Source of the DNA: Mycobacterium sp. 155 | GTDB taxonomy: Bacteria > Actinomycetota > Actinomycetes > Mycobacteriales > Mycobacteriaceae | Direction: 5' to 3' | NCBI RefSeq assembly: GCF_000373905.1 | Contig: NZ_KB892705.1 | Span: forward strand, 4,290,478 to 4,354,477 | DNA length: 64,000 nucleotides | Part shown: positions 1 through 64,000 of the stretch, one piece after another | Position numbering within the stretch: position 1 is the stretch's first letter | Layout: each line of letters starts with the position of its first letter | Position numbers and translations under genes: made by a program | Notes under the pieces: model-generated | The model's input: the letters and a program-made list of their open reading frames with translations, nothing else | Database searches by the model: none | Told to the model about the DNA's origin: nothing

Positions 1-1523
1 CGCGGCGGCTGCACACCCAGCCGCGCGAAGGTGTCGGGATGCTGCAGCGGCCACAGCACCGCTTCGGTCAGGGCCTGTTTGGTTTCGACCATGTCGCCGA
101 CGTCGTCGAGGGCGATCGATCCGACCGAGACCTCCTCGGACGCCGACCGTGACAACGGCCGGATCACCGTGAGCGCCCCAGCCAGATCCTCTTGTCCCAG
201 CACCGGTTCCGCGCCGTCCGCGCTGGCCCGTGCCGCGGCCCGCAGTGCCCCCTCACGCACCACGGCGGCCAGGTCGGCGACCACGAAACCCGGTGTGCGG
301 TCGGCGATCTCGTCGAGATTCAAATCGGCGGACGGCACGCCGCGCAGCAGCACCTCCAGCAGGGCCTTGCGGGTCGCGGCGTCGGGCAGGCTCAACCCGA
401 GCTCACGGTCGCACAGGTCGGGTTCGCGCAACCGCGGGTCGACGGACTCCGGCCGGGCCGAGGTGGCGATGAACGCCACCCCGCGGGTGGCCACGGCGTT
501 GCGCAGCTCGGTGAGGATCAGGGTGGCCACCGGATCGGCCGGCCGATCGGTGCTGGCCGGCAGCAACGCGTCGACGTCGGTGATCAACAGCACGCCGCCG
601 CCGTCGCGCACGGCCTGCACCGCGGCCGCCACGCGCTTGAGCCGGTCCTCGGCGTGCAGCGCACCAACCTCGGGTCCGTCCAACTCGACCAGCCGCCGGG
701 ATACGCACACCACTCGGACCATGGTGGCTTTGCCGACCCCGGCGGGTCCGGACACCAGGACACCGAGATTGGCCGTGGCGCCCAGGGTTTCGAGCAGCTT
801 GGGTTCATCGAGAGAAAGCTTGAGCCACTCGGCCAGCTTGGCCGCCTGGATGTGCTTGCCCTTCAGGTCGTCGAAGCTGACCGCCGCTTTGCCCTGCGCG
901 GGGCTGACGGTGTGCCGGCCTGCCGACTCGGGGGCCGCTGTGGCACCGCCAACCGGCGCCGTGGCGAGCCCATCACCCCACGACACCACTGAATTCGGTT
1001 GCACGCTCACCGGTCCGGAAGGGTCCACCCCGGTCACAGTCAGCAGTTCGGAGGTCCAGGTGATGCCCACCGAGGAGGCCAGCGCGCCGGTGGCTGCCGA
1101 CGTCGACGTGCCAGGACCGAGGTCGCGGGGCAACAGCGACACCGTGTCACCGACCGTCATCACCTTGCCCAGCAAGGCCATCCGCAGGGTGGCCGACGAG
1201 ATCGACTGGGTGGCCAGCTTCGACCCGGACACCGTCACCGAGCGGGCCCCGTACACCGTCACCGGGGACACCATCACGGTGGCGTCTTCGCGCAGCCCGG
1301 CGTTGGACAGCGTGACGTCGTCGAGCAGCGCGGTGCCGGTTGGGGTGCCGACCGGGGCGATCCCGGCCACCGCCGCGGTGGTGCGCGAACCGGTCAGCGA
1401 TACCGCGTCCCACTCGCGCAGTCCGAGCGCGGCAAGGACTTCGGGGTGTAACCGCACCACGCCGCGGCGGGCGTCGAGCGCGGAGGTGTTCAGCCGGGCG
1501 GTCAGCTGTAGGTGGCTGGTCAC
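1..1523 (-). CDS. AAA-family ATPase (Cdc48/VCP-like), C-terminus cut by window edge
   Basis: Rv0435c-type double AAA ATPase, of which about the first 507 codons are present; the family is usually about 730 residues. The N-terminal quarter looks like a Cdc48-N/double-psi-barrel substrate domain. The D1 module has a Walker A motif (GPAGVGKAT, near residue 255) and a Walker B-type segment (LLITDVDALL, near residue 310). The sequence runs off the window just before the D2 Walker A. The GTG start overlaps the pssA stop (GTGA), so it is translationally coupled to pssA and sits in the pssA/psd operon. The family unfolds or remodels proteins; the substrate in mycobacteria is not evident here. Identity is confident from sequence and synteny, the role is inferred. 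Confidence 0.9.
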   Translation of the reverse strand, partial: MTSHLQLTARLNTSALDARRGVVRLHPEVLAALGLREWDAVSLTGSRTTAAVAGIAPVGTPTGTALLDDVTLSNAGLREDATVMVSPVTVYGARSVTVSGSKLATQSISSATLRMALLGKVMTVGDTVSLLPRDLGPGTSTSAATGALASSVGITWTSELLTVTGVDPSGPVSVQPNSVVSWGDGLATAPVGGATAAPESAGRHTVSPAQGKAAVSFDDLKGKHIQAAKLAEWLKLSLDEPKLLETLGATANLGVLVSGPAGVGKATMVRVVCVSRRLVELDGPEVGALHAEDRLKRVAAAVQAVRDGGGVLLITDVDALLPASTDRPADPVATLILTELRNAVATRGVAFIATSARPESVDPRLREPDLCDRELGLSLPDAATRKALLEVLLRGVPSADLNLDEIADRTPGFVVADLAAVVREGALRAAARASADGAEPVLGQEDLAGALTVIRPLSRSASEEVSVGSIALDDVGDMVETKQALTEAVLWPLQHPDTFARLGVQPP

Positions 1524-2380
1524 CTCGGGGGCTTCCGCAGCCCTAGACGTGCCATCGAGCGCCGGTGCGGTTGGGCCCGGCGGATGGCCCGCCGCTGAGC
1601 GCGGCGCTGCCGAGGCTTGTCGTCCCATGATTCCGGATGGGCGGCCACCCAGTGTTTGGTGCGTACCGCAAACGGGATGTGGATCACGTAAGCCACGATG
1701 ATCACCAGGATCACGATGTAGCCGTAGAACACCGAGGCCGCCACCCCGATCGCCACCAGTACCAGCAACGGCGCGACCATGTTCGGCGGCACCGTGAAGG
1801 TGTGCACCTTGCGCATCGGAATGCGACTCACGACCAGCAGTGAGACGCCGATCATCCAGACGATCACCACCCACTCCGCGGCGACGCTGTCCCACCAGGC
1901 GCCCGGGAACTGCATCTTGGCCGCCAGCGGGCCGATCGCGCCGATCGCGCCGGCCGGGGCGGGCATGCCGACGAAGTACTCCTTTTCATAGGCGGGCTGG
2001 TCCACGTCGAGCAGTGCGTTGAACCGCGCCAGCCGCAGCACTATGCACACCGCGTACAACAGCACGACGATCCAGCCCTGTTGGGAGTGCGACAGCAGCG
2101 TCGCGTACACGATGAACGCCGGTGCCACACCGAAGTTCACCGCGTCGGCCAGCGAGTCGATCTCCTCGCCCATCTTGGAGGTGGCCTTGAGCATGCGAGC
2201 CACCCGACCGTCGAGGGCGTCGAGGATCGCCGCGGCCGCCAAGAAGGCCATGGCCTGTGTCGGCAGACCGTCCAGGGCCATCTTGACCGAGGTCATGCCC
2301 AGGCAGATGGCCGCGACGGTCAGGGTGCTCGGCAGCATCCGGACCGGCCTCGCCGGCGATTTGATACGGGCTCTGATCAT
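1520..2380 (-). CDS. pssA: CDP-diacylglycerol--serine O-phosphatidyltransferase
   Basis: Makes phosphatidylserine from CDP-diacylglycerol and L-serine in the inner membrane. The CDP-alcohol phosphotransferase signature DGx2ARx8Gx3Dx3D is complete (DGRVAR...G...D...D, around residues 56-78), followed by several hydrophobic membrane spans. The length of 286 residues is typical. I chose the ATG at 2380, where the protein begins MIRARIKSP; an upstream in-frame extension would run into psd and looks unrelated to the family. It lies 13 bases downstream of psd, so the two enzymes of phosphatidylethanolamine synthesis are made together. The last four bases overlap the AAA ATPase start. Confidence 0.95.
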   Translation of the reverse strand: MIRARIKSPARPVRMLPSTLTVAAICLGMTSVKMALDGLPTQAMAFLAAAAILDALDGRVARMLKATSKMGEEIDSLADAVNFGVAPAFIVYATLLSHSQQGWIVVLLYAVCIVLRLARFNALLDVDQPAYEKEYFVGMPAPAGAIGAIGPLAAKMQFPGAWWDSVAAEWVVIVWMIGVSLLVVSRIPMRKVHTFTVPPNMVAPLLVLVAIGVAASVFYGYIVILVIIVAYVIHIPFAVRTKHWVAAHPESWDDKPRQRRAQRRAIRRAQPHRRSMARLGLRKPPR

Positions 2381-2393
2381 GACAAACCCGCGA

Positions 2394-3092
2394 TCACGCC
2401 AGCTCCGCCAATACGGTTTCCCCGGCCAACGCCCGCTGGCCCTGGCTGACAAGCAGTTTCGATCCCGCGGGCAGGTAGGTGTCCAGGCGTGAGCCGAACC
2501 GGATCAGCCCGTAGGTTTCGCCGATGGCGAGTTTGTCGCCGACCCGCGCATCGCACACGATCCGGCGGGCGATGAGACCGGCGATCTGCACCGCGATCAC
2601 CTGGACCCCGTCGGGCGTGCGGATGACGACGCTGTTGCGCTCGTTGTCTTCGCTGGCGGCCTCCATTTCCGCGGAGTGGAACCGTCCCGGGCGGTGCTGC
2701 ACGGCCACCACCTCACCGCCGATGGGGGCGCGCTGCACATGTGCGTCGAGCACCGACAGGAAGATGCTGACCCTCGGTAGCGGGGTTTCCGGCAAACCCA
2801 ACTCGGCCGGTGGCACGGCGTCCTGGATCAGGCACACCAGCCCGTCGGCCGGTGAGACCACCACACCCGGCCGGGTCGGTGGCACCCGGGGCGGATGCCG
2901 GAAGAAGGCGGCATTCGCGCCGGCGGCGAGCAGCCCGGCACGCCGTATCCAGCGGTGATTGCGTCCGATCGCGGCGACCGCGAGGCTCGCGCCGACGAAC
3001 GGCAGACCCGCGGAATGCATGGGCGGAACGCTGGATCGCACCAGCGCCGCAAGGCGTTCTGGACCGGATTGGAGGTCGGGGCGTCTGGCCAT
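2394..3092 (-). CDS. psd: Phosphatidylserine decarboxylase (short type)
   Basis: Converts phosphatidylserine to phosphatidylethanolamine; a pyruvoyl enzyme. The self-cleavage site is visible as RFGS in [10 protein letters not shown] near the C-terminus, where the serine becomes the pyruvoyl group. At 232 residues it is the short form seen in actinobacteria rather than the longer E. coli type. A hydrophobic N-terminal part may anchor it to the membrane. It is first in an operon with pssA and the AAA ATPase. A TAGAAT box lies seven bases before the ATG, which suggests a leaderless transcript starting at or next to the start codon. Confidence 0.95.
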
Positions 3093-3099
3093 CGGGAGG

Positions 3100-3105
3100 A
3101 TTCTA
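3100..3105 (-). promoter_or_regulatory. -10 element for psd-pssA operon (leaderless type)
   Basis: TAGAAT on the minus strand, seven bases before the psd ATG. It fits the mycobacterial TANNNT rule, with the transcription start at the A of the start codon. The CCTCCC between box and ATG is not a Shine-Dalgarno sequence on this strand. Confidence 0.6.
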
Positions 3106-3116
3106 CGTGCGCCGGG

Positions 3117-4304
3117 TTATCTGAGGTCCCAGACCGGAACCGGTGCTCCGGCGGCCAGTTCGGTGACGTCCTCGTCGATCTCCACCAGACAGTTCGCCGA
3201 GGCCAGCCAACGCAGGTGGTGTGACCCCGGAGGCCCGTAGCTGGTCACGGTATCGCCGGTCAGCACACCACGGCGGAACTGCCGTTTTCCGCGCGGCGAG
3301 GTCAGATCCTCACTGAGGAACGCGGCGCGTCGCGGTCGGTCCGGCCTGGGATGGCCCATCGCCGCGCGCAGCGGGCCGCGGATGAACACCTCGAAGGACA
3401 CCAGGGCGCTCACCGGGTTGCCGGGCAACGTGACGATAGGGGTGCCGTCGACCGAGCCCGAGCCCTGCGGCATGCCGGGCTGCATGGCCACCTTCACGAA
3501 CTCGACCTGTTCGGACAGAGCATCTTTGACCACCTCGTAAGCCCCGGCGCTCACTCCGCCCGTGGTGATGATCAGATCGACCTCGGCGGCATGCGCGGCC
3601 AGGGTGGCGCGGAACGTCTCGACGTCGTCGACGGACATCGGTGCGACGGTCACCTCGGCACCGGCGTCGCGGACCGCCGCAGCCAGCATCACCGCGTTCG
3701 ATTCGTAGATCTGGCCGGGCAGCAGCGGGATGCCGGGCGCCACCAGCTCGGTACCGGTCGACATCACCAAGACCCGCTGCCGCGGAACCACGGGGAGGTT
3801 GGGCAGCCCCAGTGCGGCGGCCAGACCGAGTGCCGCGGGGGTGACCGCCTGCCCGGCCTGCAGGACTGTGGCGCCCGCCATGACGTCCTCACCGGCGATG
3901 CGGATGTGCTGCCCGGGCCGCACCGAGGCCCGGATGGTCACAGTGTCGGTGGCACCGTCGGTGGCCTCCACCGGGACCACCGCGGTGGCGCCGGCCGGCA
4001 CCGGGGCGCCGGTCATGATCCGGTGCGCGGCACCGGGTTTGAGCGTCAGCGGATCGGTACGCCCGGCCGGGATGTCCTCGGCGACCGGCAGCCGCACCGG
4101 GTGCTCGGCGGTGGCACCGACCAGGTCGGTGGCGACGACGGCGTAGCCGTCCATGGCCGAGTTGTCGAACCCGGGCAGCGACAGCGGCGCGACGACACTG
4201 GCGGCCAACACCAAACCCAGCGTGTCCGCGAGTGGTAGTTGTTGTGGCACACGGGTTTTGAACAGACCGGCGATGGTGCTCTGATGTTCTTCGACGGTGC
4301 GCAC
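3117..4304 (-). CDS. moeA2: Molybdopterin molybdenumtransferase MoeA
   Basis: Inserts molybdate into adenylated molybdopterin in molybdenum cofactor synthesis. The MoeA N-terminal region is present (FDNSAMDGYAV). The central MoCF-binding domain has TGTELVAPG, SNAVMLAAAVRDAG and TTGGVSAGAYEVVKD. The C-terminal part has TLPGNPVSALVSFE and ends WDLR, as in Rv0438c. I place the start at the GTG giving VRTVEEHQ; the GTG at 4313 is also possible, with GACGAAAG just upstream. An ATG at 4388 would overlap the ThrE gene and adds residues foreign to the family. At about 395 residues the length is normal. Confidence 0.92.
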   Translation of the reverse strand: MRTVEEHQSTIAGLFKTRVPQQLPLADTLGLVLAASVVAPLSLPGFDNSAMDGYAVVATDLVGATAEHPVRLPVAEDIPAGRTDPLTLKPGAAHRIMTGAPVPAGATAVVPVEATDGATDTVTIRASVRPGQHIRIAGEDVMAGATVLQAGQAVTPAALGLAAALGLPNLPVVPRQRVLVMSTGTELVAPGIPLLPGQIYESNAVMLAAAVRDAGAEVTVAPMSVDDVETFRATLAAHAAEVDLIITTGGVSAGAYEVVKDALSEQVEFVKVAMQPGMPQGSGSVDGTPIVTLPGNPVSALVSFEVFIRGPLRAAMGHPRPDRPRRAAFLSEDLTSPRGKRQFRRGVLTGDTVTSYGPPGSHHLRWLASANCLVEIDEDVTELAAGAPVPVWDLR

Positions 4305-4327
4305 GGGTAACACGATACTTTCGTCGC

Positions 4328-5749
4328 CTACGGCCGCGCCCGAGCCTGGTGATGGAATCGCCGTCGACGGACCTTCAGCGAGCTCCATTCACCGAGAGAG
4401 ACACCCGCCGCGAGCGCAGTGCTGATCGCCAACGCCCCCAAGACCGAGGAGAATCCCACGTAAGTCTGCTCGTTCAGAATCGCGTAGATGCCGTGGAGCA
4501 GGGACAGGCCCGGCAGCAGCGGAGTGATACCCGAAATCGACACGAGCAGCGGTGGGGCGAGATGGCGGCGCTCCATCAGTTGCCCGACCAGGCCGACCGG
4601 AACCGCGGCGATGAACGACGATGTCACGGGACCCAATCCCATGCTCAGCCCGATTAGATAACCGACGATGGCGGTGGCGCCGCCGAACGCCGCGGCCACC
4701 GCTGCCTTGCGTTCGGCGTAGCAGGCCAGGGCGAACGCTGCCGCACTGGCCGCGCCGAATGCCACCCGCACGGGCATTTCGGCCAGCGCGGGCGGTGCGG
4801 TCGCGCCCATGTCGATGGCCGGCGCCCCGAACCGGTTGGCGAGGTGTAGGACCAAGGCCACCCCGGCGATCGTCGCGGCGGTCAGCATGAGCAACTCGAA
4901 GAAGCGGCCCGCGGCGGTCACAGGTGCACCGGCGATGACGTCGCCGACCGAGCCCACCAGCGACAGGCCGGCGAGGATCACCACCAGGCCGGCCGCGATG
5001 GCCACAGTCGGTTCGAACGGCACGCCTTTCTTGAGGCACAGCCAGAAGATCACCAGCGGTGGCGCGGTCGCGATCACCCCGCCGATCGCGTACTGGAAGA
5101 AGAACGGGAGACCCTGCTTGTTCAGGTGGCGGTTGACGCGGTCGATCAACATGGTGCTCAACGCACTGACCAGACATACCAGCAGGCTGCCGCCCAAGGT
5201 TCCCGCGGTCGCGAATGCCAGTGCGCCCCACGCGAGGGTCGCGACCCAGCGCTTGTAGGGATGCGGGGCGGTGATGATGGCGTCCAGCTCGGCGTGCGCA
5301 TCCGCTGGGCTCAGCTTCTGCGCGGTGATGCGCCGGATCAGCCGGCCGAGCGCCGCCAGCCGACTGAAGTCCATGGACCTGGAGTGGACGATGTGCATCG
5401 AGCTGGCCGGCGGCAGCGTGGGCCCGCGGTACACCGCGATGTGTATCGCCGTGTTGATGACATCGACTTCGCAGTGCTCGATCCCGTACGCGGACACGAC
5501 TTTGGTGACCTGGTGCCCAGTGGCAACCGCCGGTGTCCCCGACGCCATCAGGACCGATCCGAGGGTGCCAGCGAGGTCGAGCACCGCGCCGACGCGCGCA
5601 TCGTAGAAATCGTCGGGTGCTTTCCGGTCGGGTTTGATCAGAGGGAAACTGTCGGTCGGTGCCTCGGTCTCCCGGACGATCCGGCTCAAGATTCTGCGTT
5701 GACGAGCCCGCCGCTGAGGCTGGCCCGCAGGATCACCGGTCAACGGCAA
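4328..5749 (-). CDS. thrE: ThrE-family threonine/serine exporter
   Basis: A 473-residue inner-membrane protein resembling Corynebacterium glutamicum ThrE, which exports L-threonine and L-serine. The N-terminal half is soluble-looking (DUF1212-type: DFYDARVGAVLDLAG, then EVDVINTAIHIAVYRGP). About ten hydrophobic spans follow, with a C-terminal ThrE_2-type half (VTSSFIAAVPVGLVGQ). The start is a TTG: AAGGAG lies three bases before the TTG at 5749 and nine before the in-frame TTG at 5743, so 5743 may be the true start. It sits between moeA2 and the SDR gene, where M. tuberculosis has nothing. The family call is firm; the substrate is inferred. Confidence 0.85.
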   Translation of the reverse strand: MPLTGDPAGQPQRRARQRRILSRIVRETEAPTDSFPLIKPDRKAPDDFYDARVGAVLDLAGTLGSVLMASGTPAVATGHQVTKVVSAYGIEHCEVDVINTAIHIAVYRGPTLPPASSMHIVHSRSMDFSRLAALGRLIRRITAQKLSPADAHAELDAIITAPHPYKRWVATLAWGALAFATAGTLGGSLLVCLVSALSTMLIDRVNRHLNKQGLPFFFQYAIGGVIATAPPLVIFWLCLKKGVPFEPTVAIAAGLVVILAGLSLVGSVGDVIAGAPVTAAGRFFELLMLTAATIAGVALVLHLANRFGAPAIDMGATAPPALAEMPVRVAFGAASAAAFALACYAERKAAVAAAFGGATAIVGYLIGLSMGLGPVTSSFIAAVPVGLVGQLMERRHLAPPLLVSISGITPLLPGLSLLHGIYAILNEQTYVGFSSVLGALAISTALAAGVSLGEWSSLKVRRRRFHHQARARP

Positions 5750-5786
5750 GAACTCCTTTTTGGTACATGTGGGTCGCCTGCCGGAG

Positions 5787-6710
5787 CTACACCGGGTAGC
5801 TCACGCCGGTCAGCTCCTCCGACACTGTCCACAACCGGCGCTGCAGGTCCACATCGTGCGACTGCTTGCTGGACTGGACGAGCTTCGGGTAGCCGCGCAG
5901 CTCGCGGAATCCGGACGGACCGTAGTACTGGCCGCCGCGCACCGCCGGATCGGTCGCCGCTCGCAGCGTGGCCAGGGCTCCCGTGAGTGCGCTGTTGGTG
6001 ACCAGAGCCGTGAGTTGGCTGACACCCGGTAGCCCGGCGCCGGGAATGTGGCGCGTGAGTTCTGTGTCGGAGATCCCCGGGTGGGCGGCCACGGCGATGG
6101 TGGGCTCGTTCTTCGCGGCGAGCCGACGCTGCAGTTCGTAGGTGAACAGCAGATTCGACAGCTTGGACTGCCCGTAGGCGGCCACCCGGTTGTAGCTGTG
6201 TTCCCACTGCAGATCGTCGAAGTGGATAGCGGCCTGAATGCGGTGGGCAATGCTGGCAACTGCGACGACGCGCGAGCCGTCGACCGGCAGCAGATGGTCG
6301 AGCAGCAGCCCCGTCAGAGCGAACGCGCCCAGATGGTTGGTGCCGAACTGCAACTCGAAGCCGTCGACGGTGGTCTGCTTCGGCGGATACATCACGCCGG
6401 CGTTGTTGATCAGCAGATCGATACGCGGATATGCGGCCCGCAGTTCGTCGGCGGCAGTACGCACCGAGTCCAGCGAGCCCACGTCCAGCTGCTGCAGCTT
6501 GAGGTCGGCTTTCGGAGTCGACGCGGTGATACGGTCGACGGCTTCGCGGCCCTTGTCCAGGTTGCGCACCGCGATCACCACATGCGCGCCCTTGCCGGCC
6601 AGCACGCGCGCGGTCTCATACCCCAGGCCGGTGTTGGAGCCGGTGACGATGGCGATCCGGCCCGATTGGTCGCTGACGTCGGCCTCGGTCCACTTCGCGG
6701 TGGCGCTCAT
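5787..6710 (-). CDS. Short-chain dehydrogenase/reductase (Rv0439c type)
   Basis: A 307-residue NAD(P)-dependent SDR of the retinol dehydrogenase/protochlorophyllide-reductase-like group. The Rossmann motif TGSNTGLG is at about residues 23-30, NNAG near 100, and the catalytic YGQSK near 178. It fills the Rv0439c slot. The substrate cannot be told from sequence. A TAGAGT box lies seven bases before the ATG, so the transcript is probably leaderless. It is divergent from the HAD hydrolase gene across a 94-base gap. Confidence 0.88.
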   Translation of the reverse strand: MSATAKWTEADVSDQSGRIAIVTGSNTGLGYETARVLAGKGAHVVIAVRNLDKGREAVDRITASTPKADLKLQQLDVGSLDSVRTAADELRAAYPRIDLLINNAGVMYPPKQTTVDGFELQFGTNHLGAFALTGLLLDHLLPVDGSRVVAVASIAHRIQAAIHFDDLQWEHSYNRVAAYGQSKLSNLLFTYELQRRLAAKNEPTIAVAAHPGISDTELTRHIPGAGLPGVSQLTALVTNSALTGALATLRAATDPAVRGGQYYGPSGFRELRGYPKLVQSSKQSHDVDLQRRLWTVSEELTGVSYPV

Positions 6711-6717
6711 GGGTAAA

Positions 6718-6723
6718 ACTCTA
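6718..6723 (-). promoter_or_regulatory. -10 element for SDR gene (leaderless type)
   Basis: TAGAGT on the minus strand, seven bases before the ATG at 6710, with no Shine-Dalgarno sequence between. Confidence 0.5.
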
Positions 6724-6792
6724 CGGAGTATTCGGGCATGCTCGACGTATCGATCGCATGACGCTTCTGATCCAGAACATCCGCCGAGCGTT

Positions 6793-6798
6793 TATTGT
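6793..6798 (+). promoter_or_regulatory. -10 element for HAD hydrolase gene (leaderless type)
   Basis: TATTGT followed by six bases and ATG at 6805. No ribosome binding site is visible. Confidence 0.5.
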
Positions 6799-6804
6799 CG
6801 CTGC

Positions 6805-7620
6805 ATGGCGATCGGTGGCGTGCTTTTCGACATCGACGGCGTGCTCGTCACGTCGTGGCAGCCGATTGCCGGGGCTGCCGAAACACTGCAGGTGCTCAGC
6901 GACCATCAGATAGCCCGGTCCTATCTGACGAATACCACCACCCGTACCCGCGCGCAGATCGCCGAGTTGCTGGCCGGCGCGGGCATGGAGGTCGACGCCG
7001 GCGAGGTCATCACTGCCGCGGTCCTCACCGCCGACTACGTGCGTGACCGGTATCCCGATGCCCGATGTTTCCTGGTCAACAACGGACAGATCGACGAGGA
7101 CATGCCCGGTGTCGACCTGGTGTATTCGAGTGAATTCACCGGGCCGCGAGCCCCCGAGACACCCGACGTGGTGTTGCTCGGCGGCGCCGGGCCGGAGTTC
7201 AGCCATCTGACGCTGAGCTGGGTCTACGACTGGATGGCCCAGGGTGTTCCGGTCGTCGCCATGCACCGCAGTACCTCGTGGAACACGGCCGACGGACTGC
7301 GGGTGGACACCGGCATGTATCTGATCGGCATGGAGGAGACCTCCGGCCGCAAGGCGATCGCGGTGGGCAAGCCCGCACCGGAAGGATTTCTCGCCGCGGC
7401 CAACCGGCTCGGCCTCGATCCCGAAGAGATGTGCATGATCGGCGACGACCTCAACAACGACGTACTGGCCGCACAGGTAGTCGGCATGACCGGGGTGCTG
7501 GTACGGACCGGCAAGTTCCGTCAGAACACGTTGGACCGTTGGGCTGCAGACGAATTCGCGATGCAGCCCAACCATGTCATCGACTCGGTGGCCGGCCTGC
7601 CGGAGCTGCTCGGGCTGTAA
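6805..7620 (+). CDS. HAD-superfamily phosphatase (NagD/LHPP-like, subclass IIA)
   Basis: 271 residues. Motif I is DIDGVL at residues 8-13 (nucleophile and general acid Asp). Motif II is in the LTNTTTRTRAQI segment. The lysine is in VGKPAPEGF, and motif IV is MIGDDLNNDVLAAQ. The large C2-type cap between motifs II and III fits subclass IIA phosphatases such as LHPP, HDHD2 and NagD. The likely activity is on a small phosphate ester; the substrate is unknown. I take the ATG at 6805 because homology begins there and a TATTGT box lies six bases upstream. Confidence 0.88.
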   Translation: MAIGGVLFDIDGVLVTSWQPIAGAAETLQVLSDHQIARSYLTNTTTRTRAQIAELLAGAGMEVDAGEVITAAVLTADYVRDRYPDARCFLVNNGQIDEDMPGVDLVYSSEFTGPRAPETPDVVLLGGAGPEFSHLTLSWVYDWMAQGVPVVAMHRSTSWNTADGLRVDTGMYLIGMEETSGRKAIAVGKPAPEGFLAAANRLGLDPEEMCMIGDDLNNDVLAAQVVGMTGVLVRTGKFRQNTLDRWAADEFAMQPNHVIDSVAGLPELLGL

Positions 7621-7631
7621 GAGCGCGCACG

Positions 7632-9338
7632 TCAGGCCTTGAGGGTGCGGACCGCCTCGATACGCTCCTTGAGCTGCTGCGTGGTCGCCGCGGCCACGGG
7701 CGGTCCACCGCAGATGCGGCGCAGCTCGTTGTGAATCCAGCCGTGCGGCTTGCCGGTGCGGTGGTGCGCGATGGTCACCAGCGCGTTCAGTTCCCGGCGC
7801 AGATCCCGCAATTGGCCATGCGTGGTGCGTGACGGCGGCGGGCCGCCCGCTGCCGCTGCTTCGGCTGTGCGCTTGGTGAGTTGCTCATCCTGCCTGCGGC
7901 GCAACAGGTCTCGCATCTGCTCGGCATCGAGCAGGCCGGGGATGCCGAGATAGTCGGCCTCTTCGTCGCTGCCGGCGGGCGTCGCCGTGCCGAAGGAGGA
8001 GCCGTCGAAGATGACCTGATCCAGCTCGGCGTCCGCGCCGAGGGACTCGAAGCCGTTCTCCAGTTCGTCCTTCTCGTCTTTGCGTTTCTCGGCGGCTTCC
8101 AATGCCTCGTCATCGAGCCCGTCGGACTCGCGGTGCGGCTTGCCCAGCACATGGTTGCGCTGGGCTTCCATCTCGCTGGCCAGCAGCAGCAGGTTGGGCA
8201 CCGATGGCAGGAAGATGCTCGCGGTCTCGCCCGCACGGCGTGATCGCACGAACCGACCGATGGCTTGGGCGAAGAACAGCGGCGTCGACGCACTCGTCGC
8301 GTACACACCGACCGACAGGCGCGGCACGTCGACACCCTCCGACACCATGCGCACCGCGACCAGCCAGCGGCTGGTGCCTTCTGAGAACCGGCTGATGCGG
8401 TCCGACGCGCCCGGATCGTCGGAAAGCACCACGGTCGGAGCTTCGCCGGTGATCTTGGTGAGCAGGTCGGCGTAGGCGCGGGCCGTGGTCTGGTTGGTGG
8501 CGATGATCATGCCGCCGGCATCGGGCACGTGCCGGCGCTTCTGCTGCAACCGCGTGTCGGCCGCGGCGATGACGGCGGGCATCCATTCCCCGGCCGGGTT
8601 CAGCGCGGTCCGCCAGGCTCGCGCGGTCTGCTCGGCGGTCAGTGGTTCACCGAGGCGGGCCGCATGTTCCTCGCCGGCGCTGTCACGCCAGCGGGCCTCG
8701 CCGGAGTAGGCCAGGAACACCACGGGCCGCACCACGCCGTCGGTCAGCGCGTCGGAATAGCCGTACACGTGGTCGGCCTGGGAGCGCTGGAAACCACTCT
8801 CGTCGGGCTCGTAGGTGACGAACGGGATGGGGCTGTCGTCGCTGCGGAACGGGGTGCCGGTCAGGGCGACGCGTCGGCTGGCATCGCTGAAGGCCTCGCG
8901 CATCGCGTCGCCCCAGCTCTTCGAGTCACCGCCGTGGTGGATCTCGTCGAAGATCACCAGCGTCCTGCGATTCTCGGTGCGCACCCGGTGCCGAGTGGGG
9001 TGGCTGGCCACCTGGGCGTAGGTGACGACGACGCCGTGGTACTCGGACGAGGTCTGCGAGTCTGAGTTGCTGAACTTCGGGTCGAGGGCGATGCCGTTGC
9101 GCGCGGCCGACTGCGCCCACTGGATCTTGAGGTGTTCGGTGGGCACCACCACGGTGATCGCGTCGACCGTGCGGTCGCCCAGCAGCTCGGCCGCGATCCG
9201 CAGCGCAAACGTCGTCTTGCCTGCGCCGGGAGTGGCGACCATCAGATAGTCACGAGGTTTGCTGGTCAGATACCGCACCAGCGCCTTGCGCTGCCAGCCC
9301 CGAAGTGCCTGGGTGCTGGGCGCCGCATCAGCCCGCAC
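7632..9338 (-). CDS. Superfamily II DEAD/DEAH-box helicase
   Basis: 568 residues. Walker A is ATPGAGKTTFA, motif II is FDEIHHGGDS (DEIH), and motif III-like is LTGTPFRSDD. The second RecA lobe has SEGVDVPRLSVGVYAT and motif VI QAIGRFVRSRR, as in the SSL2/UvrB-like (COG1061, ResIII) group. The C-terminal 130 residues are charged and may bind nucleic acid. The GTG start at 9338 is preceded by AGGAG at good spacing; an open frame continues upstream to 9917 but crosses the deacetylase gene and shows no homology. It converges with the HAD gene 11 bases away. Probable role: DNA or RNA unwinding in repair; the partner is unknown. Confidence 0.88.
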   Translation of the reverse strand: MRADAAPSTQALRGWQRKALVRYLTSKPRDYLMVATPGAGKTTFALRIAAELLGDRTVDAITVVVPTEHLKIQWAQSAARNGIALDPKFSNSDSQTSSEYHGVVVTYAQVASHPTRHRVRTENRRTLVIFDEIHHGGDSKSWGDAMREAFSDASRRVALTGTPFRSDDSPIPFVTYEPDESGFQRSQADHVYGYSDALTDGVVRPVVFLAYSGEARWRDSAGEEHAARLGEPLTAEQTARAWRTALNPAGEWMPAVIAAADTRLQQKRRHVPDAGGMIIATNQTTARAYADLLTKITGEAPTVVLSDDPGASDRISRFSEGTSRWLVAVRMVSEGVDVPRLSVGVYATSASTPLFFAQAIGRFVRSRRAGETASIFLPSVPNLLLLASEMEAQRNHVLGKPHRESDGLDDEALEAAEKRKDEKDELENGFESLGADAELDQVIFDGSSFGTATPAGSDEEADYLGIPGLLDAEQMRDLLRRRQDEQLTKRTAEAAAAGGPPPSRTTHGQLRDLRRELNALVTIAHHRTGKPHGWIHNELRRICGGPPVAAATTQQLKERIEAVRTLKA

Positions 9339-9482
9339 CCGAGGACTCCTCTCAGTCGGAAAGCAGTCTAGGCCAGTGCGTTCCGTCGGCGCATATCCCC
9401 AGGAGCCGCGTCGGACGGCACGGTTCGGCACCTCGCAGCCAATCCACAGTTTTCCGGCATGTGGGGCCCAAATCTGCACACC

Positions 9483-9488
9483 TACCAT
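9483..9488 (+). promoter_or_regulatory. -10 element for polysaccharide deacetylase (leaderless type)
   Basis: TACCAT followed by seven bases and the GTG at 9496. No Shine-Dalgarno sequence is present. Confidence 0.45.
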
Positions 9489-9495
9489 CCGGACT

Positions 9496-10293
9496 GTGAT
9501 CACCAGGCGGGGATTTCTCGCCGCCACCGCGGCAACCGCCGTCGGCTCACTGGCCGCCCTCGGTTCATTGGCCAGCGCCGGTGCGCCGCGCGCCTGGGCC
9601 AACCCGGTGCCACCTGACCCCGGCAGCATCGCGAGTCTCAACCGCGGTCGGGTCCCGAGGCGGTGGGGGACCGCACTGCCCGGCATCATGACGTCGTTCA
9701 CGCCAACCGGTCGGCAGGTCGCCCTCACCTTTGACGCCTGTGATGGCGCATGCGATGACGCGTTGCTCAACACCCTGCAGGACCACGGTGTGCCCGCGGT
9801 GCTGTTCTTCAACTGTCGGTGGATCGACCGCAATGCAGACCGGGCCGCGCAACTGGCGGCCAATCCGCTGTTCCAGATCGGCAACCACGGCACCCGGCAT
9901 GTTCCGCTGTCGGTCACCGGTCGGTCGGCCTACGGGATCGCCGGCACCCGGTCGGTCGACGAGATCGTCGACGAGGTGTGGCGAAACCATCAGCGGCTCA
10001 CCGCGCTGACCGGCAGAGCACCCGTCTGGTTCCGGCCCGGCACCGCGTACTACGACGACGTGGCCGTCGACATCGTTCACCAGCTCGGCGAGCAGCCACT
10101 CGGTTTCACGGTCAACGGCGACGCCGGCGCGACGGCATCGGCTGCGAGGGTCCGTAGCAATCTGACGTCGGCGACGCCGGGGTCCATCGTGATCGCGCAT
10201 ATGAACCACCCGAACTCGGGCACCCACATCGGCATCGCCGACGCGATCCCGCAGATGCAGGCCGCCGGTTGGCAGTTCGTCACACCGTCGTGA
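9496..10293 (+). CDS. Tat-exported polysaccharide deacetylase (NodB/CE4 family)
   Basis: 265 residues, beginning with a twin-arginine signal (TRRGFLAATAATA, hydrophobic stretch, then a cleavage-like SAGAPRAWA). It is therefore probably folded before export to the cell wall. NodB motif 1 appears as LTFDACDGACDD, the actinobacterial TFDAC variant of TFDDG. The metal-binding HxxxH is HGTRH. Motif 3 is RPGTAYYDD and motif 5 is around VIAHMNHP. The family removes acetyl groups from peptidoglycan or other polysaccharides, and which one is not shown. The GTG at 9496 is chosen because it places the Tat motif at the N-terminus. Confidence 0.85.
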   Translation: MITRRGFLAATAATAVGSLAALGSLASAGAPRAWANPVPPDPGSIASLNRGRVPRRWGTALPGIMTSFTPTGRQVALTFDACDGACDDALLNTLQDHGVPAVLFFNCRWIDRNADRAAQLAANPLFQIGNHGTRHVPLSVTGRSAYGIAGTRSVDEIVDEVWRNHQRLTALTGRAPVWFRPGTAYYDDVAVDIVHQLGEQPLGFTVNGDAGATASAARVRSNLTSATPGSIVIAHMNHPNSGTHIGIADAIPQMQAAGWQFVTPS

Positions 10294-10407
10294 CGCCTTG
10301 GCGGCTCGGATAGCCACGCCCGTCCGGAGTAGCCGGCTGGTACGCGCGCTGAGGCGCACTGCGCGCTTTAGGATGGCCACGGCGGCAACATTGAAGGGCG
10401 GCGCCGG

Positions 10408-11337
10408 GTGCAGCGGACTCCATCCATAGTGGGTGTGGTGGGCGGTGACGGCCTTATCGCGAGATTCGGCGATGTCGTCGCGTACGTCGGTGATCAGGGC
10501 GAACAGGCGGCGGCAGTACTGGCCGCTGTCGAGTCGGCATCCCACGGGCCGCGTCCAGGTATGGCGGTGGCCGAACGGATAGCACCCGCCGTGTTCGGGG
10601 TAGTAGCTCGCGATGTGCCGTGTGGGATCGTCGCAGCCGTCAGCGAAGGCCTGTTGGTGTTGCTGCACGGTGCGGTGACCGCCGACATCGAGACCCCGCG
10701 AGGCAAGCAGTGCCTGTCTGGCAGCAGTGGGCCGGCCTGGGTCCAGACGACGCTGCCCGATCCGGTGCTCAATGTGGTGCTGCATGGCAGCCGGCATCGG
10801 GGCGCTCGAATGATTCCGCACACCGATCTGCGGGAGGGCGTGGTTCCGGGCGGCGGTTTCGCGGCGATACACGACGAGGCCCCGATCGCCGCACCCGCGC
10901 CGGCGCAGATCGTCGCTACCGAACGCATACCTTCGGCGGCAGACCTCGGCCGGACCGCACAGTTCAGCGGCCCGGAAGCACCGGCGCATACCGCAGCCGT
11001 CGACCTTCGGGGCGGTGCCTTGATCACCGAGGACGGCGCGATATACCCGTTGGACCGGCCCTATGCGATCGGACGGGCTCCGCTCGCCGACGAGTCCGTG
11101 CGCACCGCGATGGCGTCACCGATCGTCGTCCCCTACGACCCGTACGTATCGCGCGTGCACGCATACGTCACGGTGGCCGACGGCACGGTGTTCGTCACCG
11201 ACGCGGGTACGCACGCGGGGACCTTCATCGCCGCCCCCGGCGCGAAGGACTGGACGCGGGTGGGCACCGCGCCGGCCCGGCTCGAGCCAGGGTGGAGCAT
11301 GCGGATCGGGGGCTGGATCGCCACGTTCCAGCCGTGA
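10408..11337 (+). CDS. FHA-domain protein with unassigned N-terminal region
   Basis: 309 residues, with a GTG start at 10408. The C-terminal 95 residues form a forkhead-associated domain (YAIGRAP..., SRVH, then THAGTFI), which binds phosphothreonine. The usual NG(T/N) turn is changed to HAGT but the GR and SRxH residues remain. The N-terminal 210 residues (VGVVGGDGLIARFGDVVAYV...) are not a family I recognise; they contain no obvious membrane span or catalytic motif. It converges with the large FHA-redox fusion 11 bases away, and a Ser/Thr kinase lies beyond that, so it is probably part of the same phospho-signalling unit. FHA call firm, function unknown. Confidence 0.75.
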   Translation: MQRTPSIVGVVGGDGLIARFGDVVAYVGDQGEQAAAVLAAVESASHGPRPGMAVAERIAPAVFGVVARDVPCGIVAAVSEGLLVLLHGAVTADIETPRGKQCLSGSSGPAWVQTTLPDPVLNVVLHGSRHRGARMIPHTDLREGVVPGGGFAAIHDEAPIAAPAPAQIVATERIPSAADLGRTAQFSGPEAPAHTAAVDLRGGALITEDGAIYPLDRPYAIGRAPLADESVRTAMASPIVVPYDPYVSRVHAYVTVADGTVFVTDAGTHAGTFIAAPGAKDWTRVGTAPARLEPGWSMRIGGWIATFQP

Positions 11338-11348
11338 CCGCGGCACCC

Positions 11349-14300
11349 TCAGCGTACGGGCGACGGGCGCTCGGCGAGCACGCTCCAGTCCCCGGCCCGC
11401 AGCGCCGCGTAGGCGTCGCGGCTCACCTCGGCACCTGACCGAACCGCCTTCTGCGCGCTAGTCACGTCCGCGGGATGGTGGCCCAGGACGGTGGCGCCCA
11501 CCGCACGCCCGTCGGACAGCACCAATCGACGGTAGGACGGTACCTCGGGTCGGTCGATGACGATGACATCGTCGGTTCCGGATGCCTCCACCTGACCAGT
11601 CGAGAACAGCTCCAACCCAACACCTTTCAGGATCGTCGCGGGTGTCTCAGCCGTCAGGACGATGTCGCCGCCGAGCGCGTTGACTGCGGCCGCTTCCGCT
11701 TGCTGGACGGCAATCGGCCACAGCCCCAGCACCTTTCCGTTGTGTTCGGCGACGTCACCGGCGGCGTAGATCCACCGCACCCGCGTCCGCATGTGGTCGT
11801 CGACCAGCACGCCGCGCCCGACCGGGATTCCCGCGTCACGGGCCAGGTCCACGTTCGGGCTGATCCCGGTCGCGGCGAGGAATAGCTCGCAGGTCAATGT
11901 GCGGCCGTCCTTGAGCACCGCGCCCGTCACCGCGGGCGTGCCGACGAGCCGGTCCGTCTCGGCGCGGTGGATCACGGTGATTCCCGCCCTGGCGAAATGC
12001 ATTTCAACGATCTCCGAACAGCGGGCGTCGAGCTGGCGGCTGAGTAGCCGGGCGCCGCGCTCGAGCACTGTGACGTGCAGACCGAGAAGATGCAGGGCAT
12101 AGGCGGCCTCGAGTCCCAGCAGGCCCCCGCCGGCAACCACCGCCCGCCGACAGCCGTGCTGTTGGACATACGAACGCAGCCGCATCGCATCACCGGCCTG
12201 CCGGAGCGCGAAGCTTCCGGGTCGGTGCAACCCGTGGATCGGCGGTGTTGTCGCACTGGAACCCATCGCCAGGATCAGCCGATCGTAGGGCAGTGTTTCG
12301 CCCGTGCCCAGCAACACGCGCCTGCCCCGGATATCGATGCGCCGCGCCAGCGTGTTGAGCCACCCATGCACCTGGTGGTCGTCGAACCATTGTTCGGGCA
12401 ACAGATACAGACCCTGCATGGCCGTGCGGCCGTACACAATCCGTGAAATGCCCATTCGGTTGTACAGCATGTGCGGCTCTTGCCCGACAAGGTGGATCTC
12501 GCAGTCGGGATGGCCGCGGCGGACGAAGTCGGCGGCGGTGATGCCGGCGATGCCCCCGCCGATGATCACTACGCTGACGATCGAGCGGTCATAGCGAGTC
12601 GAGCTCGTCCCGCGTCCGTCACCGGGTTCCGGTGTGAGCGAGACGGTCACGGTGCCCGAGCTGATCCGGGCGCAACACGCCATCCGGGTGGACTTGCCCA
12701 AGCCGAGGCGTCGCAACGTGTTGAGCTCATCCTGGTCGGGGCCCGACAGACACGAGGCGCCGTCGAGAATGGCCACCGGGTCAGCGCCGCACACTCCCAT
12801 CCGGCAGCCGGCCTCGATCGGCTGACCGTTGGCCTCGGCCGCGTCGAGCACACTCATTCCCGGATCGACGGGCACCGCGTCGCCGTCGGCTTCGAACCGG
12901 ACCGCTGCTCCACTGTCGACGGGTGCGCTGGTATCCGGTTTGGAACGCCGCAACAGAACTGGTGCCTGCCGCATTCCCGCCGTCCAGGCGAACTGCAGCT
13001 CCACGACCCGGGTGCGCGCGATCCAGAGCAGCGTCAGTGCGGCGATGAGCGCGCTGATCCCCCAACGCAGCCAGCCGACCTCCATCCCGGTCACGGTCCT
13101 GAACGAGGCGGCCAGGACGGGGCCGGCGAACCAGTAGAAGATGTTGAGCGCCGCGGCGGCGTAGCCGATAGCGACCATTGCGGGGCTCAGCGGCGAAACC
13201 GCCTCGACCGCATAGAAAGACCCGACACTGACCAATACGAACAGTGCGAGCAGCGAATACCTCTCCAGCGGGTGCATGCCCGCGTCGCCGACGGCGGTGA
13301 AGAAGCCGAGGATGAACCCGGGCAATGCGGCGATGAACAGCTTGCGCGGCCCGGTCCATCCCCGGTCGGTGTCGTTCAGGTCGGCCTGGTAGGCCGCGCG
13401 CGGTTTGAAGTCATAGCAGTTCTTCGCGCAGCCAACGCAACTCGGGCAGTGACTGTTGGCCACCGTGATGTACGGGGTCTGGCCGTAGGCGCGCTGCACC
13501 GGGAACAGCGGGCAAATGCTGCTGCACCAGCCACTCTTGCCTTTGAAGACGTAACCTCCGGCGAACGCCACCGCTGCCACCACCGTCAGCACGGCACCAG
13601 TGGCGACACCGCTGTGGTCCAGACCCATCAACCGAGACCCCGCGATCCCGAAGAACAGTGCCATCGCGATCAGAAATCCGCGGTTGCGCAACCAGTCCGG
13701 TGGATCGAGAGCGCGGCCGAAACCAAGGACTCGCGGGATCTGGTTGGTCGCGGCGAGGGGACAGATGTTGCGCCAGAAGCCCGGCGCGACGAGGAAAAGT
13801 AGCGGTAACAACGGCACAACCACGCCGAAGAAAACGAACAGGCCGACGGATGGATACACGAAAAGTGTTGCGATCAGCGCGAAGTACCCGACAATGCTGA
13901 GGACGCGGATGGCTTGCCACACGCGCAGCGGTAACCGCGCCGGCAGTTCGGTGTATGCCGGAAAGAGGTCACGCTCCCCGGTGGGGTCGATGCCGAGCAC
14001 CCTCTCTGCCACGGCGACGATCGGCGACGGCGGGGTTTCGGGGGCCGGCGGCGGGGGCGGCGAGACGGCGACGAGGCCGAGGCGCGTCGCGTCGTAGTCC
14101 GGCGGGATCACCGGACGCTCGGCGGTGGCGGGCGCGCCAGGCGCCGACAGCACGATGATCTCGGACTGCCCGAGCCGCAGGACGTCGCCGGTGGACAGCG
14201 TGGCGCGGCCGGTCAATCGGATGCCGTTGAGCGTGGTCCCGTTGCGGCTGTCGAGATCGATCACCGACAAGGCTGTCGGGCTGGGCACCACCCGCAAATG

Positions 14301-14453
14301 CTCGCGTGAGACTCCTTCGTCGGTGAGATTCACACCGGCACAGTCCCTGCCGAACATTATCGGGCCGGTGAGCGCGAGCCGCCGCGGCGGCCGACCCCGC
14401 TCCCGGATCTCGATCAACGGCTTGCGTCGGCTCATTGCACCGCTCGTTCCCAT
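11349..14453 (-). CDS. Four-module fusion: FHA, membrane 4Fe-4S, 2Fe-2S ferredoxin, FAD/NAD oxidoreductase
   Basis: 1034 residues. (1) FHA domain, about residues 14-102, with the pThr-binding GR, SREH and NGT all intact. (2) A proline-rich linker, then about six or seven membrane spans (roughly 180-480) resembling NosR/NapH/CcoG polyferredoxins. Its cysteine motifs are C231 (NICPL), C310 and C314 (CSSICPL), and C336-C339-C342-C346 in Cx2Cx2Cx3C. (3) A plant-ferredoxin-like domain, about 515-608, with C550 and C555 but Asp558 where the third cysteine is expected, plus C568, C593 and C594. (4) An FAD/NAD(P) oxidoreductase, about 625-1034, like NirB or rubredoxin reductase (GGGIAG, AGGGLLGLEAA, IYAAGDVAEH). 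A likely path is NAD(P)H to FAD to 2Fe-2S to 4Fe-4S; the final acceptor is unknown. ATG 14435 is an alternative start. Divergent from the kinase gene. Confidence 0.88.
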   Translation of the reverse strand: MGTSGAMSRRKPLIEIRERGRPPRRLALTGPIMFGRDCAGVNLTDEGVSREHLRVVPSPTALSVIDLDSRNGTTLNGIRLTGRATLSTGDVLRLGQSEIIVLSAPGAPATAERPVIPPDYDATRLGLVAVSPPPPPAPETPPSPIVAVAERVLGIDPTGERDLFPAYTELPARLPLRVWQAIRVLSIVGYFALIATLFVYPSVGLFVFFGVVVPLLPLLFLVAPGFWRNICPLAATNQIPRVLGFGRALDPPDWLRNRGFLIAMALFFGIAGSRLMGLDHSGVATGAVLTVVAAVAFAGGYVFKGKSGWCSSICPLFPVQRAYGQTPYITVANSHCPSCVGCAKNCYDFKPRAAYQADLNDTDRGWTGPRKLFIAALPGFILGFFTAVGDAGMHPLERYSLLALFVLVSVGSFYAVEAVSPLSPAMVAIGYAAAALNIFYWFAGPVLAASFRTVTGMEVGWLRWGISALIAALTLLWIARTRVVELQFAWTAGMRQAPVLLRRSKPDTSAPVDSGAAVRFEADGDAVPVDPGMSVLDAAEANGQPIEAGCRMGVCGADPVAILDGASCLSGPDQDELNTLRRLGLGKSTRMACCARISSGTVTVSLTPEPGDGRGTSSTRYDRSIVSVVIIGGGIAGITAADFVRRGHPDCEIHLVGQEPHMLYNRMGISRIVYGRTAMQGLYLLPEQWFDDHQVHGWLNTLARRIDIRGRRVLLGTGETLPYDRLILAMGSSATTPPIHGLHRPGSFALRQAGDAMRLRSYVQQHGCRRAVVAGGGLLGLEAAYALHLLGLHVTVLERGARLLSRQLDARCSEIVEMHFARAGITVIHRAETDRLVGTPAVTGAVLKDGRTLTCELFLAATGISPNVDLARDAGIPVGRGVLVDDHMRTRVRWIYAAGDVAEHNGKVLGLWPIAVQQAEAAAVNALGGDIVLTAETPATILKGVGLELFSTGQVEASGTDDVIVIDRPEVPSYRRLVLSDGRAVGATVLGHHPADVTSAQKAVRSGAEVSRDAYAALRAGDWSVLAERPSPVR

Positions 14454-14523
14454 GATGCTGGTTTGCTAGATCGTACGTGTGGCGGGGCAACGGCGGCATC
14501 CGAACAGGGCTATCCAGTCGCCG

Positions 14524-14533
14524 ATAGCGCTAT
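14524..14533. promoter_or_regulatory. Perfect 10-bp palindrome in divergent promoter region
   Basis: ATAGCGCTAT lies in the 91-base gap between the fusion gene and the kinase gene and overlaps the kinase -10 element. It could be an operator acting on one or both promoters. No regulator gene is adjacent. Confidence 0.35.
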
Positions 14534-14538
14534 AGACT
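14533..14538 (+). promoter_or_regulatory. -10 element for Ser/Thr kinase (leaderless type)
   Basis: TAGACT followed by six bases and ATG at 14545. No Shine-Dalgarno sequence lies before the ATG. Confidence 0.5.
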
Positions 14539-14544
14539 TCCGGC

Positions 14545-16296
14545 ATGCCATTGGCACCTGGTGACGCATTCGCGGGATTCGCGATCCAGCGGCTGCTCGG
14601 GGCAGGCGGAATGGGCGAGGTCTATCTCGTCGACCATCCGAGATTGCCCCGTCGCGAAGCACTCAAGATTCTGCCGTCGACCGTCACGGCCGACACCGAG
14701 TTTCGTCTACGGTTCAATCGGGAAGCCGATGTTGCCGCCGCGCTGTGGCATCCGCACATCGTTGCTGTGCACGACCGCGGTGAATTCGATGGCCAGCTAT
14801 GGATCTCGATGGACTATGTCGAGGGGATCGACGCGGCTGCGCTCGTGCGGGATCATTTCCCGACCGGTGTGCCCACGCCCTTTGCGACGGAGATCATCGA
14901 CGCCGTTGCCGAGGCGTTGGACTATGCCCACGAGCGCGGCCTGCTCCATCGCGACGTCAAGCCGGCGAACATTCTGCTCAGCGACTCCGATCCTGCGGCG
15001 CGCGGGCGTCGAATACTGTTGACCGACTTCGGAATTGCGCGCCGAATGGACGATGCCAGCGGGCTGACCGCGACGAATATGACGGTCGGCTCCATCGCCT
15101 ATGCGGCGCCCGAACAGCTGATGGGCTCGTCGTTGGACGGGCGCGCCGACCAATACGCCCTGGCCGCCACCGCTTTCCACCTGCTCACCGGGAAGGCGCC
15201 GTTCGACAACTCCAATGCCGCGGTGGTCATCAGCAGCCATCTCTCGGCGCCGCCACCGCTGTTGGCGGACCGCAGGCCCGACCTGGCGCATCTGGACCCG
15301 GTGATATCCCGAGGCATGGCCAAGAATCCCGCGGATCGGTTCGCGAACTGTCATGAGTTCGCCCAAGCGCTGAGCAGCCAGGTCGAAGCGGCGCCGCCGG
15401 TAGACCATGCCACGATGGTGGCTCCGCTGGCCGCGGAGTATCCCGCCGACCAGGTGACGCAGGCCGCGCGTCCGTCGGTTCCGCCGTCACCGACGTCACC
15501 ACCGCCCGCTGTAGCCGCGAAATCCGGCGGACGGCGCATATGGATCGCCGCCGCCGTGCTCGCCGCCGTACTCGCGGTGGTTGGTGGTGTGATCCTGATA
15601 CCGCGGTTGACCGGCACGGACGCCGCGCAGCCGTCTGGGTCGGAAACTCAGACGTCGGGGGTGTCGACGGCAGAACCGACCTCGATCGCGGCCAAATCGA
15701 CGGAAGCTGCAGCACCATTGGTCACTGCGGCCGACGTGTCGCGGTTACTGCTGACGGACAATATGCTCAGCACCGTTGTCGGCGCGCGGGTCGACACCGT
15801 CGACACGTACAGTGCGCCCTTCGACACCACCGGTGTGATCGAGCCCGCCGAGTGCGCCGGAGCGGTGCTCACCGGCTCGGGCATGGTCTACGACCACGTC
15901 GGCTACCTCGCGTTGCGTCAAGTGGTCGCCTTCCCACCCGAAGGGAATCCGTCGAACGTGTTCGTCGAGCAAACAGTTGTGCTGGCGCCCACCGCGGACA
16001 TAGCGGCGCAGGTCCGCGCCAACTCGCAACGGCAGTGGCAGAACTGCTCGGGCACGGTTGTCACGAATAGCGACCCGCACTGGACCACCACACCGCGAGA
16101 CGTGCAGGTCCGAGGGGATCTGATCGTGCTCGATCGCCCTGTAGGCGAATACACGGTGCCGAACTATCGGTGTCAGCACACCATGGGCGTCTGGTCCAAT
16201 GTCATCGCTGAGGCATTGGTGTGCAACGACACCGACATCGGCGAGCAGTCGCAGACCATCGTGGAACGGATCCTGGCCGCCGCGGCCAAAGCCTGA
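14545..16296 (+). CDS. Membrane Ser/Thr protein kinase with PknH-like extracellular sensor
   Basis: 583 residues. The Hanks-type kinase domain (about 10-275) has every key motif: glycine loop GAGGMGEVY, catalytic lysine in [18 protein letters not shown] in LTDFGIAR, and APE in AAPEQL. The activation loop contains SGLTATNMT, with threonines suited to autophosphorylation. A proline-rich juxtamembrane segment leads to one membrane span (about 331-351). The outer part (about 390-583) resembles the PknH_C sensor: four cysteines (ECAG, NCSG, RCQH, VCND) could form two disulfides. It is divergent from the FHA-redox fusion, the obvious candidate partner, and lies 256 bases before groEL2. Its ligand is unknown. 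Confidence 0.92.
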
Positions 16297-16377
16297 CGCG
16301 GGTGGGTCCCAGATGGCTTGGTCCGGTCGTGGTCGCGAACTTGATACCAGAGACGATTAAGCCCAGAGTGAGCGTCC

Positions 16378-16403
16378 TTGCACTCGCCCAGGTTGAGTGC
16401 TAA
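16378..16403. promoter_or_regulatory. CIRCE operator 1 (HrcA site) upstream of groEL2
   Basis: TTGCACTC, nine bases, then GAGTGCTAA. This matches the CIRCE consensus (TTAGCACTC-N9-GAGTGCTAA) apart from a shortened left arm. HrcA represses groEL genes through it in mycobacteria. Confidence 0.85.
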
Positions 16404-16411
16404 GAATGCAG

Positions 16412-16438
16412 TTGGCACTCTCGATTAGTGAGTGCTAG
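16412..16438. promoter_or_regulatory. CIRCE operator 2 (HrcA site) upstream of groEL2
   Basis: TTGGCACTC, nine bases, then GAGTGCTAG. It lies eight bases after the first operator, so HrcA could bind both in tandem. Confidence 0.88.
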
Positions 16439-16504
16439 GTCGGGACGGTGAGGCCGGGGCCGCACCTGCGGGAGCACACCCCAGTCGTCCGTCGCGGGCA
16501 CTAA

Positions 16505-18178
<1,674 letters not shown>

Positions 18179-18196
18179 GTCCTGCTCTTTTACGGG

Positions 18197-18229
18197 AAAG
18201 CCCGGCTCCTTTTGGGAGCCGGGCTTTTT
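18197..18229 (+). terminator. Intrinsic terminator of groEL2
   Basis: A 13-base stem (AAAGCCCGGCTCC paired with GGAGCCGGGCTTT) around a five-base loop, running into a T tract. It is one of the few classical Rho-independent terminators here and also faces the end of the PE-PPE gene. Confidence 0.92.
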
Positions 18230-18242
18230 CGATTCTGCAGCG

Positions 18243-19694
18243 CTACGCGGCGTTCTTGTCGTCGCTGGTATCGGTCTTTGGCTTGGCGGTCTTCGAAGTG
18301 CCGGGGTGGGGGAGTGATTTGGCGGCATCTCGCAGTGACGGCATCTTCGGCAGGCCCGAAGACCGTTGTGATGCAGACAGTTTCGGTGGCTTCAGGGTCT
18401 TCTTGAGGTCGGTTCGAACGCCGGTCTTGACGTCGGTGGCAGCCGGCGCCTCGGATGCGGTCGCGGCGGGTTTCGTCAGCGAGGGCAGTGCCAGCGGGAT
18501 CAACCGCGCCGGCTTCTCGGAAGGCGTTGAATTGATCTGTGCGGCAGTAGCATTCGTGGGTGCTTGGACCTGAGTCGGTTCGGTGGCGATCCCGGTGTGT
18601 ACGGCCGGCGGTGGGTCCTGGAAGTTGTTGACACCCTGCTGGGCCGCGCCCGGCAGAGCCTGGGCGGCCTCGATGACCTTTTGTGGCGGCGTGATGAAAC
18701 TGAACTGCGTCGCAGTGGCGGGGCTGGTGGTGCGGTCGTAACCCATGTCGACGACCGTCCGCACGACGGGCTCGACGGCGTCGATGCCACCCTGCGACAC
18801 GCCCAGCACGTCAGCGGCTTGGCGCAGGGGCATCAGCAGCGGCAGGTGATCGGTGTGGATCACATAGTAGGTGGTGGTAGCCTCGCCGTCCTGGTTGACG
18901 ACGGTCTTGGTGGAGCCATCCGAGTAGTGGTAAGTCGTTGTGTCGCCGTTCGTTTCAATGCTCACTGCGTTGGCGTCGGAATACTGGCTCATGTCGATGT
19001 TGTCGTAGTTGGCGTCAGGATGCACATACACCACCGCCGCCGCTGCGTTCGCCAGTGACAACGGGTTGAAGTACGCCGGGAAGTCGCCGTAGGGGTCGTA
19101 CTCCCGAGTGATGTCGGTGGTCGTGAACTGATCCGGGCCCACCGCGCCGGTGGACTGGATGTCCGCCAAAGGCACGTAGAGCCAAGGGAATCGGGCGAAG
19201 ATGCCCCCGTTGGGCTTGTTGGCGTTGGCGATGAGGACGAACTCGAGGTTCGCCGGCGCATTGTCAGGGTCCGTGTTGAGCTCCTGCCGCTGCTTGTTGG
19301 CCACTACGGCACCGAGGGAATAACCGACGACGACAATGTGATCGTCAGGGGTGTTGGGCGAGCCCGAATTCGCGATTGCCGCGCCGAGTTGGCCGTTACC
19401 GTCATTCACCGACTGCGCAAAGGTCGGTGCCGTGAGTCCGCTGACCGGCCAGATCGATGCCAAATACTCGACACCGTTCGCGTCGCTGTACTGCCCGTCG
19501 AGCTTGTTCTTGATGTTGCTGCTGGACGGGTCGTCGTTGCCGCCCACCCCGATCACATAGTTCGCCAAAGTCGCGGCGATGGTCGGGCTGTTCAGCGCGA
19601 CCGGGGTGATGAGTACACAGCTGGCGGCGACCGCCGCAGTACCCGCGACAGACCGACGAGCTGACCGCTCGTTACGCGCATGACGACCAGACAT
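18243..19694 (-). CDS. Secreted stand-alone PE-PPE-domain serine hydrolase
   Basis: 483 residues from the ATG at 19694, which has GGGAGGG five bases upstream. A basic N-terminus and a hydrophobic stretch (SVAGTAAVAASCVLITPVAL) look like a signal peptide or anchor. The next 230 residues match the PE-PPE domain (PF08237), an alpha/beta-hydrolase fold: GYSLGAVVAN carries the GxSxG nucleophile and is followed by ANANKPNGGIFARFPW. The C-terminal 120 residues are low-complexity and Pro/Lys-rich. No PE or PPE N-terminal domain is present. Family members show esterase or lipase activity. It sits where M. tuberculosis has ppe10, beyond the Rv0441c ortholog. Confidence 0.88.
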   Translation of the reverse strand: MSGRHARNERSARRSVAGTAAVAASCVLITPVALNSPTIAATLANYVIGVGGNDDPSSSNIKNKLDGQYSDANGVEYLASIWPVSGLTAPTFAQSVNDGNGQLGAAIANSGSPNTPDDHIVVVGYSLGAVVANKQRQELNTDPDNAPANLEFVLIANANKPNGGIFARFPWLYVPLADIQSTGAVGPDQFTTTDITREYDPYGDFPAYFNPLSLANAAAAVVYVHPDANYDNIDMSQYSDANAVSIETNGDTTTYHYSDGSTKTVVNQDGEATTTYYVIHTDHLPLLMPLRQAADVLGVSQGGIDAVEPVVRTVVDMGYDRTTSPATATQFSFITPPQKVIEAAQALPGAAQQGVNNFQDPPPAVHTGIATEPTQVQAPTNATAAQINSTPSEKPARLIPLALPSLTKPAATASEAPAATDVKTGVRTDLKKTLKPPKLSASQRSSGLPKMPSLRDAAKSLPHPGTSKTAKPKTDTSDDKNAA

Positions 19695-19890
19695 ACAGAC
19701 CCTCCCGCATATGCCCGCCGCGCCGAGGGCAAAGCCATGACGCGTTGGTGATGAGACAGTAACGGCCGACTCACCCCGCTGCAATGCGATTCGGGCAAAC
19801 TCGTAGCGGGAGGTATTTCCGTGGTCAACTAGATGGGGTGCCGCGAGATATGGCTAACTCGGGGCGCAGATCTCCGGAGATCGGAACTAC

Positions 19891-20268
19891 TCAGCTTTTT
19901 TCGAGCGGCACGCAGTCGTGCAGGCAGCCGCTGGGAGCCGAGGGTGCTTCGGGTTCTGCTTTGCGGTGCAGCACCGCGCGGTTGGGAACAACGCGCACGT
20001 CGTCGCCGCTCAGTTCACCGGTGCCGTCGACGATCAGGGAGTAACCACCGGGCTCGCGGGGTGGCCAGATCACCGTGACAGCCGCGTGTTCGGCCAGATT
20101 GGCGCGGGTGTGGCGGCCGGCAGCGCCGACCTGGATGACGCTGTCGACCAGCACGGGGTCGACGGCCACGGTATGTGCCCGGAAGTCCTCGCCGACGGTG
20201 ATCAGATAGGCGAACGTGAAGTCGGCCATCGCCTCGGCCAGTTGATCCAGATCCACCTTCACAGTCAT
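19891..20268 (-). CDS. Pyridoxamine 5'-phosphate oxidase-fold protein (Rv0441c position)
   Basis: 125 residues from the ATG at 20268. The pattern (AYLITVGEDFRAHTVAVDPVLV, then RHTRANLAEHAAVTVIWP) resembles the split beta-barrel of PNPOx-like flavin or F420 binding proteins, but no diagnostic cofactor motif is clear. The position next to groEL2 and before the DinB gene matches Rv0441c. The 95-base gap to the divergent DinB gene would hold both promoters. Function unknown. Confidence 0.75.
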   Translation of the reverse strand: MTVKVDLDQLAEAMADFTFAYLITVGEDFRAHTVAVDPVLVDSVIQVGAAGRHTRANLAEHAAVTVIWPPREPGGYSLIVDGTGELSGDDVRVVPNRAVLHRKAEPEAPSAPSGCLHDCVPLEKS

Positions 20269-20351
20269 GACGCGGCCACCGATATCCCGTCGTTGCTCAT
20301 CCAACCAACGTACGACGATCGTCGGCGCAGGGGTCAAGGGGGCGCGCCGGG

Positions 20352-20357
20352 TAGCGT
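20352..20357 (+). promoter_or_regulatory. -10 element for DinB-family gene (leaderless type)
   Basis: TAGCGT followed by seven bases and ATG at 20365, with no ribosome binding site. Confidence 0.45.
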
Positions 20358-20364
20358 CGCTGTC

Positions 20365-20883
20365 ATGACCTCTGCCGAATCCGATGCCGTCCGCGAACTG
20401 TTGCGCGATGCCTTCTCCCGGCTGATCGAGCACGTCGACGATCTCACCGATGGGCTCAGCGACGAAGCCGCGACCTATCGCCCGACGCCGCAGGCGAACA
20501 GCATCGCCTGGCTGATCTGGCACAGTGCCCGCGGCCAGGATCTGCAGCTGTGCGACATCGCGGGGTTCGAACAGGTGTGGTTCCGCGACGGGTGGGTGGA
20601 TCGTTTCGGTCTCGACTTGCAGCGCGACGACATGGGCTACGGCCACAGCGCCGCCGACGTCGCGAAGGTGCGCGCCCCCGCACACCTGCTGGCCGGCTAC
20701 TACCGGGCCGTGCACAAGGTGACGCTGGAGTACATCGCCACCGTCACGCCCGTCGAACTGAGCCGCATCGTCGATACCCGCTGGAATCCGCCGGTGACTG
20801 CGAGCGTGCGGTTGGTCAGCATCGTCGATGACTGCGCACAGCACCTGGGTCAGGCCGCGTATCTGCGCGGCATGACCGGGTGA
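20365..20883 (+). CDS. DinB/DUF664-family protein (Rv0443 type)
   Basis: 172 residues of the DinB four-helix fold. The metal-ligand histidines are visible in IWHSARGQD near the N-terminal third and CAQHLGQAAYLRG near the end. Actinobacterial members are often mycothiol-dependent transferases or isomerases, which would fit a mycothiol producer (mshA is elsewhere in the window), but the reaction here is unknown. The stop overlaps the GTG of the PAP2 gene, so the two are coupled. Confidence 0.85.
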   Translation: MTSAESDAVRELLRDAFSRLIEHVDDLTDGLSDEAATYRPTPQANSIAWLIWHSARGQDLQLCDIAGFEQVWFRDGWVDRFGLDLQRDDMGYGHSAADVAKVRAPAHLLAGYYRAVHKVTLEYIATVTPVELSRIVDTRWNPPVTASVRLVSIVDDCAQHLGQAAYLRGMTG

Positions 20884-21437
20884 TCGCCCGGTGGTGGCCG
20901 CCGATCGGGCTGGCGGTCATGCTGTTGCTGGGCTGGGCCATTGGCCAGGGGCCGACCGGGATCGACACCTGGTTCCAGCGGCTGGGCTGGGAGATGGGGC
21001 GGTACCGCAACGTGTTTCTGCTGTTCACGTATCCGCCGGCGGTGGCGCTGGTCTTAGTGGGCGTGATCGCGGTGACGTTGCGCCGAAGACAGTGGCGGCT
21101 GGCGATCGCGATGCTGCTCAGCCCGCCGCTGGCCATCGTTGCCGTACAGCTGTGTAAGCGGATGTTCGGCCGCGAGAAGGGCGGTTCGTTGTGCTATCCG
21201 AGCGGCCACACCACATTCGCGGTGGTGGTGTTCGGCCTGCTGGTGGTCGCGGCGGGTGTCGCGGTGTGGGCGGTGGTCGTCGCGGCTTCCTTGGCTGTGC
21301 TGGCCATGTTCGGCCAGGCCATCACGTATCACTACTTCACCGACACCGTCGGCGCGATGCTGTTCTCGACGTCGGTGGTGTGCCTGGTGGCCTTGGTGGC
21401 CCGGCGTGATCGGCAGACCGCGTCAGCAGTTAGCTGA
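20880..21437 (+). CDS. PAP2-family membrane phosphatase
   Basis: 185 residues with about five membrane spans. The acid-phosphatase core is recognisable: CKRMFGREKGG (motif 1, with the usual RP altered), YPSGHTT (motif 2 with the catalytic His) and ITYHYFTD (motif 3, HxxxD-like). The family dephosphorylates lipid phosphates such as phosphatidate or polyprenyl diphosphate at the membrane surface. The GTG start overlaps the DinB stop. Confidence 0.85.
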   Translation: MIARWWPPIGLAVMLLLGWAIGQGPTGIDTWFQRLGWEMGRYRNVFLLFTYPPAVALVLVGVIAVTLRRRQWRLAIAMLLSPPLAIVAVQLCKRMFGREKGGSLCYPSGHTTFAVVVFGLLVVAAGVAVWAVVVAASLAVLAMFGQAITYHYFTDTVGAMLFSTSVVCLVALVARRDRQTASAVS

Positions 21438-21479
21438 GAGCGCGGCCCGGGGCGCAGGCTCGATGAGCCGAACCCGCAC

Positions 21480-21493
21480 TTGACAGGTGTCAA
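21480..21493. promoter_or_regulatory. Palindromic operator candidate TTGACA-GG-TGTCAA
   Basis: Perfect six-base arms around GG, centred about 50 bases before the ATG of the aldehyde dehydrogenase gene and upstream of its -10 element. It is suited to a dimeric regulator. No regulator is adjacent. Confidence 0.45.
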
Positions 21494-21524
21494 CCCTGCT
21501 GCGACGTGGGTCACAAATGATGGT

Positions 21525-21530
21525 TAACAT
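21525..21530 (+). promoter_or_regulatory. -10 element for aldehyde dehydrogenase (leaderless type)
   Basis: TAACAT followed by six bases and ATG at 21537. No Shine-Dalgarno sequence is present. Confidence 0.5.
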
Positions 21531-21536
21531 TGCCCC

Positions 21537-23066
21537 ATGACCGCGACGCCTCATGTCGATCGGCCGGCTCCGTTCACTGGATTCGGCACCATCCACAGCC
21601 CCGCGACCGGTGCGGTCGCCGGCCGGGTGCGCTGGACCGATGCGGTCGACGTGCCGCGGATCACCGCCGGGCTGCGCGAGGCGCAGCGCGAGTGGGAGGC
21701 CCGCGGCGCCAAGGGGCGTGCCAAGGTACTGGCTCGCTACGCCGTGTGGCTGGGGGAGCACCGCGACGAGATCGAGAAGCTGCTGATCGCCGAGACCGGC
21801 AAGTCGGCGGTCGACGCGGCTCAAGAGGTGCCGCTGCTGATCGTGATCCTGTCGTACTACATCAAGACGGTCGAGAAGGCCATGGCGCCTGACGTCCGTC
21901 CGGCACCCTTACTGTTCTTGTCGGTCAAGAAGATTACCGTCCACTACCGGCCCCGCCCTGTGGTCGGCATCATCGCGCCGTGGAACTACCCTGTCGCCAA
22001 CGCGATGATGGACGCGATCGGTGCCCTGGCCGCCGGATGCGCTGTGCTGCTCAAGCCGTCTGAGCGCACCCCGCTTACCGCCGAGGTGCTGCTGCGCGGC
22101 TGGCTGGATTCCGGCGCCCCCGAGGTGCTGGCGCTGGCCCAGGGTGCCCGTGAGGTGTCCGAGGCCGTCATCGACAACTCCGACTACATCCAGTTCACCG
22201 GCTCTAGCGCCACCGGCGCCAAGGTGATGGAGCGCGCCGCCCGTCGGCTCACCCCCGTAAGCCTCGAACTCGGCGGCAAAGATCCGATGATCGTGCTGGA
22301 GGACGCCGACATCCAACTCGCGGCCAACGCCGCGGTGTGGGGCGGAATGTTCAACGCCGGCCAGACCTGTGTGTCCGTCGAGCGGGTCTACGTGCTCGAG
22401 CCAATCTACGACCAGTTCGTGGCCGCCGTAGTGCGTGCCGTGGAGAAACTCAAGATGGGCTCCGGCGAGGGCTACCACTTCGGCTCGCAGATCGACGACA
22501 GCCAGGTCGCGATCACCGATCGGCACGTCAGCCAGGCCGTCGCAGCGGGCGCCAAGGCGCTGACCGGCGGCAAGCGGCGGGATGGGGAAGGTAGCTTCTA
22601 TCCGCCGACGGTGCTGGTCGACGTCGACCACTCGATGTCGTGCATGACCGAGGAGACCTTCGGCCCGACCCTGCCGATCATGAGGGTGAGCTCCGTCGAG
22701 GAAGCCGTGCGGCTGGCCAACGACAGCCAGTACGGGCTGAGCGCCTCGGTGTTCTCCCAGGACATCGACCGGGCGAAAGCAATTGCCCTGCAATTGGATT
22801 GCGGCGCGGTCAACATCAATGACGTGATCTCCAACCTGATGTGCACCACCGCCCCGATGGGCGGCTGGAAGACCTCCGGTATCGGCGCCCGGTTCGGCGG
22901 TGTCGATGGCGTGCGCAAGTTCTGCAAACAGGAGACCGTCGTGGTGCCCCGCACGAGAAAGGTCGCGGGCGGCAGCTACTACAACAACTCCCACAAGGCG
23001 CTGGCCCGGATGAACAAACTGGTGACCTGGCTGGCGCTCGCGCGCCCCCGGCGAGTCGCCAAGTAA
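21537..23066 (+). CDS. NAD(P)-dependent aldehyde dehydrogenase, succinate-semialdehyde type
   Basis: 509 residues. The catalytic Asn is in PWNYPVANA, the general-base Glu in LELGGKDP, and the nucleophilic Cys in NAGQTCVSVERVY. The overall pattern is closest to GabD2-like succinate semialdehyde dehydrogenases. The hydrophobic and basic C-terminus (LVTWLALARPRRVAK) is a feature of that subgroup. It is separate from the second aldehyde dehydrogenase at 28055, which is of the AldA/ExaC type. The substrate is inferred only. Confidence 0.85.
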   Translation: MTATPHVDRPAPFTGFGTIHSPATGAVAGRVRWTDAVDVPRITAGLREAQREWEARGAKGRAKVLARYAVWLGEHRDEIEKLLIAETGKSAVDAAQEVPLLIVILSYYIKTVEKAMAPDVRPAPLLFLSVKKITVHYRPRPVVGIIAPWNYPVANAMMDAIGALAAGCAVLLKPSERTPLTAEVLLRGWLDSGAPEVLALAQGAREVSEAVIDNSDYIQFTGSSATGAKVMERAARRLTPVSLELGGKDPMIVLEDADIQLAANAAVWGGMFNAGQTCVSVERVYVLEPIYDQFVAAVVRAVEKLKMGSGEGYHFGSQIDDSQVAITDRHVSQAVAAGAKALTGGKRRDGEGSFYPPTVLVDVDHSMSCMTEETFGPTLPIMRVSSVEEAVRLANDSQYGLSASVFSQDIDRAKAIALQLDCGAVNINDVISNLMCTTAPMGGWKTSGIGARFGGVDGVRKFCKQETVVVPRTRKVAGGSYYNNSHKALARMNKLVTWLALARPRRVAK

Positions 23067-23126
23067 TCCGAACGCGACGCCACCTGGCGTTCATCCCGCA
23101 GTCACCTGTCTGTACGACGAGCTGGC

Positions 23127-23132
23127 TACTTT
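23127..23132 (+). promoter_or_regulatory. -10 element for ppk2 (leaderless type)
   Basis: TACTTT followed by six bases and GTG at 23139. Confidence 0.4.
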
Positions 23133-23138
23133 CGGCGG

Positions 23139-24008
23139 GTGACCACTCTGGATAACTCTGTTGTTGAAGGCTATGCCGTCCGCGACGACGATGACGACGA
23201 CCCCGAGCTGCTGCTTCTGCCCAGCGGCGAGGTGGTCGACACGTGGCGCGAGGGCTACCCGTACGACGAGCGGATGAAGCGGGCCGACTACGAGGAGCAG
23301 AAGCGGCTGCTGCAGATCGAGTTGCTCAAGCTGCAGAAGTGGAGCCAGGGCAACGGGCTTCGGCACGTCATCGTGTTCGAGGGCCGGGACGCCGCGGGCA
23401 AGGGTGGCACTATCAAGCGGTTCATGGAGCACCTCAACCCGCGCGGTGCCCGGGTCGTCGCGCTGGAGAAGCCGACCGAGAAGGAACGCACGCAGTGGTA
23501 CTTCCAGCGCTACGTCAACCACTTGCCGGCCGCCGGTGAGATCGTGCTGTTCGACCGGTCCTGGTACAACAGGGCCGGCGTCGAGCGGGTGATGGACTAC
23601 TGCACGCCCAAACAGCACGCCGAATTCATCCGGCAGGCACCGCTGTTCGAGCAGATGCTCGTCAACGACGGCATCAGCCTGACCAAACTGTGGTTCTCGG
23701 TGACCCAGTCCGAGCAGCGCACCCGGTTCACGATCCGTCAGGTGGATCCGGTGCGGCAGTGGAAGCTCTCACCTACCGACCTTGCATCGCTGGACAAGTG
23801 GGAGGACTACACCGCGGCCAAAGAGGACATGTTCGCCTGGACGGACACCGAGATCGCGCCGTGGACCGTGGTGAAGAGCAACGACAAGAAGCGCGCCCGC
23901 ATCAACGCGATGCGCTACGTGCTGGGTAAGTTCAACTACGACAACAAGGACCATGAGGTGGTCGGCCAGGCCGATCCGCTGATCGTGGGGCGTGCGCTCT
24001 CGGATTGA
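23139..24008 (+). CDS. ppk2: Polyphosphate kinase 2
   Basis: 289 residues from the GTG at 23139. Walker A is EGRDAAGKGG, Walker B is FDRSWYNRAGVE, and the lid segment is FSVTQSEQRTRF. It resembles Rv3232c, the mycobacterial PPK2 that uses polyphosphate to phosphorylate nucleoside diphosphates, mainly making GTP. The acidic N-terminal tail (DDDDDDPELLLL) is unusual in its charge. It is followed 46 bases later by a membrane protein gene. A second, different PPK2-family gene lies at 38445-39323. Confidence 0.92.
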   Translation: MTTLDNSVVEGYAVRDDDDDDPELLLLPSGEVVDTWREGYPYDERMKRADYEEQKRLLQIELLKLQKWSQGNGLRHVIVFEGRDAAGKGGTIKRFMEHLNPRGARVVALEKPTEKERTQWYFQRYVNHLPAAGEIVLFDRSWYNRAGVERVMDYCTPKQHAEFIRQAPLFEQMLVNDGISLTKLWFSVTQSEQRTRFTIRQVDPVRQWKLSPTDLASLDKWEDYTAAKEDMFAWTDTEIAPWTVVKSNDKKRARINAMRYVLGKFNYDNKDHEVVGQADPLIVGRALSD

Positions 24009-24054
24009 TTTTGGACCCGACCCAGGCCGTCCCCAACCAGAAGAGGAGGACGGC

Positions 24055-24909
24055 GTGCGCTTCGTGATGGCGCTGTTCCTGTGGGTGCTGACGACGGTGT
24101 TTCTCGCCGTTGCGGTACCCACGGCGTGGGCCCAGAAGAACATCGTCGACCAGGAGGGCTACTCGGCCTTCGCGGCGGGTGCGGCGAAGGATCCGCAGCT
24201 GCAGCAGGCGGTGGCCGGTGAGCTCACCACCCAGGTGCGCACGTTGGCGTCCGGGAGCGGATCAGAAGTGAACGCCGCACTGGTGCGTGGCGTGGCCAAC
24301 GCTTACACCGCGAGCGCAGAGTTTCCCGGTCAGTTCGCCAAGGCCAACGGGATCGCCCACACCTGGATGTTCACCAACCGGCTGTCCCGCGACGAGAACG
24401 GCTCCTGGGTCGTCGACCTGGCCCCCATGCTGTCGGATTCGTCCTTCCAGCAGACTCTTTCGCAGTTCAACGTCACGGTGCCGCAGACGCTCACCGTGCC
24501 GATCGCAACGTCGGCTCCCGACGCGTTGCAGCCCGGCAAGCTGCGGCCTCTGGCGGTGTGGGGTCCCTGGGTCAGCGTGGGCGCGGCGGTACTGGCCGGG
24601 GTGTTCGCCCTGCTGACCCTGGCCGCTGCCCGCTCCCGGGGTAAAGCGCTTGCCGCGCTGGGTGTGTCGGCGTTGCTTGTCGGCGCGGCCGGGTGGGCGG
24701 GGCTTGAGGTGGCGCGACGCTACCTCAACGACGTCCTCAACCACACCAGCGGTGACATCCGGCAGGCCGCCGACGCGATGGTCAACCATGCCATTGCCGG
24801 CCTGCATCAGTGGCTCAACCTGACCCTGGCTGTCGGCGGCGGGCTGGTGGTGTTCGGGGTGATCGTGGCGATGCTGGGCGGATTGCGTCGTCGCCCGGCT
24901 GACCGGTAG
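24055..24909 (+). CDS. Membrane protein of unknown function
   Basis: 284 residues. The GTG start at 24055 has GAGGAGG just upstream. It has an N-terminal membrane span (FVMALFLWVLTTVFLAVAVP), then an outer domain of about 140 residues, then spans near 175-198, 205-225 and 255-275. I recognise no enzyme motif. It follows ppk2 in the same direction and may share its transcript, but nothing in the sequence ties it to polyphosphate. Confidence 0.7.
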   Translation: MRFVMALFLWVLTTVFLAVAVPTAWAQKNIVDQEGYSAFAAGAAKDPQLQQAVAGELTTQVRTLASGSGSEVNAALVRGVANAYTASAEFPGQFAKANGIAHTWMFTNRLSRDENGSWVVDLAPMLSDSSFQQTLSQFNVTVPQTLTVPIATSAPDALQPGKLRPLAVWGPWVSVGAAVLAGVFALLTLAAARSRGKALAALGVSALLVGAAGWAGLEVARRYLNDVLNHTSGDIRQAADAMVNHAIAGLHQWLNLTLAVGGGLVVFGVIVAMLGGLRRRPADR

Positions 24910-24919
24910 CCCGCCAGAC

Positions 24920-25327
24920 TCAGACGGTGGGATCGACCCGCCCGGATGCGCGGGCTGTGCGGGCCAACACCTGCGGTCCGGTGGTCAACGCCTTGCGCCA
25001 TGGTGCGACTCCGTCGACTTCGATCTCGATCGAGATGCTCAGCACCGTGCGGATGAGCACGATCATGCCGAGTACGGCGGCATCGGTGAGTGACGGCGTG
25101 GCGGTGACGGTCTTGACGATGTCCGCCGCAACGAGCAGCTCCAGTCCGAGCAGAATCGCCCCGCCCAGTGAATCTCGCAGCGTCTTGAATGCCCGGCCGC
25201 CATCGCCGCTTCTCCGCCAGGTGCGTAGGGCCAGGACGAAGGCGAACAGGAACCCCAGCACCATCGACAAGACGCCCAGTACTTCGAATGCTGTCGTTGT
25301 CTGTTCGAAGAACTCCGTCACGCGCAT
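24920..25327 (-). CDS. DUF1622 membrane protein
   Basis: 135 residues with three hydrophobic segments (EVLGVLSMVLGFLFAFVLAL, GGAILLGLELLVAADIV and the AAVLGMIVLIRTVLS region). The arrangement LRDSLGGAILLGLE...VAADIVKTV and IRTVLSISIEIEVDG is typical of DUF1622. Function unknown. It converges with the preceding membrane protein gene. The 225 bases upstream (25328-25552) hold no gene I can support. Confidence 0.8.
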   Translation of the reverse strand: MRVTEFFEQTTTAFEVLGVLSMVLGFLFAFVLALRTWRRSGDGGRAFKTLRDSLGGAILLGLELLVAADIVKTVTATPSLTDAAVLGMIVLIRTVLSISIEIEVDGVAPWRKALTTGPQVLARTARASGRVDPTV

Positions 25328-25552
25328 CTCAGCGGGCCCCTCCGAACCAGGAGGCCGCAGCCCCGTCGCGGATAGACCATCGCGCAGATCGGATCTCGGG
25401 CAGCAAGCTCACACTGGCGCGTCGCCAACCCGACCCGGCCCAGCAACTCCAGAGCAGGCATGGATGACGATGGCATGCATGGAGTGTGCCCTGTCAGTAC
25501 TCCGAGCACGGGCGTCGACACGCAGAGTCAAGGCTCGATGACGTGCGACGGG

Positions 25553-25837
25553 TCAGGTCGGTGCTCGGTGCTCGGGTGGCGCCTGGCTGTAATCGCCCCA
25601 TGGTCCGTCGCCCATGTTCTCGTAGGCCTGGTTGACGATGAGTTTCTGGGCTTGTAACTGCGACAAGGGAATCCGTGCCAACTTGGCGGCCACCCCGATC
25701 TCCGGGTCGCGTTCGGCCAGGCCGATCGCCTTCTCGATCTCGTCAGGCATGGGCGGGACGATGGTGTTGAGCTGCTCGGGCCGGAAGTCAAGAGTCTCTG
25801 GTGCTCGACTCGGTGATGGCCAACGCGATGAGCACAT
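25553..25837 (-). CDS. Small soluble protein or 3' part of a frameshifted gene
   Basis: Up to 94 residues. The credible part begins around LDFRPEQLNTIVPPMPDEIE and runs through AERDPEIGVAAKLARIPLSQLQAQKLIVNQAYENMG to the end. I do not recognise a family. No ribosome binding site precedes the ATG at 25837 or the internal ATG (MPDEIE). The frame overlaps the end of the upstream membrane ORF, one base out of phase, which suggests that the two are halves of one gene. If separate, it would be translated by coupling. Confidence 0.5.
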   Translation of the reverse strand: MCSSRWPSPSRAPETLDFRPEQLNTIVPPMPDEIEKAIGLAERDPEIGVAAKLARIPLSQLQAQKLIVNQAYENMGDGPWGDYSQAPPEHRAPT

Positions 25838-25997
25838 CGGCCGTCGTGACGAACAGGCCTGCCCAGTACATCCACTTCAGCGTCGGCTCCGGCTGAGAGG
25901 CGAAGAAGATGACGAGAAAGATCGGGCCCACGATGCCGAAGACGAACGTCATCCCTTGGATGACGAGGTAGCGCCGGAACGTAGCCATTCCAGCCAC
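25788..25997 (-). CDS. Small two-span membrane protein or 5' part of a frameshifted gene
   Basis: 69 residues with two membrane spans (YLVIQGMTFVFGIVGPIFLV and the WMYWAGLFVTTADVLIALAI region), ending ITESSTRDS. The start is the GTG immediately after the peptidase stop, or the ATG at 25988. Its end overlaps the next ORF by 50 bases in another frame. A one-base shift near the overlap would fuse them into one protein of roughly 145-150 residues. Family not recognised. Confidence 0.5.
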   Translation of the reverse strand: MAGMATFRRYLVIQGMTFVFGIVGPIFLVIFFASQPEPTLKWMYWAGLFVTTADVLIALAITESSTRDS

Positions 25998-27992
25998 TCA
26001 GCCGCCGAGCTTTCGCCACAGGAACTCATAGGTCAGCGCGGCCTTGAACGCAGCCTGCTTGTTGTCCGCGGCGCCGCCGTGCCCGCCCTCGATGTTCTCG
26101 TAATAGGTCACGTCGTGCCCCGCGGCCTCCAGTGCCGCCGTCATCTTGCGGGCATGCCCCGGGTGCACCCGATCGTCCCGCGTCGAGGTGGTGATAAGGA
26201 TCGGGGGATAATGGCGATCAGTCGAAACATTCTGGTACGGCGAGTATTTCGAGATGAACTCCCAGTCGTCCGGATTGTCGGGGTCGCCATATTCGGCCAC
26301 CCAGGACGCCCCGGCCAGCAGCAGGTGATAGCGCTTCATGTCGAGCAACGGCACGCTGCACACCAGGGCCCCGAACAACTCCGGATACTGCGTCAGCATG
26401 ACGCCCATGAGCAGGCCACCGTTGCTGCCGCCCGCCGCACCGAGCTGCTCGACGGTGGTGATGCCGCGCCGCACCAAATCGGCTGCCACGGCGGCGAAAT
26501 CCTCGTACACCAGGTGGCGGTTCTCCCGCATCGCCCCGGTGTGCCAGCGCGGCCCGTACTCGCCACCACCGCGAATGTTGGCCGCCACGTAGGTGCCGCC
26601 GCGAGCCAGCCAGGTCCGGCCGATACCGCCCGAATAGCCCGGTGTCAACGAATTCTGGAATCCGCCGTAGCCATAGAGATACGTAGGGCTCGGCGTGGAC
26701 CGCTGTCCGACCACGAAATAGGGGATCGCGGTGCCGTCGGCCGAGGTGGCGAAATACTGTGCGACGTCGATACCGTCGGCGTCGAAGAATGCCGGCGCGG
26801 ATTTGAGCTTTTGCAGCGCACCGCCTGCGGTCCCGTGCAGCAGGCGCGACGGCCTGGTGAAACCACTTGAGTCGTAGAAGACCTCGTCGCCCAGCGGGTC
26901 CGTCTCGACCACGACGGTCTCGTCGCCCACCGGGATGCCGGGCGCATCCACGCGATCCCAGGTGCCGGGTGTGACGATCTCGATGTGGCTGGCGACATCG
27001 CGCCGAGTGACCAGCACCAGCTTGTCCCTGGTCCAGCTGGCCTCGGACAGGCAGCTGTGCTCATCCGGCTCGTATATCGGGACGAGTTCGCCTGTGCCGG
27101 AAAGAAATTCGTCGAAGTTGGTGGCCAGCAAGCTGCCCGCCGGGTACGTCACATCGCCGACCTGCCAGTCGTTGCGCAGTGAGATCAGCATCCACTCGCG
27201 GTGAGTCGAGGTCGTGGCGTCCGTCGGAACGTCGATGAGGATCAGCTCGCCGTCGCGCACCTCGTAGCGGAGCCGGTTGTAGAAATTGGTGTAGCGGCCG
27301 ACGCGGGTGTGCTCGAAACCGGGCGTCCGGTCCACGCTGGCGATGACCCGGACATCCGTCGGCTCTGCGGCGAACACCGTCTCGGCGTTCTCCAGCGGCT
27401 CGCCGCGGCGCCACCGCTTGGCGATCCGTGGATAACCCGATTCGGTCATCGACCCCTCGCCGAAGTCGGTGCACACCAGCAGGGTGTTCTCGTCTTCCCA
27501 TGACACCGACGACTTCACCTCCGGCAGCTCGAAGCCGTCAGGGACGAATTGCTTTGTGCGCATATCGAATTCACGAACCACCGTGGCATCGGCTCCGCCG
27601 CGGGACAGGCTGATCAATGCCAGCGTGTGTTCGGGCTCGATGACTTCAGGGCCGGCCCACACCCAGTTCTCGTCCTCGGAGCGGGCGAGCTCGTCGAGAT
27701 CGATGATGACGTCCCAGTCGGGCTCATCGGTGCGGTAACTGTCCAGCGTGGTGCGGCGCCAGAGACCACGCGGATTGGCCTCGTCACGCCAGAAGTTGTA
27801 GAGGTACTCGCCCCGGCGGCTCACGTACGGAATGCGGGCGTCGGTGTCGAGCACCTCGAGCACCTGGTCGCGCAACTCGTCGAACCGGTCACCGCTCAGG
27901 GCCGCAACCGTCGCATCGTTGTGCTTGCGAACCCAGTCCAGGGCGTCTTCGCCGGTGATGTCCTCGAGCCACAGGTACGGATCGTCTGTCAC
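25998..27992 (-). CDS. S9 prolyl oligopeptidase-family serine peptidase (Rv0457c type)
   Basis: 664 residues. The N-terminal two-thirds is a beta-propeller gate starting [14 protein letters not shown]. The alpha/beta-hydrolase domain follows, with the catalytic Ser in GGSNGGLL, Asp in [11 protein letters not shown] and His in EGGHGG. The oxyanion and substrate region YGYGGFQ...[10 protein letters not shown] is present. It probably cleaves short peptides in the cytoplasm, as no signal peptide is present. It is divergent from the aldA-type dehydrogenase, as Rv0457c is from Rv0458. Confidence 0.93.
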
Positions 27993-28054
27993 CTCAACAT
28001 TGTGCCCGCACGCGTAATGTGATCTGTGTTACACCGCCTCACGAGGAGTCGATC

Positions 28055-29578
28055 ATGACCGTGTTTTCACGCCCGGGGGCTGCCGACGCCCTGATGTCTT
28101 TTGAGTCGCGTTACGGCAATTTTGTTGGTGGTGAGTGGGTGGCCCCCGTTGAGGGTCGGTATTTCGAGAATGCGTCGCCGGTGACGGGGCAGGTGTTTTG
28201 TGAGGTGCCGCGGTCGACCGAGGCCGACGTGGAGAAGGCGTTGGATGCGGCGCATGCGGCGGCACCGGCGTGGGGTAAGACCTCGCCGGCGCAGCGGGCG
28301 GTGGTGTTGAACAGGATTGCTGATCGGATTGAGGAGAATCTCGGGTCGATTGCGCTGGCGGAGTCGTGGGATAACGGGAAGCCGATCCGGGAGACGCTCA
28401 ACGCTGATATTCCGTTGGCGGTGGATCATTTCCGGTATTTCGCGGGGGCGATCCGGGCGCAAGAAGGGTCGTTGTCGCAGATCGATGAGGATACGGTCGC
28501 CTACCACTTCCACGAGCCGTTGGGGGTGGTCGGGCAGATCATTCCGTGGAATTTCCCGATTTTGATGGCGACGTGGAAGTTGGCGCCGGCGTTGGCGGCG
28601 GGTAATGCGGTGGTGCTCAAGCCTGCTGAGCAGACCCCGGCCTCGATCCTGTATCTGTTTTCGTTGATCGCTGATTTGTTGCCGGCGGGGGTGGTGAACA
28701 TTGTCAACGGGTTCGGCGTGGAGGCGGGTAAACCGTTGGCCTCGTCGAATCGAATCGCCAAGATTGCATTTACCGGGGAGACCACGACGGGCCGGTTAAT
28801 CATGCAGTACGCCAGTCAAAATTTGATTCCGGTCACCCTGGAACTCGGCGGCAAGAGCCCCAATATTTTCTTCAGTGATGTGATGGCCGCCAATGACGAC
28901 TTTCAGGATAAGGCGTTGGAGGGGTTCACGATGTTCGCCCTGAATCAGGGTGAGGTGTGTACGTGTCCGTCGCGCAGCCTGATTCAGGCTGACATTTTCG
29001 ATGAGTTTGTGGAGTTGGCGGCGATTCGCACCAAGGCGGTGCGGCAGGGCGATCCGTTGGATACCGAGACGATGATCGGCGCGCAGGCCTCCAACGACCA
29101 GTTCGAGAAGATCTTGTCCTATATCGAGATTGGGAAGTCTGAAGGCGCCACGGTGGTCACTGGTGGGGAGCGGGCGGATCTGGGGGGTGAGCTGGCTGGT
29201 GGGTTTTATATTCAGCCGACGATTTTCTCGGGGGACAATAGGATGCGGATTTTCCAGGAGGAGATTTTCGGCCCGGTGGTGTCGGTGACCTCGTTCGGTG
29301 ATTATGACGATGCGATCAGCATCGCTAATGACACGCTGTACGGCCTGGGCGCGGGTGTGTGGAGTCGTGACGGTAATACCGCTTACCGGGCTGGGCGGGA
29401 TATCAAGGCGGGTCGGGTGTGGACCAACTGCTACCACCAGTACCCTGCCCACGCGGCGTTTGGTGGGTACAAGCAGTCCGGGATCGGCCGCGAGAACCAC
29501 AAGATGATGCTGGATCACTACCAGCAGACCAAGAACCTGCTGGTGTCCTACAGCAACAAAGCCCAAGGATTCTTCTAG
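28055..29578 (+). CDS. aldA: Aldehyde dehydrogenase, AldA/ExaC type (Rv0458 ortholog)
   Basis: 507 residues. [12 protein letters not shown] carries the catalytic Asn and [12 protein letters not shown] the Glu. The active-site region reads [14 protein letters not shown], the CxC type seen in ExaC-like acetaldehyde/long-chain aldehyde dehydrogenases. The start is ATG 28055 with GAGGAG upstream. Codon use in about 28100-29400 is unlike its neighbours: TTG for Leu, AAT, TTT, GAT and GGT are frequent. The last 150 bases return to the C-ending style, so the gene looks mosaic. It forms an operon with the DUF779 gene, which starts three bases after its stop. Confidence 0.93.
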
Positions 29579-29580
29579 AC

Positions 29581-30054
29581 ATGACCGGCAGAGTCCTCAT
29601 CACCCAATCCGCCGCGGACCTGCTAGTGACATTGCAGGAGCGGCACGGGGCGTTGATGTTTCACCAGTCCGGCGGGTGCTGTGATGGGTCGTCGCCCATG
29701 TGTTATCCCGAGGGTGATTTCATCGTCGGGGACCGCGACATCCTGCTGGGTGTCCTCGACGTGGGTAACGCCGGTGTGCCGGTGTGGATCTCCGGGCCGC
29801 AGTTCGACGCGTGGAAACACACCCAGTTGGTCATCGATGTGGTGCCGGGCCGGGGCGGCGGGTTCAGCCTGGAGGCGCCTGAAGGCATGCGCTTCTTGTC
29901 GCGCGGCCGGGCGTTCACCGCCGCCGAGATCGACGAACTCGCCGCGTGCCCGCCGCCGACCGGCGCCGAGTACGCGGCCGGCAAGCGCCCGGCGGATACG
30001 GGTAGCCACATCGTGGCCGAGGCCTCCGACGCCTGCCCGGTGCCTCAGAGGTAG
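29581..30054 (+). CDS. DUF779 protein (Rv0459 type), partner of aldehyde dehydrogenase
   Basis: 157 residues. DUF779 proteins are regularly encoded beside ExaC-type aldehyde dehydrogenases. The N-terminal part has a cysteine cluster in SGGCCDGSSPMCYPEGDF, which suggests metal or Fe-S binding. The core continues DVGNAGVPVWISGPQFDAWKHTQL. It starts two bases after the aldA stop, so it is almost certainly coupled. The biochemical role is unknown; activation or metallation of the dehydrogenase is a guess. Confidence 0.88.
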   Translation: MTGRVLITQSAADLLVTLQERHGALMFHQSGGCCDGSSPMCYPEGDFIVGDRDILLGVLDVGNAGVPVWISGPQFDAWKHTQLVIDVVPGRGGGFSLEAPEGMRFLSRGRAFTAAEIDELAACPPPTGAEYAAGKRPADTGSHIVAEASDACPVPQR

Positions 30055-30096
30055 TGATTCACCCGGATCACTCGGTGGGGACATTGCCTCGCCCAC

Positions 30097-30102
30097 TAGG
30101 GT
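30097..30102 (+). promoter_or_regulatory. -10 element for lpdC (leaderless type)
   Basis: TAGGGT followed by six bases and GTG at 30109. No Shine-Dalgarno match. Confidence 0.5.
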
Positions 30103-30108
30103 GGGGGC

Positions 30109-31509
30109 GTGACCCACTTTGACGTTGTTGTTCTCGGAGCTGGTCCTGGTGGATACGTTGCGGCTATTCGTGCCGCTCAACTGGGGCTGAACACTGCCAT
30201 CATCGAACCCAGGTATTGGGGTGGGGTGTGCCTCAACGTCGGGTGTATCCCGTCGAAGGCGTTGCTGCGCAATGCCGAGCTCGCCCACATCTTCGCCAAG
30301 GAAGCCAAGACCTTCGGCATCAGCGGCGAGGCCAGCTTCGATTACGGTGCGGCGTTCGACCGCAGCCGCAAGGTCGCCGAGGGCCGGGTCGCCGGTGTGC
30401 ACTTCCTGATGAAGAAGAACAAGATCACCGAGATCCACGGCTACGGCACCTTCACCGGGCCGAATGCGATCTCGGTCAAGCTCAACGACGGTGGCACTGA
30501 AGAGGTCACGTTCTCCCATGCCATCATCGCCACCGGGTCCTCGACGCGGCTGGTGCCCGGAACCACGCTGTCGGACAACGTGGTCACCTACGAGACGCAG
30601 ATCCTTTCCCGCGAGTTGCCTTCGTCGATCATCATCGCCGGGGCAGGGGCCATCGGCATGGAGTTCGCCTATGTGCTCAAGAACTACGGCGTCGATGTCA
30701 CCATCGTGGAGTTTCTGCCGCGCGCACTGCCCAACGAGGACGTCGAGGTGTCCAAGGAGATCGAAAAGCAGTACAAGAAGTTGGGCGTGAAGATCCTCAC
30801 CGGCACCAAGGTCGAAGGCATCGCCGACGAGGGCGGTGAGGGGCCCGTAACCGTCACCGTGAGCAAGGACGGCAAGACCGAGGAGCTTAAAGCCGACAAG
30901 GTGCTGCAGGCCATCGGGTTTGCGCCCAATGTCGAGGGCATGGGGCTGGAGGCGGCGGGGGTGGCGTTGACCGACCGCAAGGCCATCGGCATCGATGACT
31001 ACATGCGCACCAACGTGCCCAACATTTATGCGATCGGTGATGTCACCGGCAAGCTGCAGCTCGCGCACGTGGCCGAGGCCCAAGGTGTGGTGGCCGCCGA
31101 GACCATCGGTGGTGCCGAGACGTTGCCACTCGGGGACTACCGGATGATGCCGCGGGCCACGTTCTGCCAGCCGCAGGTCGCCAGTTTCGGATTGACCGAG
31201 GAGCAGGCCCGCGCCGAGGGGTACGACGTCGTCGTCGCAAAGTTCCCGTTCACTGCCAACGGCAAGGCGCACGGCCTGGCCGATCCGACCGGGTTCGTCA
31301 AACTGATCGCCGACAAGAAGCACTTGGAGTTGCTCGGCGGTCACCTGATCGGACCCGACGTCTCCGAGTTGCTGCCGGAGCTGACCCTGGCGCAGAAGTG
31401 GGACCTGACCGCCAACGAGCTGGCCCGCAACGTGCACACCCATCCGACCCTGTCGGAAGCGCTGCAGGAATGCTTCCACGGCCTCACCGGCCACATGATC
31501 AACTTTTGA
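30109..31509 (+). CDS. lpdC: Dihydrolipoyl dehydrogenase
   Basis: 466 residues. It reoxidises dihydrolipoamide in 2-oxoacid dehydrogenase complexes and, in M. tuberculosis, in the peroxynitrite reductase/peroxidase. The FAD motif is [10 protein letters not shown] and the redox disulfide is CLNVGC. The NAD motif is [14 protein letters not shown], the second FAD motif is [10 protein letters not shown], and the C-terminal catalytic His-Glu lies in [10 protein letters not shown]. The stop overlaps the TTG start of the next small membrane gene. Confidence 0.97.
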
Positions 31510-31775
31510 GAAACGAGATCGTCGCCGGTATCGGCGGATTGGTCGTCGGCCACATCCTGTGGCTGATGGCGATTTCGTTGGCCACCGACAGCGGCTACGT
31601 CAACCAGTGGGTGCTGGTGGTGGCTGCGGTGTCCTTTCTCGTCGGTGTGGCGGGGGGCGTGCTGGGCTGGCGCAAGTATCAGCAGGAGGCCAACGCATGG
31701 GCGGCGTTCCTGTGGCTGCTACCGGTCTCGCCGGTGCTGTTGTCGATCGCGGTGCTCGGGGTGACGTACCTCTAA
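31506..31775 (+). CDS. Small membrane protein (Rv0463 type)
   Basis: 89 residues with three hydrophobic spans (about 5-25, 33-52 and 67-87). The start is a TTG overlapping the lpdC stop (TTGA), giving [11 protein letters not shown]; the frame is open further upstream but overlaps lpdC. No family motif is visible. Translation is coupled to lpdC. It converges with the Rv0464c-type gene. Confidence 0.75.
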
Positions 31776-31782
31776 GCGCGCT

Positions 31783-32334
31783 TCAGTCGGGGAAGTCCAG
31801 CGGGATCCGCAGCGTCGTCATCGTTGCCGCCAGCGCATCGTATTGCCCTGCCAGCATGCAGAATTCGATGAGCTGGGTGCGGCTGAGGATCGCCGAGAGC
31901 GCGGCCCAGGTCTCCGATGACATCGAGCGGGTGACAACGAACTCGTCGGTCGCGGTGATGAGGACCCGCTGCTGATCGGTCAGACCCTCGGCGTCGGGAC
32001 CCTCGAAGATGCGGGCCTGGGTTTCACTGTCCACCCCACGGGTGCGCGCCAGCCGGCGGTGCTGTTGCAGTTCGTACTCGCAGTCACGCAGGTGTGCGAC
32101 GCGCAGGATCACCAGTTCGGCGTCTTTGCGAGGCAGCTTGCCGAGCGGTCCGAGCAGTAGACCTGCTGACGGTAACCAGGCCAGGAACAGCAGCTTGTGC
32201 TGACCGAGCACGTTGAACAGGGTGAACCGCGGTGCCCGGATGGCCCGCGCGCCCGCCTTGGCGATGACCCAGTTGATCGGCCCCAGCTCCCGGAATCCGC
32301 CCGGTGCGATGCGGGCAGGCTCAAGTGTGCTCAC
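31783..32334 (-). CDS. Carboxymuconolactone decarboxylase/AhpD-fold protein (Rv0464c type)
   Basis: 183 residues. The AhpD-like core is LPRKDAELVILRVAHLRDCEYELQQHRRLA, but the CxxC redox pair of true AhpD is absent: only one cysteine is in the helix, so it is unlikely to be an alkylhydroperoxidase. The start is GTG at 32334. Members act as decarboxylases or unknown small-molecule enzymes. It follows ramB in the same direction, 63 bases away. Confidence 0.85.
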   Translation of the reverse strand: MSTLEPARIAPGGFRELGPINWVIAKAGARAIRAPRFTLFNVLGQHKLLFLAWLPSAGLLLGPLGKLPRKDAELVILRVAHLRDCEYELQQHRRLARTRGVDSETQARIFEGPDAEGLTDQQRVLITATDEFVVTRSMSSETWAALSAILSRTQLIEFCMLAGQYDALAATMTTLRIPLDFPD

Positions 32335-32397
32335 CTAGCCGAGTCTGGCATAGGGGTGTGTCCGGCTGGGGGTACGAACCCCGAGTCGCGGCAAAAT

Positions 32398-33813
32398 TCA
32401 GGACTTCTTGACCAGATACGGCAACACCGTCGAGCGGTGTTCGTCGAGGTCCAGCGCCCTCCCGAGGGCGGGGAAGGCCCGCTGAGGGCAGTTGTCGCGT
32501 TCGCATACCCGGCAACCGGATCCGATCGGCGTGCTGACCTCACCCGAGAGGTCGAGGCCATCGGAGTAGACCAGCCGATGGGCATGACGCAATTCGCATC
32601 CGAGACCGATCGCGAAAGTCTTGCCGGGCTGGCCATATCGCGAAGCGCGGCGCTCGACGGTGCGGGCCACCCACATGTAATTGCGTCCGTCGGGCATCTG
32701 CGCGATCTGCACCAGGATCTTGCCCGGGTTGCCGAATGTCTCGTAGACGTTCCACAACGGGCAGGTGCCGCCCGAGGAAGAGAAGTGGAAACCGGTGGCG
32801 GACTGGCGCTTTGACATGTTCCCGGCCCGGTCGACGCGGACGAACGACAACGGCACGCCACGCATCGACGGGCGTTGCAGCGTCGAAAGTCGATGGGAGA
32901 CAGTCTCATAGCTCACGGAGTAGAAGGCGGACAGACGCTCGACGTCGTAGCGGAAGTTCTCGGCGACCTCGTGGAACTGCCGGTAGGGCAACATCGTCGC
33001 GGCCGCGAAGTAATTGGCCAGCCCCAGCCGCGCGAGCTTACGTGATTCGTCACTGGTGAAGTTTCCTTCGGCGACCTGCGCATCGATCAGGTCGCCGAAT
33101 TCCAGATAAGCCAGCTCGGCAGCGAGCTTGAACACGTACTGCCCCGAGGAAAGGTGGCCGCCGATCTCCAGCGTCTTGGTCTGCGGGTCGTAGCGGTGCA
33201 TCACCGTGTCGCCGGGGTCGATACGTTTGACGATGCGCACACCGTGCACCATGGTGAGTCGCTCGGAGAGCTCGCGCGAAAGCTCGGCCCGGTGCATCCT
33301 CATGCGGATGGTGAAATCTTCTGCCGCGGTGTCGAGTTCGTGTAGATAGTTCTGCCGTTGATAGAAGAAGTCGCGAACTTCCTCGTGCGGCATGGTGATC
33401 GAGCCGCTGCCGCTGCTGTCGGAATATCGGCCTTCGGTGACTGCGGCGAGTTGTGTTGTGGTGAGCCGATAGCGTTGATGCAGATTGACCATCGCCTGCG
33501 CCAGCGTCGGGTGGGTGTTGACGATGTCGGCGACCTCGGCGACGTCGACATCGATGCCGAGGTCGCGGTCCATCGTTACCTCGCGCAGTTCGGCGACCAA
33601 ACGGGTGTCGTCGTGTGATGCGAAGAAGGTGGCGTCCACGCCGAATACCTCGGTGATGCGCAGCAACACCGACACCGTCAGGGGCCGGACGTCATGCTCG
33701 ATCTGGTTGAGGTAGCTGGGGGAGATGTCGAGCATCTGCGCCAGTGCGGCCTGGCTGAAACCGCGTTCGCTGCGCAGTTGCCGCACCCGCGAGCCGACGA
33801 AGGTTTTTGCCAC
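32398..33813 (-). CDS. ramB: Transcriptional regulator RamB (glyoxylate/acetate metabolism)
   Basis: 471 residues. The N-terminal XRE helix-turn-helix is at about 8-62 (LRSERGFSQAALAQMLDISPSYLNQIE). A central IrrE/DUF955-like region lacks the HExxH protease motif. The C-terminal short-chain fatty-acyl regulator domain has a cysteine cluster (SGCRVCERDNC) that may bind metal. The M. tuberculosis ortholog Rv0465c represses icl1 and its own gene. The GTG at 33813 is chosen because VAKTFVGSRVRQLR starts the family and a TAGGCT box lies seven bases upstream. RamB-like boxes occur before icl in this window. Confidence 0.93.
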   Translation of the reverse strand: MAKTFVGSRVRQLRSERGFSQAALAQMLDISPSYLNQIEHDVRPLTVSVLLRITEVFGVDATFFASHDDTRLVAELREVTMDRDLGIDVDVAEVADIVNTHPTLAQAMVNLHQRYRLTTTQLAAVTEGRYSDSSGSGSITMPHEEVRDFFYQRQNYLHELDTAAEDFTIRMRMHRAELSRELSERLTMVHGVRIVKRIDPGDTVMHRYDPQTKTLEIGGHLSSGQYVFKLAAELAYLEFGDLIDAQVAEGNFTSDESRKLARLGLANYFAAATMLPYRQFHEVAENFRYDVERLSAFYSVSYETVSHRLSTLQRPSMRGVPLSFVRVDRAGNMSKRQSATGFHFSSSGGTCPLWNVYETFGNPGKILVQIAQMPDGRNYMWVARTVERRASRYGQPGKTFAIGLGCELRHAHRLVYSDGLDLSGEVSTPIGSGCRVCERDNCPQRAFPALGRALDLDEHRSTVLPYLVKKS

Positions 33814-33820
33814 GTCAACC

Positions 33821-33826
33821 AGCCTA
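33821..33826 (-). promoter_or_regulatory. -10 element for ramB (leaderless type)
   Basis: TAGGCT on the minus strand, seven bases before the GTG at 33813. Confidence 0.45.
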
Positions 33827-33930
33827 ACTACGGCGTGAAGGGTGGCTTTGCATGCTTGGCAGAGCGATCGTTGGGGCGGTATCGCGGTGCCTGGCATGAT
33901 CGCCCTAGGCGACCGATTGGGGAGATCGAG

Positions 33931-34752
33931 ATGACGGATTCCGCAGACAAGCCGACGGCCGGACTGGGCAAAGTCATGATGCCGGTACTGGATCCGCATC
34001 CCGACGTCTTCGACCGCGAATGGCCGCTGCGGGTCGGCGACATCGATCGGGTGGGCCGGCTGCGGTTCGATGCGGCGTGCCGCCACATCCAGGACATCGG
34101 ATCCGATCAGCTGCGTGAGATGGGCTTCGAGGAGACTCACCCGTTGTGGATCGTCCGGCGGACCATGATCGACCTGATCCGTCCCGTCGAGTTCCAGGAC
34201 ATGCTGCGGATGCGGCGCTGGTGTTCGGGGACGTCGAACCGGTGGTGCGAGATGCGGGTGCGCATAGACGGCCGCAAGGGCGGCCTGATGGAATCCGAGG
34301 CGTTCTGGATCAACATCAACCGCGAGACCCAGGGGCCGGCCCGCATCTCCGACGACTTCCTCGAAGGTCTGCGACGAACGACGGACGAGTCCCGGCTGCG
34401 CTGGAAGCCCTACTTGAAACCGGGCAGCCGCGAGGACGCTGTCGAGATCAGGGAGTATCCGGTCCGGGTTTCGGACATCGACCTGTTCGACCACATGAAC
34501 AACTCGGTCTACTGGACAGTCATCGAGGACTACCTGCACTCCCGCCCGGAGTTGCTCGCCGGACCACTGCGGGTGGCCATCGAGCACGACGCGGCGGTGG
34601 CTCTCGGCGAGAAGCTTGAGATCCTCTCGCACGTGTACCCGGCGGGGTCGACGGACAAGTTCGGGCCGGAGCTGGCCGATCGAACTGTTATAACGCTCAC
34701 ATATGTGGTCGGCGACGAGGCCAAAGCGATCGCCGCGCTGTTCTCCCTCTGA
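33931..34752 (+). CDS. Acyl-ACP thioesterase-like double hot-dog protein (Rv0466 type)
   Basis: 273 residues made of two hot-dog halves, like FatA/FatB acyl-ACP thioesterases. The first half has REWPLRVGDIDRVGRLRFDA. The second has VRVSDIDLFDHMNNSVYW, where the Asp, His and Asn are the expected active-site region. It probably hydrolyses acyl-ACP or acyl-CoA thioesters. The ATG at 33931 has GGGGAG eight bases upstream. It is divergent from ramB and lies directly before icl. Confidence 0.85.
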   Translation: MTDSADKPTAGLGKVMMPVLDPHPDVFDREWPLRVGDIDRVGRLRFDAACRHIQDIGSDQLREMGFEETHPLWIVRRTMIDLIRPVEFQDMLRMRRWCSGTSNRWCEMRVRIDGRKGGLMESEAFWININRETQGPARISDDFLEGLRRTTDESRLRWKPYLKPGSREDAVEIREYPVRVSDIDLFDHMNNSVYWTVIEDYLHSRPELLAGPLRVAIEHDAAVALGEKLEILSHVYPAGSTDKFGPELADRTVITLTYVVGDEAKAIAALFSL

Positions 34753-34758
34753 TCGCTT

Positions 34759-34798
34759 CCGATTTAGCAGTACGAGCGTACTGACCTGCGTAAATCGG
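34759..34798. promoter_or_regulatory. Nested inverted repeat after thioesterase gene
   Basis: Outer arms CCGATTTA and TAAATCGG enclose a second dyad, CAGTACG-AG-CGTACTG (34768-34783). It starts seven bases after the thioesterase stop and could terminate that transcript or be an operator of the icl promoter. Confidence 0.45.
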
Positions 34799-34839
34799 TT
34801 ACCGGCGAGTAGCTTCTGAACCGGTAAAGCCAACATGCT

Positions 34840-34860
34840 TCTTTGCAAACTTCGCAAGTT
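34840..34860. promoter_or_regulatory. RamB-like double box in icl promoter region
   Basis: CTTTGCAAAC is followed at once by TTCGCAAGTT. The TTTGCAAA and TTCGCAAG cores resemble the RamB motif of corynebacteria and mycobacteria. It lies about 150 bases before the icl start. Confidence 0.55.
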
Positions 34861-35009
34861 AACGTGGCCATTTGGCGAAAATTGGCAACTGAAACATGTG
34901 GACCTGCGGTTATGTGCTGTGCCATCGTCGAATTAGCACATCAGTGAAGTTGTTGTGGTGTTAACAGATCGATGACGTCGCAGCATCTCGCAACCGAAGG
35001 AGCAGTCCT

Positions 35010-36296
35010 ATGTCGATCGTGGGCACCCCGAAGTCACCGGAACAGATTCAGCACGACTGGGATCACAACCCCCGCTGGAGGGGCGTCACCCGCACCTACA
35101 CCCCGGCAGACGTCGTCGCCCTGCAGGGGCATGTCGTCGAGGAGGCCACCCTGGCCCGCCGGGGCGCCGAGGTGCTGTGGGATCAGCTCCACAACATGGA
35201 CTTCGTCAATGCGCTCGGCGCGCTGACCGGCAACATGGCCGTGCAGCAGGTCCGCGCCGGTCTCAAGGCCATCTACCTGTCGGGTTGGCAGGTCGCCGGC
35301 GACGCCAACCTGTCCGGCCACACCTACCCCGACCAGAGCCTGTACCCGGCCAACTCGGTGCCGCAGGTCGTCCGCCGCATCAACAACGCGCTGCTGCGCG
35401 CCGACGAGATCGCCAAGGTCGAGGGGGACACCTCGGTAGAGAATTGGCTGGCCCCGATCGTCGCCGACGGCGAGGCCGGCTTCGGCGGCGCGCTCAACGT
35501 CTACGAGCTGCAGAAGGCCATGATCGCCGCGGGTGTGGCCGGTTCGCACTGGGAGGACCAGCTGGCGTCGGAGAAGAAGTGTGGTCACCTCGGCGGCAAG
35601 GTGCTGATCCCGACCCAGCAGCACATCCGCACTTTGACATCTGCCAGGCTCGCGGCTGACGTGGCCGACGTGCCGACCGTCGTCATCGCCCGTACCGACG
35701 CCGAGGCCGCCACCCTGATCACCAGCGACGTCGACGAGCGCGACCGCCCGTTCATCACCGGCGAGCGCACCGCCGAGGGCTTCTACCGAGTCCGCAACGG
35801 CCTGGAACCGTGCATCGCCCGGGCCAGGGCCTACGCGCCGTACTCCGACCTGATCTGGATGGAGACCGGCACGCCGGATCTGGAGCTGGCGGCTAAGTTC
35901 GCCGAGGGTGTCAAGAGCGAGTTCCCCGACCAGATGTTGGCCTACAACTGCTCACCGTCGTTCAACTGGCGCAAGCACCTGGACGACGCGACCATCGCGA
36001 AGTTCCAGAAGGAGCTCGGCGCGATGGGCTTCAAGTTCCAGTTCATCACGCTGGCCGGCTTCCACGCCCTGAACTACTCGATGTTCGATCTGGCCCACGG
36101 TTACGCCCGCAACCAGATGGCCGCTTACGTCGAGCTGCAGGAACGCGAGTTCGCCGCCGAGGCGCGCGGCTACACCGCCACCAAGCACCAGCGCGAGGTC
36201 GGCGCCGGTTACTTCGACCGGATCGCCACCACCGTGGATCCGACCAGCTCGACCACCGCGCTTGCGGGCTCGACCGAAGAGGGGCAGTTCCACTGA
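35010..36296 (+). CDS. icl: Isocitrate lyase
   Basis: 428 residues. It cleaves isocitrate (and 2-methylisocitrate) to glyoxylate and succinate (or pyruvate) for growth on acetate, fatty acids and propionyl units. The catalytic loop [10 protein letters not shown] carries the active-site Cys and His. The length matches the short Icl1 form. GGAG lies upstream of the ATG at a suitable distance. The 257 bases upstream carry RamB-like boxes. It is followed by a hairpin terminator and then fadB2. Confidence 0.98.
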
Positions 36297-36307
36297 GCTT
36301 GACAGCG

Positions 36308-36340
36308 CAGGCCCCGCTCAGAAATCTTGGGCGGGGCCTG
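36308..36340 (+). terminator. Hairpin terminator after icl
   Basis: CAGGCCCCGC and GCGGGGCCTG form a perfect 10-bp stem around a 13-base loop. There is no T tract, as is common in mycobacteria. Confidence 0.7.
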
Positions 36341-36401
36341 TCGCGTGTTCGAGTATTGAGACGAAAGTGAATGTCCCGGACGCGAGGAGGACTAAACGAG
36401 T

Positions 36402-37262
36402 ATGAGCAATCAAATTGAACGAGTGGGTGTTATCGGCGCCGGGCAGATGGGCGCCGGCATTGCCGAGGTGTCGGCCCGGGCCGGCGCCGACGTCTTGGTC
36501 TTCGAGACCACCGATGAGCTGATCGCCGCCGGACGCAACCGCATCACCAAATCCCTGGAGCGCGGTGTGAAAGCGGGCAAAGTCGCCGAGCGCGAAAAAG
36601 ACGACGCACTGGCAAAGCTCAAATTCACCACCAGCATGGCCGATCTCGCCGACCGGCAACTCGTCATCGAAGCGGTGATCGAGGACGAGAACGTCAAGGC
36701 CAAGATCTTCGCCGAGCTCGACCGGGTGGTCACCGACCCGGACGCCGTGCTGGCGTCGAACACCTCGAGCATCCCGATCATGAAACTCGCAGCGGTTACC
36801 CAGGATCCTGCCAGGGTGCTGGGCCTGCACTTCTTCAACCCGGTGCCGGTGCTGCCCTTGGTCGAGCTGGTCAGCACGCTCGTGACCAGCGACGATGCGG
36901 CCGCGCGGGCCGAGGAGTTCGCGAGCGCGGTGCTCGGAAAGCAGGTCGTGCGCTGCGCTGACCGGTCCGGTTTCGTGGTCAATGCGTTGCTAGTTCCGTA
37001 CCTGCTTGCGGCAGTCCGGATGGTCGAGGGCGGATTCGCCACGATCGAGGATGTCGACAAGGCGGTCGTCGCCGGACTCTCGCATCCGATGGGCCCGCTG
37101 CGACTCTCTGACCTGGTCGGCCTCGATACATTAAAGCTGATCGCGGACAAGATGTTTGAAGAGTTCAAGGAGCCGCTGTATGCCGCTCCACCGCTGTTGC
37201 TGCGCATGGTCGAGGCGGGGCAGCTCGGGAAGAAGTCGGGGAAAGGCTTCTACACCTACTGA
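36402..37262 (+). CDS. fadB2: 3-hydroxybutyryl-CoA dehydrogenase
   Basis: 286 residues. It interconverts 3-hydroxyacyl-CoA and acetoacetyl-CoA with NAD(P). The N-terminal Rossmann motif is GAGQMGAGIAEVSARAG. LHFFNPVPVLPLVELV carries the catalytic His region, and the C-terminal dimer domain ends GKKSGKGFYTY. GGAGGA lies before the ATG. It is adjacent to icl, as in M. tuberculosis, and serves fatty-acid breakdown or butyrate-type metabolism. Confidence 0.95.
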   Translation: MSNQIERVGVIGAGQMGAGIAEVSARAGADVLVFETTDELIAAGRNRITKSLERGVKAGKVAEREKDDALAKLKFTTSMADLADRQLVIEAVIEDENVKAKIFAELDRVVTDPDAVLASNTSSIPIMKLAAVTQDPARVLGLHFFNPVPVLPLVELVSTLVTSDDAAARAEEFASAVLGKQVVRCADRSGFVVNALLVPYLLAAVRMVEGGFATIEDVDKAVVAGLSHPMGPLRLSDLVGLDTLKLIADKMFEEFKEPLYAAPPLLLRMVEAGQLGKKSGKGFYTY

Positions 37263-38282
<1,020 letters not shown>

Positions 38283-38444
38283 TTCCTCGGTGCACTTAGC
38301 GGGGATATCCCGCCCGGTCGAGCGCATTCCAGGCGCGGGCGACGATCTCGGGTCCTCGGTATCGCAGTTGCCGGACGCGTCATCGGGTAGCCACTTGCTG
38401 CCGAGGACTCCGACGCCTGCCCGGTTCCCGCCTCGGCGGACCAA

Positions 38445-39323
38445 TCACGCCGAGGCGAGCCTCCGCTTCTCTGCTTCGACATCGAAATCGGCTGCCGGCC
38501 AGGCCAAGTCGAATTGCTTCAGCGCCTCGATGAGCAACTCCAGGATGGCTAGCCGGCTGTACCACTTGCGGTTGCACGGCACGATGTGCCAGGGCGCATA
38601 CTCGGTCGAGGTACGGTCCAGCACAGCCTGATAGGCCTCCTGGTACTGCGGCCAGAGCATGCGTTCGTCGATATCGGCCGGGTTGTACTTCCAGAATTTG
38701 TCGGTGCGGTCCAGTCTTTGGGAGAGCCGGCGCTTCTGCTCGTCGAGCGACACGAACATCGCGACCTTGACGATCTTGGTGCCGGAGTCGACGAGTTCCT
38801 TCTCGAAAGCGTTGATCTCGTCGTAGCGGGCTTCCCAGACGTCCGGCGGAACCAGACTGTGCACCCGGACGATGAGCACGTCCTCGTAGTGCGACCGGTC
38901 GAACACGCCGATATGGCCGGCCGGCGGCAGTGCCTTGCGGATCCGCCACAGGTAGTGGTGCGCCAACTCTTCCTCGGTCGGCTTGCCGAAGCTCGCATAC
39001 CGGATACCTTGTGGATTACCCGCTCCCACAACGTGTTTGACGATGCCGCCCTTGCCGGCGGTGTCCATGCCCTGCAGCACCAACAGCAGTGAGCGTGAAT
39101 CCCCTGCGCGGCTGGCCGCATACAGCATCTCCTGCAGCCCGGCGAACCGGGCGTTGCGCTCAGCCTGTAGTTCGGGTGCGTCGCGCTTGGAACCTTTGAA
39201 CCCCGGGGTCGCATCAGGATCGATGTCGACGACTTTGTCGCCTGCCCGAAACTCCAGATGGTGATGCGGCTCGTGGCTCCACTGCGCCGGCAGTTCGTTG
39301 TCGGCTTTGTCGCTAGTCGTCAC
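38445..39323 (-). CDS. PPK2-family polyphosphate:nucleotide phosphotransferase
   Basis: 292 residues, distinct from the ppk2 gene at 23139. Walker A is LQGMDTAGKGGIVKHV, Walker B is FDRSHYEDVLIVRVH, and the lid is around SLDEQKRRLSQRLDRTDKFWK. This is the branch often called class III, which can phosphorylate AMP and ADP from polyphosphate; the specificity here is inferred. It occupies the place where M. tuberculosis has pcaA and Rv0471c. The 161 bases between it and umaA hold no gene. Confidence 0.9.
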   Translation of the reverse strand: MTTSDKADNELPAQWSHEPHHHLEFRAGDKVVDIDPDATPGFKGSKRDAPELQAERNARFAGLQEMLYAASRAGDSRSLLLVLQGMDTAGKGGIVKHVVGAGNPQGIRYASFGKPTEEELAHHYLWRIRKALPPAGHIGVFDRSHYEDVLIVRVHSLVPPDVWEARYDEINAFEKELVDSGTKIVKVAMFVSLDEQKRRLSQRLDRTDKFWKYNPADIDERMLWPQYQEAYQAVLDRTSTEYAPWHIVPCNRKWYSRLAILELLIEALKQFDLAWPAADFDVEAEKRRLASA

Positions 39324-39340
39324 GCGGCCTAGTCAAGCAG

Positions 39341-40063
39341 CTACGGCGGCAATACCGGGGAAGGATGCGGCTGCGAGTTGAATTTCTCCAGCGAACCGCC
39401 GACCTCGACGATGCCGCACAGCGCGTTCCACGACAGCATGGTCAGGTAGTCGATGAGCTCCTCTGCGGTGATCCGCGGGTTCGACATCCACGAATGCGTG
39501 GCCAGCTGTACGCCGCCGACGGTGTGGAACGCCCACGCCTCCACTCCGCCGGTGTCCATCCCCACGTCGGCCATTCGGCGCCGCAGCATCACCGCGAGCA
39601 TGCGCGCGATGATCTGCTCGGAATCCGCGACCGCCTTGCTCTTGCTCGCCGAGTTGCTCGTCATCACGAACTGGTACGGCTCGGGTTCGGCGGCCACCGT
39701 CTCGACATACACCTTGATGATTTCGCGGGTGAGGTCGAAGCCGTCCAGATTGGATGACAGCGCCGCGGCCATGTTGGGGATCAGCGTGGTCTGGGCGAAA
39801 CGCATCATGACCGCGGTGGTGAGATCGCTCTTGTCGACGAAGTAGCGGTACAGCACGGTCTTGGAGACGCCGATTTCCGCCGCGATCTCGTCCATGCTGA
39901 CGTTGCTGCCGAGCCGACGGATGGCCTCGAGGGTGCCGTCTACCAACTCGTTACGTCGCTCCACCTTGTGTTGGTGCCAGCGCCGTTTACGTCCATCGGT
40001 CTTCACCGTCGCCGGCGGAGTCTGCTGTGCCACTGTCGCAGTAGTCCCATTCCCTAGTTCCAC
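39341..40063 (-). CDS. madR: TetR-family repressor, MadR type (Rv0472c ortholog)
   Basis: 240 residues. The TetR helix-turn-helix is at about 45-90 (NVSMDEIAAEIGVSKTVLYRYFVDKSDL). An N-terminal basic extension precedes it (DGRKRRWHQHKVERR). As I recall, the Rv0472c ortholog MadR controls mycolic-acid desaturase genes (desA1/desA2) in response to acyl-CoA. No desaturase lies in this window, so its targets would be elsewhere. It is divergent from the DUF445 gene across about 60 bases. Confidence 0.85.
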   Translation of the reverse strand: MELGNGTTATVAQQTPPATVKTDGRKRRWHQHKVERRNELVDGTLEAIRRLGSNVSMDEIAAEIGVSKTVLYRYFVDKSDLTTAVMMRFAQTTLIPNMAAALSSNLDGFDLTREIIKVYVETVAAEPEPYQFVMTSNSASKSKAVADSEQIIARMLAVMLRRRMADVGMDTGGVEAWAFHTVGGVQLATHSWMSNPRITAEELIDYLTMLSWNALCGIVEVGGSLEKFNSQPHPSPVLPP

Positions 40064-40124
40064 TCGATAGTACGGCGGAGCACCTGCTGTCGGGCCGTCG
40101 GATCGAGCCCTCGGCCGCGCCGTT

Positions 40125-41474
40125 GTGGATGATGGAGACGTGGCACATAGATCCGAAGCAGGTTTGCGTGCTCTTCCTGCTCAGCGGGCGAGTTTTGCCG
40201 AGACGCTGGCTGGTGCCGATCCGGCAGCGGACGCCGAGCGTCGGCGCGGTTTGCGGCGGATGAAAGCCGTCGCCCTCGGCTTCCTGCTGGGCGCTACGGT
40301 GATCTTCCTGGTGTGCACCTGGGCGCAGTCCCGCGACGCCGCAGCGCCGCCGTGGATCGGGTATGTGCGGGCCGCAGCGGAGGCCGGCATGGTGGGTGCT
40401 CTGGCGGACTGGTTCGCCGTGACGGCGCTGTTCCGTCATCCGTTGGGCATTCCCATCCCGCACACCGCGATCATCAAGCGCAAGAAGGACCAGCTCGGTG
40501 AGGGGCTCGGCACCTTTGTGCGGGAGAACTTCATGTCGCCGCAGGTGGTCGAGACCAAGGTGCGCGACGCGCAGGTGGCTGGCCGGCTCGGCAAATGGCT
40601 CACCGACCGCTCTCACGCCGAGCGGGTGGCCTCGGAGGGTGCCACTATGCTGCGGGTCGGGGTGGAGCTGTTGCGCGACGAAGACGTCCAGCACGTGCTG
40701 GACCGGATGATCGTCAAGCGCATCGCCGAACCGAAGTGGGGGCCGCCGATCGGCCGGGTGTTGGCCACCCTGCTGGCCGAGGGTCGCCAGGAGGCGCTGA
40801 TCCAGCTGCTGTGCGACCGCGCGTTCCAGTGGTCGCTCAATGCTGGTGAGGTCATCGAGCGGGTCATCGAACGTGATTCCCCGACCTGGTCGCCGCGGTG
40901 GGTCGATCATCTGGTCGGCGAGCGGATCCACCGCGAGCTGATGGACTTCACCGACAAGGTGCGTCGCAATCCCGACCACGAGCTGCGCCGGTCGGCCACC
41001 CGGTTCATGTTCGAGTTCGCCGACGATCTGCAGAACGACGACGCGACCATTCAGCGCGCGGAAAACGTCAAAGAGCAGATCATGGCCCGTGACGAAGTGG
41101 CCCGGGCCGCCGAAACCGCCTGGAACGCGGCCAAACGCATCATCACCGAGTCGGTGGACGATCCGTCGTCGGCTCTGCGGATCCGGATCGCCGACTCGGT
41201 GATGCGCATCGGAGAGTCCCTGTGTGACGACGCCGAGCTGCGCGACAAGGTGGACAACTGGATCGTGCGAGCCGCAAAACACCTGGTCGGCGAGTATGGG
41301 ACGGAGATCACAGCGATCATCACCGAGACGATCGAACGCTGGGACGCCGACGAGGCGAGTCGTCGTATCGAACTCCACGTGGGCCGTGACCTGCAATTCA
41401 TCCGGATCAATGGCACCGTGGTAGGTGCGCTGGCGGGTCTGATCATCTACACGATCGGTCAACTACTGTTCTGA
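40125..41474 (+). CDS. DUF445 membrane protein (Rv0473 type)
   Basis: 449 residues. A membrane span (MKAVALGFLLGATVIFLVCTW) and a short hydrophobic loop with GMVGALADWFAVTALFRHP characterise DUF445. A long helical region follows, and a final span (VVGALAGLIIYTIGQLLF) ends the protein. The family is related to YheB/YjiN and has no established activity. The GTG at 40125 gives the longest form; the in-frame GTG at 40140, with GGAG just before it, is equally possible. Confidence 0.85.
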   Translation: MDDGDVAHRSEAGLRALPAQRASFAETLAGADPAADAERRRGLRRMKAVALGFLLGATVIFLVCTWAQSRDAAAPPWIGYVRAAAEAGMVGALADWFAVTALFRHPLGIPIPHTAIIKRKKDQLGEGLGTFVRENFMSPQVVETKVRDAQVAGRLGKWLTDRSHAERVASEGATMLRVGVELLRDEDVQHVLDRMIVKRIAEPKWGPPIGRVLATLLAEGRQEALIQLLCDRAFQWSLNAGEVIERVIERDSPTWSPRWVDHLVGERIHRELMDFTDKVRRNPDHELRRSATRFMFEFADDLQNDDATIQRAENVKEQIMARDEVARAAETAWNAAKRIITESVDDPSSALRIRIADSVMRIGESLCDDAELRDKVDNWIVRAAKHLVGEYGTEITAIITETIERWDADEASRRIELHVGRDLQFIRINGTVVGALAGLIIYTIGQLLF

Positions 41475-41488
41475 CCTGCGCTAGCAGG

Positions 41489-41508
41489 TGCTTGCAATTG
41501 TTAGCACT
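41489..41508. promoter_or_regulatory. Long dyad-symmetric operator candidate before XRE gene
   Basis: GTGCT-tg-CAATTG-tt-AGCAC: symmetric arms around a CAATTG core, 54 bases before the ATG of the XRE regulator. It is a good candidate for its own operator (autoregulation). Confidence 0.55.
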
Positions 41509-41562
41509 AGGTCGTACCGTGGGTCTCGTCAGCGGAAAACCCAAATAGAAACGAGGCTCAAC

Positions 41563-42027
41563 ATGTCGCAGGACGAGAATCTTGCCGCTGTGGTGAGCAG
41601 TGCGGCATCGGACATAGGCAGTTTCATCCGCAGCCAGCGTGAAGCGGCACAGGTGTCCGTGCGCCAACTTGCCGAGAAGGCCGGCGTCAGCAATCCCTAC
41701 CTCAGCCAGATCGAGCGGGGACTGCGCAAGCCGTCGGCCGACGTGCTCAAGGAGATTGCCAAGGCACTGCGGGTCTCTGCCGAGGTGCTCTACCTGCGGG
41801 CCGGAATCCTTGAACCCACCGAGGGCAACCAGGTCCGCGATGCGATCGTCGGTGACACCGCGATCACCGAGCGGCAGAAGCAGGTGCTGCTCGACATCTA
41901 CACGTCTTTCTGTCAGCAGAACGAGGGCAGCGAAGACCCGGCAGAGGGGGTTCCGGCACCGCAGGAGACAGTGCCGGAAACGCCTGCCGAAACGCAATCA
42001 CCCCCGTCATCAACTGCAAGCATCTGA
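41563..42027 (+). CDS. XRE-family transcriptional regulator (Rv0474 type)
   Basis: 154 residues. The Cro/CI helix-turn-helix is at about 19-74 ([31 protein letters not shown] is its first half). The C-terminal tail is acidic and proline-rich and probably disordered. It stands directly before hbhA in the same direction, 13 bases away, as Rv0474 does before Rv0475. A strong dyad lies 54 bases upstream. The M. tuberculosis ortholog has been reported as copper-responsive; nothing here tests that. Confidence 0.88.
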
Positions 42028-42040
42028 AAGGAAATTCGAT

Positions 42041-42676
42041 ATGACCGAGAAGGCCCAGCCCACCGTCGAGGACCTCAAGGCTCCGTTGTTCGCCGCCGTC
42101 GGCGCCGCCGATCTGGCCCTGGCCACCGTGAACGAGATCATCGCGAGCTTGCGTGAGCGCGCCGAAGGGGCCCGCACCGACGCCAACAGCCGTGTTGGGG
42201 AGAGCCGCGCCCGCCTGACCAAGCTGCAGGAAGACCTGCCGGCCCAGTTCGAGGAGTTCCGCGAGAAGTTCACCTCCGAGGAACTGCGCAAGGCCGCCGA
42301 GGGCTACGCCGATCAGGCCACCGCGACCTACAACAAGCTCGTCGAGCGTGGCGAGGCTGCCCTGGAGCGCCTGCGCACCCAGCCGGCGATCGAAGAGGCC
42401 GCCAGCCGTGTCGAGGAGTACACCGACCAGGTCACCGAACTGACCCAGGACGCGCTGGGCACCGTGGCGTCGCAGACCCGCGCCGTCGGCGAGCGTGCCG
42501 CCAAGCTGGTCGGTGTCGAGCTGCCGAAGAAGGCCGAGGAGGCGGCTCCCGCCAAGAAGGCCACCCCGGCCAAGAAGGCCACCCCTGCCACCCCGGTCGC
42601 CCCTGCCGCCAAGAAGGCCACTCCGGCCACTGCCGCCAAGAAGGTCGCCCCCGCCAAGAAGGTGACCCAGAAGTAA
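42041..42676 (+). CDS. hbhA: Heparin-binding hemagglutinin HBHA
   Basis: 211 residues. A long coiled-coil region (about 20-155) is followed by a lysine/alanine/proline-rich tail of KKAT-PAKK type repeats (about 165-211), the heparin-binding part in M. tuberculosis. The tail lysines are methylated in known HBHA. It acts as a surface adhesin in pathogens and is linked to lipid inclusions in saprophytes. GAAAGGA lies before the ATG. It probably shares a transcript with the XRE gene; a hairpin terminator follows. Confidence 0.95.
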
Positions 42677-42684
42677 TTCGGTCC

Positions 42685-42703
42685 CGACCGGGATGCCCGG
42701 TCG
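42685..42703 (+). terminator. Hairpin after hbhA
   Basis: CGACCGGG and CCCGGTCG form a perfect 8-bp stem around ATG, nine bases after the hbhA stop. No T tract. Confidence 0.6.
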
Positions 42704-42727
42704 TTCGCGCTGACGATGACGCCCGCA

Positions 42728-42733
42728 TAGGGT
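42728..42733 (+). promoter_or_regulatory. -10 element for DUF2516 gene (leaderless type)
   Basis: TAGGGT followed by six bases and GTG at 42740. Confidence 0.45.
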
Positions 42734-42739
42734 GGTGAG

Positions 42740-43024
42740 GTGTCACTTGCCAACCTTGCGGGCGTCATTGTTGCCGTCATCGTGATCGCGGTCTTCGTCG
42801 TCGGTCTGTACGCCTTCGTACACGCGGCGATGCAGCGGCCTGACGCCTACACCGCGACGGGCAAACTCACCAAGCCCGTGTGGCTGGCCATCATCGGCGT
42901 GGCGCTGCTCCTGGAACTGCTGATGCGTGATGCCTTCGGAGCCGCCATCGCCGCCTGCGCCAGCGGTGTCTACCTCGTGGATGTGCGCCCCAAACTGCTT
43001 GAGATCCAAGGAAAGTCACGGTAA
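42740..43024 (+). CDS. DUF2516 membrane protein (Rv0476 type)
   Basis: 94 residues with two or three hydrophobic segments ([20 protein letters not shown], and [16 protein letters not shown] with the following part). The ending [12 protein letters not shown] is typical of DUF2516. Function unknown. It lies immediately before the secreted DUF2599 gene (four bases apart) and deoC, so the three form an operon, as Rv0476-Rv0478 do. Confidence 0.85.
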
Positions 43025-43028
43025 GGCG

Positions 43029-43457
43029 ATGCGCTCACCGATGGCCGCACTCGGTGCAGCCGGCTTCGCCCTGTCCGGGCTGCTGACCCTGGCGCCGGTG
43101 GCACTGGCCGATCCCGATCCGGTCGCTGCGCACCCGTACGTCGACCACGTCGAATGGGCCAAGTGGGGTGGTGACCTCTCGAGCCTGCGTGTCTATCCCA
43201 GCGCACTGGCCCGTCGACTGGCTGCTCAGCCCGGCACCACCGCGCAGGCCGACGAGGCGTGGGCCGAGGTGCTGGCTCTGTCGCCGGACGCCGACGTACC
43301 CGGCATGCGTGCGCAGTTCCTGTGCCACTGGACCTTCGCGGAGATCATCGAGCCCGGTAAGGCCAGCTGGAACCTGGAGCCGTGGCGGCCGCAGGTGTCG
43401 CCCGAGCAGATGGTGGCGGCCAGGTGCAATCCCGGCGGCGCCGAGGAGCCGTTCTGA
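43029..43457 (+). CDS. Secreted DUF2599-family protein (Rv0477 type)
   Basis: 142 residues. A Sec signal peptide ([27 protein letters not shown]) ends at an AxA-like site. The mature part begins [19 protein letters not shown] and has two cysteines (QFLCHW and AARCNP) that may pair. Function unknown. The stop overlaps the deoC ATG. Confidence 0.88.
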
Positions 43458-44134
43458 TGAGCGGCTACACCCGCGCCCACGTGGCGGGGCTCGTCGACCA
43501 CACGTTGCTCAAACCCGAGGCAACCGCCGCTGACATCGTCGCGCTGGTGGGCGAAGCGGCCGAACTCGCAGTGTTCTCGGTGTGTGTATCACCGCCGTTC
43601 GTGCCGCTCGCCCGGGCCGCGTGCCCGGAAGGTCTGGCCGTCGCCGCGGTGGCCGGATTCCCGTCGGGCAAGCACCTCTCGGAGATCAAGGCCGGGGAAG
43701 CCGATCTGGCCGCCGCGGCCGGTGCCGCCGAGATCGACATGGTCATCGACGTCGGGGCGGCCCTGGCCGGTGACTTCGAGGCGGTGGCTGCAGACGTGGC
43801 CGCCGTCCGGTCCGCAGTGCCCGCGGCGACGCTGAAGGTGATCGTGGAGTCCGCGGCGCTGCTGGAGTTCTCCGGTGAGCGATTGCTACTCGACGTGTGT
43901 CGCCTCAGCGAGGAGGCCGGTGCGGATTTCGTCAAGACCTCCACGGGGTTTCACCCCAGCGGCGGCGCTTCGGTGCGGGCGGTCGAGCTGATGGCCGGTG
44001 CGGTGGGCGGGCGGCTCGGCGTCAAGGCCAGCGGCGGCATCCGCACCGCGCAGCAGGCCGTCGCGATGCTCGAGGCCGGCGCCACTCGCCTGGGCCTGTC
44101 CGGGACCCGTGCGGTGCTCGACGGCCTCGGTTAG
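43457..44134 (+). CDS. deoC: Deoxyribose-phosphate aldolase
   Basis: 225 residues. It splits 2-deoxyribose 5-phosphate into acetaldehyde and glyceraldehyde 3-phosphate. The Schiff-base lysine is in FVKTSTGF and the second active-site lysine in [10 protein letters not shown]. It opens [11 protein letters not shown], the usual N-terminal signature. The ATGA overlap with the DUF2599 gene indicates coupling. The acetaldehyde product could feed the ExaC-type dehydrogenase, but that gene is 14 kb away. Confidence 0.95.
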
Positions 44135-44143
44135 CAGGGCGGC

Positions 44144-45031
44144 TCACAACTTCGCGAAGCAGGGATCCTCGGAGCCCTTGGGCATCGACGCGTTCTGCGT
44201 CGAATACCGCGCGTTCACACCGTTGTCGGTGACCTGCACGCTGTCGGCGTGGATACCCATCGGGTAGTTATCGGTCAGCTGGCTGGTGAAGCTGTCCAGG
44301 ATCGGCTGGATGGTTTCACGCGGCCACGACAGCCCGACCGCCTTCAGCTCGATGATCTGCAACGCGATGCCCTTGTCCGCTACCACCGGCCTGGCCGTGA
44401 TGGTGCCGAGCATGCTCTTGAGCTGGATGGTGCCCGCGGCGGCATTCGTCGACACGTCGGAGATCGCCGAGCCGAGGAACGGCAGCTGGACCATGTTGGC
44501 CGCTGTCTGGCGAAGCCCGTCGAGAGACCATGTGATGTCGGCGGTCAACGATCCGACCGTGCCGCTGGAATCGGCCGTCTCCTGGATCCGCACATCCTTG
44601 ATGCCCAGCACCACCTTCATGCCCTTGGCTTCACGGATCTGGTTGCCCGCGGTCACGATGTTGATGTTGGTGTAGCGCCCGGTGGCGTGCTGCCACAGGA
44701 ACGGCGGCAGCGGGTCGAACGACGCCTTGGCGTCGTCCTGCACGACACACGCGACGACGCCTGCGACAACGCTGTCGGCGCGCTTGCGCGCGTACAGCTC
44801 GCCGCCCAGCAGTCCCGCGGCGACCAGTGCCAGCACGATCACCACGACCAGCACGATCGACAGCGGATCGGACAGCAGTTTCTTGATCTTCGATGCCGCC
44901 GACGGATCCGGTTTGGGTGCGGCGCCGGGTGGCGGGGCCTGGTATCCAGGTGGCGGGGCCTGTGGTGGCTCTGCGCCCCCGGACGGCACGGGTGGGGACT
45001 GGTCGGTGGGGCGAGCCCAGGGATCGGTCAC
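44144..45031 (-). CDS. LmeA-like DUF2993 membrane-anchored protein (Rv0479c type)
   Basis: 295 residues. A proline-rich cytoplasmic N-terminus (about 1-45) and one membrane span (about 57-77, LSIVLVVVIVLALVAAGLLGG) precede a periplasmic DUF2993 domain related to LmeA, a lipid-binding protein for lipomannan elongation. Two cysteines (VACVV and DPCFAKL at the end) may form a disulfide. The GTG start overlaps the stop of the nitrilase-family gene by four bases. Confidence 0.85.
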   Translation of the reverse strand: MTDPWARPTDQSPPVPSGGAEPPQAPPPGYQAPPPGAAPKPDPSAASKIKKLLSDPLSIVLVVVIVLALVAAGLLGGELYARKRADSVVAGVVACVVQDDAKASFDPLPPFLWQHATGRYTNINIVTAGNQIREAKGMKVVLGIKDVRIQETADSSGTVGSLTADITWSLDGLRQTAANMVQLPFLGSAISDVSTNAAAGTIQLKSMLGTITARPVVADKGIALQIIELKAVGLSWPRETIQPILDSFTSQLTDNYPMGIHADSVQVTDNGVNARYSTQNASMPKGSEDPCFAKL

Positions 45032-45843
45032 CCCGCCGATTGTGCCCTACCGATCTGAGCGAGCTCTGAGCGGTTCTGGAGCACCGCGATGCTGTCGCGG
45101 GCGCGCTGCGCGGCGTCGAGGTCGACATCGACGACCAGTAACTCGGCGTCGGCGCCGGCGGCCGCCACCACCTCACCGGTGGGCGAGGCGACGATGCTGC
45201 CACCCACCCCGGTCGGACCGTACTTGGCGATCTCGTCGCCCGGATAGGGCTGGTCCACCGCGGCGACGAACCCGGTGGTGTCCAGCGCCCGGGCACGCGC
45301 CAGCAACGTCCACTGATCCAGTTTGCCCGGTCCCGACGCCCACGAAGCGTGCACGGTGATCAGCTGTGCGCCGCGGCGGGCCAGTTCGACGAACAGTTCG
45401 GGGAAGCGAATGTCGTAGCACGTGGTCAACCCGACCGTCACCCCGTCGACGGTGATGGTCGCCAGCTCGAAACCCGGTGCGACAGTTTTGGACTCGGCAA
45501 AACCGAACGCGTCGTAGAGGTGGATCTTGTGATAGTGCGCCGCCACCGACGGCCCCGTCGCCAGCAGGGTGTTGGTCACCCGGCCGCCGTCAGCGGGTGC
45601 GAACATGCCGGCCACCACCACGATCCCGGCGGCGGCGGCGATATCGCGAACGCTATTGGCCCACGGACCGTCCAGCGGTTGCGCGATCGGAGCCAACGGC
45701 ACCCCGAAGCGGCACATGGTGGCCTCCGGAAAGAGCACCAGTCGGGCCCCGTCGGCCGCGGCGCGGCGCGTATAGGACTCGACGAGCTCGAGATTGGCCG
45801 ACGGATCGGTGCCAGCGGCGACCTGCGCCAAGGCGATTCGCAT
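45028..45843 (-). CDS. Carbon-nitrogen hydrolase (nitrilase superfamily, Rv0480c type)
   Basis: 271 residues. The Glu-Lys-Cys catalytic triad is visible in LFPEATMCRF, YHKIHLYDAF and TTCYDIRFPE. The YDIRFPELF pattern is that of Nit1-type enzymes such as deaminated glutathione amidase, though omega-amidase activity is possible. The ATG at 45843 is chosen because MRIALAQVA begins the family, and a TACCCT box lies seven bases upstream. It is coupled to the LmeA-like gene. Confidence 0.9.
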   Translation of the reverse strand: MRIALAQVAAGTDPSANLELVESYTRRAAADGARLVLFPEATMCRFGVPLAPIAQPLDGPWANSVRDIAAAAGIVVVAGMFAPADGGRVTNTLLATGPSVAAHYHKIHLYDAFGFAESKTVAPGFELATITVDGVTVGLTTCYDIRFPELFVELARRGAQLITVHASWASGPGKLDQWTLLARARALDTTGFVAAVDQPYPGDEIAKYGPTGVGGSIVASPTGEVVAAAGADAELLVVDVDLDAAQRARDSIAVLQNRSELAQIGRAQSAG

Positions 45844-45848
45844 GGATA

Positions 45849-46649
45849 TCAGGGTAGTGGTGCGACGGTCATCCATGGCACCGTCAGCACCCCGTCGCGC
45901 ATCCGGCGCCGTGGCGGTTCGACCGGAAAGCCCCCGAAGTCCTCGTCGCGCAGCAATTCCAGCATCGCCCGCCAGCGCATCCGCGGCCCGAAAACCCCGT
46001 GCCCGGCCACGCTGGCCCAGGCCAGATCCGCGGCGCCGAGCAGCGCGTGGATGGGCTGGCCCGGCACGTTGTGGTGGATGAGCACCTTCGGCAGGCGCTC
46101 GGCCAGATCCGACGGCCGCTCGATGCTGAAGGGATCGCAGGCCAGGGTGAGGCTCACGGGCCGTTCGGCGTCGAGCAGCACCCAGCAGCACAACCTGCCC
46201 AGCTCGTCGCACGTGCCATCGACGATCAGCCCGCCTGGGGCAAGCCGGCGCTGCATCGAGGTCCATGCGTCGGGCACCGCGTCGACCGGATACTGCCGCA
46301 ACACGTTGAACGCCCGGACCAGCACCGGGCGCAGGCCGGCCAGCTCGAAGCCGCCGAGCGTGAATTCCACGGACGGATCTGATCCACGGAACGCCCGGGC
46401 GCTCGCCACCCGCTCGGGGTGGATCTCCAGGCCGACGACGCGGACGTTCGCACGCAAGGCCCGCAACCGCGTCGCCAGCTCGAGGGTGGTGACCGGCAAC
46501 GCGCCGTAGCCCAGGTCCACCACCAGCGGGTCGACCGCGGCCCCGAGCGCCGTGCGTACCCGGGCCGAATGCACTAGCCACCGATCACTGCGGCGCAACC
46601 GGTTGTACCCCGTGGTGCCCCGCGTGATCGCCCCGACGGGCCGGCTCAT
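45849..46649 (-). CDS. Class I SAM-dependent methyltransferase-like protein
   Basis: 266 residues from the ATG at 46649. The nucleotide-binding core is VDLGYGALPVTTLELATRLR followed by VVGLEIHPERV and a methyltransferase-like LAPGGLIVDGTCDE. The glycine motif (DLGYGALP) departs from the usual DxGxGxG. The substrate is unknown. It lies between the DUF2505 and nitrilase genes, all left-pointing. Confidence 0.75.
   Translation of the reverse strand: MSRPVGAITRGTTGYNRLRRSDRWLVHSARVRTALGAAVDPLVVDLGYGALPVTTLELATRLRALRANVRVVGLEIHPERVASARAFRGSDPSVEFTLGGFELAGLRPVLVRAFNVLRQYPVDAVPDAWTSMQRRLAPGGLIVDGTCDELGRLCCWVLLDAERPVSLTLACDPFSIERPSDLAERLPKVLIHHNVPGQPIHALLGAADLAWASVAGHGVFGPRMRWRAMLELLRDEDFGGFPVEPPRRRMRDGVLTVPWMTVAPLP
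45851..45856 (-). promoter_or_regulatory. -10 element for nitrilase-family gene (leaderless type)
   Basis: TACCCT on the minus strand, seven bases before the ATG at 45843. It lies just inside the 3' end of the upstream methyltransferase gene. Confidence 0.4.
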
Positions 46650-46672
46650 GGCTGCTGACGCTACCGCCGCGC

Positions 46673-47179
46673 TCAGTTGTTCTCGGTGATCCACACCGTG
46701 GTGAAGCGCTGTTCGGCGGTCAGCAGATCCACCAGCTGGCCACCGATGAAGCTCTCGATCTTGCCGCCCACCAGTGGCACGTTCACTTCGATGCTGAGGG
46801 CCACCGAAAGTTGGGAGCCGCTGCCGGCCCGGGAGAGCACTCCCGACCCGTCCAGGTTCACCGGAGCCCCGATGATCACGCCGCCCACGGTGCCGGTGGA
46901 TTGACCGTCGCGGACCGGTTGCCAGTGCTCCTCGCGGCGGATCCGCAGATCACCGGGGTGAAACTGAGACACCAGCGCAGGCAGCCCTTCGGCACGCAGC
47001 ACGTGGCTGGTGATGACGTCGACGTGACCGTCGTCGGTGACGGTCAGCTCGTCGAGCGTGGCGTCGTCGGCCCCGAAATTGTTCAGCCGGGCCCGCCAGT
47101 ACCGCTCCGTGCAGAAAGCCTTGTGCACCTGTTCGACGCCGGCGGGATATTCGGTGGCCATGTCGAATGATCGCGGCAT
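46673..47179 (-). CDS. DUF2505 (SRPBCC-like) protein, Rv0481c type
   Basis: 168 residues. The START/SRPBCC-like pattern is AFCTERYWRARLNNFGADDATLDEL, then VSQFHPGDLRIRREEHW, and a C-terminal helix FIGGQLVDLLTAEQRFTTVWI. DUF2505 is restricted mostly to actinobacteria and has no known ligand. It is divergent from murB across 26 bases, so the two promoters must overlap. Confidence 0.85.
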   Translation of the reverse strand: MPRSFDMATEYPAGVEQVHKAFCTERYWRARLNNFGADDATLDELTVTDDGHVDVITSHVLRAEGLPALVSQFHPGDLRIRREEHWQPVRDGQSTGTVGGVIIGAPVNLDGSGVLSRAGSGSQLSVALSIEVNVPLVGGKIESFIGGQLVDLLTAEQRFTTVWITENN

Positions 47180-47205
47180 AGCCGGTCACGTTACCGTTAC
47201 CGGCC

Positions 47206-48270
47206 GTGGCCAGTTCGTATGTCGCAGGGGTGGCGGTCGCCGAGTCGGTCCCGCTGGCGCCGTTGACCACGCTGCGGGTCGGGCCGGTGGCGCGCCGGGT
47301 GCTGACGTGCACCAGCACCGAACAACTTGTCGGTGTGCTGCGCACGGTCGACGATCCGATCCTGGTGCTGGCCGGCGGCTCGAACGTGGTGCTCGCCGAT
47401 GATCTGACCGACACCGCACCCGAGCTGATCGTGGTGCGGGTCGCCAACACCGAGGTAACTGTCGAGGACAACATCGTGCGGGCCGAGGCCGGCGCGGTGT
47501 TCGACGACGTGGTGGTGACGGCGCTGGCGCACGGTCTGGGTGGGCTGGAATGCCTGTCCGGGATACCTGGATCGGCCGGGGCCACGCCTGTGCAGAACGT
47601 CGGCGCTTACGGAACCGAGGTTGCCGACAGCATCCGGAGAGTGCGCCTACTCGACCGGCGCAGCGGTGAAGACCGTTGGGCCGCACCGGAAGAACTGCGG
47701 TTCGCGTACCGGACCAGTGTGCTCAAGCACTCCGACGCGGTCATCGTGCTCGAGGTGGAATTCGAACTGGACCCCGAGGGGCGCAGCGCCCCGCTGCGCT
47801 ACCGGGAACTCGCCAACGCCCTCGGTGTCGAAACCGGTGAGCGGGCAGACCCGCTGCTGGTGCGGGAAATCGTGCTCAAGTTGCGGGCCGGCAAAGGCAT
47901 GGTGCTCGACGCGCACGACCATGACACGTGGAGCGTCGGATCGTTCTTCACCAACCCGGTGGTGTCTGCGGCCGACTTCGACGCGTTGCGGAAATCGGCC
48001 GACGTGCCGCATTACCCGGCCCCCGACGGGGTGAAACTCGCTGCCGGCTGGCTTGTCGAGCACGCGGGCTTCGGCAAGGGGTTCCCCGGCGACGGCGCCC
48101 CGGCCCGGTTGTCCACCAAGCATGCGCTGGCTCTTACCAACCGGGGCGAAGCGACAAGCGCCGACGTGATTGCGCTGGCCAGAAGGGTGCAGGCGGGGGT
48201 TCGCGAGGCGTTCGGGATAGATCTCACACCCGAACCGATTCTGATTGGCTGCTCCCTGTCGGTACCCTAG
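47206..48270 (+). CDS. murB: UDP-N-acetylenolpyruvoylglucosamine reductase
   Basis: 354 residues. It reduces enolpyruvyl-UDP-GlcNAc to UDP-MurNAc in peptidoglycan synthesis, with FAD and NADPH. The FAD-binding signature is [19 protein letters not shown], the substrate-reducing Ser lies in SVGSFFTNP, and the C-terminal part has [15 protein letters not shown] start; TACCGT lies eight bases upstream. The L,D-transpeptidase gene follows six bases later, pairing two cell-wall steps. Confidence 0.96.
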
Positions 48271-48276
48271 GTCGAC

Positions 48277-49602
48277 GTGAGCTCCGCCGGTTTTTTCCAG
48301 GTCCCGGCGCCGGTGATGAACCGGCGGCGGGCTCTGTCCACGCTTGCTTTCGGAGTGGGTGCAAGTGTGCTGGCAGCGTGCTCGGGAAACTCGACGCCTG
48401 AGTCCGCGCCGGCGGCCGCCCCGGCGACCCCGACGGTGACGTATCAGCCCGGTGCTGACGCGAAAAATGTGATCCCGACCGCCGCGGTGGGAGTCCAGGT
48501 CGCAGACGGCTGGTTCCAGACCGTCACCCTGACCAACCCGGACGGCAAAATCGTGGCCGGAGCGCTCAACCGCGACCGCACCGCCTACGCGGTCACCGAA
48601 CCACTTGGCTACGGCATGACCTACAAGTGGTCCGGGTCTGTGGTGGGGCACGACGGCAAGGCCGAGCAACTGCAGGCCAAGTTCAAGACCATCGACCCGC
48701 AGAAGCAGGTCAACGGGCAGTTCCAGCTCTCCGACGGTCAGGTGGTCGGGGTGGCCGCTCCGATCATCCTGCAGTTCGACGCGGCGATCAGTGACGCGGA
48801 CAAGGTCACCGTCGAGAAAGCACTCAAGGTGACCACCGATCCCCCGGTGGAGGGGAGCTGGGCCTGGCTGCCCGATGAGTCCGCGGGCTCACGGGTGCAC
48901 TGGCGCACCCGTGAGTACTACCCGTCCGGAACCAAAGTCAGCGTCAACGCCCCGCTCTACGGCGTCAAGTTCGGCGACGGTGCCTACGGGGCCGCCGACT
49001 CCACGCTGAACATCGAGATCGGCCGTCGTCAGGTGGTCAAGGCCGACGCGACCAGCCACCGCATCCAAGTGATCAACGACGGGGGCGTGCTGTTCGACTT
49101 CCCGTGCAGCTACGGCGAGGCCGACCTGCCCCGTAACGTCACTCGCAGCGGCACCCACGTCGTCACCGAGAAGTACGCCGACTTCTACATGTCCAACCCG
49201 GCCGCGGGCTACAGCAACGTCCACGAGCGCTGGGCCGTACGGATCTCCAACAACGGGGAGTTCATCCACGCCAACCCCGCCAGCTCGGGTGCACAGGGCA
49301 ACACCAACGTCACCAACGGTTGTATCAACCTGTCGACCGACGACGCCGAGCAGTACTTCCACACCGCGATGTACGGCGACCCGGTGGAGGTCACCGGTAC
49401 GTCGATCAAGCTGTCCTACGCCGACGGCGACATCTGGGACTGGGCGATCGACTGGGACGAGTGGGTGTCCATGTCGGCAATCAACAACAAAAAGCCGCCG
49501 GAGATCCCGGTGAGCGCCCCGGCGACGCCCACCGATGCCCCGACCCTGTCGGGCACCCCGACGACCACGACGCCGCCGCCGGCCCGGGGGCCGGGCGGCT
49601 AG
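48277..49602 (+). CDS. lprQ: L,D-transpeptidase lipoprotein LprQ (Ldt5 type)
   Basis: 441 residues. The signal peptide ends in a lipobox with Cys35 (VLAAC), so it is a lipoprotein on the outer face of the membrane. Ig-like repeats (about 60-270) precede a YkuD catalytic domain, where [10 protein letters not shown] and VTNGCINLS supply the His and the nucleophilic Cys. The C-terminus is Pro/Thr-rich. It makes 3-3 crosslinks in peptidoglycan. GTG at 48277 is used; ATG at 48316 is an alternative. It is in an operon with murB, as Rv0482-Rv0483. Confidence 0.94.
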
Positions 49603-50352
49603 TCACCTCCGCCGGTTGAACCGGGTGGCCGAGGCTTGATCTCGCGGCCGGATCACGATCTGGTCCAGGTCGACGTGGCTCGGGCGGGACGCGACGAAAC
49701 CGATCACCTCCGCGATGTCTTCGGCGACCAGCGGTGTGACCCCGGCATAGACGGCGTCGGCCCGTGCCGCATCGCCGCCGAAGCGCATCAGAGAGAAGTC
49801 GGTGTGCACCATGCCCGGTGCAATCTCGGTGAGCCGCACCGGTTTTCCCAGCAGCTCACCGCGCAGGGTGCGGTGCAGGGCGCTCTGCGCATGCTTGGCG
49901 GAGGTGTAGCCGCCACCGCCGTCGTAGATCTCGAGCGCCGCGATCGAGGTGACCGTCACGATCAGCCCGTCGCCAGAGGCTTCCAGAGCGGGCAGCAGCG
50001 CGCGGGTGACCCGTAGCGTCCCCAGCACGTTGGTCTCCCACATCCAGCGCCAATGGTCCAGATCCGCCGCGGCCACGGGCTCCAGGCCCCTGGCCCCGCC
50101 TGCGTTGTTGACCAGCATGTCGACTCGGTCCAGTCCGGCCGCCAGCGCGTCGACCGCGTCGTCGTCGGTGACGTCCGCCACGATCGCCGTACCCCCGATC
50201 TCGGCTGCGACGGCCTCGATCCGGTCGGCGCGGCGGGCCACGCAGACTACGTGAAATCCAAGGGCGGCAAGGGTTTTGGCGGTCGCGGCGCCGATGCCCG
50301 CGCTGGCACCGGTCACCACCGCCACCCGGCGGTCGTTGTGCGGAGTGGTCAT
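49603..50352 (-). CDS. Short-chain dehydrogenase/reductase (Rv0484c type)
   Basis: 249 residues. The classical SDR motifs are TGASAGIG near residue 15, NNAGG near 88, and the catalytic YTSAKHA near 155. PGMVHTDF follows. The substrate is unknown; NADP preference is suggested by CVARRADR after the second strand. TAAGGT lies seven bases before the ATG. It converges with lprQ with no gap. Confidence 0.9.
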   Translation of the reverse strand: MTTPHNDRRVAVVTGASAGIGAATAKTLAALGFHVVCVARRADRIEAVAAEIGGTAIVADVTDDDAVDALAAGLDRVDMLVNNAGGARGLEPVAAADLDHWRWMWETNVLGTLRVTRALLPALEASGDGLIVTVTSIAALEIYDGGGGYTSAKHAQSALHRTLRGELLGKPVRLTEIAPGMVHTDFSLMRFGGDAARADAVYAGVTPLVAEDIAEVIGFVASRPSHVDLDQIVIRPRDQASATRFNRRR

Positions 50353-50359
50353 CTGCCCA

Positions 50360-50365
50360 ACCTTA
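50360..50365 (-). promoter_or_regulatory. -10 element for SDR gene (leaderless type)
   Basis: TAAGGT on the minus strand, seven bases before the ATG at 50352. The rest of the 191-base gap to the ROK gene holds an imperfect CTCCG/CGGAG dyad (50382-50398) and nothing else I can support. Confidence 0.45.
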
Positions 50366-50543
50366 ATTGGCGTGCTAAGTTCTCCGTATGTCTCGGAGTT
50401 CTCAGGCTGCCATCGCGCGGCGTGCGTGTTGTTGTCGCGCACCCCGCCGCGCCTGATTCGAACCCGGACGTCGTTTTCCCGTCCTACTGAGTCGCCAGGT
50501 GTGGCCCCTGCCCACCCGCCGACCTCCCGTAAGGACATTTCAC

Positions 50544-51875
50544 GTGACCACCGCAACTGCCGCTGCCCGCACCGCCGCTCCGCTGCGTCGTCCCACCCGC
50601 GGTGGCAGCGCGCACGCCAAGCGCGTGCTGACTCCCGCAAGTGCCCGCTACCCGCAATCGCGGCTGCTGCACATCGTCGCGCCGTCCCTCAAGGTCGCCG
50701 ATGCGGCCGCGGCTTCGGTGTTCAGTGCCGCGCGGATGCGCGGCCCGGTCGCCCGTGACGTCATCGCCCAGCACACCCAGCTGAGCATCGCCACGGTGAA
50801 TCGCCAGGTGACCGCCCTGTTGGAGGCCGGTGTCCTGCGCGAACGCGCCGACCTCGCCGTTTCTGGTGCCATCGGGCGCCCGCGGGTGCCGGTCGAGGTC
50901 AACCACGAACCGTTCCTCGCCCTGGGCATCCACATCGGTGCTCGCACCACCTCGATCGTGGCCACCGATCTGTTCGGCCGCACCCTCGACGTGGTCGAGA
51001 CCCCGACGCCGTCCGGGACCCAAGCCGCGGCGCTGGCCACCCTGGCCTCCAGTGCGCGCCGCTATCTGAGCCGCTGGCACCGCCGTCGCCCGCTGTGGGT
51101 CGGCATCGCTTCCGGCGGCGTCGTCGACAGCACCACCGGCTATCTGGACCATCCTCGGCTCGGTTGGCACGACGCCCCCGTGGGGCCGGTGCTGGCCGAG
51201 GCGCTGGGCCTGCCCGTGTCGTTGGCCTCCCACGTCGATGCGATGGCGGGCGCCGAGCTACTGCTGGCCGTCCGCCGACCGGCCGCCGAGACCGGCCAGG
51301 CCAGGACCAGTCTGTACGTGTACGCCCGCGAAACCGTGGGCTACGCGCTGTCCATCGACGGCCGCGTGCATTCCCCCGCCAGCGGGCCGGGAACCATCGC
51401 CGGCCTGCCCGCGCAGTCCCAATTACTAGGCGGCACAGGGCAATTGGAATCGACGGTGAGCGACGAGGCCGTGCTCACCGCAGCCCGCAAGCTACGCATC
51501 GTGCCTGCCGACGGGCCGGCGTCGACCCTGCCGGCAGTGCTGCGCGCGGCCCGCGCCGGCAACACACAGGCCGTCGAGCTGTTGACCGATCGGGCCCGCG
51601 TGCTCGGTGAAGCCGTCGCCCTGCTGCGCGACATGCTCAACCCCGACGATCTGGTCGTCGGCGGCCAGGCCTTCACCGAATACCCCGAAGGCATGGCCGC
51701 AGTGGAGTCGGCATTCGCCGACCGGTCGGTGCTGGCGTCGCGCGATATCCGCGTGACGGCGTTCGGTAACCGGGTACAGGAAGCCGGCGCGGGCATCGTG
51801 TCACTGGCCGGGCTGTACACCGACCCGATCGGTGCCATGCGGCGCGCTCAGACCCGCCGATCTGCAGCGGGGTAG
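50544..51875 (+). CDS. ROK-family transcriptional regulator (Rv0485 type)
   Basis: 443 residues. A basic, alanine-rich N-terminus precedes a winged helix (RMRGPVARDVIAQHTQLSIATVNRQVTALLEAGVLRERAD), then a ROK actin-like domain (IASGGVVDSTTGYLDHPRLGW, DAMAGAEL). The glucokinase-type ATP and zinc motifs are incomplete, so it acts as a regulator rather than a kinase. The M. tuberculosis ortholog influences pe13-ppe18. The GTG at 50544 has AAGGA upstream. It precedes mshA by 18 bases. Confidence 0.9.
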   Translation: MTTATAAARTAAPLRRPTRGGSAHAKRVLTPASARYPQSRLLHIVAPSLKVADAAAASVFSAARMRGPVARDVIAQHTQLSIATVNRQVTALLEAGVLRERADLAVSGAIGRPRVPVEVNHEPFLALGIHIGARTTSIVATDLFGRTLDVVETPTPSGTQAAALATLASSARRYLSRWHRRRPLWVGIASGGVVDSTTGYLDHPRLGWHDAPVGPVLAEALGLPVSLASHVDAMAGAELLLAVRRPAAETGQARTSLYVYARETVGYALSIDGRVHSPASGPGTIAGLPAQSQLLGGTGQLESTVSDEAVLTAARKLRIVPADGPASTLPAVLRAARAGNTQAVELLTDRARVLGEAVALLRDMLNPDDLVVGGQAFTEYPEGMAAVESAFADRSVLASRDIRVTAFGNRVQEAGAGIVSLAGLYTDPIGAMRRAQTRRSAAG

Positions 51876-51893
51876 GGGTGTAGACATAACGGT

Positions 51894-53231
51894 GTGCGCC
51901 TAACTCCAGACGGTTCCGACGTTTCCCAACAACGGCCGCGCTCCGACGGGCCGCGTCGGGTCGCGGTGCTCTCCGTGCACACCTCGCCGCTGGCTCAGCC
52001 CGGCACAGGTGATGCCGGCGGAATGAACGTCTACGTGCTGCAGACGGCCCTGCAACTGGCCCGCCGCGGCGTCGAAGTGGAGATCTTCACCAGGGCCACG
52101 TCCTCGGCCGATGCCTCGACCGTCGTGGTGGCCCCCGGAGTGCTGGTGCGCAACGTGGTGGCCGGCCCGTTCGAGGGTCTCGACAAGTACGACCTGCCTA
52201 CCCAGCTGTGCGCGCTCACCGCCGGGGTGTTGCGTGCCGAGGCCACCCACGAACCCGGCTATTACGACGTCGTGCATTCGCACTACTGGCTGTCCGGACA
52301 GGTGGGCTGGCTGGCCAGGGACCGCTGGGCGGTGCCGCTGGTGCACACCGCGCACACCCTGGCCGCCGTCAAGAACGCCGCCCTGGCCGAGGGGGACTCG
52401 CCTGAGCCGCCGCTGCGGGCAGTGGGCGAACAGCAGGTGGTCGACGAGGCCGACCGGCTCATCGTCAACACCGAAAACGAAGCGCAGCAACTTGTTTCGC
52501 TGCATCAGGCCGATCCGACGCGCATCGATGTGGTGTATCCGGGCGTCGACCTCGACGTATTCACCCCGGGGGACCGGCACGCCGCCCGAGCGGCTCTGGG
52601 GCTGGCTGCGGGTGAGCAGGTGGTGGCCTTCGTAGGCCGGATCCAGCCGCTCAAGGCGCCCGACATCCTGCTGCGGGCGGCGGCCAAGTTGCCCGGTCTG
52701 CGCGTGCTCGTCGCCGGCGGGCCGTCCGGGTCCGGTCTGGCCGAGCCCGACACCCTCGTTCGGCTCGCCGACGAATTGGGTATAACCGATCGGGTGACGT
52801 TCCTGCCACCACAGTCGCGGGCCGAGTTGGTCAATGTGTACCGCGCTGCCGATCTTGTTGCCGTGCCGAGCTATTCGGAGTCGTTCGGCCTGGTCGCCAT
52901 CGAGGCGCAGGCCTGCGGGACACCCGTGGTGGCCGCCGCGGTCGGCGGACTGCCCGTCGCCGTGCGCGACGGTGTCTCCGGCGCCCTGGTCGACGGGCAC
53001 GACATCGACGACTGGGCCGCGGCGATCGACAACGTGTTACAGCGTGATCCGGTCGTGTTGAGCCGGGCCGCCGAGGCGCATGCCGACGGATTCTCCTGGG
53101 CGCACACGGCCGACGCACTGCTGGCCAGCTACACCCGGGCGATGAGCGATTACCGGTCCCGGGAGGCCCGGCCCGCCGCGGCGCGCCGGTCCGGCCGCAG
53201 GTTCTCGATGCGGCGGGGTATCCGGGCATGA
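51894..53231 (+). CDS. mshA: D-inositol-3-phosphate glycosyltransferase (mycothiol synthesis)
   Basis: 445 residues of the GT4 family. It transfers GlcNAc to inositol 3-phosphate, the first step of mycothiol synthesis. [14 protein letters not shown] carries the N-terminal donor-loop glycines. [14 protein letters not shown] and the [20 protein letters not shown]7E motif form the UDP-sugar site. The stop overlaps the YbjN gene start. The first residues, before [15 protein letters not shown], are poorly conserved. Confidence 0.96.
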
Positions 53232-53737
53232 CGGTGCAGCAACTGATCGAGGACACCCTCGACGAGCACGGCCTGGAATACAGCCGCCACCGCGGAGCGC
53301 ACGGCGGACCGCCCGGTCTGGTGGTGGCGCTGCCGGGGGAGCGCAAGCTCAAGACCAACACCATTCTGAGCATCGGCGAGCACTCGGTACGGATCGAGGC
53401 GTTCGTCTGCCGCAAGCCCGACGAGAACTTCGAGGGCGTCTACCGGTTCCTGCTCAAGCGCAACCGCCGGCTCTACGGCGTTGCCTACACCCTCGACAAC
53501 GTCGGAGACATCTATCTGGTGGGCCGGATGCCGTTGGAGGCCGTCACTGCCGACGAGATCGACCGCGTGCTCGGACAGGTGCTCGAAGCCGTCGATTCAG
53601 ACTTCAACACCCTGCTGGAGCTCGGTTTTCGGACGTCGATCCAGAGGGAGTGGGACTGGCGGGTGTCGCGCGGTGAGTCGCTGCGCAACCTCAAGGCATT
53701 CGAGCATCTGATCGACGGCGACCACAAACCGCTGTGA
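53228..53737 (+). CDS. YbjN-domain protein (Rv0487 type)
   Basis: 169 residues of the YbjN fold, related to type III secretion chaperones. The pattern [22 protein letters not shown], then [21 protein letters not shown], is typical. It may act as a protein-interaction or regulatory module; no activity is established. It overlaps mshA by ATGA and is followed by gpmA 13 bases later, giving an mshA-ybjN-gpmA operon. The LysE gene found here in M. tuberculosis (Rv0488) is absent. Confidence 0.88.
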
Positions 53738-53750
53738 AAGGATGACCGTC

Positions 53751-54494
53751 ATGCCGACGCTGATCTTGCTCCGCCATGGTGAGTCCGACTGGAACCAGAA
53801 GAACCTGTTCACCGGATGGGTGGACGTCGACCTCACCGAAAAGGGCCGCGCAGAGGCGATCCGCGGTGGCGAACTGTTGGCCGAGCAGGGTGTGCTGCCC
53901 GACGTGGTGTTCACGTCGCTGCTGCGTCGCGCCATCAACACGGCGAACCTCGCGTTGGACAAGGCTGACCGGCATTGGATCCCGGTGCAGCGGGACTGGC
54001 GGCTCAACGAACGCCACTACGGTGCGCTGCAGGGACTCGACAAAGCGGCCACCAAAGAGAAGTACGGCGAAGAGCAGTTCATGGCGTGGCGGCGCAGCTA
54101 CGACACGCCGCCACCACCGATCGAGAAGGGCAGCGAGTTCAGCCAGGACGCCGATCCGCGGTACGCCGATATCGACGGCGGGCCGCTGACCGAATGCCTC
54201 AAGGACGTGGTGGCCCGATTCGTGCCGTATTACGAGTCCACGATCGTGCCCGAGTTGCAAGCCGGCAAGACCGTACTGATCGTCGCCCACGGAAACTCGC
54301 TGCGCGCGCTGGTCAAGTACCTCGACGGGATGTCGGACGACGAGATCGTCGAGCTGAACATCCCGACCGGTATCCCGCTGCGCTACGACCTGGACGAGAG
54401 CCTCAAGCCGCTGGTGGCAGGCGGGGAGTACCTGGATCCCGAGGCCGCTGCCGCGGGTGCGGCCGCCGTCGCAGCCCAGGGCGCCAAAAAGTAA
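53751..54494 (+). CDS. gpmA: 2,3-bisphosphoglycerate-dependent phosphoglycerate mutase
   Basis: 247 residues. It interconverts 3- and 2-phosphoglycerate in glycolysis. The phosphohistidine is in [22 protein letters not shown] follows, and the second His is in [16 protein letters not shown] use the ATG at 53751, which has AAAGGA at normal spacing; the ATG at 53742 abuts that site. The alanine-rich C-terminus matches the mycobacterial form. Confidence 0.95.
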
Positions 54495-54517
54495 GTCCGG
54501 ACATTCGGCAAACAGCC

Positions 54518-54534
54518 GGTGAACACCGGTAAAC
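54518..54534. promoter_or_regulatory. RegX3-like box before senX3
   Basis: On the minus strand it reads GTTTACC-GGT-GTTCACC, a direct repeat of the PhoB/RegX3 type with a 10-base period. It is about 95 bases before senX3, fitting autoregulation of senX3-regX3. Confidence 0.5.
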
Positions 54535-54614
54535 ATAGACCGAACTGTTGTGTTTGGCTGTGTGACTTGTCCCGATTTGGCTGCACGCTGCTGGGATGAC
54601 TTTCACCGGATGCG

Positions 54615-54620
54615 TACGAT
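54615..54620 (+). promoter_or_regulatory. -10 element for senX3-regX3 (leaderless type)
   Basis: TACGAT followed by six bases and GTG at 54627. Confidence 0.5.
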
Positions 54621-54626
54621 TTTTGC

Positions 54627-55814
54627 GTGGGTGTTGTGTCGGCGCTATTGCTGACTGTGATCGTCGCAGCGCTTGCGTTGGCTCTGGGGCTGGGTATCGG
54701 AGCCGGGCTGATACCTCGGATCAGGGCCAGGAGAGATCTGCGGGCCGCCGACGAGGCCGGTCTGACCGTCTCGCAGATGCTGCAGCACATCGTGTCGCTC
54801 TCACCGGTCGGCATCGCGGTGGTCGACACGTTCAACGACGTGGTCTACACCAACGACCGGGCCGATGAGCTGGGCGTGGTGCGAGACCGCTTGCTCGACG
54901 AACGGGCCTGGCGCGCTGCCGAACAGGTGTTCGCCACCGGTCAGGACATCGAGGTCGACCTCTCACCCCGCAAGGTGGCCAACCCGGGCCGGTCGGGCAT
55001 CTCGGTGCGGGGCACCGTCAAACTGCTCACCGATCACGACCGGCGGTTCGCCGTTGTCTACGCCGACGACCAGTCCGAGCACGCGAGAATGGAAGCGACT
55101 CGGCGTGATTTCGTGGCCAACGTCAGCCACGAGCTGAAGACCCCGGTGGGCGCGCTGGGCGTGCTGGCCGAAGCCCTGTTGGCCTCGGCCGACGACCCTG
55201 ACACCGTGCGGCACTTCGCCAACAAGATGGTCGCCGAATCACACCGGCTCGCCGACATGGTGGGCGAGCTCATCGAGCTGTCCAGGCTGCAAGGCGGGGA
55301 ACGGCTGCCCGACCTGGACGCCGTCGACGTCGACACCGTGGTGGCCGAGGCGCTGTCCCGGCACAAGGTGGCCGCCGACAACGCCGACATCTCCATCACC
55401 ACCGACGCCCCGACCGGTTACCGGGTCCTGGGCGACGAAGCCCTGCTGGTGACCGCCATGGCCAACCTGATCTCCAACGCGATTGCCTACTCGCCCAACG
55501 GTTCCAGCGTGTCCATCAGCCGCCGCCGGCGCGGCGGAAGCGTCGAGATCGCGGTGACCGACCGCGGGATCGGCATCGCCAAGGCCGACCAGGAGCGGGT
55601 GTTCGAGCGGTTCTTCCGGGTGGACAAGGCGCGATCGCGGGCCACCGGCGGCACCGGACTCGGGTTGGCCATCGTCAAACATGTGGCGGCCAACCACAAC
55701 GGAACGATCCGGCTGTGGAGTCAGCCGGGAACCGGGTCGACGTTCACGTTGTCGATCCCGGCCTACCCCCATCACGACCAAGACCACGATGAATCCGACG
55801 ATGTAGCCCAATGA
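54627..55814 (+). CDS. senX3: Phosphate-responsive sensor histidine kinase SenX3
   Basis: 395 residues. An N-terminal membrane segment ([20 protein letters not shown]) is followed by a PAS-like domain (about 50-150). HisKA has the phosphorylated His in [13 protein letters not shown]. HATPase_c has [28 protein letters not shown] and [11 protein letters not shown]. With RegX3 it governs the response to low phosphate, including polyphosphate metabolism. The stop overlaps the first possible regX3 ATG; the MIRU repeat unit found between the two genes in M. tuberculosis is absent. Confidence 0.97.
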
Positions 55815-55831
55815 GAGGACCAAATACTTCG

Positions 55832-56518
55832 ATGACCAGCGTGTTGATCGTTGAGGACGAGGAGTCGCTGGCCGATCCCCTGGCGTTCCTGCTCCGCAAG
55901 GAGGGTTTCGAGACCACCGTCGTGGCCGACGGTCCTTCCGCCCTGGCCGAATTCGAGCGTTCCGGCGCCGATATCGTGCTACTGGACCTGATGCTGCCGG
56001 GAATGAGCGGCACCGACGTCTGCAAGCAGCTGCGGTCCCGCTCGAGCGTGCCGGTGATCATGGTGACCGCCCGTGACAGTGAGATCGACAAGGTCGTGGG
56101 GCTCGAACTGGGCGCCGACGACTATGTCACCAAGCCGTATTCGGCGCGTGAGCTGATCGCGCGGATTCGGGCCGTGCTGCGCCGCGGATCGGACTCCGAC
56201 GACACCGCATCCGGCGACGGCGTGCTGGAAGCCGGCCCGGTCCGCATGGATGTCGAACGCCACGTGGTCAGCGTCAACGGTGAGCAGATCACCTTGCCGC
56301 TGAAGGAATTCGACCTGCTCGAGTACCTGATGCGCAACAGCGGCCGAGTACTCACCCGCGGTCAGCTCATCGACCGCGTGTGGGGTGCCGACTATGTCGG
56401 CGACACCAAAACCCTTGATGTACATGTCAAGCGGCTGCGATCCAAGATCGAGGCCGATCCGGCCAACCCGGTACATCTGGTCACCGTGCGCGGGCTTGGT
56501 TACAAGCTGGAGGGCTGA
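55832..56518 (+). CDS. regX3: Response regulator RegX3
   Basis: 228 residues. The receiver domain has the acidic pocket VEDEES, phospho-acceptor Asp52 in LLDLMLPG, the Thr in VTARDS and the Lys in VTKPYS. The C-terminal OmpR-type winged helix is about 130-228. MTSVLIVEDEE starts the family, so I use the ATG at 55832 (GAGGA lies 13 bases before it); the ATG at 55811 overlapping senX3 would add seven residues. The output is activation of phosphate-acquisition genes. Confidence 0.97.
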   Translation: MTSVLIVEDEESLADPLAFLLRKEGFETTVVADGPSALAEFERSGADIVLLDLMLPGMSGTDVCKQLRSRSSVPVIMVTARDSEIDKVVGLELGADDYVTKPYSARELIARIRAVLRRGSDSDDTASGDGVLEAGPVRMDVERHVVSVNGEQITLPLKEFDLLEYLMRNSGRVLTRGQLIDRVWGADYVGDTKTLDVHVKRLRSKIEADPANPVHLVTVRGLGYKLEG

Positions 56519-56527
56519 GGCCGGCGC

Positions 56528-57304
56528 CTATTCGGCAGCGCGGGTGGCCGGGTGGACCGCAATGAGCCCTAAGCTGCTGCGCCGCTTGCACATTGCGGCC
56601 AGCTCCGCGTAGGCCTTCTCTCCCAAGAGTGCCGTCAGTTCGGGTGCATAGGACTCCCACACCTGTTTGGTGCCGACGTGCGCGGCCGGATCGCCGGTGC
56701 AGTACCAGTGCAGATCTGCGCCGCCCTCGCCCCATCCGCGCCGGTCGTACTCGGTGATGACGGTCCGCAGCACCTGTGTGCCGTCGGGCCGGGTCAGCCA
56801 GTCCTGGCTGCGCCGGATCGGCAACTGCCAGCACACATCCGGCTTCATCGTCAGCGGTTCGACGCCGATCTTGAGCGCCTTGCTGTGCAGCGCGCAGCCG
56901 ATCCCCCCCGGGAAACCGGGCCGATTCAGGAAGATGCAGGCGCCCTTGTACTTTCGGGTCCGCAGATTGGGTTGGCCGTCGTACTCGTCGTCTTCCAGGT
57001 AGCCCTTGCGCCCCAGACCCTTGTCGCGGAACTGCCAATCGGAATCGGTGAGCTGTTTGACCGCGTCGTCGAGCCGGGCCCGATCGTCGTCGTCGGACAG
57101 GAACGCACCGTGCGAGCAACACCCGTCATCAGGGCGGCCTGCCACTGTGCCCTGGCAGGCCGGCGTACCGAACACGCACGTCCAGCGGGACAACAACCAG
57201 GTCATGTCGGCCGCGATGAGATGCTCCGCGTCGTCGGGGTCGTAGAACTCCACCCATTCGCGCGCAAAGTCCAGTTCGACTTCCCCGGGATGCACGTCCG
57301 TCAC
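56528..57304 (-). CDS. Conserved cysteine-rich actinobacterial protein (Rv0495c type)
   Basis: 258 residues. Cysteines fall in two groups: [21 protein letters not shown] (about residues 43-63) and scattered later ones ([32 protein letters not shown]). This resembles YkgJ-like metal or Fe-S binding proteins, but I cannot assign a function. The conserved aromatic stretch [16 protein letters not shown] is notable. It converges with regX3 and is divergent from ppx. Confidence 0.85.
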
Positions 57305-57395
57305 GGTCGGAAACGCTACTCGTATCCGGCTGAACCCGACTTATTTCACGATCGCGTCCGGCGGTGCCGGGCACGGAAGCCGACAGGTCACCGGA

Positions 57396-57401
57396 TAGGT
57401 T
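57396..57401 (+). promoter_or_regulatory. -10 element for ppx (leaderless type)
   Basis: TAGGTT followed by six bases and GTG at 57408. Confidence 0.5.
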
Positions 57402-57407
57402 TGGGGC

Positions 57408-58388
57408 GTGCGGTTAGGCGTGCTCGATGTGGGCAGTAACACGGTCCATCTACTCGTGGTGGATGCTCATCGCGGTGGCCATCCGACCCCGATGAGTTCG
57501 ACCAAGGCGGCATTGCGATTGGCCGAGGCCATCGACTCGTCCGGCAAGCTCACCCGGCGCGGTGCGGACAAGCTGGTCGAGACCGTGGACGAGTTCGCCA
57601 AAATCGCCACCAGCTCCGGATGCGCCGAGCTGATGGCGTTTGCCACGTCGGCCGTGCGCGATGCCACCAATTCCGAGGACGTGCTGGCCAGGGTGCGGTC
57701 GGAAACCGGGGTAGGCCTACGCGTGCTCAGCGGCGTCGACGAATCCCGGCTGACGTTCCTGGCGGTGCGCCGCTGGTACGGCTGGAGCGCGGGCCGGATC
57801 ATCAACATCGACATCGGCGGCGGTTCGCTGGAACTTTCCAGCGGTGTCGACGAGGAACCGGAGGTGGCGCTCTCGCTGCCGCTGGGCGCGGGCCGGCTGA
57901 CCCGGGAGTGGTTGCCCGACGATCCACCTGGCCGACGGCGCGTCGCGATGCTGCGGGATTGGCTCGCGACCGAGCTGTCCGAGGCCGGCACGACCATGGG
58001 CGCCGCCGGCCGCCCTGATCTGGCTGTGGCCACCTCGAAGACCTTCCGGTCACTGGCCAGATTGACGGGTTCGGCACCCTCGGGGGCGGGCCCGCGGGTC
58101 AAGCGGACACTCACCGCTGCCGGATTAAGACAGCTCATAGCTTTCATCTCTAGGATGACGGCGGCAGACCGTGCCGAACTGGAAGGGGTGAGTGCCGAGC
58201 GGGCGCCACAGATCGTGGCTGGAGCTTTGGTAGCTGAGGCCAGCATGCGGGCCCTCGAAGTCGAATCAGTAGATATTTGCCCGTGGGCGTTGCGGGAGGG
58301 GCTGATTCTGCGGAAACTCGACAGCGAGGCCGACGGCACCGCCCTGGTGCAGACATCGACGCGGGATGCTGGACGTCGGAATAGCTAG
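57408..58388 (+). CDS. ppx: Exopolyphosphatase, short Ppx/GppA type (Rv0496 ortholog)
   Basis: 326 residues, only the two actin-like domains of the Ppx/GppA family, without the C-terminal HD-like half. The phosphate-binding loops are LDVGSNTVHLLVVD and NIDIGGGSLELSS. FATSAVRDATN is the third conserved segment. The M. tuberculosis ortholog removes terminal phosphate from short polyphosphate chains. The following membrane-protein gene is 21 bases away. Confidence 0.92.
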   Translation: MRLGVLDVGSNTVHLLVVDAHRGGHPTPMSSTKAALRLAEAIDSSGKLTRRGADKLVETVDEFAKIATSSGCAELMAFATSAVRDATNSEDVLARVRSETGVGLRVLSGVDESRLTFLAVRRWYGWSAGRIINIDIGGGSLELSSGVDEEPEVALSLPLGAGRLTREWLPDDPPGRRRVAMLRDWLATELSEAGTTMGAAGRPDLAVATSKTFRSLARLTGSAPSGAGPRVKRTLTAAGLRQLIAFISRMTAADRAELEGVSAERAPQIVAGALVAEASMRALEVESVDICPWALREGLILRKLDSEADGTALVQTSTRDAGRRNS

Positions 58389-58409
58389 CCCCAAAGGCAA
58401 TAACAGGAC

Positions 58410-59414
58410 ATGACTGGACCAGAAGACAGCCTCGCCACCCGGCCGATCTCGGTTGCGGAACTGCTGGCAAAGAACGGCACCATCGGCGCGCCGCCCGTCG
58501 GCGGGCGCCGGAGGCGACGCCGGGGCAACAGCGACGCCGTGACGGTTGCCGAACTCACCGGTGAGATCCCGATCGTCGTGGAGCGGGCCGACGAGCCGGA
58601 GGAATCTCCCGCGGAGCAGCCCGCCGAGACGAAGCAGCCGACCGGGCCGAATGACGCCGACGTGGTCAGTGTCGTCCCGGCCGAGACTGATGAGACCGAT
58701 GAGACTGACGAGACCGACGACGCGGAAGCGCAGTCCGAGGTCCCGTCCGATGCGGTGACCGACGCGGAAAGCGACTATCAGGCCCACCTGGAGGCGCGCG
58801 ACGCCGATCCGGAGCCGGTCGAGTTCAAGCCGAGCACGCGCCGGCCGCAGTACCAGAGTGCGCTGCGTGACTACCGGCCCTCGGGCACCGGGGCCGAGCG
58901 TATGAGTCCGGATTTCCTCGACGAAACAGAAGATGACGACGACGATTCCACCGAAGACGGCGACCGGCCCACGTATCTGGGCTCGCTGTTCGGCGGCCAG
59001 CCAGTCGCCGATGACGTGGACCGCCGGCGCGGCCCCGGGCCAGAGGACATCGATCTCGACGACCGTGACGAGCACGACGACGCCGCCGAGCCCGACGAAA
59101 CCCACGATCTCGACGAGCACGATGAAGCCGAGTCCGGGACCCCATCGAGCGGCTCGACCCTGGTACGCGGCGTGTGGGTGGTGGGGCAGTGCATCATCGC
59201 GGTGGCCTTCGGAGCCGGCCTGTTCATCGCGTTCGATCAGCTGTGGAAGTGGAACACCATCGTCGCGCTGATGCTCGGCGTCCTGGTCATTCTCGGCCTG
59301 GCCGGGGGAGTGCGGGTGGTCCGCAAGACCGAGGACATCGGCAGCACCCTGACCGCGGTGGCCGTCGGTGCGCTGGTCACGTTCGGGCCTCTGGCGCTAC
59401 TGCAGGCGAGCTGA
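58410..59414 (+). CDS. Acidic membrane protein (Rv0497 type)
   Basis: 334 residues. A conserved N-terminal motif (RPISVAELLAKNG, then a run of arginines GRRRRRRGN) precedes about 190 strongly acidic, low-complexity residues. These include a tandem ETD repeat encoded around 58684-58720. Two membrane spans near the C-terminus (about 258-275 and 283-300) and a last hydrophobic segment follow. The long acidic part is predicted cytoplasmic and disordered, and could be a protein scaffold or kinase substrate. Function unknown. Confidence 0.85.
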   Translation: MTGPEDSLATRPISVAELLAKNGTIGAPPVGGRRRRRRGNSDAVTVAELTGEIPIVVERADEPEESPAEQPAETKQPTGPNDADVVSVVPAETDETDETDETDDAEAQSEVPSDAVTDAESDYQAHLEARDADPEPVEFKPSTRRPQYQSALRDYRPSGTGAERMSPDFLDETEDDDDDSTEDGDRPTYLGSLFGGQPVADDVDRRRGPGPEDIDLDDRDEHDDAAEPDETHDLDEHDEAESGTPSSGSTLVRGVWVVGQCIIAVAFGAGLFIAFDQLWKWNTIVALMLGVLVILGLAGGVRVVRKTEDIGSTLTAVAVGALVTFGPLALLQAS

Positions 59415-59436
59415 TAAGCCGGTAGACAGTTACCTC

Positions 59437-60282
59437 GTGCGTCCTGCCATCAAGGTCGGTCTGTCCACTGCCTCGGTCTATCCACTGAGGACTGAGGCCG
59501 CCTTCGAACACGCGGCCCGGCTCGGGTACGACGGCGTCGAACTGATGGTGTGGGCGGAATCCGTCAGCCAGGACATGGAAGCCATTGCGGCCATGTCCAC
59601 TCGCTACGACATGCCGGTGCTGTCGGTGCATGCGCCGTGCCTGCTGATCTCCCAGCGCGTGTGGGGTGCCAACCCGATACCCAAGCTTGAACGCACCGTG
59701 CGCGCCGCCGAACGGCTGGGTGCCCAGACCGTCGTGGTGCATCCACCATTCCGCTGGCAGCGCCGCTACGCCGACGGATTCAGCGAGCAGGTGGCGGCGC
59801 TTGAGGCCGCCAGCGACGTGATGATCGCGGTGGAGAACATGTTCCCGTTTCGCTCCGACCGCTTCTTCGGCGCGGGCTCGACGTCCATCGAGAGGATGCG
59901 AAAGCGCGGCGGTAGGCCAGGACCCGGCATCTCCGCGTTCGCTCCGTCCTACGACCCGCTGGACGGCAATCACGCCCATTACACGCTCGACCTCAGCCAC
60001 AGTGCGACCGCGGGCACCGACGCATTGGAGATGGCCCGCCGGATGGGAGACGGGTTGGTGCATCTGCATCTGTGTGACGGCAACGGCGCATCGACCGACG
60101 AACACCTGGTCCCCGGCCGCGGTACCCAGCCCACCGCCGAGGTGTGCCAGATGCTGGCGGGCGGGGATTTCTCGGGACACGTGATCCTGGAGGTCACCAC
60201 GTCCAGCGCACGCATGGCCACCGAGCGGGACGCGCTGTTGACTGAATCACTGCAGTTTGCCCGGGCCCATCTGATGCGCTGA
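59437..60282 (+). CDS. Xylose-isomerase-like TIM-barrel protein (Rv0498 type)
   Basis: 281 residues. The AP-endonuclease-2/xylose isomerase barrel shows metal-ligand candidates in YDGVELMVWAE, LSVHAPCL, VVVHPPFRWQ, AVENMFPF, LDLSHSAT and VHLHLCDGNG. Such proteins are sugar isomerases or endonuclease IV relatives; the substrate is unknown. The GTG at 59437 is chosen because VRPAIKVGLSTASVYPL begins the fold. It lies between the acidic membrane protein and proC. Confidence 0.88.
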   Translation: MRPAIKVGLSTASVYPLRTEAAFEHAARLGYDGVELMVWAESVSQDMEAIAAMSTRYDMPVLSVHAPCLLISQRVWGANPIPKLERTVRAAERLGAQTVVVHPPFRWQRRYADGFSEQVAALEAASDVMIAVENMFPFRSDRFFGAGSTSIERMRKRGGRPGPGISAFAPSYDPLDGNHAHYTLDLSHSATAGTDALEMARRMGDGLVHLHLCDGNGASTDEHLVPGRGTQPTAEVCQMLAGGDFSGHVILEVTTSSARMATERDALLTESLQFARAHLMR

Positions 60283-60325
60283 GGCGTCGGTTGGGTCGGT
60301 GACCGGTCATGCAATGCTGTGGCCC

Positions 60326-61183
60326 ATGTCGAGAATCGCGATCATCGGTGGCGGAAGCATGGGCGAAGCCCTGCTGTCCGGCTTGTTACGGGCTGGGCGG
60401 CAGGTCAAGGATCTGGTGGTCGCCGAAAAGCATCCCGACCGGGCCAAGTATCTGGCGGAGAAGTACTCGGTGCTGGTCACCTCGGTGGTCGACGCCGCGG
60501 AGAACGCCGCCTACGTCGTCGTCGCGGTCAAGCCCAGCGATGTGGAATCCGTGGTCGACGAGATCGCCGCCGTCGCAGCGCAGGCCGAGAGCGAGACCGA
60601 GCAGGTGTTCGTCACGATCGCCGCAGGCGTGAGCACCCCCTTCTACGAGGCCAAACTGCCCGCCGGGGCGCCCGTGATCCGCGTCATGCCCAACACGCCC
60701 ATCCTGGTCGGCGGCGGCATCAGCGCGATGGCCCCTGGGCGATTCGCCACCCCCGAACAGCTCAAAGAGGTCGCGGCGATCTTCGACGCCGTCGGCGGGG
60801 TCATCACCGTCGCCGAGGCACAACTGGACGCCGTCACGGCGGTCTCGGGTTCTGGGCCGGCGTACTTCTTCCTGATGGTCGAGGCGCTCGTGGATGCCGG
60901 TGTGGCGTCCGGTTTGTCGCGTGCGGTGGCGACGGATCTGGTGGTCCAGACGATGGCCGGATCGGCCGCAATGCTGCTGGAACGCCTCGACGAGGTGAAT
61001 GCCGCTGGAGGCGCCGCGCTGGACACGACGGCTGCGTCGCTGCGCGCCATGGTGACCTCCCCGGCCGGCACCACTGCCGCTGGGCTGCGTGAACTCGAGC
61101 GTGGCGGGTTCCGGGCGGCTCTGGCCAACGCCGTCGAGGCCGCGAAAACACGTTCTGAGCAGCTAGGAATTACAGCAGAGTAA
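60326..61183 (+). CDS. proC: Pyrroline-5-carboxylate reductase
   Basis: 285 residues. It makes proline from pyrroline-5-carboxylate with NAD(P)H. The Rossmann motif is IIGGGSMGEALLSGLL. VMPNTPILVGGG and VSGSGPAYFFLMVEAL are the enzyme signatures, and the C-terminal dimer region TSPAGTTAAGLREL is complete. The ATG at 60326 follows a 43-base gap after the TIM-barrel gene. Confidence 0.97.
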   Translation: MSRIAIIGGGSMGEALLSGLLRAGRQVKDLVVAEKHPDRAKYLAEKYSVLVTSVVDAAENAAYVVVAVKPSDVESVVDEIAAVAAQAESETEQVFVTIAAGVSTPFYEAKLPAGAPVIRVMPNTPILVGGGISAMAPGRFATPEQLKEVAAIFDAVGGVITVAEAQLDAVTAVSGSGPAYFFLMVEALVDAGVASGLSRAVATDLVVQTMAGSAAMLLERLDEVNAAGGAALDTTAASLRAMVTSPAGTTAAGLRELERGGFRAALANAVEAAKTRSEQLGITAE

Positions 61184-61321
61184 TTAGGTAATTTCCGACG
61201 GATTAGCCCACACCCGTCGCAGTAACCCCATCCGCCACGCTATTCTCCCTTTGTATGCGTGGATTGGTGCCAGCGGTGGGGAAGCCGCTGGAACTGTCCG
61301 TGCCTGATTGATTGGGTTGCG

Positions 61322-61552
61322 ATGACGTCTATGAACGGGCCATCGGCGCGGGATTCGGCTGGCGACGGCCAGCCTCGAGCTCAATTTCTCACAGTCGCCG
61401 AGGTGGCGAACCTGATGAGGGTGTCGAAGATGACGGTGTACCGGTTGGTGCACAACGGCGAGCTGCCTGCGGTACGGGTGGGGCGCTCGTTCCGCGTGCA
61501 TGCCAAGGCGGTCCACGATCTGCTGGAGACCTCCTACTTCGACGCGGGCTAA
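61322..61552 (+). CDS. MerR-like/excisionase-type small DNA-binding protein (Rv0500A, BldC-like)
   Basis: 76 residues. The winged helix is FLTVAEVANLMRVSKMTVYRL followed by VHNGELPAVRVGRSFRVH, as in BldC-type regulators of actinobacteria and phage excisionases. The first 20 residues are probably disordered. ATG 61322 or 61331 may be the start; no good ribosome binding site is visible. With no phage genes around it, a chromosomal regulator is far likelier than an excisionase. Confidence 0.85.
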   Translation: MTSMNGPSARDSAGDGQPRAQFLTVAEVANLMRVSKMTVYRLVHNGELPAVRVGRSFRVHAKAVHDLLETSYFDAG

Positions 61553-61576
61553 GCGGCAGCCGTTTTCTGTTTCCCT

Positions 61577-61607
61577 GGTTGACCCGGGTAAAGTGACCGG
61601 GTCAACC
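61577..61607 (+). terminator. Perfect 11-bp hairpin between Rv0500A-type gene and bS22
   Basis: GGTTGACCCGG and CCGGGTCAACC pair perfectly around a nine-base loop. No T tract follows. It may terminate the regulator transcript, or act in the leader or promoter of the bS22 gene, whose ATG is 34 bases downstream. The left arm also contains a TTGACC -35-like sequence. Confidence 0.6.
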
Positions 61608-61641
61608 AATAGCTGTCTAAGTAGCGGAGTCACCGGGATTT

Positions 61642-61743
61642 ATGGGTTCAGTCATCAAGAAGCGTCGTAAGCGCATGTCGAAGAAGAAGCACCGCAAGCT
61701 GCTTCGACGCACTCGGGTGCAGCGCAGAAAGCTCGGCAAGTAG
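61642..61743 (+). CDS. 30S ribosomal protein bS22 (33 residues)
   Basis: A 33-residue, extremely basic protein: [18 protein letters not shown], then [15 protein letters not shown]. About two-thirds of its residues are Lys or Arg. It matches the AURKAIP1/COX24-type peptide first annotated as Rv0500B and later found in mycobacterial ribosomes as bS22. It is too short for ordinary gene finders. GTAGCGGAG lies upstream at loose spacing. The GalE-like gene begins 29 bases after it. Confidence 0.93.
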
Positions 61744-61760
61744 CTTTCAGGCCCGGCCGT

Positions 61761-61766
61761 TAGGCT
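61761..61766 (+). promoter_or_regulatory. -10 element for galE2 (leaderless type)
   Basis: TAGGCT followed by six bases and ATG at 61773. Confidence 0.5.
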
Positions 61767-61772
61767 AAGTCG

Positions 61773-62888
61773 ATGGATTCTGATGGTCGAGGGCGCTCGC
61801 CAGGCAACACCGGTGGTTCAGGTGGCACAGAATCCACCGACGGGGCGCCCCATCCCAAGGTGGTTCTGGTCACGGGGGCCTGCCGGTTCCTCGGCGGTTA
61901 TCTGACCGCGAGGCTGGCGCAGAATCCGCTGATCAACCATGTGATCGCGGTAGACGCGATCACGCCGAGCAAGGATCTGCTCCGTCGGATGGGCCGGGCC
62001 GAGTTCGTTCGGGCCGATATTCGGAACCCGTTCATCGCCAAGGTGATCCGGAACGGGGACGTCGACACCGTCGTGCATGCCGCGGCGGCGTCGTACGCGC
62101 CCCGATCCGGCGGGCGAGCCACGTTGAAGGAACTCAACGTGATGGGTGCGATCCAGCTGTTCGCGGCCTGTCAGAAGACGCCGTCGGTACGCCGGGTGGT
62201 GCTGAAGTCGACCTCCGAGGTGTACGGCTCGAGTTCTCGTGACCCGGTGATGTTCACCGAGGACACCAGCGCCCGTCGGCCGCCCGGCGAGGGGTTCGCC
62301 CGCGACAGCATCGACATCGAGGGGTACGCCCGCGGGCTGGCCCGGCGGCGTCCCGATATCGCGGTGACCATCCTGCGGCTTGCCAACATGATCGGGCCCG
62401 CGATGGACACCGCGCTGTCGCGGTACCTGGCCGGCCCGGTCGTGCCCACGGTGATCGGGCACGATGCCCGGCTGCAGCTGTTGCACGAGCAGGACGCCCT
62501 GGGGGCATTGGAGCGGGCCACTGTCGCAGGCAAGCCCGGCACGTTCAACATCGGTGGCTCGGGCATCATCATGATGAGCCAGGCCATCCGCCGATCGGGC
62601 CGGCTGCCACTACCGGTCCCACGTTCGGCACTGGTCGCTGCGGATTCGCTGAGCCGGGCCACCCGCAGCACCGAACTCGACCGGGAACAGCTGAACTACC
62701 TCAGCTACGGCCGGGTCATGGACACCGCGCGCATGCACAGGGATCTGGGCTACAGTCCAAAGTGGACGACGGCCGAGGCATTCGACGATTACGTCCGGGG
62801 TCGTGGTTTGATATCGATCCTCGACCCGCGATGGGTACGCTCGATGGAGAGTAGCGCCGTGGCGATGGCGCAGCGTTGGGGACGATGA
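61773..62888 (+). CDS. galE2: NAD-dependent epimerase/dehydratase-family protein (Rv0501 type)
   Basis: 371 residues, an extended SDR. A Gly/Ser-rich N-terminal extension precedes the Rossmann motif, which is altered (TGACRFLGGYL in place of TGxxGxxG). LKSTSEVYGSS carries the usual active-site Ser/Thr region. The catalytic YxxxK reads YARGL, so the lysine is missing, as also in Rv0501 as I remember it. True sugar epimerase activity is therefore doubtful despite the galE2 name. The acyltransferase gene follows 36 bases later. Confidence 0.85.
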   Translation: MDSDGRGRSPGNTGGSGGTESTDGAPHPKVVLVTGACRFLGGYLTARLAQNPLINHVIAVDAITPSKDLLRRMGRAEFVRADIRNPFIAKVIRNGDVDTVVHAAAASYAPRSGGRATLKELNVMGAIQLFAACQKTPSVRRVVLKSTSEVYGSSSRDPVMFTEDTSARRPPGEGFARDSIDIEGYARGLARRRPDIAVTILRLANMIGPAMDTALSRYLAGPVVPTVIGHDARLQLLHEQDALGALERATVAGKPGTFNIGGSGIIMMSQAIRRSGRLPLPVPRSALVAADSLSRATRSTELDREQLNYLSYGRVMDTARMHRDLGYSPKWTTAEAFDDYVRGRGLISILDPRWVRSMESSAVAMAQRWGR

Positions 62889-62924
62889 GTATCAGCTTTA
62901 CCGGGGTGGGGAGAAGGTATCGAC

Positions 62925-63992
62925 GTGGCGGGCGAACCTAAGGCCAAAGTCATTCCGCTACATGGGAATTCGAATCGCGCGACAGCGGCGCGCCGGATGG
63001 CTCAACGGTCCGAGAGCGCTCGCCGGCATCCGTCTGTGCTGGCTGATCCCGATATGCACGCATCCGCGGAACAGTTCGCGGCCGTGGTGCGTGAAATCGA
63101 CGGACGACGGGGCTTCGCGTCGGGTTCGCCGATGGTCGACGACACCCCGACCGAGCTTGCCAGGCAGATCGCCGCGGTGGGCGAATTCGTCCGCAAACGG
63201 ATGGCTGGCGACTATGTCGTCGACGAGTTCGGCTTCGATGAACACCTCACCAACGCTATTTTCCTGCCTTTGCTGAGGATACTTTTCCGGTCATGGTTCC
63301 GGGTCGAGGTCTCCGGCATCGAGAATCTGCCCGAGACTGGCGCCGCGCTGGTCGTCGCCAACCACGCCGGGGTGTTGCCGTTCGACGGGCTGATGACTTC
63401 GGTGGCGGTACACGACCACCACCCGGTGCACCGCGATCTGCGACTGCTGGCCGCCGACCTGGTTTTCGACCTGCCGACGCTGGGCCAGCTCGCCCGCAAG
63501 GCGGGCCACACCGTGGCCTGCACCACCGACGCACACCGGCTGCTGGCCAACGGCGAACTCACCGCGGTGTTCCCGGAAGGCTTCAAGGGCCTGGGCAAGA
63601 ACTTCAAAGACCGCTATAAGCTGCAGCGTTTCGGCCGCGGCGGCTTCGTTTCCGCGGCGCTGCGGGCCAAGGCGCCCATCGTGCCGTGCTCGATCGTGGG
63701 CTCGGAGGAGATCTACCCCATGGTCGCCGACGTGAAGTTGCTGGCGCGGCTGCTGGGTCTGCCGTACTTCCCGGTCACGCCGTTGTTCCCGCTGGCCGGT
63801 CCGGCCGGGCTGGTCCCGTTGCCGTCCAAGTGGCACATCCAGTTCGGGGAGCCGATCGAGACCGCGGGCTACGACGAGAGTGCGGCCGACGATCCGATGG
63901 TCACGTTCGAGCTGACCGACCAGGTCCGCGAGACCATTCAGCAGACGCTCTACCAGCTGCTGGCCGGCCGCCGGAACATGTTCTTCGGCTGA
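62925..63992 (+). CDS. Lysophospholipid/glycerol acyltransferase-family protein (Rv0502 type)
   Basis: 355 residues. The PlsC-like domain is in the C-terminal two-thirds. VVANHAGVLPFDG has the catalytic His, with a longer spacing to Asp than the classical HX4D, as in the MGAT-like branch. VFPEGFKGLGK is the second motif and VPCSIVGSEEIYP the third. A basic, probably disordered N-terminal 60 residues precede it. It is likely to acylate a lipid acceptor at the inner membrane. GTG start with GAGAAGG upstream; the stop lies eight bases before the window end. Confidence 0.9.
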   Translation: MAGEPKAKVIPLHGNSNRATAARRMAQRSESARRHPSVLADPDMHASAEQFAAVVREIDGRRGFASGSPMVDDTPTELARQIAAVGEFVRKRMAGDYVVDEFGFDEHLTNAIFLPLLRILFRSWFRVEVSGIENLPETGAALVVANHAGVLPFDGLMTSVAVHDHHPVHRDLRLLAADLVFDLPTLGQLARKAGHTVACTTDAHRLLANGELTAVFPEGFKGLGKNFKDRYKLQRFGRGGFVSAALRAKAPIVPCSIVGSEEIYPMVADVKLLARLLGLPYFPVTPLFPLAGPAGLVPLPSKWHIQFGEPIETAGYDESAADDPMVTFELTDQVRETIQQTLYQLLAGRRNMFFG

Positions 63993-64000
63993 CTTTTCTC

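What the first reader, a model, noticed from the sequence alone, without database searches (positions are those of the whole stretch)
10408..16296. Kinase-linked, FHA-gated transmembrane redox relay
One 1034-residue protein joins a complete phosphothreonine-binding FHA domain to a multi-span 4Fe-4S membrane module, a 2Fe-2S ferredoxin and an FAD/NAD(P) oxidoreductase. It is divergent from a PknH-like receptor kinase and converges with a second FHA protein. The simplest reading is that an external signal sensed by the kinase controls, through FHA binding, electron flow from NAD(P)H to a membrane acceptor. I know of no described system of this composition. The modules and motifs are seen; the regulatory circuit is inferred.
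Basis: partly seen in the sequence, partly recalled or inferred. Interest (0 to 1): 0.88.

Follow-up and report, generated by a model that had tools for sequence, protein, structure and literature searches.

The report
Phospho-linked membrane redox enzyme

Summary
The 1034-aa ORF at 11349-14453(-) is one intact gene: FHA, eight-helix membrane Fe-S module, 2Fe-2S ferredoxin, ferredoxin-reductase-type FAD/NAD(P) domain. Same-layout orthologues occur in several actinobacterial genera, so it is no sequencing fusion. The proposed circuit is partly supported. At 40 FHA-fused loci, the second FHA gene (fha2) adjoins 36, a Ser/Thr kinase 27; a quick tree spreads these kinases over about three lineages. 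The one FHA-less Mycobacterium copy examined has neither. New here: the same core without FHA, mostly outside actinobacteria, sits beside a stand-alone cyclic-nucleotide-binding protein at 36 of 44 loci; three FHA-fused loci carry both inputs. Fha2's N-domain has a PP2C-like fold without a conserved catalytic acid set. Linkers hold conserved threonines (fusion T123, 38 of 46; fha2 T195, 23 of 25). The ferredoxin's third Cys is an invariant Asp. The conserved Fe-S Cys lie in loops predicted cytoplasmic and no membrane helix has a conserved His, so a membrane acceptor such as quinone is likelier than a transmembrane wire. Phosphorylation, binding and electron flow are inferred, not shown.

The parts
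11349..14453 (-). FHA - membrane Fe-S - ferredoxin - FAD/NAD(P) fusion, 1034 aa
14169..14354 (-). FHA domain (residues 34-95); R36, S49, H52, N71, G72, N76, G77 in 46 of 46 aligned FHA rows, R50 in 44 of 46
14043..14129 (-). disordered linker (residues 109-137) with candidate phospho-threonine T123 (codon 14085-14087), Thr in 38 of 46 rows, often in the setting (D/E)xDxT(R/Q)
12981..14024 (-). membrane module (residues 144-491), eight predicted helices; loops taken as cytoplasmic hold C231, C310, C314 and C336-x2-C339-x2-C342-x3-C346, each 67 of 67
12663..12878 (-). 2Fe-2S ferredoxin domain (526-597); presumed ligands C550, C555, D558 in place of Cys, C593
11478..12575 (-). FAD/NAD(P) ferredoxin-reductase-type domain (627-992)
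14545..16296 (+). receptor-type Ser/Thr kinase, 583 aa: kinase domain 14584-15225, one hydrophobic segment about 15538-15600, PknH_C 15721-16278
10408..11337 (+). fha2, 309 aa: PP2C-like N-terminal domain 10417-10878, linker Thr T195 (10990-10992), FHA 11068-11307

Best explanation
The locus encodes a phosphorylation-regulated, membrane-anchored NAD(P)H oxidoreductase. Shown by sequence and models: an FAD/NAD(P) domain of ferredoxin-reductase type, an adjoining ferredoxin domain, then Fe-S motifs in loops predicted cytoplasmic of an eight-helix membrane module. Inferred: electrons run NAD(P)H to FAD to [2Fe-2S] to [4Fe-4S] to a membrane acceptor, most likely a quinone by distant likeness to NapH. 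Shown: an intact FHA on the fusion, an FHA plus PP2C-like domain on fha2, conserved Thr in the linkers of both, and a receptor-type kinase beside them. Inferred: the kinase phosphorylates the linker Thr of the fusion and/or fha2; the FHA domains then bind these phospho-threonines within or between the two proteins; and this switches or positions the oxidoreductase. In most relatives without FHA a cyclic-nucleotide-binding partner would do the same job.
Against: No phosphorylation, binding or enzyme data. 13 of 40 FHA-fused loci show no kinase nearby; 5 of the 13 have an incomplete view (L015, L030, L031, L033, L034), the other 8 would need a kinase from elsewhere. 8 of 46 rows lack Thr at 123, among them the three Nocardioides rows. 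The acceptor is unknown: NapH likeness is weak (18.2 bits, cut-off 234) and no solved structure matched the membrane module by sequence except a spurious one. Related rows, and at least one strain entered twice (P0076 and L013), inflate conservation counts. The model's domain arrangement is not reliable (pTM 0.63). One of the three kinase lineages is a single locus (L098), and the tree was sampled against few other kinases.
Confidence: 0.5

Rival explanations
1. The FHA is a scaffold: it holds the oxidoreductase next to the kinase, fha2 or another phosphoprotein at a membrane site, and phosphorylation does not change electron flow.
For: Fha2's PP2C-like domain keeps no conserved catalytic acid set, which suits a scaffold or pseudophosphatase. 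FHA and core are joined by a disordered linker (residues 109-137 under pLDDT 50). The partner is a separate protein in FHA-less relatives.
Against: Exchange of the FHA for a ligand-binding cNMP domain next to the same core fits regulated input better than mere anchoring. A conserved linker Thr fits a switch.
Confidence: 0.22
2. The core is a sensor, not an effector: the redox state of the NAD(P)H or quinone pool sets the conformation of its Fe-S sites, and this is reported through FHA or cNMP-domain contacts to the kinase, cyclase or fha2.
For: Apart from the cNMP-binding protein, gene families recur in the flanks of FHA-less cores only in small sets. Class III cyclases lie in 8 of the loci scanned: L031, L041, L054, L077 by Pfam, L029, L030, L061, L080 by my own profile; L126 also by that profile. 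Two weaker hits (L013, L063) were not counted.
Against: A full NAD(P)H/FAD/2Fe-2S/4Fe-4S chain is more than a sensor needs. cNMP-binding domains read a messenger, they do not make one.
Confidence: 0.15
3. Kinase adjacency is incidental: the FHA is served by housekeeping kinases, and the neighbouring kinase has another job.
For: Kinase lacking in 13 of 40 FHA-fused loci. The genome shows 19 kinase-like stretches, fragments included, so other kinases are available.
Against: Kinases of about three lineages beside the same fusion and gene orders that differ between clades. With 19 stretches in 4.6 Mb only a few per cent of sites would have one within 2 kb by chance (my rough estimate; a whole-genome count could not be run).
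Confidence: 0.1

Closest known systems
Ser/Thr kinase and FHA substrate pairs of mycobacteria (PknH-EmbR, PknF-Rv1747, PknQ-MupFHA)
   Same: Kinase acting on an FHA protein; for PknQ-MupFHA the genes lie near each other and PMC4238996 (passages) says FHA proteins are phosphorylated by neighbouring kinases. Rv1747 is an ABC transporter. PknH-EmbR and PknF-Rv1747 seen in PMC6213207 (passages) and PMC5549992 (passages); that these two pairs are gene neighbours is recalled.
   Different: Those effectors are a transcription factor, a transporter and a small FHA protein; here it is a flavin/Fe-S membrane oxidoreductase with its own ferredoxin.
GarA/OdhI FHA switch on 2-oxoglutarate dehydrogenase
   Same: An FHA protein with a phosphorylatable Thr motif regulates a redox enzyme; [quoted passage not shown]
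   Different: GarA/OdhI are small proteins that act in trans; here the FHA is fused to the enzyme. In the fusion the linker Thr follows the FHA, whereas the ETTS motif precedes it (position recalled); fha2 T195 does precede its FHA.
Putidaredoxin reductase-putidaredoxin and TodA/BphA4 ferredoxin reductases
   Different: Fused in one chain to a membrane Fe-S module; ferredoxin has Asp for the third Cys; no P450 or dioxygenase was noticed among the neighbours scanned.
NapH/NosR/RdhC membrane ferredoxin family
   Same: Cys-Pro motifs in a membrane module and a following 4Fe-4S motif; NapH was proposed to oxidise quinol (PMC5928378, passages).
   Different: Only one full CX3CP motif; the first has invariant W227 where the first Cys would be. 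One ferredoxin motif, eight predicted helices, score far below the NapH cut-off.
NirB large subunit of nitrite reductase (name given to many relatives by one source)
   Same: FAD/NAD(P) domain.
   Different: Shares only positions 1-392 of 794 of the NirB model, 240 bits against a cut-off of 578; no nitrite/sulfite reductase domain in Pfam.

Membership tests
FHA phosphothreonine-binding domain | Gly-Arg, Ser-Arg-x-His and Asn-Gly phosphopeptide-site residues (roles recalled) present and conserved | tested here: met
   R36, S49, H52, N71, N76 in 46 of 46 FHA rows, R50 in 44; Pfam 42.8 bits, cut-off 20.7
FHA phosphothreonine-binding domain | binds phospho-threonine peptides | not testable with these tools
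   needs peptide binding
Kinase-FHA substrate pair | kinase gene beside FHA gene | tested here: met
   in the window, and in 27 of 40 FHA-fused loci; 13 lack it, 5 of them with an incomplete view
Kinase-FHA substrate pair | kinase phosphorylates the FHA protein | not testable with these tools
   no assay
Ferredoxin-NAD(P) reductase (TodA/BphA4/PdR type) | two-Rossmann FAD/NAD(P) fold with Gly-rich motifs | tested here: met
Plant-type 2Fe-2S ferredoxin | four Cys ligands C-x4-C-x2-C...C | tested here: not met
   third position is Asp in 67 of 67 and 77 of 77 rows; the best-aligned PDB ferredoxin has Cys. The Pfam Fer2 match stands
NapH/NosR membrane ferredoxin | two CX3CP motifs | tested here: not met
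   second motif C310-x3-C314-P present; first has only C231-P, with W227 invariant at the place of the first Cys
NapH/NosR membrane ferredoxin | score above the curated NapH cut-off | tested here: not met
   18.2 against 234 bits; 18 of 20 relatives match weakly (E up to 1), best E 2e-5
NirB nitrite reductase large subunit | C-terminal nitrite/sulfite reductase domain | tested here: not met
   no such Pfam domain; NirB model matched over positions 1-392 of 794 only
PP2C phosphatase (fha2 N-domain) | PP2C fold | tested here: met
PP2C phosphatase (fha2 N-domain) | conserved set of metal-binding Asp (recalled) | tested here: not met
   by conservation only, not mapped on a structure: acids are kept in 80% or more of rows only at position 140 (23 of 25) and 30 (D or E, 21 of 25); no sequence likeness to the genome's own PstP used as a single sequence
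Cyclic-nucleotide-binding partner (FHA-less relatives) | phosphate-binding cassette GE...RS (role recalled) | tested here: met
   E 38, R 37, S 36 of 39; PF00027 E 2.5e-19 for the L079 protein

The most novel reading that the evidence does not exclude
A widespread but uncharacterised membrane NAD(P)H oxidoreductase whose electron output is directly gated by exchangeable signalling modules: cyclic nucleotide through a separate binding protein in most lineages, phospho-threonine through a fused FHA and a PP2C-like FHA pseudophosphatase in actinobacteria, with some lineages carrying both. It would be a plug-in point where cAMP and Ser/Thr phosphorylation control electron entry into the membrane.
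Probability: 0.4. Interest if true: 0.82.

Novelty: new variant of a known kind. Interest (0 to 1): 0.63.

Why it matters
Bacterial Ser/Thr kinases are known to act on transcription, the cell envelope and the TCA cycle (PMC6213207, passages). A fused phospho-reader on a membrane flavo-iron-sulfur enzyme would tie receptor kinases straight to electron flow. The natural exchange of FHA for a cyclic-nucleotide reader beside one conserved core gives a ready comparison to test whether both inputs regulate the same step. The invariant Asp in a plant-type ferredoxin site is a separate, directly testable question on cluster chemistry.

Tried and rejected
Sequencing or assembly fusion: rejected, many orthologues of the same layout. 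NirB annotation: rejected. Transmembrane haem wire: no conserved His in the helices; the only column with His in 60% or more of rows (H335, 62 of 67) lies in the Fe-S loop. CoA-disulfide or persulfide reductase: similar fold, but the invariant columns show no active-site Cys after the first FAD motif (the family's Cys is recalled). Substrate from neighbours: apart from the cNMP protein, families recur in the flanks of FHA-less cores only in small sets (a CHASE2-cyclase family in four loci, an HD-domain family in four alphaproteobacterial MAGs; the family table was cut at 45 clusters); the 20 neighbours scanned with Pfam gave a helicase, tRNA synthetases, an MBOAT enzyme, GGDEF/EAL proteins, multihaem cytochrome and others. 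PP2C homology of fha2 by sequence: none found with a single PstP sequence as target (hhalign probability 0.1%); fold only. Solved structure of the membrane module by sequence: only a spurious FlhB match (E 0.1); the fold searches were filled by the reductase domain, so no statement on the module's fold. Papers: the listings showed no title or abstract start that describes this composition, and one search returned none; the library is open-licence PMC only, so that is weak evidence. The Asp-ligated 2Fe-2S precedent in E. coli SdhB is recalled; the eight papers listed showed nothing on it. Searches served to find papers to read. The T123 setting was compared loosely with kinase motifs in PMC7164672 (passages): acidic residues before the Thr are reported there at -1 and -3 to -6, here they are mostly at -2 and -4; this is no test.

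Limits: profiles for kinase, cyclase, cNMP-binding, FHA and fha2 domains were built by me from 3-6 seeds each. ORF calling was mechanical with a GC-position filter, and some ORF starts are too early (L009, L012, L030, L031). Fha2 in L034 and L036 was accepted on its FHA and place alone. L029 and several others are cut by contig ends. L076 was not called in the neighbour table. A1 holds 77 rows that I chose (35 of the 120 listed proteins, 41 loci, the window), with at least one strain twice. The core tree is a quick search (76 rows), the kinase tree too, with long branches flagged. L029 counts as FHA-less only because its 5' end is cut.

Full report
What is there. The three ORFs lie as described: fha2 10408-11337(+), the 1034-aa fusion 11349-14453(-) and a 583-aa kinase 14545-16296(+). 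Pfam finds FHA, Fer2, Pyr_redox_2 and Rubredoxin_C on the fusion, Pkinase and PknH_C on the kinase, and FHA on fha2. Three 'same genus' contigs equal in length named Mycobacteriaceae/Mycobacterium records, so the host is very likely a mycobacterium.

It is a real, conserved gene. A protein search gave 1464 hits at E up to 0.001; the best 120 were listed and are mostly full-length at 61-78% identity. A scan of named genome contigs gave 75 loci. At E up to 1e-100 the gene is rare and patchy: 12 of 396 genomes of the genus, 4 of 394 drawn from the class and 2 of 396 drawn from the phylum, own genome included each time; a smaller draw gave 2 of 100. These counts include FHA-less forms.

Inputs. 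I split the loci by whether the core carries an FHA. Of 31 FHA-fused loci including the window, fha2 was found at 27, a kinase at 19, a cNMP-binding protein at 3. Of 44 FHA-less loci, a cNMP-binding protein was found at 36, on the same strand; it lies upstream, within 132 bases or overlapping (L071 at 190), except in L045, where it lies downstream. The eight without it are L022, L047, L083 (upstream side in full view), L029, L040, L082 (cut 5' of the core) and L073, L074 (membrane module alone). Two FHA-less loci of the class draw also have it (L124, L126). Two FHA-less loci have a kinase-like ORF more than 3 kb away (L074, L080). The genus regions add nine new FHA-fused loci, with fha2 at 9 and a kinase at 8. 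Together: fha2 36 of 40, kinase 27 of 40. Misses of fha2: L015, L033, L060 (contig ends) and L064, whose downstream neighbour reads like a transporter (my reading of the sequence). Misses of kinase: L014, L015, L020, L024, L025, L030, L031, L033, L034, L035, L036, L064, L096; of these L015, L030, L031, L033 and L034 have a short flank on at least one side. In L096 a two-FHA ABC transporter stands between fha2 and the fusion. The one FHA-less Mycobacterium copy seen (L022 = L107) has no fha2 and no kinase.

Both inputs at once. L030, L031 (Streptosporangiaceae MAGs) and L033 (Acidimicrobiales MAG) have an FHA-fused core and a cNMP-binding protein. In L031 by Pfam, and in L030 and 5'-cut L029 by my profiles, a gene with FHA plus class III cyclase lies between fusion and fha2. 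CHASE2-cyclases lie near cNMP-type cores in L054 and L077 by Pfam, and members of the same family in L061 and L080. On the core tree all 39 FHA-fused rows entered, with L029 and L022, form one side of a 100%-supported branch. That fits one gain of FHA on a cNMP-type ancestor, with L022 a later loss; rooting was not tested.

Kinases. Locus kinases fall into window/Antrihabitans, other Mycobacterium, Nocardia/Geodermatophilus/Actinomycetospora, and L098 alone; the split of the first two rests on a branch under 95%, and supported branches force at least three changes of the locus label. Only kinases of the window genome and two further Antrihabitans ones served as outsiders. Gene order differs too: divergent upstream, co-directional upstream, or beyond fha2. 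The window kinase has close paralogues in its genome (up to 69%). Repeated pairing with different kinases argues for a functional link.

Candidate switch residues. In the linker after the fusion's FHA, T123 is Thr in 38 and Ser in 1 of 46 rows while most neighbours are variable, with Asp two before it in 29 of 46. The three Nocardioides rows lack it. Before the FHA of fha2, T195 is Thr in 23 of 25. OdhI and GarA carry a phosphorylatable ETTS motif (PMC8546545, passages). Phosphorylation here is untested.

Verdict. The kinase-FHA idea is supported by genomic association but is not universal. The stronger and new result is that one conserved membrane oxidoreductase core goes with either a phospho-threonine reader or a cyclic-nucleotide reader.

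Noticed in passing
window 12663-12878 (residue D558): Plant-type ferredoxin domain with an invariant Asp in place of the third Cys ligand, across phyla (67 of 67 rows).
   Followed up: partly
L073, L074, L076: Membrane 4Fe-4S module alone, about 360-400 residues, in Anaerolineae and Bacteroidetes MAGs, without ferredoxin or FAD domain.
   Followed up: partly
L096:5268-7784: Two-FHA ABC transporter (Rv1747-like layout, likeness recalled) between fha2 and the fusion in the Mycobacterium locus that lacks the kinase.
   Followed up: partly
L031:5787-7244, L030:5387-6844, L029:2760-3869: FHA plus class III cyclase gene between fusion and fha2 (Pfam for L031; own profiles for the others).
   Followed up: partly
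L016, L017, L018, L037, L060: In Nocardia two gene families precede the kinase in an apparent operon with kinase and fusion; both had no Pfam match in L018, one of them tested also in L016.
   Followed up: no
proteins P0002, P0004, P0010 and others: One source names these nitrite reductase (NADH) large subunit; the window protein lacks the nitrite reductase domain, so this looks like a misannotation.
   Followed up: partly
window 16520-18178 and 18178-18272: GroEL-type chaperonin gene (recognised from sequence, not searched) runs directly into a tRNA-Lys.
   Followed up: no
window 18243-19784: PE-PPE domain protein on the minus strand.
   Followed up: no
L071:9964-12580: Core in three overlapping ORF pieces in Andreprevotia sp. 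IGB-42, apparently broken; left as found.
   Followed up: no
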